Below, piece after piece: positions 1 through 64,000 of a stretch of 64,000 bases of DNA (position 1 is the stretch's first letter; every line of letters begins with the position of its first letter). A program made the translations under genes and the position numbers. The notes under the pieces were generated by a model that saw nothing but the letters and a program-made list of their open reading frames with translations, was not told where the DNA came from and did not search any database. This DNA comes from Pestalotiopsis fici W106-1 (Eukaryota > Ascomycota > Sordariomycetes > Amphisphaeriales > Sporocadaceae): NCBI RefSeq assembly GCF_000516985.1, contig NW_006917091.1:7045521-7109520 (forward strand), given 5' to 3'.

Positions 1-2010
1 AAGAGTCTCACATACCATATAGATCCAGCTATTCGCATAACTGACTCGTCTCTGGGGACCTGTCGGGAAAGGCAAGAAATGGTATCGCAGGGAAAGAGGG
101 TGGTGAGCGGGTGCTATTCCCACGCTGAAGCCGGGCCTTTACACAACTGCTGCTAAGGCAATGACACAGCCTCAGCCGGCCCAACTCCTGGGATAACCCC
201 CTTTCTTCATGCGCTGTTTGGGCGGCGTTTCCATACCTAGACCTCAGTGATGGAAAAACACGTGCTTGAAGCAAAGGATACATTGCTAATTGCTTTCTCG
301 ACCTGTTGTTATGCGAAAAAATAGAAAGAAACTTTCTTTTTCTTGCTTTATGGATGAGATGCTGCACGTCTTTTTTCTCGCATTTTTGAGAGAATCCTGT
401 TGCTCAGCCGTTCCTTTTTATTTTATTTTTGTTTCCTGTCCGAGATAACGGTGCACCATTGCAACTATCGGCGCCGTTGAATTTGTTCAGCGCTCGTCTC
501 GACTGCGAGGAGACTTTCCATTTTTACTCGTTGGAGCCCCGGACCGATTCTTGTCTTGATTACGACTCTTTCCGAGGCTTTCTCTCGCTCGCATCGTTTT
601 ACATATCTATTTTAATACCGTCTCAACTTTTTCCCATTTAATCACTTATTGTTTTGTCGCCACAAAATAACATCAAGAACCAGGGATTTCTTTTACGCTA
701 CAACTTTTGTATCCATCTTCTAAACCGACCTGTTGCATGCAGAGAAAAGAGGGCCGACATCAATTGAGAGACGGCCGCCGCCGTGTTATGTCATATCCAC
801 TCTCACGCATAATTGCCTGACGTATCCTGATTCAGTCCTCGCCGCTGCCGCCACCAAGAAATTCGGGGTCCCCATCGAACCAAGAGCCCAGACTCTCGAG
901 CCGACAACACCCCAAGCTCATCTTTCCCCTCCATCCAACTGACCGTTTCTGGCATCATTCTCATTTTCAAATCTTTGAAAGTTTCCCCCTCCGATCTGGT
1001 TTTTTTTTCTTGCTCGGCGTCTCCTACCGAAGACACGACCCGGTATTTATTATTGCGACACGTCCGCACATTTGCGATCTCTCGGTGATCTTAACTGATA
1101 CATCAAGATCGGACTTCCACACGCCGCCGCACGCATATCTTGGAACAGTCCATCAGGCCCATTGTTTTGGGTGCTTGGTTCAAGTCTTGTCCGCCACCCG
1201 CGACGCCCTCATATCTGCCAACTGTAAGCCTTCTCAATCCGTCTATCAAACCCCAGATCACCCTCGGATCCAAGGAAGAAAACAAACGTCATGTCCATCA
1301 TTTGCCATATCATTCGCCGTGCAACTCTCCTCCCCTCCAGCCGCTGCCTACTCAATCGCCAGTCCTTATCGCGCCGCATTTGTTCCCCAGACATGCGACG
1401 TCAGTGCGCATGTACATTGTGAGGTGGTAGTTTGCAGCTTTTCCCCCCAGATCAGCCAAGTCAAACCTTGGGCTCCAGTCACAGGCCGCCCATCGTGCAG
1501 TACAGTCTTAGGCCAGCATTATTTTGTTACGATCCTCTTATTCCACAAACGCCTTGATGCCCTGGAAAGATTTGTCTTCATTTCTGGACGCACTGCGCTT
1601 TTGGCCGACCCCTCTCCCGGGTTGGGTCGAGTCAGGTTAGGTCAGATTGTGTTGGGAGCGTCTGTCTGGCACCATGGCCAGTGCTGCTGAAGTTTAGGTG
1701 CGATGTGTACTGCCGTGACACCACAAGAGTGACAAATGAGGACTGACTTTGGTGCATCACTGCATCATGGTCCTGCTACATCATTGCGCTGCATCTTTTG
1801 GACAATACTTCCTAGGCTGCCCCGTACCATGACATCAAGCCCGCTTTATCTCTCCCCTTATGCCACAGCCCGCATCGTCCAGCGCATTCTACAAAACCCC
1901 ATCATGACATTTGCTAACCTCGACAAGATTGTTTAGATAACGCTCTACGTTTGCTGTCTTGTCAAATCACACGACCTACTACATAATACCCAGTAGCCAC
2001 AAACGCTGTT
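1..2010. other. Intergenic / upstream region, no gene recognised
   Basis: No convincing coding sequence or RNA gene is seen. Open frames here, the longest about 226 codons near 1010-1690, lack recognisable domains and overlap each other in opposite orientations. The stretch from roughly 400 to 1300 is pyrimidine-rich, as in promoters and long 5' leaders of filamentous fungi, and probably serves the cyclin gene that starts at 2011. Confidence 0.5.
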
Positions 2011-3490
2011 ATGGCTGCTGTAATGGGAGATTTTGCTGCGGATCATTCTCGATTCCACCATAACATGATAGCCTCTGGCCTTCAACACGAACATTGCGAG
2101 CCCACTTATCGACCAACATCCTCTAGATCTCGGCCTAGGCAGTCGTCTTCTGCTTCCCAAATTCGTTCGCCGGCCTCGCCACAGCCAAGGAACGCGACTC
2201 CCTCGAAAAGATCGTGGGAAACAGCAGATACGGAAGCAAAGCCAGACGCCGTCAGTAGCGAAGGCGCATCGCGCTTTCCCACTCCTCCCGAGTCCTCATC
2301 GCCCTCCTCCGCTCATCCCCGACCCGAGGATGAGCGGATAGCTCAATCCAAGACGATGGCTTCTCAAACACAAACCACCATGACCACAGTCCCAACGCCA
2401 GCGGCCCAACAACAACAGCCCACACCCGATGCGGACCCTGCTTCCTCCGCCGCGCCAACACCGGCGCTGCCATATAACGCCTCGTCCCCGCAACAAGGCC
2501 ACACTATTCGCGTACGCGACCTGGCACATATACAGAGTCTGGCTCGAGCCGACATGATGAATGGTGGAAACGGGCCTGGAATATTGAACGATCCGCCACT
2601 GCAAGCCATGAAGTACGAAATCAGCGGCATGCCTATTGGCGACGTTATCGAAATGGTTGCCGCCCTTCTAACCAAGATCACTACGACCAATGATTTGCAG
2701 CACGATGCTTTGCACAGGAATGCCACCCACCAGCAGACCGCTGCCAACCACAACAATGATGGCGCTACCATGAGCCCACTAAGCAGCTCTGTATTAGCTT
2801 TCCACGGTAAAAATGTGCCGGCCATAACGATTCTCAGTTACCTAAGCCGCATTCACAAGTACTGCCCTACTACGTACGAGGTTTTCCTCAGTTTGCTTGT
2901 ATATTTCGATCGCATGACGGAAAGAGTCAACAACATGGTCATGCAAGCTGAAGAAGCCAGGCAAAAAGGGCAACCACAGCGACCATTGCATTCCACATTA
3001 GCTCCTCGGTCGAGCGAGCATACAGATACCGAAATGAAGGATGACGGAAGCGACGAAAGCGATGAGACTGACTCCGACCTGGCGGATGACGATGACAAAC
3101 CGGCACCAAAGGATACGCCGGCAGCAAGTACCGCGCCTCCTGCACCAGCGACCTATTTTGTCGTGGACAGTTTCAACATTCACAGATTGATCATTGCTGG
3201 CGTAACGTGTGCAAGTAAATTCTTCTCGGATGTCTTTTACACAAATTCGAGATATGCCAAGGTGAGTTCCCGTGTTTATTTTGTTTCATGAAATCTTACT
3301 GACCACTGGACAGGTTGGCGGTCTACCCCTGGCGGAATTGAATCACCTGGAGCTTCAATTCCTCGTGCTCAATGATTTTCGCCTTGCTGTTCCGGTGGAA
3401 GATCTGGAGGCATATGCGACTATGCTTGTTGAATTCTACGCCCGCGAAGTTGTTGCACAACGTACTCGTCCCGACCCAACTGCAGAGTAG
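2011..3490 (+). CDS. Pho80-type cyclin (PHO85 cyclin / PREG-like), 2 exons, 475 aa
   Basis: Predicted regulatory cyclin of a Pho85-class kinase. In yeast and Neurospora this class (Pho80, PREG) restrains the phosphate-response transcription factor. Exons are 2011-3261 and 3314-3490; the 52-nt intron has a GTGAGT donor and CAG acceptor and joins codons in phase 0. The first ~220 residues are low-complexity (Pro, Ser, Gln). The cyclin core begins near residue 270 (ITILSYLSRIHKYCPTT, then VFLSLLVYFDRM). It is interrupted by an acidic, disordered insert of about 65 residues and resumes with FNIHRLIIAGVTCASKFF, SRYAKVGG and ELNHLELQFLVLNDFRL, the hallmark second half of Pho80-type cyclins. A downstream ATG at 2356 is a less likely start. 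The family call is strong; the exact pathway partner is inferred. Confidence 0.85.
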
Positions 3491-5009
3491 AGTCTCTTGC
3501 ACTGCATTGATTCAAGAGACCATATAATGCTACAAAGGTATACCGTTGAGGAAAGCTTTTTGCACGTCCTCGCTTGAGCAGCAGAAAGGTTGCTCAGGAT
3601 AATATACGGGAGTCTTGCACGCTCGATAGAGGCAGGAGTTGACTGGAGCACAAATCATAGAGGATTTCTGGTGAGCAAAGGAGATGGTGTGGAAGTTAGA
3701 CAAAGTGATGGCGTTGGCAGATCCATGTGTTGGAAATGCCTAGATTGGCGGTCACTTCTTTTGATACCCGATAGACTTCCTACTGGGCCAGTGGAGGACA
3801 TACATGAGGAGTTAACATGAGGCAACTATTCACCTTCAAGTTGCTATCTACGAATGGGCGATGGGAGATTCTACAGGGCAATGGGTTAGACATTGACGGC
3901 GGGTATTGGCTCGCGTTACTACACGTGCCACGAACTTCAACTCGCTATTTTTGCTCAAGTTGAGGGTCTGTCTCGAACTCTAGCACAGACGGCGTTCAAG
4001 AGGCTTGATTTCTGGCAGTTTTTTCTTGCGATGATGGGCTGTTTGGATCTGCTATTCGTTATGAGCGTGAGCTAGGAAATTGTTTTGTGCCCCGAGAGTG
4101 CCTAGGTAATTATGGAATGACCAGGCATACATAATAGTGTATGTCGTCTTTTCTTCGTTTTACAGTCTTGGGTTGTGTTTTGTTATGATGGTGAACATTC
4201 AGTGATGCGAGATAGGGATATATTAATTCAACGGTTTACTGCGGCTCGGCTGTGTCCAGGACGGCTTTCTCCTGATTATTACTTTTTGCAGGTCAGCACA
4301 TCGAGACTTGGAGGGATCATCGGAACGGCAAACGTCTCGTTCTTATTATGAACCGCTGAAGAAACCGCTGTGGCGCCTCCTAGACCTGCGCTTCTTTTGG
4401 CTGGACGGAGCGGCTGAGGAGAAATCTGCTCAGGGGCAGAAGACGGGACAGTTTGCCACTAACGAGCCAGAAGCAATCATGAAGCGCAAAAATCATGGAG
4501 CACAGCACTCGAGAACGGTTTTGTCTCTTGCAAGGTTTGATTAGATGGGCGGCTGACAAGAAAGGGTAGATCACTAGTGCTGAAAGCTTAATAGGTTACC
4601 GGCACAAGTATAGATCGACCATTCATATACATTACTAACTTGAATTATTTAAGGTTGTGGGATGAGATGGTGTCGGCTACTTTTTGAAGCGCGCAAAAAG
4701 CTTGCCAAGACTACGCAGGAACGGGCTCTTCCTCTCAACCTTGTCGCGGAAATTCGAGGCGGCTCAGGAGCAAGATGCCGTTATATTCAATCTTGGGACT
4801 CGGTATAGGAGAACCAATACAACGAGACGGGCCAGTAGGACGGCGCCTGGAACGCGGCGATGGAAAGATGCGAGGCCAAAAGGCGGGAATAGGAGAAGAT
4901 TCCTAGACGTATATCAGCGTATACGACTGCCCTGCTTCAAGAGTCTGGATTTTCCCTCTCTCGTTGCAGATACTTTGTGTCCCAAGGCTTTTTTGCTTGC
5001 TCTTTGACA
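3491..5009. other. Intergenic, no gene recognised
   Basis: The 3' flank of the cyclin gene and far upstream region of the Gly-rich gene. Open frames on both strands are short (at most 107 codons), have no domain signature and overlap each other. No tRNA or repeat was found. Confidence 0.5.
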
Positions 5010-5249
5010 TTTCTCCTCCCTCCTCTTAATCAACTGCTTTACCCCCTCATCCCTTTACTCGAAGCCCGTTTTCCCCCCTCGAGAGGTACAGCGTCCATTC
5101 TTTCTGCTCTCAAGGAAAACAAAAAAAGTCAAAACCACACTCGCTCACAAACAAAAGCCTACCAGTCACTCGTTTCGTATCATTTGCGACTTCTTTCTTA
5201 CTAGTTTCCTGCACATCTTCTCGACAAGACAAAAGACAAGTTTTTAATC
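5010..5249 (+). promoter_or_regulatory. Pyrimidine-rich promoter/leader of the Gly-rich secreted protein gene
   Basis: Immediately upstream of the ATG at 5250 is a CT-rich block (about 5010-5110) followed by a CA-rich, G-poor leader (about 5110-5249). This arrangement is typical of strongly expressed genes in filamentous fungi. No clear TATA box was identified, and the transcription start is not resolved. Confidence 0.4.
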
Positions 5250-6893
5250 ATGGTTGCCCAATCCCTCATCCTCACCCTCGGTGTCGTGGCACTCCGAGGC
5301 GTCGCCGCCTCGTACGAGGTCGCCCAGCCTGCGGGCTACGCGACCGACCCTGCCCCTGCCGTTGGCGGAGGCTATGCCACCTCGGGTGGCAGCAGCGGCT
5401 CCGACTCGGGCTATGGCGGCGGTGGCTCTGGTGGCTCGTCTGGTGGATACGGTGGCGGCGAGTCGGGCGAGTCATCGGGTGGATATGGCGGTGGTGAGTC
5501 GGGCGAGTCCGGCGGTGGCTACGGAGGTGGTTCCTCTGGCGAGTCAGGAGGCGAGTCTGGTAGTGGAGGATACGGCGGCGGAGAGTCTGGTGAATCCGGT
5601 GGCGAGTCTGGCGGTTATGGTGGTGGTGAGAGCGGAGAGTCTGGCGGTAAGGGAGGGTCTGGAGGCTATGGTGGAAGCGAGGGAGGCTCTGGCTCCGGGG
5701 GTTATTCTGGTGATAGCAGTCCCTCAGAGTCTGGCTCTGGTGGACACGGTGGTGGTGAGTCGGGCTCTGGCTCTGGCGGCTACTCTGGCGGCGCAAGCCC
5801 TGCCGAGTCTGGATCTGGCTCAGGCCACTCCGGCAGCGGCGGCCAGGGCGGCGAGAGTGGTGGCTCTGGAGGCTACGGCGGTGGTGAGGAGGAAGAGGAC
5901 GATGAGTGCGAGGCCGATGATGGCGAGTACGATGAGGATGAGGAGCCAGCTGGTTACGGAGTCTCTGGTGGTTACGGCTCTGGCGGCTCTGGCGAGGGCG
6001 AGGGCCAGGAGGGTGGTGCTTCGGGCGCATACAGTGGTGGTGAGAGTGGTGAAGGCGGCTCTGGTGGCCAGGGTGGCGAGGGTGGCCAGGGAGGAGAAGG
6101 CTCTGGCTACAGCAAACCCGGTGACAGCTACGGAGGCGGCGACAGTGAGGGAGGCTCGGGTGGTAGCTCCGGCTCTGGAGGTTCCGGTGAGGGTGGTGAG
6201 GGCGAGAGCTCTGGCTACAGCGGCGAAGGTGGATCCGGAGGCTCTGGCCAGGGTGGCGAAGGCTCCTCCTCAGGCTACAGCGGTGAGGGTGGATCCGGAG
6301 GCTCTGGAGGTTCCGGAGAGGGTGGTGAGGGTGAAAGCTCTGGCTACAGCACCGAGGGTGGCGAGAGCTCTGGCTCTGGTTACGGCCAAGGCGGAGAGGG
6401 TGAGAGCTCTGGTTCTGGCGAGGGCGGATCCGGAGGCTCAGGGGGCTCTGGCGAGGGTGGATCTGGAGGCTCTGGAGGCTCTGGTTCTGGAAGCTCTGAG
6501 GGAGGCGCCAGCGCCGCTGACTGTGACGAGAATGGCAACCCCATTGGTGGTGGCTCGTCCGGCGGTGAATCGGGTGGTGAGTCTGGTTCCTCTGGAAGCA
6601 GCTCGGAAGGCTCCAGCGGTAGTGAAGGTGGTTCATACGATTCTGGTAGCGGTTCTGGATCATCGTACGACACCCCTTCAACCTTGACCACCCAATACAT
6701 CACCGCTACTGTGGTTCCCGAGCCGGCTGGCGAAGGTTACTCTGGTGAGTCGTCTGGAGAGGAAAGTGGAAGTGACTACTCCAGCGGAGAGTCAGGCGAT
6801 TCCAACGAGTCAGAGGGCGGCAAGGGTTACAAGACCTTGGGCGAGAGCTTGCTCGGTCTGCAATGGCTCAAGTGGTTGCTTCACTGGGTCTAA
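5250..6893 (+). CDS. Secreted Gly/Ser/Glu-rich repetitive protein, 547 aa
   Basis: Single-exon gene. Residues 1-20 form a signal peptide (hydrophobic core ILTLGVVAL, likely cut near GVAA-SYE). Residues ~35-470 are degenerate repeats of GGYGGGESGES, GSGGSGEGGEG and SSGYSGEGG type, so the protein is almost wholly Gly, Ser, Glu and Tyr. An acidic island rich in Glu/Asp (~213-235) interrupts the repeats. A Thr-rich segment (TLTTQYITATVVPEP, near 478-492) resembles spacers in fungal cell-surface proteins. The end is short, hydrophobic and Trp-rich (QWLKWLLHWV) and is not a typical GPI signal. Only two cysteines are seen after the signal peptide. It probably acts outside the cell as a wall or matrix component, but no named family was recognised. 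Long frames on the other strand and frame are artefacts of the GC-rich repeats. Confidence 0.8.
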   Translation: MVAQSLILTLGVVALRGVAASYEVAQPAGYATDPAPAVGGGYATSGGSSGSDSGYGGGGSGGSSGGYGGGESGESSGGYGGGESGESGGGYGGGSSGESGGESGSGGYGGGESGESGGESGGYGGGESGESGGKGGSGGYGGSEGGSGSGGYSGDSSPSESGSGGHGGGESGSGSGGYSGGASPAESGSGSGHSGSGGQGGESGGSGGYGGGEEEEDDECEADDGEYDEDEEPAGYGVSGGYGSGGSGEGEGQEGGASGAYSGGESGEGGSGGQGGEGGQGGEGSGYSKPGDSYGGGDSEGGSGGSSGSGGSGEGGEGESSGYSGEGGSGGSGQGGEGSSSGYSGEGGSGGSGGSGEGGEGESSGYSTEGGESSGSGYGQGGEGESSGSGEGGSGGSGGSGEGGSGGSGGSGSGSSEGGASAADCDENGNPIGGGSSGGESGGESGSSGSSSEGSSGSEGGSYDSGSGSGSSYDTPSTLTTQYITATVVPEPAGEGYSGESSGEESGSDYSSGESGDSNESEGGKGYKTLGESLLGLQWLKWLLHWV

Positions 6894-7389
6894 AACACTA
6901 ATATTCTTGGGGATGTGATGGCCTGTTCCGCATACAGTAGAGTATGCGTGAAGACAGCATTTGGAGCTGCCTAGATTGTGAAAGGGAGACGATTGTATGC
7001 AACCCATTATCGTATAAAACTAATTCTATGTCTTGTCAATTTCCTCGTCGACTAGTGGCCCTCATTCTGGCAACATCCTTTGCATTTGAGAAAGAAATGT
7101 GTCGTTTCGTTATGTGGAGGTGTTCGTTCCTGTTAATGTATCCGAGCTCGTACGTTTTCCAGTCCGTTTTTTGCACGCTTGCTAGCATACAGCTCAATTT
7201 TGTTCTTCCCGAAACAACAAGTTTCACGCAGGTAAAACCATGTAGGGCCCAGAATCTCGAAATTTTCAGTCTTTGAGTAAAGCAAATATAGCCAAGAACA
7301 TGTGATCTATTCTAGAGTCACATCAATCATCAAAATGTGCATCCTCCCACCCTTAATCAACTCATTTGAGCAACTTGACGAGTCTAGAT
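6894..7389. other. Intergenic, 3' flanks of convergent genes
   Basis: Lies between the 3' ends of the Gly-rich gene and the reverse-strand Myb/SANT-like gene remnant. No gene or repeat is recognised. Confidence 0.5.
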
Positions 7390-8158
7390 TTATGAGAAGT
7401 CGCCGCAGTATTTCTTGAGCATACTTTCGATATACTCTCTTCTCTCCTTCTTACCGGGTATCTTGTCGAAAACTAGACTGACACCGCACGTTTCATTCGG
7501 ATCTGTAGATACGCCAGAAACGTCCATCACCGACCATTTGTCATAGCGATCAGCAAAGTCAAAACGTCTGACAACCTTCTGGAATCCGCGTTCAGCAGGG
7601 GGCAATAGGGGCCTGTCTTCGTCGAAAGAGTCGTATTCGTCTTCGGCATCAGACTGCTCCGACTCACCATCGGAAGTAGCGTCCTGGTCCGAACCGAACT
7701 GCTCCTGATCTCCCAGTCGTCGGGGATATCCCCCTCTTCCCCTGCTTCCCGGCAGAACATGTCAAATGGCTCGAAATGCCAGAATAGGTCATCCAGTTTC
7801 CTGGCATCGCCAATGGGCTCCCTGCGAAGCCAGTTGTCTTTGAGATTCTTTTCCAAAAAGGCGGTCCAAATCCTTCGGATAATACTGGAATGCCAAATTC
7901 CTCGTTGGCGAATTTCCGCCCTTTAATCAACTGGCAATACTTTCTCCAGCGAACACGTAGTTGTTTGAAGGCGTATTCCAATTTGTGGCCAGTACAGTCT
8001 TGGTTCGGATATCGACGCTTCATTGCATCAGCAATCTTTTCGAATGTCGAGGGAGTAATGACATTTCTCCGACGCATGTCTCCATTGTTGGTGACTTGAA
8101 CACAGTACTTGATGAACTTTGCCTTTTTTTCTCCCCGTGAAGAACGTTGCATACCCAT
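7390..8158 (-). pseudogene. Myb/SANT-like DNA-binding protein, broken by two frameshifts
   Basis: Three reverse-strand frames in succession read as one protein of about 250 residues. The first part (from 8158) contains FEKIADAMKRRYP, HKLEYAFKQLRVRWRKYC and FGIPVLSEGFGPP. This resembles the three-helix Myb/SANT-like domain of fungal proteins related to Harbinger-type transposon factors. The sense then moves frame at an A5 run (7855-7859 on the + strand) into LDDLFWHFEPFDMFC and IPDDWE. It moves again near 7701-7712 into a Ser/Asp/Glu-rich stretch and a basic C-terminus ending at 7390. Neither shift has splice signals. Either the gene is decayed or the assembly contains two indels; two lesions in so short a gene favour decay. 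The family assignment is from pattern only. Confidence 0.5.
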
Positions 8159-8175
8159 TCTAATGGGTTAGTGGA

Positions 8176-8209
8176 GCGACGACGACGACGATGGCGACGA
8201 TGATGATGC
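8176..8209. repeat. Trinucleotide repeat (GAC/GAT)n
   Basis: A short imperfect run of gac and gat triplets directly upstream of the reverse-strand Myb/SANT-like frame, in its 5' flank. Confidence 0.7.
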
Positions 8210-8322
8210 CCTGCATGGCAACTGAATGAAATGCAATGTAGTGTGTTTTGATTGCGGAAATATTTAAGAAATTTGGTCAAATTAGGCTAGATGACTCACT
8301 ATCTCCTGATCAAAAGAGTTGT

Positions 8323-8430
8323 TGGGCATATAACGACATGTTTAACAACTTTGGCCAAATAACGTTGCAACACTGATCTGCAAAAACGTTATTGGGCCAA
8401 AAGTTGTTAAATTGAGTCGTTATTTGCCTA
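8323..8430. repeat. Long imperfect inverted repeat (possible MITE or foldback element)
   Basis: The arm at about 8323-8366 is the reverse complement of the arm at about 8385-8430, with a few mismatches and small indels, around an 18-nt loop. The best-conserved core is aacaactttggcc followed by aaataacgtt in the left arm; the outer part pairs through ataacgac/gtcgttat. It is AT-rich and sits 165 bp upstream of the broken Myb/SANT-like gene. A non-autonomous DNA-transposon derivative is one explanation and a structural or regulatory hairpin is another. No clear target-site duplication was found. Confidence 0.6.
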
Positions 8431-8731
8431 CAGGGATGTTAAGTGGCGGGTTCAAGACTATAGACGATACGTGACCCACTCAGAGCTGAACCGCATTACA
8501 ACTCCATTCACATCAAGGCTAATACAAAGAACTTGTTGTATAGACAACAAAGAAATTGTCATATATAATTCTATTGTATTTGCATAATGGGCAGCTTATA
8601 TAAATATGGCATGCTTGCCACTTATTATCTAGCGCACAACGCTGACGAACATGCATACGAAAGCATATTGCAGTTGATAAATTGCAGCAAGAGAGATCGA
8701 ACGTTTTTGTATTCAAATCTCAAGACGCAAA

Positions 8732-9148
8732 ATGAAGGCCAAATATGTCAATATCCACTGCGAATGGTGCGGTCGATACAAGCAACCTACATTCGTCCAT
8801 GTTAAAACGCGCCAGGCATTCAACGTAATGGCGCGCAGGGTTCATATTAATGAGATATCACAGACACCTCAGTATGATCTTGTAAAGTATCGGCCCGATG
8901 AGTTTCGCCTGCGGCCGCAAGGGCTAGACCTGGAAACCACGAGGTGTGTACCGCCAACCCCCATAGGTGCACAGGGTCTGGAATTGGACGGAGATGGTGT
9001 GGTTGTTGTAAGTGGACATCGATGTTCTGAATGTAGTTCTGAGAATAATCGTCGACTACGTGATTTGCATGGGAAAAAACAAAAGAGAGAAGCAAGTCTA
9101 GGCAGGAAATTGCTTGGGGGTTTAAAGAGTATGCTTGGGATCAGCTGA
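8732..9148 (+). CDS. Small hypothetical protein with two CxxC pairs, 138 aa
   Basis: Function unknown. The ATG has a good fungal context (CGCAAAATG) and a TATA-like sequence (ttatataaat) lies about 140 nt upstream. An N-terminal HCEWCGRYK and a later HRCSECSS (near residues 95-102) give two CxxC knuckles that could form a split zinc ribbon. The C-terminus is Lys/Arg-rich and ends in a short amphipathic segment (LGRKLLGGLKSMLG). No signal peptide or membrane helix is seen. It is coding by appearance only; an unrecognised intron could extend it. Confidence 0.5.
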   Translation: MKAKYVNIHCEWCGRYKQPTFVHVKTRQAFNVMARRVHINEISQTPQYDLVKYRPDEFRLRPQGLDLETTRCVPPTPIGAQGLELDGDGVVVVSGHRCSECSSENNRRLRDLHGKKQKREASLGRKLLGGLKSMLGIS

Positions 9149-9840
9149 GGTGGTTGAAAAACAAGACAACTAAACTCACAATTAAAATTATGATACGTAC
9201 AGTTTCCTATTTAGCAAGCAATTGAAAAGAAGAATAATTCAAAGCGTCCCAGAAAGTACTCAAGACAAGATGTTCCACCAGTGAATTATGCTGCAGTGAC
9301 TAAAAAAAAGAAAACCAGTATTATTACGTATTTGTTAATAACACACCTTGGATAATCCTTCCATCTTCACGACAAATAGCGAAAGCCTAAGGCTCCAAGC
9401 AGAAGAGCGCGAGCTGTGCATACGAATAATCAACAGTTAATCACACACCTTGATACACGCAAAGAATATAATCCAGCAGTCAACATTATGGTAGCGTCAT
9501 CAAGTCCACTTGCATTAGGTAAGGCCTCTTCCGAGGCCGGCTCGCGCCCACTACTTTGGTCGGCCACGCTGCATTAGATATTATGCATCTGAAAATCCAA
9601 TTCGCATCGTGAACTCCAACATCATTAGTGTTTCGAACCTTGGTGGTGGTGGAACCAAGGGTTCTCGTTTCGTAAATACGTCCGATAGTGTAGTCGCGTC
9701 CTGCCCAAGTCAGTGCACCTCGCCGCGTGAGTCACCCACCCACCGTGAGTGCTACTGCCACTCCCGAGACAAAGACCCGCAACATATTGTTCCTATATGA
9801 TCAGACTTAAACTGCACTTCTTTCAACAATCAATTGATCA
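9149..9840. other. Intergenic, upstream of tRNA-Pro
   Basis: No gene is recognised. A perfect 6-bp hairpin (ggcctc-ttcc-gaggcc) occurs at 9523-9538. Confidence 0.5.
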
Positions 9841-9858
9841 GCCCAATTGGTCTAGCGG

Positions 9859-9910
9859 GTAAGTTGCGATCCTTGTTTGGTTCACAAACTCCATTCTAAC
9901 ATGAATACAG
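9859..9910 (+). other. Spliceosomal-type intron inside the tRNA-Pro D loop (52 nt)
   Basis: Begins GTAAGT, has CTAAC at 9896-9900 (11 nt from branch A to the end) and ends ACAG. Its length and all three signals match the mRNA introns of this window; the cattctaac branch context is identical to that in intron 2 of the membrane-protein gene at 19004-19061. Precise removal restores a standard tRNA-Pro D arm (GGTCTAGCGG joined to TATGAT). A short internal hairpin (gtttg/caaac) is also present. No bulge-helix-bulge involving the flanking exons was recognised. Confidence 0.65.
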
Positions 9911-9928
9911 TATGATACCTGCTTCGGG

Positions 9929-9960
9929 AAAATCGAAGCCCTTCATTGTAAAGATGAAAT
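9929..9960 (+). other. Canonical tRNA anticodon-loop intron (32 nt)
   Basis: Starts one base 3' of the CGG anticodon and ends one base before the 3' anticodon stem, the normal nuclear tRNA intron site cut by the tRNA splicing endonuclease. The internal TCGAAG can form the anticodon-intron helix. Confidence 0.75.
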
Positions 9961-10000
9961 TGCAGGTGGTCCCCGGTTCGATCCCGGGATTGGGCCCAAC

Positions 10001-10006
10001 TTTTTT
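10001..10006 (+). terminator. RNA polymerase III terminator (T6) of tRNA-Pro
   Basis: Six T residues start five bases after the last base of the acceptor stem; a second T5 run follows shortly after. Confidence 0.75.
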
Positions 10007-10357
10007 GACTTTTTCTGCTTCTTCCTCTTGTTGCATTTTTGTTATGATGTGATGCTTTGCTTGATCATCATTTTTTCATTTCATTTGGTTCGTTTTTCTT
10101 TTTTCTCTGCTTTGTTTGGTTACTGAGGGATCCGCGTTTGCCATGTCGTGTCGCTGAGCGTGGAAGGCGCGTTTGCATCCTCGACTACCAGACTATGGTG
10201 TAACGCCGCCAACAATGCGTTGTACAAATCGCTGCATCACTTTAAATCAACTTCAACTAAACACACTCTATCGGCTCTGAGTGCATTGTCATTATTTGTC
10301 ATCACAACGCGATGTATTTGGCAATGCTAAATACTTGAACCACCACTAGCTGAGCTT
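10007..10357. other. Intergenic, T-rich then unremarkable
   Basis: A T-rich stretch follows the tRNA terminator. Nothing else was recognised before the 3' end of the reverse-strand transporter gene. Confidence 0.5.
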
Positions 10358-12171
10358 TTATGCAATCACAACCTCTCCAAACAGGCGCTCCCTCTTCATC
10401 GTGACAGCTGCCAAAGTTTGCAGGCCCCCTGCGACAATCACAAGAACAAATGCAGTTTGCATGGCACCCGTGATTGCATCAACTGCCGCGCTCCTCAGTT
10501 CGTCGCTCAAATGCTGAAAAAGGACACTCTGAGTGCCAGAAACGGCGTTCTGTATCTCTTCCGGACTAAAACCTTGACCAGCCAAGACCACACTCAGATT
10601 CCTGACGGCGACGGACTGAAACACTTGGCCTCCAATCACCAGACAAATGGCTGTAGACCCAATCTGGCTGACATTTTGCATATTGATGGCATTGACAATG
10701 TCTCCGGATGGGACCTTGAGCGTTGCCACGGCATATCCCAACTGCAAAGCCAGACCAGTTCCCACACCGACAATGACAGTGAAGCCGTAGATATGCCCGG
10801 CTGGTGTCGACGGCTTGAGGTAGACGTAGAGCAACGACCCACCCAGCGTCATCAGAATCCCCGAGGCAAGATAGAAGGGCATGTAGAACTTGACCTTGGA
10901 CAATGCCCGACCGGACGCCAGGTTGACGCATATGGTGACGAGAAGAAAAGGCAGCAGCCGGACTGCAGCCATGAGGGCCGTGTCGCCAGCAACAAATTGA
11001 AAGTAGACCGGGATGTAATATGTCGTGAAAAATAGCGACGAAACGCAGCATGATGTTCCAATGTACAACGAAATTTGCGTCCTGGACTTTAGGAGGTGTC
11101 CCGGAAACGACCTAGTCGCCGCAGTGGTGAAGATGCAAAAGTATTGCTGGGCAGCATATGCCACCAAGACAACAAGGAACACCACTATGGTTGCAATACT
11201 GCGTCCATCCGCCCACGGCCAGATCCCACCGGCAAAAATGAATGCTAGGGCAAACGCAACCCAGAAGCCCGCACTGAGAACAAAACCGATGAAATCGAGC
11301 TTTTCGATGCGATCACGGACAGATCCGCTGCTATAAGGTCGAATGGCTGGGAGGTAGAAGAGGTACACGGGCGCAGTGATGGCACCAATGACTAGGTCTG
11401 TTCAAAATCCCGGATTAGTATGATCTGGCAATGAGAAATGATTCTGTAAAACGTACTAATGTAGAAGCCCCATCTCCAGGTAGCAGAGCTGACTGAGAAC
11501 CCACCACCCACTACAGGCCCAAGGATACACCCGATACCCCAGAAAAACGCAATTCCCGTGATATAAGTGCCACGCTCTTCTCGAGTGGTCATGGCCGAAA
11601 AGTTATTCAATCCTCCAAGATAAATCCCCGTCCCGCCCATACCGGCAATGATTCTCCCGACAATGAGAGCATTCATGGTGGGTGCCGCACCACAGAGCGC
11701 CGAGCCGGCCTGGAACAGGACGATACCCGCAATGTACAGCCACTTCATATTGAACTTTGCAAACAAGGCACCATAAGGCAATATGACGGCGACCGAGCCC
11801 AGGGGAAACGCCGCGCCGACCCAGGCGAGCTGCGCAACCTGTCCAAATGTCTCAATCACAGCCCCCTGGACATCGGCGGCAATGGTCGTGTCGAGGCCGT
11901 ACATAAGAGCTGATACGTAGAGGGATGCGCAGACTGTCACCCAGCGGAAACCTCGTATCTTGCGGACGTTGTCAGCAAGTGCGCCCGCGTCCTCGTTGCC
12001 ATGCTGGTCTTTTTCGGTGCTCGGGGCTGGGTGAGGTCGCTGGCCTCTTTCGATCTGGACTTCGCTGATTTGTCGGAACAGCACGTTATGCTCTGGAATG
12101 GAATCGAGTCGTGGGACTGGACATTCTTCTTTTGTTGTCGTCGATGACGACGACGATATTGCAGTCTCCAT
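10358..12171 (-). CDS. MFS multidrug/toxin efflux transporter (DHA2, 14-TM type), 2 exons, 584 aa
   Basis: Predicted proton-driven exporter of small molecules in the plasma membrane. Exon 1 is 12171-11457 and exon 2 is 11397-10358. The 59-nt phase-1 intron (GTACGT to CAG on the reverse strand) joins GFYI to NLVIGAITAPVYLFY. The cytosolic N-terminus (about 75 residues) is Ser-rich. The helices include ALMYGLDTTIAADVQGAV, the LIVGRIIAGMGGTG motif and WGIGCILGPVVGG, the antiporter motif C that marks drug efflux members. Total length and helix number suit the 14-helix DHA2 family, which includes fungal mycotoxin exporters. It is divergent from the hydrolase gene at 13172 across about 1 kb. The substrate is unknown. 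Confidence 0.85.
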
Positions 12172-13171
12172 TGCTGAAAACTACCCAGGCGAGATGGCGA
12201 CGCAGAGATTAATGGCAGAGACTATTCTGCTGCAATGGAAAAGGACAAGTCCAAATTTCAACAACCCAGATATGTATTTCATTCATATTGCCTAGAATCG
12301 AAGAATATTGCCTTGCATCCCCAAGTTACAACGAATATATGATATTCCAATGGTCCCCACAGTTGACGAGATGATAGTATATGACGCTGTCTCATGGTAA
12401 TCAACTTTATCAAACCTGTGGACCGCATTTGTCAGTCCCCGAAGGCCATCGGCGGAACGATCGACCTTGAGACAAAGCAAAATATTCAGACGTGATCATT
12501 TGGACAAGCCGCATATAGGAAATGGTAGTCGCATGGACTAGAGCTAGATTCCATTTGGAATGCGGTCTTCTTATCGCATTACTAACCTTTTTTCCACTAC
12601 ATTTGCACATAATCACTGGCTGATTTGTAAGTCGGTGGTCAAAAGCCAGTCTAGTATACTGGATAGAGTTTGAACAGGGAAAACTATTTCCCATGCCAAG
12701 CACATGATTGGAAATAGGTAGAGACTTATTACAAGCATAATGCACAATTTTCCCGTGTTTAAATCGCTGCCGCAGATATCCTTTCTTCTATTTGCTAAAA
12801 CTTACAAACAAGATGTTTCGTGTTTAGCCAGCTGAAGAGACTAGGATCTGTTCAAGAAGTTTGGAGACTATAATGGCAAAAACGAGATCCTGTTTTGGCG
12901 CCGGGATCACTCAATGCTTGCAATGCCATGATGATCTTGGCAGAAATGCTGAAATAGAAATCCTCTCGTGAGGGAGCTGACTGAAAACACACGACCAGCC
13001 TTGCTCAATTGAAAGGCTGCTATCATCGTTCATCGTTCGGGTACCGTCACATTGCGGCGCAGCACCTAGCAGTCGTCCAGTTCCGAACTCCGTTGGCCCC
13101 TCTGCAAATACGACGTCAGCCATGAAATTGAACGTCCGCCTGTCAACAGGAATGTGGCAACAACACACAAC
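12172..13171. promoter_or_regulatory. Shared divergent intergenic region of transporter and hydrolase
   Basis: About 1 kb between two divergent start codons, so both promoters must lie here. No other gene is recognised and no specific operator was identified. Confidence 0.5.
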
Positions 13172-14961
13172 ATGCAATATCTGTTGTTCTGTTTGGCATT
13201 CCTTGCCACCATTCCTCCTAGTATCGCAAAAGGTACAGATCAGGCTCCCCTCAGGCATTCTGAGCTACCTCGAAAGACTGTAATCAATCATGGATTGGAC
13301 GCCGACACTAGCCGATACATTCAAGGTATTGCAGAACATTTCCACGTCCCGAGTATCTCCATTGCAGTTCTAAATGGAAACGAGACGACATTTGAGGTAT
13401 GCGTGTTCATATAAAGAATCTTTTTGTAATCAGGGACTGAAGCATCATCTAGGTCTTTGGCCATGCCATCTTGCCAGACACCCTAGCCACGCTAGATACC
13501 ATGTATTATATTGCATCGTCCACAAAGTCTTCTACGGCCGCTTCACTCTTGTATACTCTGAGACAACAAGAGAAGACCAGCGGCAACAAACAACAGCCAT
13601 GGACCGTTGATTCCAAGCTCAGGGATATACTGGGTGAGGATTTTGCTCTGCCCTCGGAGTACGCGACCCATCACGCAACAATCAAGGATGCGCTTGCACA
13701 CCGTCTCGGACTCGCGCGCTGTGATGAGTCCTATGGGGGCGAAGACTACGGCATCTCGGACTTGGCCCGTAGCCTGCGACACCTTCCCACCATCGCCGAG
13801 CTGCGCCAGCAGTATCACTACCTGAATCAAGGCTACATGCTCGTGCAGGCCGTGATTCAAAAACTGAGTGGACGCTGGATTGGCGAGGTGCACCGCGAGG
13901 CGCTTTGGGAGCCCCTAGGTATGGATACGACTGTCATCAAGCTTTCTGATGCGCTGGAGCTCGACCGTGGAGCCGGCAACGCGACCTTGGCGTTTGGATA
14001 CTCCTACAACCCTTTGACTGGTCGCCACGATCACCAACCCTGGACGGACACGGATCTGGTCGGCGGCGGCGGCATCATCAGCACTATATCGGACATGGCA
14101 AAATGGGTGAGAGCATTCGTGGAGGGCGGTGCATCATTGCCACTTGGCAAGCAGGACTTTGAAGCTCTGAGAACGCCACTGATAATTACGGGAGGCTCTG
14201 TTCGCATTGAGCACATGTCTCCAATCCTCTACGCCATGGGCTGGGATACGATGCACTACCGCGGCGAACGGCTCATTACGCATTCGGGCGAGCTGCCGGG
14301 CTACTCATCACAAATGGCCTACCTCCCAGACCGACAGTGGGGTCTGGTCATGTTATCCAACGCCGACGCCTTTGCACAGGAGGCGTTTGAGGCGATATAC
14401 TTGCGGCTCTTGGACGACGGCCTCGACGTACCCGCAAGCGACCGGCAGGCCGACCTCGTGCCCGAGCTGGACGCGTCACTGGAACGACAGGTGGACACTG
14501 CTGTAGGCGATGCCAGGAAGAGGTTCTACCCACACGCCCCCGATCCGCCGGTCCCACGCGCCCTGCCTCTTCAGGCGTATACTGGCCGGTACTGGAACGA
14601 CGGGTTCCGCGAGCTCAAGCTCCGGGTCGAAAAGAAAGCGCTGGCGTCGACGCCAGCGTGGGATCCCGAGGCACCTGTGCTCCGGGCTGACTGGCATCGC
14701 GTCGTGAACACAACCATTGAGCTCGAGTGGGTTTCGGGAGAACAGTTCCTCGCCTGGGTCGAGACTGAGGTGTGGTCGCTATTGGGCGGCGCCGTGCCGG
14801 CCGAGTTCAGGGTTGGTGCAGATGGCAAGGTAGAAAGCTTGGGCGTTTACCTAGAGCCGAGCTTGATTGAACGGGGAGAGATGATTTGGTTTGATAGGAT
14901 AGTAGATGATGATAAGGAGGACGAGTTGAACGTGGCTAAGAGTATGCCGGGGGAGTTGTGA
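13172..14961 (+). CDS. Secreted serine beta-lactamase-fold hydrolase (class C / transpeptidase-like), 2 exons, 577 aa
   Basis: Predicted extracellular or vacuolar serine hydrolase of the beta-lactamase/penicillin-binding-protein fold. Exons are 13172-13396 and 13453-14961 (56-nt intron, GTATGC to TAG, phase 0). The start was placed at the ATG giving a clear signal peptide (MQYLLFCLAFLATIPPSIA); an upstream in-frame GTG is not a credible fungal start. The catalytic SxxK is S97-S-T-K100 and the YxN motif is Y198-L-N200. HSGELPGYSSQMAYLPD near residue 350 fits the third active-site strand region. A C-terminal beta-rich domain begins around LQAYTGRYWNDG. Fungal homologues act on esters, lactones or amides, so the substrate cannot be read from sequence. 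The neighbouring divergent exporter suggests a joint role. Confidence 0.85.
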
Positions 14962-17900
14962 TTACGCTCCGTGTCCAGACACACTCGCTTGAGATGAGGC
15001 AAAGGTGCTATCATCCTTATATGCAAGATGCCGGTTGCCAATATGTACTGTTCATGGCAACATCTCCAGACTTCTAAGCTGCAAGTCGTGTCAATATTCT
15101 TACTGCAATGCTATAGCCCTCTCAACGACAAGACTGTGAATGTGATATCATCAGAGTCTTGATTATGCAGAAATGGGAGCAACAATATCAAGCTCTAGAT
15201 GACTGACAACATTCGTTTATGTCTGTCTGTGTATGCTATTCACAATCACTAATTTCTGACACAGCCAACATCAATGTTCGGGCCAACGATAAATGCCAAA
15301 GCCACCGCGATCTTAGAGCAAACAAACACGTTTTCGCCTAAATTGGCCTTTTCCCCCGCCAGACTTTCTCATTCTCATTTTCTTTTTCTCTTTTTAGAGA
15401 TAATGACTATATATAGATCCATCAGATCATTGAAGACCATTGCGTCAGCGCAAGGTAGTGAATAGTACTAGGTTTGGAATCCTGCTGCACGAAGGGATAA
15501 TACAGACTGTGCCGTATTCGAGAGAGCTCATGGGTTTCTGGACCAAAGCAAACTGAACTTTTGAAAATATTACCAATTTCTGCGAAAGCTGCATGTCAGA
15601 CGTGTTGTTGCACACGGGCCTTGACGGTTTTGATTCCTTGAGACTGGATAGTTCGAGACCTTTGGAGCATTCTTTTGCAGATTGTTCCACTCAAGTGCCA
15701 AGAAACTGCGCAGAACAGATGCAGGCAGCGTCAGTGTGTGCTCGTGCACTGGACTGGCGCCGATCTTTGACCCATCTCCGCGCGATTACTTGCCTACCAC
15801 TTACATGGGTCGACCATTCCAACGCAATGGAGATTCCGAATAATGCGATCTGGGCGCCTGGTGCTTCTCCCGGGAGGAAGGAGAAAAATGGTCGAGCCCA
15901 AGACAGCAGGGCTGCATGTCGGATCTTTTCAGAATGCAAGGAGTTACGTACGTCTTGTCTCGGAGCGCTCTAGGAACCGACTGTTTGCGGTGAGTCTATC
16001 ACGGCTAAGGGTTCAGCGTTCTGCCGACGCCCGTGCAGGGAGTGACCCGGCTTTGGAATCATTTGAAAAGTTGTTGAGAAAGGCTTGGGTATCTAGAAAC
16101 TACCTAGGCAGAGTGCACGGCTTGTCTTCTGAGGTTAGGATATGTTACATATATCACATTTTTCGAGAATGTGATGAAGCAGCTGTAATTTCCTGGCTCC
16201 AAATCGCGACATGCCATACACTAATGGAGCGAGAACCGCTTAACTTTGGCCCTAGAACAGGTTCCCCAGATCGCTAGAGATTACCCACATCAGCTGCATT
16301 TCAGTGTAACATGTCAAATCTCGGCAGCCCAGAATTGCAGCAACATTGCCGTCTGTCATTTATGATGTAGTATTTCATTATTAGTCTTTCTCTTGGCCTG
16401 CTCCAAATCGTTTGTCGTCGCAGCTGTAGCCCCAGCGAATATGCATGCAGGCTTGGGAGCATACACCTACCATCCATACTGGCAGATGGGCGCAAGAGTG
16501 GGTGGCTGGGCGCGCACGGTAAACGGAGGTGATGTTCCTCGTCCACGTTCGAAGTAGCTCTAACCATGATATCGGGTTATCAAAGAGCCTAGGCTAGTAT
16601 AGTCGAGAGATGTTATCATCAACTGAGGGGAAGAGCAGGTCCGTGGCCTTCTTCATCTGCACGTCTTGAGCGGCCCCTCCCACGTGGGTGATCAGATGTA
16701 ATAGGTCTTGGAGCCACTCTGTATATACCGCAGCCTTCCACTCACCCACCCATTGGCAATTGAACCGTACATGTTCCGTGCAACCACCGGAGCTTTTGAA
16801 TGTGACATTACCGCCACAGATGGCTCGGTCCGCCTCTCTCTCTCCCTCTTTTGTTTTTCTTCATGATTTCATCCGACATTTGCTGCCTGTGAGTTGTGTG
16901 ACAGAATTTGTGGCGACTGGATGTGACGGCAAACGACTCGAGCCAAACACCAAACACTGGAACTGCCAAAGTGATAAAGTGGATGCCGTTTTCGTTTTGA
17001 CGTGGGCTATTTGCAGGGCTTGGCGGTACAGGGTGTATGTGACGACGGGCGCAACCTAAAGTGAGAAGCTCTGGAGCCGTGTATGATGTTATGGATCAGT
17101 TCCAGTGACCAGGGCAGATTTGGAACCAGGAACCTGAACCATGGTGACATGGTCCCATATATTAGTAGTACGAAATAGGCACAGTACTATGCATAGTAGC
17201 ATCTTCGCAAGAAGCTAAATACATAACCTAGTCTAGGTAGTTCAGTCGATCAAACACGTCTTGGGTGGACTCGGTATATGGCCCTCTTGGCCCTGGGCTT
17301 GCTGGCAGGCTGGCCAAAGCTAATGTTGGGAATACCCGGAGGATTGATATCAAGGAACGACTGGGAAACGAACCCGGGGGGCCTTTTAGTGGAACGGTGA
17401 TCTCCGCCCGATACCACCCTAAAAATCCCACTACACCACAGAATACTCTCGGCACTTTTCATTGTGCATAGTAAGCCAACATGTTATGTAAGTAGTACTA
17501 TATAATTCTGTTTCATCAAGGCACAGACATGCCTGGATCGCTGATCTTTCGTTGGAGATCATTGAGCTGAGCTGGAACAAGGGAAGAGAAGTTATATCCG
17601 CGTTGCAAAGATGGCATGCAGAGCGCGAGTGTGCCCAAGTGAGCAATCAATGAGCGTACATAAGCAGCTGCAGTAATAAGCAAGCCCAAATGTCGAGATT
17701 GAGGTGCGTGCATATTACACTGTGGAAGCAGATCCATCTTTCTGCGATTGCAGCCACGTATTTATCTCGTTTGTCGACCTTGATACCCAAAGGTGATTCA
17801 TTTGCTCCTAATCTCCCACTGCCACGACTGATGAGTGTGGTCAGTATATTGTGTATCCGTGCTCTCTATCTGCTTAGGTATGTGTTCGTACGACTCTTCG

Positions 17901-18734
17901 TTATCACAGCAAAGCGATGGTTACACGGCCTATCATGACATGGAATAAGAAAGTACATCCCTTGAACATCCGCAAACGATATAGGAAATATATGGGGTAA
18001 AGCGATTGGTTGAGATCAGACCTCCAGCATGTGTCTCTCTTCTTTTTCAAACTAGAGAATTCAATATTGTAATCATGTAGACTGAGTAATATCATATACT
18101 CGCGGTCTGTGTCTCACTTTATCCGCCCGGCTTGAGGCCAAAGCGTCCGATTGTTCTTGTCTATCTTGTTCGTCTAGCGAACGATACCCATGGGACCCAT
18201 ACTGCCCTGGTCGCCTCAATAGGAATGGCCCCCCTCACTTGGACCCCTGCCCATGATCAGTGTTGCGCCCTGGCCGCTGTCACTGATGCGCACGCTGACT
18301 GCCCAAAACGGGTTCGTCAGGATGGCTACGAGGTTGCATGCGGCTGCAAGCATTTGTTTCCAATCCTCGCATGTCACCGTCAGTGTGCAAGCCGAGTCAC
18401 GGCCACGCGAGATTCCATGTTCGTTCCTGTCTTACATTTGAACAGGGCTCCGGGCTGGGGGCACAACGGGTCGGCCGGCGCGAACGTTGGTTGGGAATTT
18501 CGGGAGTATTTTCCCTCTCTTTTCATAAAGACAGCCATGGGCCCTCCCAGAAAGCAAAAACCCGAAACGGAGCACCGGCACTCGTTGAACTGGTCCAAGA
18601 CACCTTGGACAGTTATGATATATCGAAACCACTGTCCTTGTTAGGACGGCACAAGTTTCTTTCGTTTCGTCAATAGAAAAAAAAAAAACCGAGCCGGCTC
18701 TTGGTATAACGACCAGAACTACTTTCTGGCCACC
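14962..18734. other. 3.8-kb region without a recognisable gene
   Basis: Several open frames of 60-170 codons exist on both strands (for example 15593-15973 and 18132-18644), but none shows a domain, signal peptide or splice-supported extension and many overlap antisense frames. No tRNA, 5S rRNA or repeat was found. Base composition is ordinary, so this is not RIP-affected DNA. Confidence 0.45.
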
Positions 18735-20227
18735 ATGGCGTTGGACTCATCTTTCTCGATGAGCAACCTTGGTGAAGCAGAGCCATGGTCGAATAGGCGG
18801 TCCGTAATTCTTGGTGTCATTATTACATTCCTGGTACGCAATGCTTCCCAAGCATAAAATTCATTTCTGTCCGAAGCACAACCACGTCGTCTGACTAGTT
18901 TTTAAAGATAACATCATGGTTTTGCGTACTTGGACGTCTCTACGTTCGTGCCAAAATTGTACGAGACCCCGGGTGGGATGATCTATGTGTTATGTTCTAT
19001 GCTGTAAGTACTGATGAACAATCACACCTTGAGGATTATTCATTCTAACCTACTGATGCAGCTCTTTACAACCATTGGGAGTATCTGCGTTCTGCTGGCC
19101 GCGGATCGCTATGGACTTGGCCAACACTTTTCGTCCCTCACGCCCGAGCAGATGGTAGCATACCTCCAAGTTTTCTATGTCTGCAACGCGTCCTACTGTA
19201 CGGCAACGGCCTTTATCAAGGAAGCCCTGCTCCTCCAGTATCTGCGCGTTTATGGTCGTGGGCACATCATGTGGCGCCTCACCTTTGCCGTCATCATTTT
19301 CACCGCAATCTGGGGAGTCGCCTACTCCTTCATTGCTTGGGTTCCGTGCTTCCCCGTGACCGGTTTTTGGACGGGTAATGGCAAGTGCTACGGCTACGGC
19401 TCGCCCATTCCTACTCAGTTTGTCGGCACCTACGAGAGCCATACGGCCATTAACATGATCTTGGACTTTATTGTCCTCCTCATTCCACTGCCGCTACTTG
19501 TCAGAGAGGGGTCAACACTGAAGCAGAAACTACGGATCCTAGGTTTGCTCATCATGGGTTCATTGTAAGCGGTCTCTCAGTTTCCCCTTTCCAAGCTTTC
19601 TCATTTCTTCCCTTCGTCTTCTCTCTTGCCTCATACAGAACAAGAAAGTGCAATACTAACCGACATCACCCGAACAGAGTCATTATGCTAGCCATCTGGC
19701 GTCTCGCCACTATCATCGACCACCAGGCCGCGACCTGGCCAACACACGACCCGACCTGGTACGGCCCCATCAGCATCATCCTGGCCGTCCTCGAGGTGGA
19801 CTGCGCCGCCATTTGCGCCTCGATTCCCATCTTCTGGCCGGTGCTCGAGGCCCGCTGGGGCACCATCTTCATCACCCAAGAAATCAAAATCACGCGCGAG
19901 GACCGCCGCTTGGAGGAAGAAGCGGCCGTGGCGGAATCGGCAGCAGCAGTGGGAGGCAGCGACAGGGATTATTATCACTCCTACTTGCAACACCACCAAC
20001 ATCAACAGCACAATTATCACGGCTCCAGGGGCAGTGGCAGCGAGCTCGAGCTCAATCTCAAGCGGTCCGAGAGCAACCGCTCCTTGGGTGGAACACATTA
20101 CAATGACATGTTTGTCATGCACTCGGTTGATCCTCTTCGCAGCCCGACGTTGGGCCAGGTCCGCACCGCGGCTGTTATTGAAAGCGACGCGGCCAGGGAC
20201 GCTGGCGGTAAGCGATGGGGATTTTGA
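18735..20227 (+). CDS. SAT4/PTH11-like rhodopsin-fold integral membrane protein, 4 exons, 418 aa
   Basis: Seven-helix membrane protein of the fungal rhodopsin-domain (SAT4) family, often described as PTH11-like GPCRs. Exons are 18735-18833, 18899-19003, 19062-19564 and 19678-20227; all joins keep frame and carry GTACGC, GTAAGT and GTAAGC donors with AG acceptors. Family hallmarks are LGRLYVRAKIVRDPGWDD early, FYVCNASYCTATAFIKEALLLQY, CFPVTGFWTGNGKCYGYG in the extracellular loop, and the MILDFIVLLIPLPLL helix. The cytosolic tail (about 110 residues) has a His/Gln/Tyr tract and ends without a known motif. Ligand and pathway are unknown; relatives include a surface sensor in plant-pathogenic fungi. 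Confidence 0.85.
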
Positions 20228-20504
20228 GGGGACCGACTGACTAAGACTAGTTTAAATCCTCTAATATATAAAATAATATGAAGAAAGGACCTCGAAATTA
20301 TTCACACCGCCCGTGGTGGTCGTACTATATCTGACAGAGAATGACATTCTGAATGCCCTGACGCAGAATACGTATCCAGGCAAGGACCAGACACAAATCC
20401 ATTCACCAATAATGCTCGAACGAATACCTAGTCAGCGGGGTGGTTTCTTTTCATGACCACGATGCTATTCATCTGTTTTCCTGATTATCAACTACCTATA
20501 TTGT
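20228..20504. other. Intergenic between convergent genes
   Basis: Short AT-rich spacer between the 3' ends of the membrane-protein gene and the disrupted P450 gene. Nothing else is seen. Confidence 0.5.
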
Positions 20505-21949
20505 CTAGAGCTCCTTGTAGAAATCGCCGCGGGGTGTAAACTGAAGGAACGGCCCATCATGGTCGGAAGTAAACACATCCTTGAGCCTGAATTCCGTATC
20601 ATGGTTTGAACCCGACGTGTCTACACTTTGGGCAAAGTCAAAGTCAAAGTACCACAGAGTCTTTGCCAGGGCCATGCCAACTTCCAGATAGGCGAGCGGT
20701 TTGCCAGCGCACGCGCGGGAGCCGGCACCAAAGGGCATAAAGGCGGCCGTGTTGCTCGCCTTTTCCGAGGACTCGGTCGATGATGACGGGAGCCACCGCT
20801 CGGGCTTGTAGGCAAAAGGCTCGGGGAAGTAGTCGGGGTTGTGGTGGATGGAGTAAATGTTGACTCCAACCTGCGTGCCCTGGGGAATGACGCGCCCGTC
20901 AATGATCAAGAGCTCTTTGGCACTCTCGAGCGACTGCTCCCTCCACACCGTCCCGGCGACGGGTGGCGACAGCCTCAGCGCCTCGTTGATGCACGCGTGC
21001 AGGTATTGGCAGTTCGCGAGTTTTTGCCCGCTCTTGATATCGTCGCCAGCCGTAAAGGTGGATCGAATCTCCTTGGCCACTGTCTTTTGGCACTCTGGGT
21101 TCCGCGCCAAGTAGAAGAAGAGGGAGCTGAGCGCAGTAGAACTCGTGTCCCCAGCGGCAGGGAGGAAGAAGATGGCCTCAGCCCACAGCTCGCTCAGGGT
21201 GATCTTCTCGTCCCCGGAAGCCTGGAGGGCATCCGCGAGGTGCGAGTACAAGTCGACGCGTGCATACCTGTCCTCGGCCAATCTAGCCTTGATCATCTTC
21301 CTCAGGGTTGGAAGAAACGCTTCGCCCTTGATGATAGCTGGAACGTAGATTGGGATGCCGAATTTGATGGTTTTCAAAAATCTTAATTGCATGTACACTA
21401 AACAAGAGCACAAACTCAGTGAGTTCTGTCAGCAATAAAGGACTGCTAGTTGTGCTCACAGTTGATGATCCAACTGCCTCGTGCTATAGCGCGCGGGAGG
21501 TACCGATGTTCTTCCTCGGTCTGGAGTCTCAAATTGTATCCAAACGCAAGCAGGGCGGCAATATCGAGCCCCAAGTATTTGCAACGCCGGGACATGTTCA
21601 CGGCAGACTCTGCACCCGTCTTTGTGGTAGATGTTGTTGAGAGCTGCTTCACAAAGAGGTCGATCTGTTCCGTGATGATGGGTTCAAGGCTGCGTATTGA
21701 TGTTGGCGTGAGCAGCTGACTGACCAGTCGGCGCTTGAGGCGATGGACCTGTGGGTTGATGGTATTGAAGACATTTGTGGTCGACGGGTCCATGTTGCCA
21801 TCCTGGTAGCATTTTGACTTGAGCACATTGTCGTTTTGATAAATGTCTGCCAACGTGTAAGTTTATTTGCTATACTAGGCAGCCAAAGTGAGTGTAAGCT
21901 CGGTGGGTGGGAAGCTGTATTACCATTCGCAGCTTGGACCGAGTTGAAC
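20505..21949 (-). pseudogene. Cytochrome P450, C-terminal part of a gene split by a retrotransposon
   Basis: The 3' half of a P450 gene on the reverse strand: rest of exon 3 (21949-21924), exon 4 (21846-21460) and exon 5 (21397-20505), with introns of 77 and 62 nt. It carries the I-helix motif AAGDTSS, ExxR (EALR), PERW and the heme loop FGAGSRACAGK (Cys at about residue 450 of the ancestral protein). No stop or frameshift lies inside these exons. Upstream exons are 5.3 kb away at 27579-27208, beyond the Copia element. Removing the element and one target-site copy gives a single frame of 518 codons including stop. The gene as it stands should not make a full-length enzyme. Its substrate is unknown; sequence style resembles fungal secondary-metabolism P450s such as CYP65. 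Confidence 0.85.
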
Positions 21950-21954
21950 ACTAG
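21950..21954. repeat. Target-site duplication ACTAG, left copy
   Basis: Five-bp direct repeat flanking the Copia element; matches 27208-27212 exactly. Confidence 0.9.
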
Positions 21955-22187
21955 TGTCAGATGGTGGACTATGGTTCCTATACACTAGCGTGTGCTTAAG
22001 CATACGGATTAATATTATAGTGTTTAGATAAATATACGGGACCTTTTAGGGATTAGCCGGGGCTACCTAAATAAGCGTATACTTTATTAAAACTAAAAAG
22101 CGTAAAATATAGATTAATATATTATATAATTAATATTAATATTAGATTAATTTAAACTTTAATAGGAAAGTATTATTTTAATTAATA
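21955..22187 (+). repeat. 5' LTR of Copia element (233 bp)
   Basis: Begins TGTCAG and ends TTAATA, a RIP-altered form of the usual CA end. It aligns without gaps to the 3' LTR; by eye about 39 positions differ and all are transitions. Its outer ~50 bp keep more C/G than the rest. Confidence 0.9.
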
Positions 22188-25100
22188 ATTAAAAGTTTTA
22201 GTGCCTTTGCTAAAGCTACGAAAATAATAACTACGAAAGAAGCCGGAATCGGCTTAACGGCATCGTTAAAAATAACTTCCGATTAGAATAATTAGGAATA
22301 TGCGTTTTAAATCTAGGTATAAATTACCGGATTAATTAATTATTTTAAAAATAAGACGATTTTAATTAGAATTTTAGTCGAACCGGATATTAAAAAGATT
22401 AAATATATAAAAATCGCGGTAGCGATTTTTAAAGCTATAAACGAAAGCGACGATCCGAATATTTAAAATAAAGAAAATAGGGAATGGACGATAACGGATT
22501 TTACCGAAAAAGGTTAAAAGTCGTTTAACCTCGATTATAATTATTATAAAATAAAGAAAATTATATATACTAAGCAATATATAGCGATTAAAAAAATTAC
22601 GAAATAAATAATTATTACGATTTTTTTAAATTTTTTTTTTACGTATTATTTAATTAACGAGCCTTTATATAAATAATACGAAAATTTTAGGGCTCGCTAT
22701 AGTAAATTAGCTTTAAATAATAAAAAAAAAATAAAAAAATAGTATTTCGAAGCTTTTAAGCTTTTAAAAATATTAAAAAAAGCTATAAATTAGGTTAATA
22801 AATAAGAAATAATTATAACGAAAGCCTAAGCAAAATAAATAATTAAAATATAAAATAATTCAGTTTAGGCTATAAATTTTTTAAATACCGTTATTTTAAT
22901 TATATTATAATAAGCTGCCTTTTATTAAATTTATAAAAAATAAAATATTTTAAATAAAAATTTAGAATATCGGGTAATAAATAATAATTTCCGTAAAAGC
23001 TTAAATATTTAATAGCCGATTAGGCTAAAAATTAAAAAAAACGCTTTCGCAATTTACGTTAATAAAGCTAATAAATAGCCTTAAAACGGATAAAATAAAA
23101 ACGCTTACCTTATTAAAAATTAAATGCTTTCCCGATTAAATGCGGCTAATTTACGTAAAAAAAAAAATAAATTATTTATAATAAAAGGCAAAAGGATATT
23201 AAATACTTTATTTGCTATTTTTTTTACGCTTTTAATTTATATTTTTACGTATTTTCAAAAAAAGCTTATTTAAATTTCGTCCTTAAAAATAAAATATAAG
23301 CACGAATAAATAAAGCTTTTAAAAAAGACTTTAATTTATAAAAGCAGGTTTATAATATAAAAAGGATTAAAATTAGCTAAATTAATATATTACGAATAAC
23401 TAAAAAAAAAATCGCTTCCGATTAATATAAATTAATAGGACGGACGATTAGTAATAAATATATAAAGCAATTTTATAATATTTATAAAAAATTATTTTTT
23501 GCGCTATTTAGTTATTTTAGATTTAGCGATAATAATTTTAATTATAAATATAAAAATAAAGCTTATTAATTATAAATAAGCTTTTAATTATAATTTTATT
23601 TAGTTAAGCGACCGGAAATTATTTATTTACGGGTACGGTATAATAATTATATAGCTCGGATTTAAAGTATTATTATTAAATAATATAATTTATTATTTTA
23701 AATTATTAATTATATTAGTATTACTCCGTTAATTACGAAAACGAAAATATTATTAGGATAATAAAAATAACCTTATAATATTACGCAAAAAAAAAATTTT
23801 TTAATTAGCATATTCTAAAATTAATACGGATAATACGTTTTCGAATATAAATTTTACGAATTATTTTTAGCGTTATTTATTATTTACCGGAAAAAATATA
23901 TAATATAAATAAAAAGGCTATTATTAATTAAAAAAGCTATACGATAATATTATAAAATGGGATATTTAGGCCCGGCAGCTTTCGAATATTTTATTTATTT
24001 ATTTTAAAAAGTAAAAATTAAAAGACTAATTATAATAAAATATAAAGCCTGCGTATTTATAAAAATTACGCGTTAATTACGGTAAACGCTACGGCTAATT
24101 AACGAAAATTATAGCGAATAATTAGCTATAAATTTTTATAATTATATTAAAAAAATCGAAAATTATATATCCTAAATACTAATTATTTATCGGCAAACGG
24201 GATATATATAGGATTATTATTTTACGGAAAGGATTATTATTATATTAATTAACGCTTTCTAATCGTTTTTAGGCATAATAAAGATTTAATATAATATTAA
24301 AATTAAAATTATCGAATATAATAACAAAATTACCGAAATTAAATAGGTAATCGGAAAATATTTTAAAAATAAATATATTAAATTTAAGCTTTTAGCATTA
24401 TATATATAAGCCTAAAATAAAGCTGCTAAACGCTTAAAAGGTATAATTAAAAAAAACGTATAATATATACCGGCGTAAAACTCCTTTATTAATTTTAGCC
24501 TAAAATCGGCAAAACCGCGGTATACCTATATAATTATACGCCGAATTATAATTCCCGATAGCGTATATTATATATAAAATTTTATAAAATAGTTGCGAAA
24601 GCAAAAGGAGTCCTAAATCCGAGTTATAAGCCTAATTAGATTTATTTTAAAATATTCGGATATAAAGCGTATATAATAACGCTAACGGTATAATAAAAAT
24701 TCGGCCGTTTATAACGATTAACACTTAAGGCATAAATAAAATATTTAATCGGATATAGGTTATTTAATATTTATAAGATTTAGATTTTTAATCGGAATAA
24801 ATTAATTAATATAAAAAATATAATTATAAACGAAAAAAAATTATACGATAAAAAATAGGATATATTTCAAAATAAGCTTTTAAATACTAATACTTAATTT
24901 ATCGCCGATTTCGTAATTAATTACGCAATATTTAAGGACGAGATCTTATAAAAACTAAAAAGTAAAAAAACCGCCGCAAAAAATTTCCTGCTAGGCGATA
25001 ATTAAAATAATTAAAAAGAAAGTAATAATTAAAAAAATAAAAAAATAGCGCTAAATAAAAGGAATAAATAATACCTTTTTATTACCGCAAAATTTACCTT

Positions 25101-26974
25101 TTAAACTTTATTATAAATACCTTTATTAGCTTTATTAATATATAATATAAAGGCGATTACGATTAAAGATATAGCGCTATTAAAAAAAGGACCTAAAATA
25201 GTTTTATAATAAGCAGTTTTTTTAGCTAATTATAAAGCTATTTTTAAAATAAAATAAAATAATAATTAAGACGATAAAGCGAAGCTAAAACGTTTTTTTC
25301 GTTAAAAGGTAAAAATTTATAAAGCGGAAATTTTAGCTTCCCTTAAATAATATTATAAATTATATTATTATCCGTTTAGTAAATTATTTTTTTAAATAAA
25401 AGCTAATTATTTATAAAATTATAAAAATATGCGATTTTAAACCGAAATTAATAAAAAGGATTTACGAATAAAAGGTAAATAGATTTTTAATTATATATAA
25501 ATATATATATATAAATTCGATAAATACGGGAAATTTTAAAAATATAAGGCAAAATTCGTTATTTACGGTAATTAATAGGCGAAGTCCTAAAATTAGGAAA
25601 TTTATACGGCTATATTAGCTAAAAGATTATTTCGCATTTTAATCGCGATTATAGTAAAATTCGATTTTAAATTAATATAATACGATATAATAAATACGTT
25701 TATATACGCTTTTATCGATTAAAATATATTTATAAAAATGCCGGATAAATATCGAAAAAAAATATTATATTATTATTAAATAAAGCATTTTATAAATTAC
25801 GGATATTACCGTTATTATAATAAAAAGAATTTATAAAAATTTTAGCCAAAATCGGTTATACCTAGATATTATATAAGCTTTGCGTATTTATTAATAAAAG
25901 AGTGCTAATTTTTTTTTACGTTAACGATATAATTATCGCATATAAAAATAAAAATAAAAAAGCTATTAATTATTTAATATAATATTTTATAAAAAAATAT
26001 AAAATTAATAATAGCGAGCTAATATAATAGTTTTTCGGGATAGAAATAATTAAAAATCGTATATTTAAAATAATTTGGCTGTTTTAAAGGGCTTATTTTA
26101 AAAAAATCGCTAAGCTTATAAATAAATAAAAGATTTATGCGACGTTAATAAGTTACGAAAAATTTATGTTTTAATTAATTATAGCGCTTTTATATAAAAT
26201 ATAAAAATATTAAAAAAAAATCGGATTATTATTATTTGCGGCTATATTTATAAAGCTAGATATTATATTCGTAATAGCTAAATTAGCTCGATTCCTTAAT
26301 AATTTAAGCTAAATATATTAAAAAGCTGCTAATCGAGCTTTAATTTACCTAATTAATACTAAAAAACTTTCGCTTAAAATCGAAAGATTTTTTAATCTAA
26401 TAATTGCTAATAACGCATTATTTGCCGATAATAATATCGATCGCAAAAATACCTAAATATTCGTTATAAAGCTATTCGGAGGATTAATTAATTAGCGATT
26501 AAATAAATAAAATATAATTATTACTTTTATTATAAAAGCTGAGTTATTTGCCTTAATATAAGCTGCTAAAAAGATATTATTCGTTAGCCGATTATTAAAA
26601 AAATTATTAATATAATTGGATAATAGCATTATTATTATTAAGTATAATAATAAATAAATTATTAATTTAATTAACGCTAAGATCGCGTTATTAAAAATAA
26701 AACTCCGTTATATAGATATTTATAATTATTAGCTGCGGTAAAAAGCTTAAAAAAAGGATTAGAGTTATTTATAAACTTTTAAATAAGATAATAATAAATA
26801 AATTAACGAAAAGCTTGCTAATAGGAAAATAACAGAATTTTCTATAATAAATAAGATTTAAAATTGCTTATCGTAATTAAAACGAATAGCCTTAGAAAAA
26901 GCTATATTTTGCTAATTAGCAATTTTAATTTAAATATGGTTAAATTTACGATAGATTATGGATTTAAGGGGGTG

Positions 26975-27207
26975 TGTTAGATAGTGGATTATGGTTTTTA
27001 TATACTGGCGTGTGCTTAAGTATACGGATTAACATTATGGTGTTTAGATAAATGTACGAGACCTCCTGGGGATTAGCCGGGGCCACCTAAATAAGCGTAC
27101 ACCTTATTAAAATTAAAAGGCGCAGAATATAAATCAATATATTATATAATTAACACCAATATCAGACCAGTTTAAACTCTAATAGGAAAGCACCACCTTG
27201 ATTAACA
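26975..27207 (+). repeat. 3' LTR of Copia element (233 bp)
   Basis: Begins TGTTAG and ends TTAACA, followed by the ACTAG duplication. Its inner ~50 bp are RIP-altered, whereas most of the remaining ~175 bp keep C and G residues that are T and A in the 5' LTR. Confidence 0.9.
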
Positions 27208-27212
27208 ACTAG
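27208..27212. repeat. Target-site duplication ACTAG, right copy
   Basis: Matches 21950-21954 and lies directly after the terminal CA of the 3' LTR. Confidence 0.9.
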
Positions 27213-27579
27213 TTTGTTGGGACCTTGTCGAATGATGGGACCTTGGAAGATCTTTAGCAATGATCCGTCTCTCTGTAATACGTCGAGCTGCTCGTCTACT
27301 GACCATATTTGGTGTGGTCGTGCCACGTCCTAATGTGAAGTTCCTTGCTAAATGCACCCAAGCCGCCGTAAAGATCAGAGACTTTGGCGAGGAGCGGCCC
27401 AGGATATCTTGCCAAGGGGTGAAACAACAGACGATAGCTGCCCACAGAAAACAGCTGAACAAGAAATACAATCAATCATCAGAAGGTTCAAGTATTCTCA
27501 GCTGTGAAGCACTTACATATGTTAGCAGGGCGAGTATGCTGTATTTGGCGATTGCCTGGAGTGTATCGAGGAAAGCCAT
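27208..27579 (-). pseudogene. Cytochrome P450, N-terminal part of the same split gene
   Basis: Reverse-strand exon 1 (27579-27517), exon 2 (27454-27304) and the first part of exon 3 (27241-27208), separated by introns of 62 nt (GTAAGT to CAG) and 62 nt (GTCAGT to AAG). It encodes a membrane anchor (AIAKYSILALLTYLFSV) and the N-terminal P450 signature YRLLFHPLARYPGPLLAKVS, followed by GPIIRQGPNKLV, which continues in frame across the insertion into FNSVQAAN on the far side. No other lesion was seen, so the Copia insertion is the sole evident disruption. A truncated protein might still be made but would lack the heme-binding domain. Confidence 0.85.
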
Positions 27580-28299
27580 GGCGCGCTTAGCTCAGTGTAG
27601 CGCTTGGCTTAGTGTTGAAACTCCACTGACAATTCGAATACACTACTACGGCGCCGTCTTTTGCAGGCCAATGCGCACCTCTCTTGGGGAAGTTCTATTG
27701 TAGCAGATCAGGCAAGATAACGAAGAAGCCAGGAAGAGCTTGAAGCATTTTAGAGAGACATGGCTTGTTACGCTCGCAAGGGTGGATCGAGGCAGGGATG
27801 ACAACAAGGGGAATAAAGGTGTTGGTTCATGCGGACCTGAGGGCCTTCAGAAGAGGGCAGACAGGGTAACCAACCAACCATGTCTGGAACATTACATACA
27901 AGTGCTGCTGCTGCTGCTGCTACTTTGGTAAGGATCCCAATCAAGCAGCCTGCCCACATGCTGAGGGGAGACTGCGACCAACATCAGAGCAGCATCTATC
28001 CCAGTGCATACGTCGTTCATTCACTTTTCATTGGAACCTCGGGGGCGCGTGGATTGCCTGTTTGCTGGGTAGCGGCCAAGTTCTCTGGGGAGGATCAATC
28101 TGCAGTGAGTGAGGGGGCCGTCAGTGGGAGGGAGCATAGAGGCCCTGGGAAATTTGCACAACCGCCAAAGAAAGCCCAGATATAGTGGTACTTGCTCCAC
28201 TGCGAGACTGCTGAATACTTGCCTGACTACAGAGTGATGCATATACAACCATTAGGCAAATATTTACTAGCCCAGGATTTGACCCAGCAGCCTGTCCTA
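27580..28299. other. Intergenic, no gene recognised
   Basis: Upstream flank of the P450 gene. A short CTG repeat occurs near 27902-27920. No gene is recognised. Confidence 0.5.
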
Positions 28300-28499
28300 T
28301 CCTATAAAAGTCGGATATGGCGCCAATGTTGCCCAGCGCCCTTCATTTCGGGCTTCATGCTCCACTATAGACTACATACATATACCTTTCTCTACTCCCA
28401 TAGATACATACAAATACTTAACCAACTAATCAATCACTTCACTCACCATAACCTCGTTCATCTCAACAGCCAAGACTATAGCTCACAGAATATGAAAAT
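28300..28499 (+). promoter_or_regulatory. Orphan promoter-like sequence with TATA box and CA-rich leader
   Basis: A TATA box (ctataaaag near 28300) is followed by about 160 nt of G-poor, CA/CT-rich sequence and an ATG at 28500, the usual layout of a fungal promoter and 5' leader. Downstream only a very short frame is open, so the gene it once served may be lost or unrecognised. Confidence 0.35.
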
Positions 28500-28622
28500 A
28501 TGGAAGGGCACAATGGATTAGCCAATGGGCTGTCTAATGGGTTGCTAAATGGTGTATCAAATGGCATTGAAGGCCTACAGGATTATAGTGCGGATGGCAA
28601 ACTGTGTTGGTTTCGAAGATAA
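28500..28622 (+). other. Short ORF with Asn-Gly repeats, possible gene remnant
   Basis: Forty codons starting MEGHNGLANGLSNGLLNG, then a TAA. The repeating NGL/NGV/NGI pattern is not random-looking. The same frame stays open after the stop, from about 28623 to 29043, but without a recognisable domain. It could be a gene inactivated by a nonsense change, the first exon of an unrecognised gene, or a small peptide gene. Confidence 0.25.
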
Positions 28623-29778
28623 GCACAATATCAAGTTTCGCTATCACTTGGGGATAGTATTGGAGGAATGGTTGATTCAATAGTCATTGTCAAAGGCAAG
28701 CAGCATCTATTGAAAAGTCTCTCAGGGTCTCAAACCTGGAGAATGCCGGAATTGGAAGAGCACTATCCGGCTGCTGCTGCAATTGTTGACTTGTTTGTGA
28801 CCGCAATGTATCATTCATGGATCCGGCGGCGGACGGACCGGTCGGATAATCATGATCAAAGCCAAGATTCATTTGCACGGTCCAAATTTGTGTATCGCAA
28901 GGTACAAGAAGGGAGTAATACGAGTTTACTGCCGCTCTATACGGAAGTTTCGCGGCTCGGAGTTAAGCAACATTCATTCCACTTTGTTGATGTGTATCGA
29001 TTTTTGGTCCACCGCCAGTTTGAAATGCAAGTAACATCCCAATAGGTGGGTATTCAAATGATGCAGCTGCCAGTGCCAAAAAGCCCCATGTTTATCGTTA
29101 TGCTCACCTGCAGTGTTATGCGCACTACCATCTTATGCTTACTCACAACTAACTACCACTTTTCACATGTGCCATCGCTGGTAACCGTGAGATATTAACA
29201 ACATATGTAAATGCTTCCTTTTCCTTGCAAGCTCTTGGACGCCGTGCGTATCAGAGTTCCGGCAACGAACGCCGGCAACAAACACCGTGGTGATGAGAAT
29301 TAGAAAGGCGTTCGTAGATCGACTGAAGCTTTACAGTATTTGCGGAAGTTGTCCGTGTGGGTAGGAGCTTTAGAATACTACAGGCATAAATTAAAGGTAC
29401 ACCCTGAGAGACTATTCTACGAGATGCACATATTTCATTACGCCATGGGAGGTAGGGTGTTTTCAAGCAAAATCCTCAAGGCAAGCAACACGGAGACTCG
29501 GATGAATAGAGCGTTATTGAGCATCCGGCTTATAAATCACAAAGATCCCGCGCGAAACGCCGAGTCTAGCGAGCGAGGCCACAATCTCAGCCCGCGAGCT
29601 CAGGATGAGACATTGATTTATAAAGTAGGTACTGTCAGTTCCTATTTCCTATGGACATTTGACATCCCAACGCAGACTTTTATTGTTGCATTTGTTGCCG
29701 TTTTGAAGCTTATCGAGTATCCTGGGACATCTTTGCAGTTATTCAACTTTAGTAAACTAGATCCACAAGCCAATCAGT
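28623..29778. other. Intergenic, no gene recognised
   Basis: Open frames at 28668-29043 and 29340-29810 have no domain signature; the latter lacks an ATG at its start and runs into the dehydrogenase gene in another frame. Confidence 0.45.
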
Positions 29779-30809
29779 ATGCCTTCATACGTTATCACGG
29801 GAGCCTCTAGGGGTTTAGGAGTAAGTTTAAGCAACCGCCAGCCCAAACTTTCTGACCGTCTGCACTAGTTTGAACATGTCCGTCAGCTCTCTGCTGATCC
29901 CAACAACTTGATCGTCGGCCTTGCGCGAGACAGAGATGCTACTATCAAGAAGGTCAAGGAGGAGCTAGGAGAAAAGCCGAATGTCTTTATCCTCCGTGGA
30001 GACTTGCACGATAGGGACAGTCTGAAGGCAAGTTCCATACGTATATACGTGCGTAGTATTTTCTACCTTCTAACACTCTTTAATTAGCAAGCCGCCGCCG
30101 ACAGCTTTCCTATCCTCGACGGCAAGTTGGATTATCTCATCGCCAATGCCGGTGTTGCTTCCAAATTCGACTCATACACCAACCTCGGAGAGCAGTATGT
30201 TTACGCCAACCTATCTAAGTGGGCATAATAAAAGCTAACGTACCATTCAATAGAGGAGATGACCCTGATGGCCTCGAAAGGGAGTACCTGTCTCTCCACA
30301 AGACCAACGTCATTGGCAACATCAATCTTATCAATTCCTTCATGCCACAGGTTTTGGCCGGGAGAGAGAAGAAAGTTATTGCCATTTCCAGTGGTCTATC
30401 GGATTTCGATGCCGTGAGAAAGCTGGACCTCGATACTGCTCCTCTTTACGCCATTTCTAAAGCAGCACTGAACATGGTTGTGGCCAAATTTCAGAGCCAG
30501 TACAAGCCCGACGGTGTCCTGTTCTTGTCCATCTGTCCGGGCATGGTTGATGTGGGTCAGTACTCGAAAGGTATGCACCCCTCTTGTTTCTGACACGAAA
30601 TAATCTCACCTTTGACTACAGCAACCCCAGTGCAGCTGCAGAGGATCCAGAAAATGGTTGGAAAGTTTCACGAGTTCTATCCTCACTTCCCCGGTCCAGC
30701 CACCCCCGCCCAAGCTATCCGAGATGTAATTTCAGTCTATCAAAAGGCAGATCTCGAGAACTACGCCGGCGACTTTGTGTCGCACCATGGGAATAAGGAG
30801 TGGCTCTGA
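29779..30809 (+). CDS. Short-chain dehydrogenase/reductase, 5 exons, 270 aa
   Basis: NAD(P)-dependent oxidoreductase of the classical SDR type, probably cytosolic. Exons are 29779-29820, 29869-30027, 30088-30194, 30254-30570 and 30622-30809; together they give one frame. The coenzyme-binding TGASRGLG is at residues 8-15, an NAG motif follows, and the catalytic Ser and YAISK (Tyr-x3-Lys) lie in exon 4. The total of 270 residues is normal for the family. Intron 2 has a GC donor (AAG/GCAAGT) with a good CTAAC branch and TAG acceptor, and keeping it as an intron is needed for the frame. The substrate is unknown. A P450 and other accessory genes are near, but no pathway can be inferred. Confidence 0.85.
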
Positions 30810-31442
30810 GTGATAGGATGCCCACGTGACCAAGGACTAGCATGTCAACCACAGAACACCAATAATCATCACGAAAGGCAGACAAATCAGAGAATTTCTT
30901 GTATGAGGCTTTATTGACTTCTCAACGATGAAGCATCATCTCTATCTACCAAGTGTTCCATAGTCCTAGGACCATTGGAGACACCAAAACCACAAAACCA
31001 CAAAACCGCAAAACCATTGTCTGTATAGGATCCATCCTTGTGTGGTCCTGAAAAACCCCAATCTTGCAACCTAATTGATCGATTCCTCCCTCGCGATCTC
31101 AAGAATGTCCATATCCATGTCCATTTTCCTGTATCCGTGTGTGTGTTGTCGTATCGAAAGGTGCCATTGCCATGAAAGAAACAAACGTCGAGTGTGACAC
31201 CAGAAAAGTAGAAACGAGTGTACTTGGGTCGATCCCTTGAAACAAAAACCAGAAAGACAACGCAAAGTCGAGAAACATTTCGGGTATCATTGTGAGGTCA
31301 CCAGCTGAAGAGAAGAATGCCTCGTGGAAACCAATCGCTGAGGGGTCGCATCGTCATCATCGTGAGTCGTGAAAGTCGTGTGTAGCTGAAAGATCACGGG
31401 AAAAGAAACGTCAACTACCAACAGGCAGTATCTTGTCCCTGT
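30810..31442. other. Intergenic between convergent genes
   Basis: Contains the 3' flanks of the dehydrogenase and the RNA-binding protein gene. A short run of ccacaaaac repeats is at 30985-31015. No gene is recognised. Confidence 0.5.
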
Positions 31443-32738
31443 CTAGTAGTTGCGGGGGTAGCGGCTACTGTGAGGATTGTAGCTGGAGTTGCCTCCGCGG
31501 GGACCAAAGGCTCCAGTGTTGCCGGATCGGCAGGAGTCGTAGGAGAAGTCCTTGTCGGCGCGAGAGTGACCATAGGTATTGTTGCCATAACCGTTGCCAC
31601 CAAGGCCACTGTAAGAACCACCGGCGGGACCCATGTGATGACCGCGCTGGTAGGGGCCATGGTGATTACCGCCATTGTAGCTCATGGAGGAGTTCTCGTT
31701 GGCGTAGCCGCCGCCATAGTTGGCACTGTAGGTGCCGTTGCCATACGAGACAATGGCGTTGTTGCTATTGCTGTAGTGAGGACCGCTGTACTGGTCCTCC
31801 AGGATGCTGTCGAATCGTTCAAAGCGACGGCGGCGGTGGGAACGGAATGCGCCTCCGTTCAGGTCGTCCTGGCGGAACGCAACGCCCTTGGGCAGACCAG
31901 GGCGACAGACCAGCTTGCGATCCATATGCATAACACCACCCAGACGCTGGATAGCAGCATCTGCTTCTCTGGCATCTCCGTAAGTGACGAAGACGTAGCC
32001 CTTGTTGGGCATCTCGGGCGGGCCATCCTGCTGCTGGTACTCTTCGTAGCCATAAGCTACGTTGGCATCGGCCAAGTAGCCGTGCTGATCGACAGGTGCC
32101 TCCAACGGGCCTTCGCTGTATGGCATGTAAATCTTTTCTACCGTATGGTAGACTCCGTACTGGCGGAGTAGGCGCTTGACCTGGAAGCGGTTGACGCTGT
32201 ACTTGAGGTTGCCAATGTAGATTCGGCGGCCCTCAGAGATGGGATCGTCGCCAGCAGCAAGAGTAGACTGGTTGTGGCCAATGACGGAGCCACCGTTGTA
32301 GTTGTTGGCGTAGGAGCCAACAACAGTGTTGCCGCCAAAGTAAGTCTTGACGGGCATCATTCTGCCATCCATGGTGGTGGTGGCAGCAGCAGAATGATAG
32401 CCGTAGGCAGTGGCGTTGTGGCCGAAGACGACAAGGTTGCCGTCATCAGGGTGCTTAGCAGCGTCGGTAGACGACTTCTGCTCAATTGCAGTGTTGGTGG
32501 TGCCCTCAGCCTTGGTAGAGACACGATTCTCTTCATCAGCCTTGGTGGCCATTGCCTCCGGGAGAGAATCCGAGGGGGAGGGGTAGCTGACCGGAGCTTC
32601 CGAACCGGTACCCGGGGCCGGAGCCAGACGGGCAACGGGCTCGGAAACCGAACTCTTGGCCGGAGTAGCAGCGGCAACAGCAGAACTGTCGTCCTCTGGC
32701 ATGAAGTCAGGGGCTGAAGCTCTCAAGTTTGACATCAT
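31443..32738 (-). CDS. Single-RRM RNA-binding protein with Gly/Asn/Tyr-rich tail, 431 aa
   Basis: Predicted RNA-binding protein. The N-terminal ~170 residues are low-complexity. One RRM follows, with RNP2 IYIGNL at 173-178 and RNP1 KGYVFVTY at 246-253. The gap between them is about 73 residues, some 30 more than usual, because a Gln/Tyr/Pro-rich loop (about 208-243) is inserted between strands 2 and 3. After the RRM comes a basic patch (HRRRRFERF) and a C-terminal tail rich in Gly, Asn, Ser and Tyr, the prion-like composition common in granule-forming RNA-binding proteins. It is a single-exon reading frame with two adjacent ATGs at the start. The target RNAs are unknown. Confidence 0.8.
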   Translation of the reverse strand: MMSNLRASAPDFMPEDDSSAVAAATPAKSSVSEPVARLAPAPGTGSEAPVSYPSPSDSLPEAMATKADEENRVSTKAEGTTNTAIEQKSSTDAAKHPDDGNLVVFGHNATAYGYHSAAATTTMDGRMMPVKTYFGGNTVVGSYANNYNGGSVIGHNQSTLAAGDDPISEGRRIYIGNLKYSVNRFQVKRLLRQYGVYHTVEKIYMPYSEGPLEAPVDQHGYLADANVAYGYEEYQQQDGPPEMPNKGYVFVTYGDAREADAAIQRLGGVMHMDRKLVCRPGLPKGVAFRQDDLNGGAFRSHRRRRFERFDSILEDQYSGPHYSNSNNAIVSYGNGTYSANYGGGYANENSSMSYNGGNHHGPYQRGHHMGPAGGSYSGLGGNGYGNNTYGHSRADKDFSYDSCRSGNTGAFGPRGGNSSYNPHSSRYPRNY

Positions 32739-34733
32739 GAAGAATTGAGAATTAGCTGGTGGTGTGGTGTGGTGGTTTGTTTGATGCGGGTGGACGAGAA
32801 TGGGTTGAACAAGTCAGGAGGGACTTGAGAAGGTGAGTGGTGGAAATGGGTGTGAAGCTGAAAGGCACAAAAGTCGTGTGAATTAATGCACTCGAGTTGC
32901 GTGGGTGGATGGTGAAGTGGAAAAGGTGAAAGCTTTGTGGACTGGGAAAAGTCTGTGAATTGATAGAAAGCCTCAGGACTTGGGAGGGCCTGAAAAACTT
33001 CACCACCAGCACTAAGCGGGTCTGGCAGAAAAGTCCAGCTGGGCTGGGGGAAAAAGGCTGCAGAAGAATCTTGCGAGGGTGTGGGTTGCCAGGTAAACAA
33101 TCCTGCCTGAAGACGACACAATCTGCCTGGGAAAATAGAGCTTGTTTGCCTTGAGCCTGGATATCGAGAGTCGTTTCAGATCAGGACAAGCAGAGTGAAT
33201 CGTTGTCTGCCTAAGAACAATCTGAAGGAGATGGAGATGTCGTGAAGTATGTGATGCCTGTAACCAAAGCAGTCATGTACTTGCCCAGTCTGTGAGAGAG
33301 AATGAGGTTGAGAAAAGATGGTGGATTGGACGGAAATAAGTAAAATAAAGTTTTGAAGCCCTAGCTGAGTCAAACAGGCATGGCCAGACAGGTTGTTGGT
33401 ATCTGTAACTGTTGACGACGAGTCCAAAATATGGGATCTTGTCGACGACAAGTTCGAAACGTGGGCTAACATTCCTGTGAACACAAAGCTGGAAGTGTTT
33501 CAGAATTGGCCAGTTTAAAATGGGGTTAACAAATGCTCACACCCTGATGGATTGTTCATCTGGAACTATCAACAGAGATGAGACCCTCGGGCAGTCCAGA
33601 CTGACGAATACTTCCATGTCCTTGAGGCTGCTCAAGAAGAGAAGACGGAGGTGAAAGTGTGAGGCGTGCGAATGGCGAACGGTCTTGAGATTTTGGGCAG
33701 AATGCCCATCGTCGAGACGGCTTACCAGAACTGCCAGTCAGATGTACCCATTTTCGCCGACATTGGTAGCTTTGCCCACACCAGAATATCTAGGCAGCCA
33801 GCCTTGTGGGAAAGCCTTTGCATTTCCTGCTGTGACCCGCTGCCATAATGACTGTTGACCAAGGCCTCTGGGTCCGTGGTTCATCAAGATTTTATCGTCG
33901 AGCCTCTGAGCTCAAACAACCTTGACAAGTATAGCAGTTTCGGGCTTCACCGTATGCTGCTCCGTAGAGCCGTATAGAGCTGGGTGTATTTGAATTCCAC
34001 ACGTCGAATGCACAGACTCTGAGCTTCTTTCAGGGTAATCTGTAGAACCACCTGATGTGGACATCCTGAGCCAGGCTTTGTCGAATCTTTTCTCACCATC
34101 AACACTGACGATGCAACTTTGCAAGTAAGTCCGGTGGTAGGTCGCCTCACGCAGCCCCTCTGCCAACACGTCTTGTCGGCGTGGCGACCTTTTGAGCATC
34201 CGTGCTTCTATGGCTCAAAACTTGGTACATGGCTCGGGTGGCCTGGGTAGCATTTGTTCGGAAAGAGAATATTTCTCAATCTGGCAAAGAAACAACATCG
34301 AGCATGGACCCATGGGACATTCGTCTCATGGGAGCGTCCCCGAAAGAGACCTGTTGGTTTTCCCATGTTCTCATGACGCAATTCAAACCAAAATCTGGCC
34401 AGCTTCGTTCTCAGGGCGATTGCTCGTGGCATGTGTGGAAAGACCGGGACAAACATACCGGCCAGGATTGCCATGGGATGTCATCCTGTAGACTTCAGTA
34501 CTCTTGTCCGCACACAATATTTAAATATAATTTCCAAGATTGAAAGCAGTCGCGGAAATATGCCATTGTACAGACTCGTGAAACGCGCGCTGTTTGTTGT
34601 ACAGTTGTATCTCATCCTCCTCCAAGCAGCCATGTTTGTCCGCCCGATTTGGAGATCTCCTCATGGAAATGCATGTTGCCCTCGTGGCGTTCCTTCCTTG
34701 TTGTGACCCAAATATCAGCCCGAGACTCCTCGC
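32739..34733. other. 2-kb region, 5' flank of RRM gene, no other gene recognised
   Basis: The first ~400 nt on the reverse strand are CT/CA-rich and look like the leader and promoter of the RNA-binding protein gene. The remainder has only short overlapping open frames. Confidence 0.45.
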
Positions 34734-35466
34734 TTATTTTCTTTTCCGTTCCGCAGCATCCATTTTTTCCTCCAACGCCTGAACGTACTTGCTCAATCGC
34801 TGGCAGCTAGCCTGGAGGGCCTGTGTGGGCACAAAGAGAAACTGGTTAGCAAGTTGGTCCAAGACAAGAATCAGTATGAGCAGATTTGCAGTGTAGTGGC
34901 AAGAATCGACTTGGGGGGACTTGGTTGCGCGGAATCAACGAGGACGGAAAAGACCTCTCGGGAGGGAGCGGAAGAATCGATGCTTTCTCGGGCATGGGAG
35001 AGCTCGGGAATCTTCACAACGTTCAAAAGTGCCACAAGATCCCGTAAAAATCATTGCAATTGATCCATTCCCGTGGACACGAGAGGCAGGAAACAGTTGT
35101 GGTAGGTATCAGATGCAAAAGCGTACATAGATATCCTCGGTCAGAAGCTCGTTCGATGCTTTGTACTCTTGCAGAACGTAGCCGTAGACGCCAGCGCCGG
35201 CAAGGGTGCTACCGAGCAGGAAGCCGAAGAGACTGTTGAGAAGAGGTTCAATTAGTATATACCGGACATGCAATTGGCCTCAAGGAAGAATGTCAAGAGT
35301 CGTACCCTCCGCGGAAAGCGCCGACGGGCTTGCGAGCGGGCAGCGCGACGGTCGCATCGGCAAGCTTGGAGGTGGTCGAGCTGAAGGTGCGCGTGGCAGT
35401 GGTCCGCATGGGGTTGGAGGCTGCAAGGAGGCCACGGGCCCCAGATGAGATCAGACGTGAAGACAT
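34734..35466 (-). CDS. Small mitochondrial membrane protein, 3 exons, 117 aa
   Basis: Conserved-looking but unnamed. Exons on the reverse strand are 35466-35306, 35232-35127 and 34820-34734; introns are 73 nt and a long 306 nt. Residues 1-34 form a basic, Ser/Arg/Thr-rich presequence without acidic residues, ending in a TRTFSSTT-like cleavage region. A single hydrophobic helix follows (LFGFLLGSTLAGAGVYGYVL, about 55-74). The last ~40 residues (CQRLSKYVQALEEKM) look like a short coiled coil, and the tail is basic. The layout suits a small inner-membrane assembly or accessory factor, but no specific role is claimed. Confidence 0.7.
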
Positions 35467-36124
35467 CTCGAATCGTTGTCGTTAAAGGGGCAGCGTGCGG
35501 TCGATTCGTGGTGGTGTTGTTGGGTTGGTTCGCTGGAAACGATGTCGGTCGGTTGGTCGGCTGGTGGCGGAGACTCTCAAACTGGTGTTGAGGTTCAATT
35601 GGACGTGTCCTAACTGCAGGGGTCGAGCTCCGGCAAATGCTCCAGTGACGAGGACCCGATTTTAGTCGCGTGGATGCAAAGACCTCGGAACTGTGATGCA
35701 ATGCAATAACAAAATGCACCAACCCCAGACTTTATTCTACAATAATGCATTGTCAATTTCACAGGCGACGGTTATGGGAAATCAGTATAGTACGAACTAC
35801 TCGATGTGGCAATTTGAAGCCTTAAATATTGTCCATACATCATGCCATTCTTCAGTTGCATGTATCGCTACTCCACACACAGCGGATATGTTTATAGCCG
35901 GTCTCGTTGTACGTCTTATACGAGAGCAACCACTTTCAATTTGCAGTCAATCATGTTTGAACGAGGAAGAAATTCATTATACCTAATGCTAAACTACCAA
36001 CGAGCCTGCATTTTATTTTTCACCGTGTCCCAGAGCGGCCTTCCGCTCTAAGCTCCGCTGATCCGAGCAGAGCATGTAGATGATAACGTTACAATCAAAA
36101 GGGTATTAGTCTCGCGCCATTCGT
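35467..36124. other. Intergenic, no gene recognised
   Basis: Upstream flank of the small mitochondrial protein gene and 3' flank of the PDI gene. Nothing else is seen. Confidence 0.5.
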
Positions 36125-37823
36125 TTACAACTCGTCGTGGGTAGTCTCCTTGGCAGCCTCGCTGCTGGTGCTCTCGGAGGCAGCAGGGGCAACGGGAGTC
36201 TCCTCAACGGCCTTCTCCTCAACCTCGGCCTTGTACTTGCCGTTCTCCTTGACGAACTTGATCAGGTCCTCAACGGTACGGGAGCCGCTGTAGGTAACGG
36301 GCTCGGTCTTAGCACCAGCGGGGTAGAGCTTGATGGTAGGGAAGCCCTGGATCTCATCAGGGACGTCGTTGGTAGTGGCATCAACCTTGGCAATGACAAC
36401 CTTGTCCTTGAATTCGCTCTTGGCGTAGAGGGAGGCAAGATCATCGTACTTGGGAGCAAGAGCCTTGCAGTGACCGCACCAGGGGGCGTAGAATTCAATC
36501 AGGACATCCTTCTCGTCGTCAAGAACAATGTCGTTGTAGGACTTGGCAACGACGACGGTGACGGGGCCCTCCTGAGTCTCGGGGATGGGCTCAGACTTGA
36601 TGCTGGGCTCAACCTTGCCAGCGGCAAAGTCATCGACAAACGACTTGACAGAGGCGAGCTCGATCTTCTTCTCAATGTCGAAGGGGAACTTCTGGTTCTT
36701 GACGGTCTCCTGGATGGCAAACGAAGGGAACTTGTCGGTAGGCAGGTTCAGGTTGCCAGCGTGTGCACCAAACTGCTTGGCATCAATAGTGGCAAAGTTG
36801 ATCTTGCCGCGGTACTCCTCAGCGAGAGGCTTGAGGGTCTCGGCGAGCTCCTTGCGCTCCTCGGGAGTCTCGGCAAAGATGTAGGCCAGGGGAATACCAG
36901 CAGACATGTATCCAGAGTAGGTCTCAGGACCGACCTCGCCAACCAGGGGAGTGCTGGCCGTCTTGGCAAACTTCTCAATGGCCTCAGCGTCGAACTTCTC
37001 GGTGAAGGTCGACTTGCCCTCGTCAAAGGTCTTGTAGAGAACGATGGCAGGGGCCTTGACGCCCTCAGCCTCGGCGAGCTCAGCATCACTGCTGGAGCCG
37101 AAGGGGTATGAGTCGCGGAGCTTCTCTGCGGTCTTGGTGAAGACCTCGCTAGATTCCTTGTCGGCAGCATCTAGGTATGCGACGAGGACGACCTTGTCGG
37201 TGCTCTTGAAGTCGTCGAGAGACTCCTTGGTTACCTCGGAAACGGCGGGGAGCGACTGCTTGATCATGTAGGATGTGATACTGTGATTCATTTGTTAGAT
37301 TCCAACTGGCAAAAGAGGCTGTCACGGTTTGGGTTGGTTCACTTACGCATTAGCCTTGCGCTGACCGGAGTAGGGAGAGATGTTCTCCTTTCCGCGGAAG
37401 ACCTTGAGGGTAGGGTATCCTTCAACGCCATATGTTTGGCAGAGCTCGGACTCCTCTGTGCAATCAACCTTGACAAGCTGAATGTTTTTCTCCTTCAGCG
37501 TTGTGGCAGCCTCCTCGTACTCAGGCGCAAGAGCCTTGCAGTGGCCGCTGTGATTTTGTGATTAGTATCTCATCGGTCGGTACATAAGGGGTTAGTTTGG
37601 TCGATGGAAGGCTTACCACCATGGTGCGAAGACTGTAGTATGGGCGTTAGCAGACGATTTCTTACTGAAATGGTTTCCATGGTTGTGCAAACTTACACTC
37701 TGCTAGGACAAGATCGTTCGATGCAATGAACTCATCAAAAGTGTCTGTCTTGAGTTGTGTGACGTCCGAAGCCGAGACGGCAGCGGCGGCAGCCAGCAGG
37801 CTGAAGGCGACCTTTCTGTACAT
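36125..37823 (-). CDS. PDI1: Protein disulfide isomerase, 4 exons, 499 aa
   Basis: ER-lumen oxidoreductase that forms and rearranges disulfides in secretory proteins. Exons on the reverse strand are 37823-37697, 37632-37617, 37547-37347 and 37280-36125. Residues 1-19 are a signal peptide. The first thioredoxin domain has [10 protein letters not shown] with active-site cysteines 48 and 51; two redox-inactive domains follow; the second active domain has YAPWCGHCK with cysteines 383 and 386. An acidic/Ala-rich tail ends in the HDEL retention signal. Length and domain order (a-b-b'-a') match fungal Pdi1. Exon 2 is only 16 nt and encodes part of FFAPWC, so the first active site is assembled from three exons. 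This is the gene's only likely identity. Confidence 0.95.
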
Positions 37824-40306
37824 AGCGGAAAATCTATCGTGATGCCGATTAGTTCTTGCATCTTTGAAGTGAGAAGACCAAATCGAGTAAGGTATTTCGA
37901 ATTGAAAGAAGCCCCAATGTTGCTACTGAATTAGCAAGGCAAGAGGCGGCGAAAGGCCAGATATCGACAAGTGCGCCGAAAGGGCTTCTAAACGGTTGCA
38001 GATATTCGTGTAAAAGAATCCAGGTCATGTTACGTACCTCTAGCTGTCAAGTCAACCAACTTAAGGAAGAAAGAAGGTTTGATGAAGTGAATGGTGAAAT
38101 GGAAGAAGTCGCTTTGAGAATCAAAGAATAGAAGGAGTCGTCCTTTTTATTCACCTGGAATTGTTCCGGGGGTGCGCTGAGTAGAATGGAGCTTGGGTGA
38201 ATGTAGGGATGGGTACTCTTTTTTGGAGATGGCGATCTGTCCAGTCCAGTCCACTTTGGCTGTGGCTTCTTTGGCTGCACAGGTGGCCTTGGTTTTCTTG
38301 GGGACGCCCTTTCAACGCTTCATTGGGATTGATCTATTTATTCTTTATTTTAGCATGTACCCCTTGCTTAAAAATGCAACCACTAAAATCCGGTTGAAGG
38401 TACGATAATACAGGGTCTACTGCTGCTCCATTAGTCAAGAGGTACAGCTGAACTTTCTGAATGGAGCTCGAAAGCTGTGGCGCCGTGACCCAGAATTGCA
38501 TTTCTAATCCGCTGACGGGCTGCCAGCTCGCAGTCTTGAGTGGCCCTTCCCCCCACTGCCCCTGGGCTTCTGCGGTTGACATACGGCCAAACAGCCTTTT
38601 GGGAGGCGTCGAACTTGACACCTGTCTTTTCCCAGGCGTAGAGTTTGGAGAAGAGTGAGCCGCTAAAAGAACCAACGCCAGGGGGTATTTAGCCCGATTG
38701 GGGCGTTTTCCAGGGTCCTTCGACGGCGTCAAGAGTGTCGCCTCTCAAAGTCCAGCAGGGTCCGCTTCCTGCATCCTGCATACCCCACTACGACAGTGCG
38801 GAGACTCGGAGAACTTCCCTGACTGCTGGTAAGGCGCAACAATAGATTACCTAGGTAGATTCGCTTTTTGATACGTACAATGGTCATAACGAGCATGCTT
38901 TCTATTCTCTTCAAGCTAGATAATTTACATCTTGAAAATAACTACCTCATCACAGTGCTGGGAATGTAAGCTTACATGTGCGTTACGTATCCAGCTGGAA
39001 GGGACTTCCTTGCAGACCAGAGGCTTTCAAGCCCTGCTGTACTGTCGATTCATGCTCAACTGACCTGAAGCATGATTGGTGCTTTTTTTATACCATCGAA
39101 CACTTTCCGTGGACTACACGTTATATGATGATACTTAATCTACCTCATGCCCATGTTTACTTCCCAATTGAGACACTCCGAGTGGCTTTTAGTCCAAGAC
39201 ATTTTGCTGCACTACCTCTATGGCCTTTTTCTCCCCGGTCATTTCCAATCATACAGGACTGACTATCAACTTGTATATAATGTCAATCCGTCATGCAAGC
39301 AGACTGGCAAGTGAAAAGCTCATGGACGAAATCAAGACAACAAGTAATACGCGATTCCATACCGCACAATCCGATCTCTTGTATCTACCTATCAGGCTGA
39401 GATTACATGATTTCTAATCCACGAACTGGCCCCTTAGCATCGACTGACGGAAGGACACTGCCCACTATCGTACCTTCTTTTGGCCGGTTGAATACGGATT
39501 CGGTCCCGTTGTAACGCTAGCGCTGATCCCCCCATGGGTCGTCGACTTCAGGACACTTCTCCAGAAACCAGCCTTGGCGATGTCCTCGATTTAATTTACG
39601 TGTAGGTACTATTTCCGCAACAACCCGTATCAGCCTCGTGTCCTTTCTCGTTGCCAATATATGAGCAAATGCATCACGTGCTTTCTGTGTACTACACTAC
39701 TAGGTAACTATTTCAGTACACCATTGTTACAATGTGATTCAATTGATTGCAGAGATCAAAGATATCTCAAAATTAGCCATATCGGAAGTAGACCAAACGC
39801 CTAATATAGAATCTAGAAATACTGATCAAGAATGTCGTTTCGAGGGTCATGTACGAAGTATGGTTTCGAGCAACACACGCATAGAGACGCGATCACCTGT
39901 TGCTGAGGAATTGCACGCATGCACTTACGCATGCATAGGTACCTATTATAACCACAACTCACATCACCTGGAAGCTTGACGCATAGTTGTATTGGTATAA
40001 AGACAAACACGCATGTCAATTTTCTCAAGATCAAATTGCGGCAGAAAGAGAGTCTCTTCTTGATTTGACCGGGGCAAACGACGGCCGATTGACCTTCCTA
40101 TCGCGGACAAGTCAGAGAGGGGCAACATGGGCACTCAGCATTACGGCATTGTCAGTAATAAACATCAACAACACTGGTAGCATCAAGCCTGACATGATTT
40201 TGTACTATCGAGAACTCTTGGATATCTTGTGAAGTCCGAAAGCTAAAGTGTGGGGATTCGCGTCATATTATTGTTCCTGGTGGCCCGTTATTGATTCGTC
40301 GTCAAA
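37824..40306. other. 2.5-kb region, PDI promoter side, no gene recognised
   Basis: Holds the divergent upstream regions of PDI and the amidohydrolase. The ~350 nt next to PDI contain an Ala/Ser-unlike, CT-rich leader on the reverse strand. No clear unfolded-protein-response element was identified by eye. Short frames have no recognisable domains. Confidence 0.45.
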
Positions 40307-41865
40307 ATGACGAGACGAGACCTCGAACATCAAGACCCGCGTGAGTCGACTTCGACCTAGGCATAAGCCTGATGTTCATGAGTTACTTATAAACGATAGC
40401 AGTCTACTTTCGGAGTTCTTCGGCTACGCCAGCAACAGCTCCTCCCCCAAACGCTCCGTCACAGAAATTCTTCTCGACGGCGTTTGGAATCGCACTGAGA
40501 CCGAGATCCAGCAATGATATGGAAGCAGACGGCGGCAATGACGAGATACTGGTGACCAAAAAGAAGTACTACACAATCATCAAAACAGATTTGCTCATTC
40601 CTGGCGACGGCGATCCTATAGAAAAGGCAGCTCTCGTGATTGAGAGGAAGATTATCGTCTGGGTTGGGTTCGAGGCTGAGCTTCCAAGGCTGTATCAAGA
40701 CGCTCCCCATCGAACTTTCAAGATGCATTACACTATGCCAGGTCTTTGGGAGGTTCACTCGCATTTCGGTGGTGAAAGCCCAGACGATACTGAGTCTGGC
40801 TATATAGCCTTTATTGCAACGCACCCTGCATCAGCAGGTGCTCGTCTGGCAAAGGGTTGTTGGGAAGCGCTACAACGCGGCTACACATCTCTCCGTGACG
40901 TTGCCGGCCTGGGTTGCGAAGTGGCCAAGGCCGTAGATGATGGCTCTATCGTCGGGCCGAACATCTACAGTTGTGGTGCTGGCCTCAGCCAGCTGGCTGG
41001 CCATGGTGATATACATGATTTGCCCGCTGGAGACATAATAAACAACATTGGTATCAAGAATGTCCAGGCCGGCCACTGGGGAAGCGGATCATCCTTGGTC
41101 ATTGATGGGGTTGATGAGTGTAGACGAGGGGTGCGTCTGCAGATTCGTCGTGGTGCGAAATGCATCAAAGTTATGGCCTCGGGTGGAGTTGGATCTCGCG
41201 ACGATAATCCGCTATATGCTCAGTTCAGCAAAGAAGAGCTCGATACCATTGTGGCAGAGGCCAACAGGCAAGGGCGCTCTGTTGCTGCGCACGTCCATGG
41301 CAAGCCTGGTATCTTGGCCGCAGTCAGGGCGGGCGTTACCACTGTAGAGCACGTTTCATTTGCTGACCAGGAGTGTATCGATCTCATCAAGGAGCGGGGT
41401 ACCATCTATGTAGCAACGCGTTTTGTAGTCGATTCCCTCATCAAGACGGGAGGTAAGGGTATACCCAAGTCGACCTGGGAGAAGGCCAAGCTCTGCGCGA
41501 CCAACCACGAGGCTGCGTACAAGCTGGCTATTGATAATGGCGTCACGTTTGCTCTTGGTACGGACACGCCACCAGGTTTCAACTGCGCAGTCGAGCTGGA
41601 GTACGCCGTGAAGGCGGGAATGACAAACTTGGAGGCTATCAAGGCTGCAACCGCCAACGGTCCTCTGACAGTGGGCGCCCAAGCACCAAAGACGGGTCAA
41701 CTGAAAGAAGGTTACGAGGCTGATATTTTGGGGCTTACTCAAAATCCCGTAACAGATGTCAAGGTGTTGCAAAACAAAGACAACATCCAATACGTGTTCA
41801 AAGGAGGGAAGCTCTTTAAAGGACCTTGTGTAGGTCCATGGGGCGAGGATTATGTTTTGGAGTAA
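40307..41865 (+). CDS. Ochratoxinase-like metal-dependent amidohydrolase, 2 exons, 498 aa
   Basis: Member of the amidohydrolase superfamily closest in motif pattern to fungal ochratoxinase and Xaa-Pro dipeptidase-like enzymes, which hydrolyse amide bonds. Exons are 40307-40340 and 40403-41865. The 62-nt intron (GTGAGT to CAG) joins a short first exon (MTRRDLEHQDP) to sequence reading FFSTAFGIALRPR before the core; without it the gene would start at the internal ATG 40519. Metal-site residues are all present: H130 and H132 (LWEVHSHFGG), K267 (CIKVMASGG), H308 (AAHVHG), H328 (VEHVSFAD) and D399 (LGTDTPPG). Their spacing matches ochratoxinase as I recall it. No signal peptide is seen, so the protein is probably intracellular. 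The natural substrate is not known. Confidence 0.85.
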
Positions 41866-42580
41866 AGCATCTGGAATAAATATGCCAGCTCCGAATGGTT
41901 ATCCAGGGGCAAGGAGATGTAAACATGCCCCGGAAGTGATTTCAAACTCTCAGGATATGCAACCAACATTATCAGTAAACAAACAGAGCTGAATCTATCT
42001 GACGCAACTTTATTGGAAGATGATGTACTGGAAGTTTTAATTTCGTCAATACTACAATGTACATACCTACATTGCGTACAATAATGTAAGAACTCAACGC
42101 TGGTCTGCTCAAAACAGCGCTTGAGAACCTTCCAATCCAACAAAGCAAACCATGATCGTGACTTCCTTCGAGGTGGTAGAGGCTTACCGAATGTGCACCC
42201 GGACATTCGAAATAACCGCAATGAGCCCCTCTCAGCTCTTTCCTCCATGCCATCATCACATGCAGCACCTTCTCTCTATCCAACAACAACGCTACCCATG
42301 ATCCTCGCGTTTGCAATAATCTGACCCCAGCAGCGCGGCTCGCGTCATCGATCCATTCCGACACCCTTCAAAGGCCTTCTCTTTTACGATTCTCTCAAGT
42401 CTTACGGCGCTTGGCTGGTGACCTTTTTGGATGCCTGTATCAAATCCGACAAGACTTTGGTCTGTCTGCTTTGTTACCCAATCCTCCTCCATCATTATTT
42501 CCATCAATTAATGATCCAGACTGCACCGCTCTGAGCACTCCTTTCCGTAAAATACGTAGGCGGCGCCCTACTCTTCCATC
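41866..42580. other. Intergenic, no gene recognised
   Basis: 3' flank of the amidohydrolase and CT-rich upstream region of the next gene. Nothing else is recognised. Confidence 0.5.
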
Positions 42581-45500
42581 ATGGAGAACGAGCCATGCCG
42601 CATTCCCCGGCGCTCTCAGAGCCATGGCACCCTGCGGACCAACTATTCACGCCACGCTCGCCCAGCACATAAGCCATTAGGCAGAGTCAACGAGAATTCT
42701 GCTCTGTTATCTTCTTCGGCTGCCTTGGGGGGCATGTTGAAGACCACGACCGAAACTGGTGACATTGGTCTATACAGCATCAACTCAGTACCCAGTACAG
42801 CTTTCGGCTTGGCTTCTGCATCCAGAGGTTCTGCAATGAGAAGATACCCACCGCCTCCTCATCGTCGCCCCCCTCGCTCATCAATCGATGGATCCAGTCG
42901 TCCTGAAAGCTACAAGAGAATTCACCCGTCAAATCGAGATACCACGTCTGAAATCATCTCCATGTATGGTTCCAACAGCCAAAGTTCAGTCACAAGCACC
43001 CGGGCCACATCGTCGGATGAGCATGGGCAGCGATCGCAATCCATGACCACTGTCGGATCTAGACATTTATCGCACAACAAGTCCAACGCTACTTTGCAAA
43101 GTCAAGCAAGCTCGGGGCCTCTGCAGCGACCTCGATCTCCTTTTCCATATCCTACTAGGTTGCGACGACCAGGAGCTCGTCCAGTCTCGCCTGCTGTAAC
43201 AGAGGCTGGAATCGTGGACTATAGTCGCATGGTGGAAATTGACAGGATTTCTCTGGTATGTAGCTTTTTCTTTTTCTTAATTCGATTTCGAGGTGTAGCT
43301 GAGCTAAACCCAACTTCAGAGAACAGGATATGGCCCTCTCAAATCGACGTACCCTCATGCTCACCATAGACCGCCTTTAGGAGTTCGCCCTGAGGCAAAT
43401 CTGTCTACACCTTCTCTGCACAGCCATAGGCCGCCTCCTATGCGCCGGCCTCCAGGGACCCCATCTCTACGGACTATATCTGCAGCTTCAGTTGCATCGT
43501 GGGCTGCAAGCAATTCAAATTTCCCAAGCAGAGTTGACAGTTACTCATCGAGAACCTCAAGTCTGACCTCTGTGGTCAACATGTATTATCGCATGCCCCC
43601 TGCGCTCAAGGCCGCACATTTGGGTAGCCTAGCTCCGCCTCCACGGTACTACGACTATACTGAAGAATTCGAAACCAAACAAATACCAGCGGAGCCACCG
43701 ATCGAGCGTGTAGCCTCTGTTACGACCAGGGCACCAACTGCCGTTCAGTGCCCACTCCCGTTGGTCTTGAGAGAGGGATCTGAGGAAGAACTTGCCAACA
43801 TCTTTGGAAGCCAAATTGATTCAGCATTTGGCGAGGATGATAGCCAACCGGACGAATCTCAGGCCGAAACGGAGCCCCATCTGTTGAGTGATGTGCAATT
43901 CGAAGACCTCGTTGCAAATGATCAAACTGCTCCACAGGCTCAACCTACTCCGGACACAAGCGGACAGAACGAGGGGCTCATTTGCAGGCCCGCACTTGGC
44001 CCTGAGAAAATGAGCAGAGGCAGCGACATTGATCTGCTGCCATCTCAGATTGGCAGGTCATCTGTAGACACTTTTCGGCCTAGTCTAGACATAGAGTCCA
44101 AGGGAGCCCAGATCTTCGATTATCCAAAGTTGCGCCAAAGTGTGTCTCAACAGACTAATACACCGTCGCCGGCCCGGCAAGTCCAAGTCCATGGCGGCAA
44201 AACCCCAACAATCAAGAGTGAACAGGGTGTCATATTCAGGGATTATCCGGATGAAGGTTTAGCGACGCATGATGAGTGCAGACAAGATTGTATTGACGCC
44301 ACACAGGAAGTTGAGGATGCCCATATGGATCCTCTACGAGGTCCGAGTAGATGGCTTTCGAGATCCGACGCGGCTCTGGAGCATCCCAATCCGACTTGTG
44401 ATGAAAGGGAACACTTTCAAGATCCTCGGCGCTGCTTTGCAATAACAGATCCCGCAAATTTGGATTGTCCCTCAGCCACGAAGATTATCATGCCAAAAGG
44501 TTCTTCGGAGAGAAGCGAAAGCTCTTCGACTCCATCGAAAGATCCGACACTCTTCAACAGAATCCTTTCAGCTTCCCCGTCAGAGCATGCCATTATCATC
44601 GAGTCTCAACCAAGATCAGAGAGTGCCCAGGATATGCCACTGGAGAGTAGATCTAACAACAGGCGACAACGGGTAAATCTGAGGCTTGAACTCAATATGG
44701 ACTTCCCATCACAGGAGGACCTAACTACTCCACAGCTTACACCATCGTGTTCCTTGACACCCTTGACTGCCCCCAAGCCCATATCGCCAGTACGAGAGCT
44801 GAGATTGAAGAACAGTATCCCACACTTGATGAAGGCGCTACCACCACTTCCTGGCGACCATGGGTATGTGTCACCGTCCCCCTCAACAGTTTTGGATGAT
44901 GAGGATGAGTACACCCAGATCTTGACGCCTTATGTAAGCTTGGACGATCGCAACGCTGTCCGGAAACCAAGACTATCATTCAGTCTACGTAAGCCTTTGC
45001 CAGACATTCAGAAGAAGCTTCCAAGGATCCGTTTGAAGTCAAAAGGGCCCGGTTCGGTACACATGCATACAAACAGAGAGTCGAGACCCTGGAACTCCGA
45101 TAGCAACTATCCTTGGTGTAATGACAGTCCTGTTATTGAGCTGGGTGGAACTCCCATAGGAGAGTGCCATCATACGTCGCTTGGACGGCGACTCAAATTG
45201 AAAGTTCCCCAGGACTCACCAGCTAGTACTGTACGCCGCCATCCCGAGGCGCACCGTTCAGAGCCTATTGAATGGATACCCTATGAGCAGCCACAAGATC
45301 TATTCAGCTTCTCGAATGCGATCGGGTCGGCCTTTCGCCAAGCCGGACGAAAGATTTCCCAAGGATCAACCCAGACTTCAATATTGAAGAAGAATCGGAA
45401 CGTGTCATCGCCATTAGTCCAGGACAGAAGTGATCAAAAGTCAGCCGTGACGTCTTCCGGGAACACGTCGACCCTGAAGCGAAGGAAGGAAAGGACTAAT

Positions 45501-45866
45501 CTTGCCAGAAGACCCATTGTGGATCGAGGTTTGTCCACAGAGCAGCATCGGGGACTCCGGAAACGCGTCTCTAATCTGAAGTGGCTTTTGACTCGTGATG
45601 TAGATGTGAAGACATACCATCAAGCAACCGAAGAAACGAAGCTTTTGCATTCGGAGAGACAGGACGACCTAAACAGAACGACTGGGCTGAACACTCTCAA
45701 GGTATCAGGCGACAATGTCAGATCTAGTCAGCCTCGCATCAACTTTGGCGACGAGAAGCCACGATTCAGAAGACGTGTCAAGGCCAAAATTTCAAAATGG
45801 ATGCGAGGAACCAGAGTTGCCTTGGTCCAAGTTCGCAGGAGTACTCGTATGGAACCAGCCCTATAA
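42581..45866 (+). CDS. Large disordered hypothetical protein, 2 exons, 1073 aa
   Basis: No family recognised. Exons are 42581-43255 and 43320-45866; the 64-nt intron (GTATGT to CAG) joins in phase 0 and continues the Pro/Arg/His-rich style on both sides (RRYPPPPHRRPPRSS, then HHRPPLGVRP). The protein is dominated by Ser, Pro, Arg and charged residues and lacks signal peptide or membrane helix. Short conserved-looking blocks are MYYRMPPALKAAHLGSL, DYTEEFE, DEYTQILTPYVSLDD and a strongly basic C-terminal segment (RRRVKAKISKWMRGTR). The many SP/TP sites and basic end suggest a phosphorylated scaffold, possibly nuclear or cytoskeletal. This is composition only. Confidence 0.75.
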
Positions 45867-47066
45867 ATTAGAATGCTAGTTGCTGCTTCCATCTCTCGAT
45901 AGCCAGCATCCTTGGTACAACTTTGTGCTGCGCTTTCTGACTTTGCGTCAGCAAGTTTGTAACAGGGTTTTGTGTGTTTAGCTCGCAGCAAAATTTTGGA
46001 AGGAGGATTTTTTTTTTGGGCACTGAAAAGCTTCGCTATCTCGTTCGTGCGGTTCTTCGCAGCTAGTACAGAAGTTCTCACCTTCCATTAATATTGACGT
46101 CCACTTGGTATAAGCCAGGAGACTATGTTTCCACACCCTAAGGGACAGTGGCTGTCGTTTGTTGTCGGGGAATAGGGGCGTGGCGGAAACTGTAGTTGCT
46201 TATATGTACTGCTTATGACTCAAATATGACTTGTGGTCTTAATTCGTTCGTTTTCCCACCTAATGTATGCTACCGTGATGTTAATTGAGCCATTAGATAT
46301 TCCACCTCGCCGGATGTTGCTTGAGTACCACCTAAAGTCTTGATATTATAAGGTACGGTTCTCGGGATTTCGAGCACTTCTCCTAACATGTTACTAATAA
46401 GGTAACATAGCCTGCCCAGAATGAGTCAATATAATCATCTGCTAGTAGAGAATGCATCACAGACAGGCACAGAGACTGGATTTGTCGACAACTTCCCTTA
46501 GTTGCCGCCGAACTTTTCTCTCCGGAGTCATAGGCTCACCATTATTTTGACCCATGGGTTATTCATTGTTTTTTTTTTCTTATCAATATGCCTCCACATA
46601 TAATTTCCGTCTTAGGTTATATATATGAAACTACAAAAAGACGAAAATTAAAGAAAGGTATAGACTTCGTCGGAGTAATATCACATAGCCCTTCCTCCTG
46701 TATGCGAGATGGGATGGTGTATATTGTCCCTTCTCAGCCTGATGGGGATGGAGTCCCTCAAAACCTGCCCTAACACTACCCCCTAGGCGCTCCTGTACCT
46801 AGCAGCCTTGAGTCTTGCTGCCTTGAGTCTTGCTGCAAACATTATTTATAGAAGCCCCTTCTCTGCTATTCTTCTTCCAAACCTAAGTAGGTAGTACGGG
46901 CTTCCTGGCAAAGACCTCTTCACTCTTCAACGCTCCAGTGTTCGACACACCGGATAGCACCAACCTATCGAGGTGGACGGGTGCATTTGAATTTCAGTAC
47001 CACTTAATTTCCCACCTGGAACACCGCAAATGTCACTCCTCTATCGTCCGTAGGCTATTATAACCT
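45867..47066. other. Intergenic, no gene recognised
   Basis: AT-rich in places. Contains the 15-bp tandem duplication listed separately and ends at an assembly gap, so sequence may be missing. Confidence 0.5.
46805..46834. repeat. 15-bp tandem duplication
   Basis: Two perfect copies of gccttgagtcttgct in direct tandem. Confidence 0.85.
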
Positions 47067-47166
47067 NNNNNNNNNNNNNNNNNNNNNNNNNNNNNNNNNN
47101 NNNNNNNNNNNNNNNNNNNNNNNNNNNNNNNNNNNNNNNNNNNNNNNNNNNNNNNNNNNNNNNNNN
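47067..47166. other. Assembly gap (100 N)
   Basis: Exactly 100 undetermined bases, the conventional placeholder for a gap of unknown size. Confidence 0.99.
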
Positions 47167-47202
47167 CCCCCCCCCCCCCCTTTTTTCCCCTTTTTTTTTT
47201 TT
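47167..47202. repeat. Homopolymer tract C14-T6-C4-T12
   Basis: Low-complexity pyrimidine tract abutting the gap and the likely cause of the assembly break. Confidence 0.95.
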
Positions 47203-47500
47203 AAGTAGAGCGAACTCACAAATGAGACCTCGATGCCGTCAAACATACTTGCCTGCCTCATGGTCGTCCGGGTTATCGTGGGTTTGTGTAGGTTTCCAGA
47301 CTCGGCCACAGATTTTCCTCAACACGTGTCGGTCCGGGACCAGAAACCCAAACTCTCATAAAGCCCCCGGCGCCGTTCTGGTAGAGAGACGTACTGCACT
47401 TATATAGTTTGCTCCCCTTCTGTCGTTCTTGCCCTGCCGTTGATGTTTCAAAAATGAGAGTACCACGCCGTAGCCTTCATACCACGGACGATCATCCGAT

Positions 47501-48398
47501 ATGAGTCGTCAACAAATTGAAGACTATCTTTCTTCGGGCTGCCCACCCTCTTACCATTCTCGCCATTCCCTTTCGTCCATGGAAACCCTCTTGCTTCCAC
47601 CCCCGCTTCTACCTTTGCCGATGAATTTCTCTAGCCACAACCACCAGCATCATTTCAACGGCAGTAATGCTGTACAGAGAGACGAATTAGAGCAGGAAGT
47701 TATGAACGTGTCAGAGCATCCCGAGGTGCGGACATCTACGAAATTACAGGTCGAGGAAGAGCAGCGGTGTACTCGACCGTCTCGCGAATGGCAGCATTCT
47801 CTGTCAGATATCGAGGAGGTTCGGACTAGAAGCGGTGAATTAATGATCGTGCGGCGTGAGAGGGATGCCGTTATGTTTGGTGAAGTTAATTGGAACCCTA
47901 CTCCAGAGCACGAAATGGGCACGACCAGTTTTGGTAAGCAATATCAAGGGAGAACACCTCTCCCACTCCCAGGTTTCAGGCGTCCAAGAGAGTCTTTTCG
48001 ACTTGAACAGTGAATCTCATGAGACGTCGCTGACCCAAAAAAATCTCATAGTGCATCACAACGTTGTGTTGGAGGAGCCGGCAGTCTCACCGACAGGGTC
48101 GGTAGTGCAAGCAAGAAATTCGCTTGTTCACTGCGCCAACGAAAAGAACTTGGCCGAGATACCAGAGCCAAGACGGACAGGGCCTGGAAATGTTTTGGGC
48201 CGGTCAATCTGTGGACATAGAAAGGTCGAACAAAACTTACCTCGCAAGTTGGCAAAAAAATCATTTCTCCGGAGAGTTTTCGGCCACAGAGAAGACAGAA
48301 ATCGGACCGAAGAAGGGACCGAAACCTTTTCCGGAGGGTTTTGCAAACAATTCGGTGAGAAGTTCTTGAGAAAATTCTGGTCAAAGCGCAATTCCTGA
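47501..48398 (+). CDS. Hypothetical basic-tailed protein, 2 exons, 283 aa
   Basis: No family recognised. The first segment (from ATG 47501) is Ser/His/Pro-rich (SSGCPPSYHSRHSLSS) and acidic around residues 60-90. A 46-nt intron at 47934-47979 (GTAAGC to CAG) is proposed because it links two open frames end to end; without it the first frame stops at 48013. After the join come NSESHETSLTQKN and a Lys/Arg-rich C-terminus (KLAKKSFLRRVFGHREDRNR, then FLRKFWSKRNS). The intron is shorter than most in the window and an alternative AG at 47972 would keep the first frame, so the second half is less certain than the first. Confidence 0.45.
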
Positions 48399-48987
48399 AA
48401 CTACAAGAGCTTCCGACATAGTTATTGATTAGGTCGAAGAGGAGAACTCTCAGTGAGGCTAAACCACCCTCGCATTCGTCATTGTATTTCCGGAAATCGT
48501 TGAAAATATATATCGAGATCAGGACGGACGATGTATTTGGCCCATTCCTGTTGGCTAGAAAATGTCGTTTATATCCTGTTGGATGGGCACAAGCAGTGGA
48601 TAGTTGAAACCTGGGAGTCAATGTTGAGATCGGAGCCCAGCCTCCTACATTATGGCCTCATGCACCACTATAGAATTACCTGTATGTATAGTCTTTTACA
48701 CCTTTCATAGTCTTTACTGATACCCAGCCAACTATTAATCAACCACTCACCCGCATGCATTCCCTCGTTCTATCCTGACAGTCAAGGCGTTCCCCGCGTT
48801 CGCATTTAGATAGTATATAGGCTTACCACTAGACTTTGAGTTCACAAATGTTTTATTGTATCTGGCGACAAAATTATCCTGTCAATGATTTAACGCTGCT
48901 GTGCCACAGATATCCAGGATAATGAGCTATAAAGCATATATAAATGCTTAGAGTAGGCAAGTAGCCAAGGGGTATGCAAGCTATCTA
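48399..48987. other. Intergenic between convergent genes
   Basis: No gene or repeat is recognised. Confidence 0.5.
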
Positions 48988-50856
48988 TCAGAAAACACCA
49001 CCGCCGATAATAAATAGGCGTTCTTCTTCTCTTTTCGCCCACTGGATAATCTTGTTTGCACCATGAGTCAGAGCTTGTCTGGATGCATTTGGTCCTGCCA
49101 CACAGTAGAATTCAAAAATGGGTGTGATCCACGCGAGAGAAGTCGAGGCATGATCAATACAATGCATGACCTTGAGATGGGAGTGCTTTGCGTGCACGGT
49201 GGCATGCAGGTTATGGTATAGGGACATCAGTCTTCGATGAGAGATGCCGGTATCAAAGGTTGGGTCCAGCGAAGGCATGCAGAACTGCACATTGGCCTTG
49301 GATTTGAAGAGAAAGTGGCTGATCTGTGTGCTTGGAGCAATATCCGTGATCTTTGGCCGTCCAATCTTTGCTGCAGCTTTGACGATATCCAGACTTCCCT
49401 TCTTCTGTAAATCGCCAACCACATCATTTCTCATCTTCTGCAAGGTGAAGAAGCTCTCCTTGTCAGGACTAATGAGTATGATCGCAACTTCATCCTCGGT
49501 GGAATAGTTGGCTTCCGAGCTATTGTCTTGGGATTCTGGTTGCGTGCCATCCAAGAAACTCACGTACATGTAGAGATAGCCCCGGTTGTTGAAAGCTGGT
49601 AGGCACAAAGGGATCCAGTTCTCGCCGCCTCCACCTTTAACACCACCGGAAGCGAAGAGCATGTTGAATATCAGTTGCAAATCACTCGGGTGAAGTGAGT
49701 GTTTACGAGGCCTGATGACGCTCACAAGCTTACCGCCCGCCACAATGAGGCCATACAATAGGTTTGGCGCTCTAGACTTGAGAAATATGTTGGTGATGGA
49801 TTGCCGTTGGGACTTGCGTATCTTGAGGCACTCAAGTGCTCCCAGCAACATGGACGGAGAGCCCTTGGTAAAACTGTCGGCCAGCGATGAAATCATGGTT
49901 TCTGTGCCTTGAAGAGGTTTTCGCAAGTCCGTTGATGGCCTATTCTTAAATATATGGAGAAGCGTAGGCAAGGTCAGAGTTGAGAGAATTTGCATGTACA
50001 AGGCGTTCAGTTGCGAACGCAGTTGCGCATCGCTCTCCCCCAACTTGCTGATCGCGACCAAGTATAGAGGTCCCTCAGTGACGATAACGAAACGCGTATT
50101 CCCGGCAGTAAACCCCATGAGGGGGTTCTTGGCGCCCTCGTAGAAGGAAATGATGGTCTGCACCACGCCCATGGACGAGTTGATCAGGGCCAGATCTCCA
50201 TGGCGACTCCATATTGGTTTTCCGGCCGACGACAAGATCATGTAGTGCTTCAGCTTCGATTTCCAAATCGTGAGGCGGTCTGAATCTGTCCACTCCTTTT
50301 GCGACTCGTCTGGTATACTGTCAAACTCCCTTTCGAATTCGAGGAGCGGCGAGCCATACGGCAGGCGCATGGCTTCGAACGGTGGCACGCTGGCCGATTG
50401 CGACTGTAACATCTGCCAAGCTGGGCTTCTCTTGCTCGTATCCCCGACCAGGAGGCTTTCCAAATCTCCAGCGCCTCGCGCAGTCGGTGCAATGCTCATA
50501 ACACTCATGCCCTCGTCTAGGTCGCTGGTTGTTCCTGTGTTCAAGCCGCGCATAGACCCCAGGTCGCCCGGTATGTTAACATTCTCTTGACCAGGCGTGG
50601 TCTGCCCCTCGCTGCTGGTAAAGGTGCCCCTCGTGCCGTCGGGGAAAGATAAAGTCTGTATGTTGGTGGTGGATACGGCCGTGGTCGGTTTGGACTGTAG
50701 GCTCGGCCTCTCTACCGAATCAGAAGCGGCGGCTGGAGGCTTCCCAGGAGCATGCGACAATGGGCGTGGCGGCAGTGGTGGAGGTCGTTCTTCGGCATCG
50801 TCGTAGGCTGGGTCGGGTCCTGATGCTACTCTAGCATCTTCCCTGCTCGGTCCCAT
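48988..50856 (-). CDS. MON1: Vacuolar fusion protein MON1, 622 aa
   Basis: Subunit of the Mon1-Ccz1 complex, the exchange factor that activates the Rab7 homologue Ypt7 on late endosomes, autophagosomes and vacuoles. Single-exon frame. The N-terminal ~160 residues are disordered and Pro/Ser-rich (RPPPLPPRP). The conserved core starts near residue 190 ([20 protein letters not shown], then IWSRHGDL) and covers three longin-type domains: [19 protein letters not shown] and [13 protein letters not shown] in the first, [27 protein letters not shown] in the second, and [19 protein letters not shown] near the C-terminus. Length is normal for filamentous fungi. It is divergent from DOP1 across about 1.26 kb. 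Confidence 0.95.
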
Positions 50857-52119
50857 TGTCGCTTGACTCGAGAGCTTTGCATCCTTCTGCCGGGGTTACA
50901 GATATGGATCACGAGAGCGCGCGTACGACGGCTTTGCTTAATACAGGTACGGACCGGAGCGTTGTCCACGTCGCTTCTATCGTCTGCACAACATTGGCAT
51001 GTTGAAAGGACGTGTGTACTATGCGAGAAGCTATCTGATATTAGGTAGAGTAGGTAGAGTATGTGTAGAGCAGGTCGGTATTTGGAGAGCTATTTTAGTG
51101 CTGGTTTTACTTTATTACACTTTCCGGATTCCAGGTTGCTCACGTCATTGAGACCAGGCATGCTGAATTTGGAAAAAGCGCATTTCCCCCCCTCCGAACT
51201 GCGCCAAATCAGAAATCCCATCAATTTTTTTGACGGCTTTCGCTAGGAATTTGTACCTACATAGCTAACCTAGGTACCTAGAAACAAGAATTTTGGCAAC
51301 TAGTACTAAAGCTGCCGAGGCACAAAGAGGTGGTACTCCGTAGACCAGCAACACATTTGAACAGAGTTCCCCAATTATGGTACTCGGCGCATGGATCGTC
51401 ACCACTTAGGTATTCTTGTACGGCTGGAACCTTCCTGCTATATTTATGAATGAGGGAGGGAGTGTTCTTATGCATAACATTGCAACAAAGAGCATATAAA
51501 TCATTTTGCCCTCCAGGTCCAATCATCCCAAACAACTGGAACCAACAACTGGAACCAAAATATACAATTCCTACATAATATCATCTGCCTAGTACTATAT
51601 GAGTAAGGTAGGTAAATAGATACCTTGATGATACTTTGAGATGAGTTATACGCAGTGTGCCTTATTTGCGGATCACGACCTTAACCATCAATGATTGTCG
51701 AGGTCATTTCGTTCCCGGTTGGGCGATTTCAGCGCCCAATGCCCAAATGGCACCTAATGATGTGTACCTAATATACTGGTAGCAGCCTTGCCATGCGAAC
51801 GGGAGCTAAGCGTGGGGTTATCCCTTCAGGGGTCCAATCCAAAGCTACGAAACAAATGTCCAGACGCTGCTAGGGTACCTTGAGCTAGCTGGCGTTTAGC
51901 AGTAACAGGCAACGTAATCCGCATCGACTACGAACATTTATTAGGTTACCTGGTAAATGTAGTACCATTTCCATGTCTCTACAATTGCTCGAACCGATTT
52001 CGCAGAACGGCCACGTCTGAGCCAACTGCTCGCCGCTCCGTTTAAATCAGCTCAGCTCCCATGATACGGCTGGGAAAGACCTCATGTTTCCGCAATCCGC
52101 ACCGCCCTAGAAACGAGCC
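50857..52119. promoter_or_regulatory. Shared divergent intergenic region of MON1 and DOP1
   Basis: About 1.26 kb between two divergent start codons. It contains several cctag/taggt-rich palindromic motifs (for example around 51259-51282), common in fungal intergenic DNA. No RNA gene is recognised. Confidence 0.5.
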
Positions 52120-55100
52120 ATGAGCCTCGAAACTGGTCCTGTCGGGTCCATGTCCCCCGAGAGCTCTGGACGCAATACCCCCGTCCTGCGACAATGGAGG
52201 AACCAGTTGAGCGCTGAAGACGCTCCTATCAAAGACAAGGCATACAGAAAATATGCATCCGGCGTCGAGCGTGCCCTGTCTCTCTTCGAAACGGCCTTGG
52301 AGGAATGGGCTGACTACATCTCTTTCTTGAGCCGGCTGCTCAAGGCCCTACAGGCACGACAAGCCAACATCACCACTATACCCTCCAAAGTACTCGTCGC
52401 AAAGAGGCTTTCGCAATGCCTGAACCCCTCTCTACCTTCGGGTGTGCATCAGAAGGCACTGGAGGTCTATAGCTATGTTTTCTCCGTCATAGGCGTCGAT
52501 GGCTTATCTCGAGATCTGCCCCTATACCTGCCGGGCCTGGCGTCGACTCTGTCGTTTGCTTCCCTGACAGTACGAGCACCATTCCTGGAGCTACTCGAGA
52601 TGTACTTCGTGGAGCTTGACCCAAAATCCTTGCGCCCGGCCATGAAATCCATCATACTTGCGCTGCTACCAGGCCTGGAAGAAGAGACGAGCGAGGACTT
52701 TGCAAGAACATTGAAGCTAGTGGAGAAGTTTAAGACCGCCATTCGTACACCAGACAGCAAGGAGCTGACGTCGACACATGCGACCGGCGATGAGTTCTTC
52801 TGGCAGTGTTTTTTCCTGGCCTCCATTACCAGTCAAAGTCGTCGGCCTGGTGCCTTGGCATATCTGGTTCGGAATCTGCCAAAGTTGGGCCAACATATCG
52901 TGCAAGGAGAGTCTGCTGGAAAAAGCAAAGCTGAGCACGCCGCTGAAGACCAGCTTTTCGAAGACCTGTCGAGCTTGGTCACATCTCCCGAGCCTGGTTT
53001 ACTACTTCGTTGCTTCACCGCCGGCCTTGGCGATGAACAACTACTTATACAACGTGGCTTTCTAGACCTCCTTGTCACGCATCTACCTTTGCATTCCAAA
53101 GTGTTACAAAATCGAGTCAAACCTGAGGATCTGGAGCTTTTGCTGAAGGCAGCTGCTGGTGTAGTGACTCGCAGAGATATGAGTTTGAATCGACGGCTTT
53201 GGGCTTGGTTTCTGGGTCCGGAGCCTGCAGGCCACGAGCACGAGGCCGGTGTAGAGTCGCCAACGTCGCCAATAGATCATCATCAAGGGTATTTTACTTC
53301 CAAGACGAGCTATTTCGAGGACAACGGACTGCAGGCACTGACACAGGCGCTATTATCAATGATCCGGACTGCCTCAGATACGAATCCCACGGAGAGAGCG
53401 CGGCCCTACAGAATATGCCTTTCCCTCATGGACAGATGGGAGATTGGCGGACTGGTTGTCCCTGAGATCTTCCTCCCCATCATTGAAAGTGTCAGAGACT
53501 TCAAAGGTCGTGCTGCCAGTAAGAACGATTTCAATGAAGTTCTGCGCAGCGCTAGTGTGTTTTTTGACGGAGTCGAGAGCGGTCTCATCTACGGCGAGCT
53601 CGTCAGTCTGATTGCTCAAGTCGTCGGTCCTGGTGATGCTCAATATGCTCAACGTATTGACAAAATCAGTTTGGTGCAATTTATCATGAACCATTTCAAT
53701 ATTCGCGAAGAAGAGATGGTGACTATTCATGCGCCCCTCGCAGCCCTGTCCATCCTGGCAATGTTGGAGGATACCAAAGAACGCGGGCATCAATTACCCA
53801 CGAGCGCTGGTACAGGGGATGTTGCACTGTCAGACCAAGTACTTTCTATAGCTCTTGGTCTTCTCGATATGGTACCCGACCGAGCTTTTCCAGCCAAGTC
53901 TGATGGCAGAGATGCGATGAAGTCCTCAGAGAACTCTGCCATGGCATCCATGTCCAATAACGACTTGCTCAAAAGGATCAGAAATTTCTATGTCAGTGAT
54001 CAGGGCAACCTCGAGGCGTCGTCTCTGCCTTTTTCTGCCCGGAATGTAGGGGCCCTTATCCTCAAGAAAGCTTGCAATCTAGTGTGCAACTGCCTCGTTG
54101 CGAAAGAGCCATCTCAAGCCTTGACGGTCAGGACTCGCGTTTTGGCACTTGTGTTATCGAAAGTACCCAACGCATACTCGCTCGACACGAACAGACTCTT
54201 GTCAAATATGCAAGCAAGTCTCTCTAGTGTCGACCTGCCATTTGTCTCCTTCAAGGCAATGCTCCTGTTATCAACTCAACTGTATGGTAGCTCGAGAATC
54301 CCGCCATCTGATTTATCCGACTTGGTCGAGCCGCTTGTCCGTCACGCTTGGGGTTTCTTGTCGCTTTCAGAGCCCAAGTACCACGTCGAGACAGTCCGGT
54401 GTCTCTGGCAATTGCAATCTGCGCTGGGCCCACAGAATCGAGACATTGAGAGCGCTATTGCTGCTTTAATGTTGAAGAACGATACAACGGGCAGTTTTCC
54501 TATTCGACCAGCGGATACGGGACGTAGTTTCAGCATCTTATGGTCACATACTCTTCAAGATGGAAATGTTGATCGGCGAACGCCAAAAACACCAATGGGA
54601 GAAGGAGCACCACAATTCCGTTTGGCTGGCCAGGACTACTATGAGGTCATGCTGACTCGACCACTGTTTCTCATGCTTGATTCCTTGTTGGATGACCGAA
54701 CACAACTTTTTATGGCTGTCAAGACTTGGCTCAACAGCATGATAGGTATCGAAAGGTAAGTACTCGAGGTCCCCATCATTCTTCCTAAACTTACATATAG
54801 CTAGATTGTTCTTGGTCTTTGTCACCAAGTTATCTCAACTGCGATTTCTTCGAACATTGCCCAAGACGTCAACACCCGATTCTGCGAAGCAATCCATTGC
54901 TTTCTCTTCGGATGACGATCTAGACATGGCACTATACTATCTGCGCACCCTATCCAATATGTTTCGATGGGCTCCAGATGCATTCTTCGGTGTCCTTGCA
55001 ACAAGACTGATCGAAGAGCCAGAGACTCACCTCCGAGAGATTAGTAAGTAATCTATGTCATTGTGGGGGCAAAAAGCAGTTGCTGACTAGTTCTCAGCCG

Positions 55101-57924
55101 GTGCTGAAGGTGATATTTCTCTGCAAGAATTCTTCCTCCAAGTCTGCATGAGATGTATAGCTGGCAATAGATTTCCAGAGGAGAAGCGAACACAGCTGCG
55201 TGTAGCTCAACTTCACAGATGTGCTCTGACACTCCTGCATCAAATTTTGTTGAATCCTTATGCAGAGTCACTGTCAAGGCTACACTTGGAAGATGTCTTG
55301 ATAGCCCGTCTACATCAATCACTTGATGGGCCAGATCCCTATATTCAGGTCTTGCTCTTGGATGTCGTCTTCGCATCCCTCAAATTAAGGGACGTGTCAC
55401 CGAATGAGCTCCCGTCTTCCCCAACAGGAGAGAAGCGAGCTTTGAGCTATCCTACGGGCAACCGCCGGTTATCTGCTGCTACCACCATGGAAAATGTACA
55501 AGACGTTACAGCACCGCCGCAGACTCTACTAAAATGTATACAGGCCGGCTTATCTTCGCCAAGTAGTCGACCCGTTCTGGATAGCTGGGTTGGTTTCTTG
55601 ACCGAATGTTTGCCCTTGTATTACAATACCATCTTTCAAGTCCTGATACCCCTGGTGGAAACCTTATGTGAGCAAGTCCGGAATACCTTCGAGGACTTGC
55701 AGAGGACCTTTCAACACGATGCAAAGACAACGGTTGGGCTCAATGCACCAGAGTCGACCTTGATCTCACTGCTCAACGCACTCGAGCAGGTGCTCGCCAA
55801 GGCTCACGATCAACTATTGGCTGAAGAGGCTAGAGCCCAAGTCATCAAGAGTCCAGATCAGCAATCACAAGGGTTCTTTGGGAATATGGTATCCGGCGTG
55901 TTCAACTCAGAAACCCCTCAATCTCGCAGTGCGACTGCGAACGACAGGCTGACTGTATTACTTGCCTTCCAAGACGCTGTGCGGATCTGCTTCAGAATCT
56001 GGTCATGGGGCCAGGGTAGTGAGGCCGCGTCCTTAGACAACAACTCCTCCTTATCATTCAACTACACATCACTTCGGATGAGGAACCGAGCCAGGCGTCT
56101 TCTGGAGCACGTCTTTGCAGCCGAAGCTCTAGAATGTCTGGAAACCGTTGTCGATATATGGCGAGCGTCACTTAGCAGTCCTGACACAACCAAGCACTCG
56201 GATGTGTTCAACCTGTTGCCTGCCCTTGATGGTTCTCGTCCAAGACACACGATACCGGCTATTTTCAACGCGATTTATAGTCGGACCAACCCGAACGCGC
56301 TTGACCCCTCGCGCAAGTCCACATTGACTATCTCGCTCCAAGATACTGATCTAGTCATCTTCTTGGTAGACTATGCCCGCTCATTAGAGGATGATGCCAT
56401 GGATGAGATCTGGCAAGACTGCATGGCATTTTTGAAGGACTTGCTTGGGAATCCATTCCCGCATCGACAAACGCTTCCAAGCTTGCTCGAGTTCGCCGCA
56501 ATTTTGGGCGAGAAAGTCGACAACACAAACTTTGGAGAACAACGTAAGATGCGAAGAGAGCTCGGTGTAAGTGCCTGCTAGACTTGTATGTTGATCGCTA
56601 TCACTGACAATTACAGGATCTCTTCCTTCGATTACTCACGGCCCTATTCACCACACGTCCCATATCATTCACAGAGACATCTTCCTCTTCACAACCCGAA
56701 AAGGTTAAACCTGATGATCGGGAGTCACCTTCACCTGCAGAGAGAGCCGATGATGTTGTCGGAATCCTCTCTACGATAGTACCAAACCTTCCAAAGATTT
56801 TAGTAGAGTCAGACCGAGTTCTTACGGCGGCCGCAGCCATATCTACTAACGTCATTGGGCCCTCGATTCGGTCCAAGGGTTTCCCCGAAACGGTATCGAA
56901 GGGAACCCTGAGCCTAATGCAAGAGCTCACGCGGTTACCGAATAATCAAAAGACATGGAAGAAGGACATTGGAGACGCATTCAACGATGCCAGGTTCTTT
57001 GCTTCGCCAGTCTCCCTGGTCCAGAGTGATTGGCTTCCCCTTCTTAAGCAGTGGACGGTAGCAGACAAAGAACGCATGACCGAAATACTGAGTCGCATCA
57101 CCCCTCCGACAACAGCAGGTATCGTTTTTGGTGTAGGAGCTACCTCCGCAAGACTTGAAGCGGATCGAAAGACACAGCTCAATTTGCGACGCGCTGCGGC
57201 CTTGATTCTCGCGTCTCCTATGGACACGTTCGTGACCGACTTGCAGGTCATAACAGAACGTCTTGTCGAGCTTCTTGGCGCAACATCGACCTCCTCGCCG
57301 TCCTCCACAACTCGGGCTGAAATATACATGGTTGTGCGAGCACTAGTCTTGCGAACTTCGGCAATACATCTTTCTCCTCTGTGGCCTATCACAAATGCTG
57401 AGATACATGCTGCCCTCTCATCCGTTGTGGCTACTGATAACAGTATCCCCAGCGACACATACAATAACACTTCGATTCTGCAGGCTTGCAAGCTTCTCGA
57501 TCTTCTCATCTGCACAGCTCCTGACGACTTTCAATTACACGAATGGCTCTTCATCACAGACACCATCGATGCTATATATAGAAGTCCAGCATACCAGCCT
57601 TTTGCGCTCGTAGACGAGCTTTCTGAAGAGCTCGGAAATAGTTCGTTGGCAAAGAATTCAGCCCTGCAGACAGAGAGCGCTGCAATTATGGCAGCCTCAG
57701 GCTCGTGCCGACGTCCCCTGCTTGGTCCTGGTGGTATTCCAGACGAGCTATCGACAGACCGGAAGGACGAACTTATTGCCAAGATCCTGCGTCCTTTCTT
57801 TGCTCAGTTGAGTATTTTTGCTTTCGAGAGCACCTATGCCATGGGTGCCGTCGATGAAGAGGTTGCGGTCCTGGGGCTTCTCAGGGATATTTTTGATGAG
57901 AAAAGTATCGTCAAAGCTCTGTAG
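52120..57924 (+). CDS. DOP1: Dopey family protein (DOP1/DopA), 4 exons, 1883 aa
   Basis: Large peripheral membrane protein acting with a flippase (Neo1) and Mon2 in Golgi-endosome traffic; in Aspergillus, DopA is needed for normal development. Exons are 52120-54755, 54805-55043, 55098-56566 and 56617-57924; all four joins keep frame and use GTAAGT-type donors. The N-terminal Dopey domain is clear (KDKAYRKYASGVERALSLFE, then LLKALQARQ and LPSGVHQKALEVYSYVFSVIG). It is followed by leucine-rich helical repeats through the middle exons and a C-terminal helical region. There is no signal peptide or obvious transmembrane helix, as expected. Length is typical for the fungal family. Confidence 0.92.
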
Positions 57925-58663
57925 GACAGAGTCAATACAGACGAAAGGCTCAAAATGGGGTTGAGGTCCAGACATAGCTTCAAGAAAAGGCCAGCTTTCA
58001 AATAGTCTTGGCACTACATGTTTAGTTTACTCGAACAAGAAAGCATCATCAATATTTTGTCAAAATCATTTAATGTAGACGTAGCTCATCTAAACTTTAT
58101 CTTAATGATATTAATCACGCATCAAGTGAAATTTTTCTCTTTCCATACGTTGATACTTAGAGTTGGAATTTCTAGTACGCTGTGAATCAAGCATTGAATA
58201 CCCGTATTTGGCACATTTGAATTTGCGAAAGGCCTGTTGTGCGACGTTTGACGCTCGCTCTATTCGAGGCACGTAACCGTTGCTAACTGGGACTGGCTGG
58301 TAACGGGAAGTTTGTACCTACTCTAGGGGACAAGAGAGCACTCGCGACATCGCAGTGATTCATTCCCCTGGTGTGACGCTGTTGGGGACAGTATTCGGGG
58401 GGAACAAGCACAAGACCGACTGCTCTGACTCGAACTCAATCCTTACAAGTTGCAATTGAATTATTGAGCACCATTGTCGTTGTTAATTCACTTGCGTCTG
58501 AATATCATGGGAGGGACATGGAACCAGAGTATAAATGTCGACGAATCTAATGGGCGACTTCTCTTTTTGCTCTTGCTCTTATCATCCTCGTCGTCTCGGT
58601 ACTACGATCCACGACCACGAATATCACAAGAGAAAGATACACAGCAAGGACTCTCCTGACAAG
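57925..58663. other. Intergenic, no gene recognised
   Basis: 3' flank of DOP1 and upstream region of a small gene. A TATA-like gtataaatg at 58529-58537 lies about 130 nt before the next ATG. Confidence 0.5.
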
Positions 58664-59443
58664 ATGCAAAGACACTGGCAGGGACAAAGCAGCAACCCTC
58701 TCTCGGCTATCCCCGAGCAGACTTGTGTGCTCGGTGACTTTGAGAGAGACGAGTTGCCGGGACTTCACCCAGCAGTACAACAAGAATTTTCCCGTAAGTA
58801 GCGACTTGAATGGCGATCTCCTACAAACCTACTCTCGAATACGGGCAAAGTGCTGACAGTAAATTTGCTCAATCGATATATCAGGGCTCGAAGAAGAAAG
58901 CAAACAGGACCTGATGAAGATGACAGTATGGCGCGATTACGCCCGCTGGAAGAATAGCTGGCTCGCAAATATCCACTACCAGCTGGATGCCAGCAAAACC
59001 CAAGAGCAGTGTCTGGCAGACGAGCGGTATTGGCGGGATGATTTTGAGAAAAACCCACAGCAATATCCGGCTCTGCACCCAATGGCTCAGGCAGTTTACA
59101 ATGGTACGTATACTCGCATACTGTTTGTCAAAATAAGCAAGACGATTTATTGGCTTCGCTGCATATCAAACTATTCACAGACCCACATGAGTTGTGATGA
59201 CGAGAGTATCACAGCTGACCAAGCTGCGGGCTTTTAGATACAGGTGAAGAGACTAAGTGCAGCCCTGAATATGGCCCTGTCCTCCGTGGATACGTGGTCG
59301 CATATAACAACATGCTCAAGTGCTTCTACACGCAGCCTCAGCCAGCGGGCCTCCAAGGCAATGACGATGACAAGGGCAAGCAAGTAGAGAGGCTTCCGGA
59401 GATGAGTGAAGTCGTGCCGATATATCCACGGTGGCAGCGGTAG
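58664..59443 (+). CDS. Hypothetical protein, 3 exons, 184 aa
   Basis: No family recognised. Exons are 58664-58793, 58885-59103 and 59238-59443; introns are 91 nt (GTAAGT to CAG) and 134 nt (GTACGT to TAG), and the summed exons give one frame. A second acceptor six bases further on would also keep frame. The protein is soluble-looking and charged, with many Trp, Tyr and Gln residues (TVWRDYARWKNSWLANIHY, DERYWRDDFEKNP). It has no signal peptide or membrane segment. Preserved frame over three exons supports a real gene. Its function is unknown. Confidence 0.6.
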
Positions 59444-60409
59444 CCAGAGTACGGGACGACAAATCAGGAGTTGATGAGGTTTCACGTTGATTTGATGTTC
59501 TGGGCGGCTTGATGAAGCCGGAAAGTTCATACCCACGGAGTTGATGGCGTTAAAATTCTAGCATTTTGCATTTTTAAAATTCTAGCATTTTGCATTTTCG
59601 CCTTTCCCCTTCACTTATCGGAGGATGGCGGATGTACTGGACCGAAGTACGAGCACAGCATTGTGAGCGCTTGATGATTAATCTTATGAACTCAGTCCAT
59701 CAATGAACCATGTTCTCTTTTTTATTGTTCATATTCGCAAGTTCGTTTGAAGAACGTCCGGCGTGTTACGCTTCCATCCACCAAGCATTCATATATGATG
59801 CCTGAAATTTTACACCAGCGCAGAAGATGCACAAATCAGTATAAGCTTGAGCACAACATCAAGGGATCAGCCGACATTATCAAGCACCAACCATACACTA
59901 CATCGACATTTACATCACCAAATACCCGCATCAAATTTCTCTGAAGCCGAAAATGGACGCAACCATCCCCAGTTGGGATGCAAGAGTCCAAATATGGGCG
60001 GGGGAGAGGCGAAGCCTGCGCAATGAGGCGGTGCAGATGCCGATGCACTCTTTCCACAGCATACATGATTGGTCTGAGGGCGCGAAGAATGCATACATAG
60101 CCGGGCCGCATCGCGGGACCTGCATACCCGCCATTCATGTAGGCTACGGCGCGGCTATGGTCAGCCTTCTATATGCAGGAAGGTTCTATTTAGAGCTTTG
60201 GGGTTGCACATCTCTAGCAGCCTTGTATAGGACGTGCGAGTTAATGTCAATTAAAGAACCGCATACACATTTGCACAATACAGATGCATGAAAATGGAAG
60301 ATATTGGGCTCGCTCTTGCTGACATGTCATGGTCTGACAATAGATATAATCCACTTGCATTCCATGTCTGCTCAAGTCCATTGCCTCATATTTCTCAAGC
60401 CTAGCCACC
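59444..60409. other. Intergenic, with a tandem duplication
   Basis: Two overlapping opposite-strand open frames of about 100 codons near 59836-60291 have no domain signature and are not called. The 24-bp tandem repeat is listed separately. Confidence 0.45.
59551..59598. repeat. 24-bp tandem duplication
   Basis: Two identical copies of a 24-bp unit (59551-59574 and 59575-59598) beginning taaaattctagcatt. Confidence 0.9.
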
Positions 60410-61415
60410 ATGTCTGAGTTGTTGATGAATACTACCGGATTGCTACCGTGTAGTCATGATAGGTGTCTACTTGCATCACCGTACGGTTATCGTCCATCTC
60501 AAGCCATTCACATTGTTTATCTGTTTAGCTTCACGTCGAGCTTGATAGGACTGCAAATCATTATTCTATATACCAAGCAATGGATAGCGTACAGTATGCC
60601 ACTGTGTACTGCGTGTATTTTCGAGATTACTGGCTACATCATACGAACAAGGAGCTCATATGATCCTTGGAACGTTTCCCTGTACGCTACTCAGCAATTC
60701 TTTTTCACGATTGCGCCAATGTTTGTGCCTAGCAGGTAAGTCCTATGTCTCTTCGTGCCAATGTTGCCAGGGAGCCTGACCTTTTTCCAGCATGTATCTC
60801 ATCACCGAAAGACTACTATTTACAGTCGGAAAAGAGCACTCACTCATACCCCCAAAGTGGTACCGACACTTGATATTCATGGATATCGGCAGTCTACTAG
60901 TACAGCTTGCTGGGCTTGGTGTTTCGATGTGGGAAATCACGACAGACCATGTTGGTATTGAAACGACCAAAGGAGGGCAGATCATCGCCGTGGGAACCGG
61001 GATCCATGCCTTGACGCTGATGGTGTTTCTGATTATGCTCATCACAATCACAAGCCGGGCAGCAATGGCCTTTTATGAGCTTGGCTTCACGACGTTCAAC
61101 CCCGAACGCGGTGGGTATAAAGCCTTGGGTCGGAGGTTTCAGATGTTCCTCGCAGCAATACAGCTTGCCGTGATTTGCTTGCTGATCAGAAGCATACACG
61201 GCGCGATTTCGTTTATGGGCATGGCTAGAGAGAAACCTTCCGAGGGGTCCTTTGCGTGGTTTGACGGATTGATGGTGTCGAGTGCCGTTTTAGTGCTCGC
61301 TGTGCTTCATCCATCGTACGTCTTTACAGACTTCAGTAGGAGAAGCAAAGCAGACAAGATGAGCATGTCTACAGTGATCAGCTACGAAAAGCTGATTAGA
61401 CATGCTATCGTCTGA
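60410..61415 (+). CDS. RTA1-like integral membrane protein, 2 exons, 316 aa
   Basis: Seven-helix membrane protein of the fungal RTA1 family (lipid-translocating exporter-like; yeast members are Rta1, Rsb1, Yer185w), linked to sterol-drug or sphingoid-base resistance. Exons are 60410-60735 and 60791-61415; the 55-nt intron (GTAAGT to CAG) lies at the conserved APMFVPS/SMYL region between helices 3 and 4. Family blocks visible are CTACIFEITGYIIRT, LYATQQFFFTIAPMF, FMDIGSLLVQLAGLG, IHALTLMVFL, a RRFQMFLAAIQLAVICLLIRS helix and the final HPSYVF. Length is normal. Transport activity is inferred from the family and is not fully established there. Confidence 0.88.
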
Positions 61416-61500
61416 ATTTGTGCGCTATGAATGGGATTTCCTCAGCATAAGTTTTGGGAAAACTCTCGGTTACCGCGATCTTGGTTCTCAGTTGGCTGTC

Positions 61501-62393
61501 TCATGCCTCGATATCCATTGTCGTGTCTTCGCCCATCATTGTTCTTTCACTTGGTTGCGCGGGTAGATATGCAACCAAAGCCTTGCTTGCGCCTTGTACG
61601 CAATATTGCACAACTTCAATCTTGGTCCCGTCGGGAACCAACTGAGCAATTTGCCTGAGATCGCTAGTTCGTGGCAGGTAGAGAGCATGATCCATATTTC
61701 GGTATGCCTCGTGCATGGTTTCGAGATTATATGGCTCCATGGTGCTAAGGTCGAAGACTTCATCGGTCACATAACCTGGGCCTCCCCAGGGCGGCGAACC
61801 AAAAAGGACTGTCTTCTCGACATCCACCCTAATGTCGTCGCCCAGAATTGCGGGAGAAGAGTTGAGAAGCTTAAGATACTCGAAACTGTCGCCGTTTACC
61901 CAGGTAATAGAATCGCCCACGCCACACAGCTGAGCATGATGTTGAGCGCACGCAAGTGTAGCCGGGTCTTTTTCGCATGCAATGACCTTATCCCAGCGTT
62001 CGGATAGTGCAAACGCGATGGCATTTGATCCCACGCCAGCAAACAGGTCGATAATGGTAGTCTTGTCGTCGGATACGGTTCCAGGAAGTTCCCAAGCAAT
62101 CTGCGTGGCCACGGGCTCGGGAGTTACGCCGTACCAGGCACTGTCAGTCATGTATATGCCCTCATTGTAGTTTGGAAATATGGTGTGCCGTTGTTGCCAG
62201 TATCTTTGCAGCTTTGTCAGCTCATCGAATAGAATGCTATCACAAAAAGCACGACTTACTTTTGAAGATCCCACGGAACCTCGCCCAAACGCCTCCAATG
62301 GTGGCACTCGTCCGTCAACGGCAGCTTCTTTACGGAATTCATCTTGGGCTTTTTTGGTGAGAAGCCAAATGGACCCGAGACGTGCCTAACCAT
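61501..62393 (-). CDS. TGS1: Trimethylguanosine synthase TGS1, 2 exons, 278 aa
   Basis: Nuclear AdoMet-dependent methyltransferase that converts the m7G cap of snRNAs and snoRNAs to the trimethyl form. Reverse-strand exons are 62393-62260 and 62203-61501. The 56-nt intron has a GTAAGT donor, a CTGAC branch and an AAG acceptor, and its removal restores the conserved GEVPWDLQKYWQQRHTIFPNY block. Motif I is DLFAGVGSNAIAFAL, the acidic loop is ACEKD, and the catalytic guanine-binding motif is SPPWGGPGY. The start is the first ATG after an in-frame stop; a second ATG lies 17 codons on. The protein is compact, like yeast Tgs1, without the long N-terminus of the animal enzyme. Confidence 0.93.
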
Positions 62394-62832
62394 CACTCAA
62401 CTTTTCCCCAGCTTATGCAAGCATCTCAACAGCCGTGCGCCAATCCGCGAACTTTGCTTTTTTCTCCAATGACAGATCGTCTAAACGTTCAAAAGAAAGA
62501 ATTATAAACGAGGCTGAGAATTTGACGAGAAACTTGGAGCGCGCTGCTAGTGCTCTAACCTGGACCCCACTACGCTCAAGTGCCTAACTCACCAGGTACC
62601 GCTGTACTTTTTATGATGGCTCTCAGTGTAGCTAACGGGAGCTCATATCCCTGCACAATGCTAAGGCTGGGCCTCTTTCAAATGACAGCTATGCGATCTC
62701 AAGATCGTTCCTACTATAAACCAGCTTCCTACAAACCACAACGGTTCAACGGTTGATTGGGTCTCTCATCCTCCGTTCACGACTGTCCACTGCACATTAA
62801 AGTCTCGAGAACCGGTAGCAAGGCAACAGATC
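62394..62832. promoter_or_regulatory. Divergent promoter region of TGS1 and GRASP genes
   Basis: About 440 nt between two divergent start codons; both promoters must lie within it. No further feature is recognised. Confidence 0.5.
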
Positions 62833-63988
62833 ATGTTTAACGCACTCAATCGCTTCATATCCCGCTTGGACGGCGACCCCCAGCAGCAACGACGGGATCA
62901 CCAGCAAGGTGGATATGGTTTTCAGGTCCTGCGCAACACCAACCTGGAGCTGGGCATTGAGCCTTGGTTCGACTTTATCGTAGGAATCAATGGAAGGGAG
63001 ATTGTACGGTCCTCGCATCACGTGAATCCATTATTACCACATCTAACCAACTGCGCGCTCACAGGATAATCCCGACCCCCGGCTCTTCGCGCAAGAAGTC
63101 CGCAACTGCGCCGGCGGCACTGTGGCTCTGGGTCTCTGGTCGGCCAAGGGCCAGCGCACGCGGGTTCTGCACCTCCCGGTTCCGATAGATAATCCCTCGC
63201 TGGGTTTGTCCCTCCAGTTCACGCCGCTCGCTGTCGTCTCCAACATCTGGCATGTGCTAGACGTGCCGTCCAACTCCCCGGCCGACAACGCGGGCCTGCT
63301 GCCGTACAGCGACTACATCCTGGGCACCCCCGACGGCGTGCTGCATGGCGAGGGTGGCCTCGGCGAGCTCGTCGAGGACTATATTGGCCGGCCCCTGCGG
63401 CTCTGGGTCTACAACAACGAGTATAATGTCACGCGCGAGCTCGAAATCGTTCCAAGCCGTGACTGGGGCGGTGAGGGCGCTCTTGGCTGTGTCCTAGGCT
63501 ACGGTGCACTGCATCGCCTGCCTGCGCCTCTCGACGAACCCGTCGACCAACCTGGCGATACCATGTTTGACGGCGGCTTCAATGAGACGGCTGGGGCAGG
63601 CGCTGGGGCTGACCAATTCACTACGTTTGGGGCGCCACCTCAAGACAACACATACGGAAACAACACATTCAGTCCAGTTCAGGGCGCACCGTCGGCTGAT
63701 TTCTTGGTGCCGGCACAAATGGCAGCTTCACCAGTAGCGGCGGCGGGAAGCGTGCCGACGAGATCAGCCAAGAAAAAGGATCGGCACGGACATAGTCCGA
63801 ACAGGTTGATGGATGATTATTTTGCAGAAGAAGAAAAAAGAAGCAGGGACTTGGATGGTACCTCGTCCAAAGCCAAGGCCACCCCTCCGCCGCCGCCGCC
63901 CAAGTCTTCTGGAGCCGGCCCTCCACCAATGGGGGGGCCGCCAAAGGCGTCACCTCAGCCTGCAGAGGGAGGTGATGACATCGACTAG
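62833..63988 (+). CDS. GRH1: GRASP55/65-family Golgi stacking protein (Grh1-like), 2 exons, 364 aa
   Basis: Peripheral Golgi/ER-exit-site protein involved in tethering and in unconventional secretion. Exons are 62833-63003 and 63065-63988; the 61-nt intron (GTACGG to CAG) joins FIVGINGREI to DNPDPRLFA in phase 0. Two PDZ-type GRASP domains occupy residues ~20-215: the first has GYGFQVLRNTNLELGIEPWFD; the second has VSNIWHVLDVPSNSPADNAGL, YSDYILGTPDG and GCVLGYGALHRLP. The C-terminal third is disordered and Pro/Gly-rich (TPPPPPPKSSG) and probably regulatory. The N-terminus lacks the myristoylatable Gly2 of animal GRASPs (it begins MFN), as in yeast Grh1, where acetylation replaces it. Confidence 0.94.
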
Positions 63989-64000
63989 GAGGTTTTCTGA

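Follow-up and report, generated by a model that had tools for sequence, protein, structure and literature searches.

How can a nuclear tRNA gene give rise to a tRNA when its D loop carries what looks like a spliceosomal intron, in addition to the ordinary tRNA intron at position 37/38? The question is raised by a tRNA-Pro(CGG) gene in the window, i.e., the whole stretch of 64,000 nucleotides analyzed here, which corresponds to C1:7045521-7109520 of a genome of 51.7 Mb in 20 contigs that was itself searched. The tRNAscan-SE 2.0 paper describes the tRNA genes of eukaryotes as "limited to one intron" (PMC8450103), and in the literature on tRNA introns and spliceosomal tRNA splicing that we surveyed, mostly outside subscription journals, we found no case of a nuclear tRNA gene that naturally carries a spliceosomal intron.

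Anatomy of the tRNA-Pro(CGG) gene

The features of the locus, in window coordinates, are as follows:

9841-9996, plus strand: tRNA-Pro(CGG) gene with two insertions (18 + 52 + 18 + 32 + 36 nt), delimited from the letters and with ARAGORN
9841-9858, plus strand: 5' exon, with the acceptor 5' strand and the 5' half of the D arm, as far as G19
9848-9858, plus strand: A box TGGTCTAGCGG, whole, with the D-loop insertion starting at the very next base
9859-9910, plus strand: 52-nt insertion of spliceosomal type (GT-AG) in the D loop, between G19 and T20
9859-9864, plus strand: 5' splice site GTAAGT of the D insertion, from the letters
9894-9900, plus strand: putative branch site TTCTAAC of the D insertion, the same seven letters as in the D insertions of both tRNA-Cys genes described below
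9908-9910, plus strand: 3' splice site CAG of the D insertion, from the letters
9911-9928, plus strand: middle exon, with the anticodon CGG at 9925-9927 and G37 at 9928
9929-9960, plus strand: canonical 37/38 tRNA intron of 32 nt (ARAGORN)
9961-9996, plus strand: 3' exon, with the anticodon 3' strand, the T arm, the acceptor 3' strand and the discriminator C
9975-9985, plus strand: B box GGTTCGATCCC, from pattern and letters
10001-10006, plus strand: T6, the Pol III terminator

A first-pass annotation of this DNA had placed the gene at 9841-9995; the start stands, whereas the end had left out the discriminator base C9996. The 52-nt insertion that it described, with GTAAGT, CTAAC and a terminal CAG, is confirmed by the letters, CTAAC occupying 9896-9900 with 11 nt following the putative branch A, and the separate 32-nt intron at 37/38 is recovered by ARAGORN. 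On the raw locus ARAGORN is misled into a tRNA-Ile(tat) call with a 79-nt intron; once the 52 nt are taken out, the call becomes tRNA-Pro(cgg), and the 32-nt intron lies in the anticodon loop. Excision does rebuild a D arm, as had been proposed, but to call this arm textbook was slightly generous, since its stem contains one mismatch and one G-U pair; the same letters are present in the Pro(CGG) and Pro(TGG) paralogues. The acceptor, anticodon and T stems of the spliced tRNA were described as perfect, and they are paired throughout (7/7, 5/5 and 5/5, respectively; ARAGORN); the B box and the T6 terminator are likewise intact. With the insertion removed, the gene has the cloverleaf, A box, B box and Pol III terminator expected of a functional nuclear tRNA gene. 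Classification as a tRNA pseudogene, with broken stems, a broken promoter or other decay, was considered and rejected, the stems, boxes and terminator being whole apart from the insertion.

Two other approaches were of little help for this locus. An Rfam cmscan at the gathering threshold gives no match in the window or at the two tRNA-Cys loci, and on the narrow Pro locus two chance matches only; the same scan misses ordinary tRNAs, including two ordinary Pro paralogues, and its silence is therefore uninformative on the window gene. Minimum-free-energy folds of the precursor and spliced forms show no cloverleaf, even for mature sequences, and were hence not used.

Other tRNA-Pro genes of the genome

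When the genome is searched at the DNA level with the tRNA-Pro locus as query, an uninterrupted tRNA-Pro(CGG) gene is found on contig C3, with its own 37/38 intron and terminator, and also tRNA-Pro(TGG). The existence of an uninterrupted tRNA-Pro(CGG) elsewhere had been named in the first-pass annotation as one of several points that would together speak against the window gene, and to this extent the objection holds: the window copy is redundant, and the C3 gene is evidence against the necessity of the window locus, which could be dispensable or newly dead. The locus might then be a dispensable copy, or one that has died recently, in which an intron became lodged, with the C3 gene supplying tRNA-Pro(CGG), whatever the tRNA-Cys genes do. 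We consider this unlikely, given that the stems, A and B boxes, terminator and 37/38 intron of the window gene are all intact, and that two tRNA-Cys genes of the same build have kept their splice signals. Furthermore, the acceptor stems of the window and C3 genes differ in three pairs, and both are fully paired when G-U is counted; judged from the letters, paired but different stems are unlike what free decay would leave.

Two tRNA-Cys(GCA) genes of the same build

The same arrangement, a GT-AG insertion in the D loop together with an intron at 37/38, is found in two tRNA-Cys(GCA) genes:

C8:1177709-1177852, minus strand: tRNA-Cys(GCA) with a 58-nt D-loop GT-AG insertion and a 37/38 intron (ARAGORN after excision)
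within C11:619067-619229, minus strand: tRNA-Cys(GCA) with a 58-nt D-loop GT-AG insertion and a 37/38 intron (ARAGORN after excision)

Both D insertions lie between A21 and T22 in the numbering of this analysis, i.e., two bases away from the 19/20 site of the Pro gene, and contain GTAAGT, TTCTAAC and CAG; the 37/38 introns measure 14 or 15 nt. ARAGORN calls no gene at the raw Cys loci, whereas two ordinary Pro genes that served as controls are called, and it returns tRNA-Cys(gca) at both loci once the D insertion has been excised.

Comparison of the two Cys copies separates the signals from their surroundings. The exons are identical (72/72), and the D insertions agree at 39 of 58 positions, which comprise all 16 positions of the splice signals (GTAAGT, TTCTAAC and CAG) and 23 of the remaining 42 (Fisher one-sided p 4.7e-4); the 60-nt upstream flanks, aligned without gaps, match at nine positions. 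The splice signals have thus been kept while their surroundings diverged, and the pair looks like an old duplication in which selection has held both the tRNA and the splice signals, although exon-only gene conversion may also account for the identity of the exons. Away from the signals, the resemblance between the Pro and Cys D introns does not exceed that of shuffled sequences (906 and 524 of 2000 shuffles reach the observed similarity), and a common origin of the Pro and Cys introns is therefore not supported.

The divergence pattern also bears on whether the insertion is removed at all. Expansion segments stay in some rRNAs, and the insertion could similarly be retained to form a long D loop of the tRNA; this loop lies at the surface, and insertions of 52, 58 and 58 nt leave the stems intact. 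The preferential retention of the splice signals between the Cys copies, set against the divergence of the remainder, speaks against a retained loop, which we regard as barely conceivable.

Splice signals and comparison with host introns

All three D insertions have GTAAGT, CTAAC with 11-12 nt after the branch A, and CAG, and they share the TTCTAAC branch and a TACAG ending. A GTRNGT start, a YAG end and CTRAY at 8-17 nt from the end coincide in only five of 2,000,000 random 52-mers drawn with the dinucleotide make-up of the window. The full motif, in which an A box is followed by GT..CTRAY..YAG and a B box, occurs only in the window tRNA-Pro gene and the two tRNA-Cys genes when the window is searched together with 295,144 letters of own-genome loci, which overlap and were picked by tRNA-like patterns rather than sampled at random.

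For comparison with introns of protein genes, 947 raw ORF-joining junctions were collected, many of them alternatives for the same places. Both GTRNGT and CTRAY are present in 17, which reduce to ten when collapsed by 5' position with the shortest kept; as the 930 other junctions were dropped, the ten are biased to the consensus, and they are candidates rather than RNA-proven introns. Their lengths range from 46 to 91 nt, with 8-28 nt after the branch A, and GTAAGT is the start of six of these ten consensus-selected candidates; the Pro D insertion, with its 52 nt and 11 nt after the branch A, falls inside both of these consensus-selected ranges. The base before CTAAC is T in all three D insertions versus a purine in nine of the ten consensus-selected host candidates, and the fungal branch consensus RCTRAY given in a study of fungal U3 genes (PMC5832005) also has a purine before CTRAY, unlike the T of the D insertions. 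This T is possibly a tRNA-specific signal or a sign of shared origin.

With respect to intron class, the splice sites and the branch of a U2-type intron are present at workable spacing in each of the three insertions, and exact excision restores a functional-looking RNA, which ARAGORN calls as Pro(cgg) once and as Cys(gca) twice. Group I and group II introns have a catalytic core of hundreds of nucleotides, for which 52 and 58 nt are too short, and a self-splicing intron was accordingly rejected. The anatomy, together with two tRNA-Cys genes built alike, supports the original description of a spliceosomal-type D-loop intron besides the normal tRNA intron, and argues that the D insertions of the tRNA-Pro and tRNA-Cys genes are probably U2-type introns removed by the spliceosome.

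A different route of excision would employ the tRNA splicing endonuclease, or another endonuclease together with a ligase. The D-arm introns of Cyanidioschyzon and of archaea are thought to be removed by endonuclease and ligase, and the introns of C. merolae tRNA-Ile(UAU) are of the endonuclease type. Bulge-helix-bulge pairing at the D junctions of the tRNA-Cys genes reaches 4/4 in one register, two of the pairs being G-U, so that a pairing of the endonuclease type is conceivable for these genes; for tRNA-Pro the best register gives 2/4, whereas the single positive control, the 37/38 intron of the Pro gene, gives 4/4 in one of the two orientations tried. A D-arm intron does exist in C. merolae tRNA-Ile(UAU) (PMC9602550), but the endonuclease route leaves GTAAGT, CTAAC and CAG in all three insertions unexplained and appears highly improbable.

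Search for an uninterrupted tRNA-Cys

tRNA-Cys is indispensable to a cell. When the genome is searched by BLAST with the unspliced tRNA-Cys gene, at E values up to 10, two places are found, and both are interrupted. A pattern for an uninterrupted tRNA-Cys matches 19 places in the genome, and no such gene was found among the seven of these that were run through ARAGORN. The seven were chosen in two cases by look and in five by an A at position 21, the other 12 matches being judged from the letters alone; five of the seven stretches were 99 nt long, which a long 37/38 intron could overrun, and neither the BLAST nor the pattern search would detect a tRNA-Cys in which position 32 is C or the D loop is unusual. 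If the D-interrupted genes are the nuclear tRNA-Cys set of this genome, as found here, then the D insertion must be removed, since the cell needs tRNA-Cys. The necessity of tRNA-Cys is the strongest argument for removal, and it is drawn from absence in limited searches.

An RF00005 search of the genome lists 63 tRNAs, and this list lacks several that ARAGORN calls, e.g., Pro genes, and was therefore not used for isoacceptor counts. Eight of the 63 listed matches lie within about 11 kb (10,360-21,806) on contig C20, which is probably the mitochondrial genome.

A census of A boxes directly followed by GTRWGT gives 43 places for TGGT, 21 for TAGC, 28 for TGGC and 23 for TAGT, as compared with 56, 26, 25 and 53 for the respective reversed-pattern controls, so that the bare pattern is not enriched; two of the 21 TAGC-type places are the tRNA-Cys(GCA) genes. 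Among the matches inspected (25 of 43, 21 of 21, 3 of 28 and 4 of 23, with 62 of 115 unread), a downstream B box is present only in the window tRNA-Pro gene and the two tRNA-Cys genes. Two loci that match a laxer B-box pattern (L144 and L175) were judged not to be tRNAs. A second pattern, CTAAC followed by YAG and a B box of a form that excludes the Cys genes, has 14 matches, of which only the window gene was read as a D-interrupted tRNA, by eye from strings of 80 letters; 13 of the matches are forward and one is reverse, versus 17 and 20 in the controls, the reverse count being too low to trust. In viral and prokaryote contig collections, which say little about fungal relatives, junction patterns for tRNA-Cys and tRNA-Pro returned 0, 19 and 5 stretches, none of the 24 having a GTTCRANNC B box within 200 nt.

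Some other sites with B boxes came up in the genome. A B box and a T run in tRNA-like surroundings, which ARAGORN misreads or does not call, are found at C1:3120439-3120477 (minus strand), C1:6290656 (plus strand) and C2:2294482 (plus strand), and these sites may be degenerate tRNAs or tRNAs interrupted elsewhere. At C1:3376212 and C2:3702812 there are related, very AT-rich repeats with a B-box-like site and the look of RIP mutation; taken with a sub-threshold fungal rhodopsin domain match in an ORF of the window, they suggest a filamentous ascomycete.

Proposed maturation pathway

The anatomy, the conservation between paralogues and the failed search for an uninterrupted tRNA-Cys are observations, beside which we infer transcription by Pol III, removal by the spliceosome and the order of the steps. 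Pol III would start from the intact A and B boxes and transcribe through the D intron. Both internal promoter boxes are whole because the D insertions begin right behind the A box (Pro) or two bases further on (Cys), and Pol III is expected to read through the D intron, as no T run is long enough to stop it; the longest inner T run is 3 in the window tRNA-Pro gene and at most 2 in the tRNA-Cys genes. The spliceosome would then recognize GTAAGT, CTAAC and CAG and excise the D intron in the nucleus, an event that would create the D arm, and the tRNA endonuclease would next remove the 37/38 intron, with a ligase joining the halves. One tRNA precursor would thus probably need two unrelated splicing machines. 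The tRNA endonuclease is reported to contact the D arm through Sen54, and it would follow that the D intron has to leave before the 37/38 intron. The order would parallel that in C. merolae, where the D- and T-introns are supposed to go before the anticodon intron (PMC9602550).

A point against spliceosomal removal is that Pol III transcripts are without the cap and the CTD that help splicing. Since splicing is normally coupled to Pol II, the spliceosome might instead have as its substrate a Pol II transcript extending across the tRNA, and not the Pol III transcript. This is compatible with the sequence; however, the A and B boxes are complete, a T6 terminator is present and the gene has no long T run inside it, all of which favors Pol III, and no ORF of at least 110 aa was found to overlap 9841-9996, which leaves a Pol II substrate very unlikely.

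Comparison with known systems

In work by Koehrer, Vogel and Domdey (EMBO J 1990), a pre-mRNA intron in an engineered yeast tRNA precursor was reportedly removed by the pre-mRNA machinery. That precursor was an artificial construct, whereas the fungal tRNA genes with D introns are natural.

By their anatomy, the D introns resemble the spliceosomal introns of U6 and U3 and may be placed in this class. The promoter of U6 is of a different type from that of a tRNA gene, and U6 is a part of the spliceosome, whereas the promoter boxes A and B lie inside the tRNAs considered here, which also have a further intron of a different kind. A study of U6 describes an mRNA-type intron in S. pombe U6 whose splicing belongs to U6 maturation (PMC10484740), so that fungal U6 snRNA is, like the D-intron tRNAs, a small structured Pol III RNA with an mRNA-type intron. 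Fungal U3 likewise has a GT-AG intron in a small structured RNA, which in this case is a snoRNA; these introns have GTRWGT, RCTRAC and CAG, they are present in most of the Pezizomycotina analyzed, and intron-bearing and intronless copies can share one genome (PMC5832005). According to the same authors, no small structured RNAs other than U3 and U6 are known to be frequently interrupted (PMC5832005).

A likeness in gene structure exists with the nuclear tRNA-Ile(UAU) of C. merolae, which has introns at 12/13, 37/38 and 53/54 and thus, like the window gene, combines a D-arm intron with one at 37/38 (PMC9602550). GT-AG splice signals are not described for the C. merolae introns in the excerpted text, unlike the signals of the D-intron tRNAs (PMC9602550).

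Implications for tRNA maturation and annotation

Taken from the sequences, the arrangement would mean that every cytosolic tRNA-Cys passes through the spliceosome first and the tRNA endonuclease second, and that the action of the spliceosome on Pol III transcripts is a direct requirement for decoding any cysteine codon, a reading towards which we lean slightly. If this is true, spliceosomal introns would have colonized one more class of small RNA in fungi, the tRNAs, and only in the stretch that directly follows the A box. Dependence of a single tRNA on the spliceosome as well as the tRNA endonuclease would violate both the one-intron rule (PMC8450103) and the restriction to U3 and U6 (PMC5832005) cited above; C. 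merolae already provides an exception to the former (PMC9602550). Furthermore, the genes would form a natural experiment on three questions: can a Pol III transcript that has neither cap nor CTD find its way to the spliceosome, in which order do two splicing systems work on the same RNA, and by what route do non-coding genes acquire introns? Essential tRNAs of this kind can escape gene finders, as ARAGORN mislabels the Pro locus and calls nothing at the raw Cys loci.

Other features of the window

Domain matches identify the following ORFs in the window:

2011-3288, plus strand: cyclin ORF
11395-12171, minus strand: MFS/sugar transporter ORF
13471-14958, plus strand: ORF of a protein with beta-lactamase and DUF3471 domains
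20508-21413, minus strand: cytochrome P450 ORF

A further ORF of the window has a sub-threshold match to a fungal rhodopsin domain.
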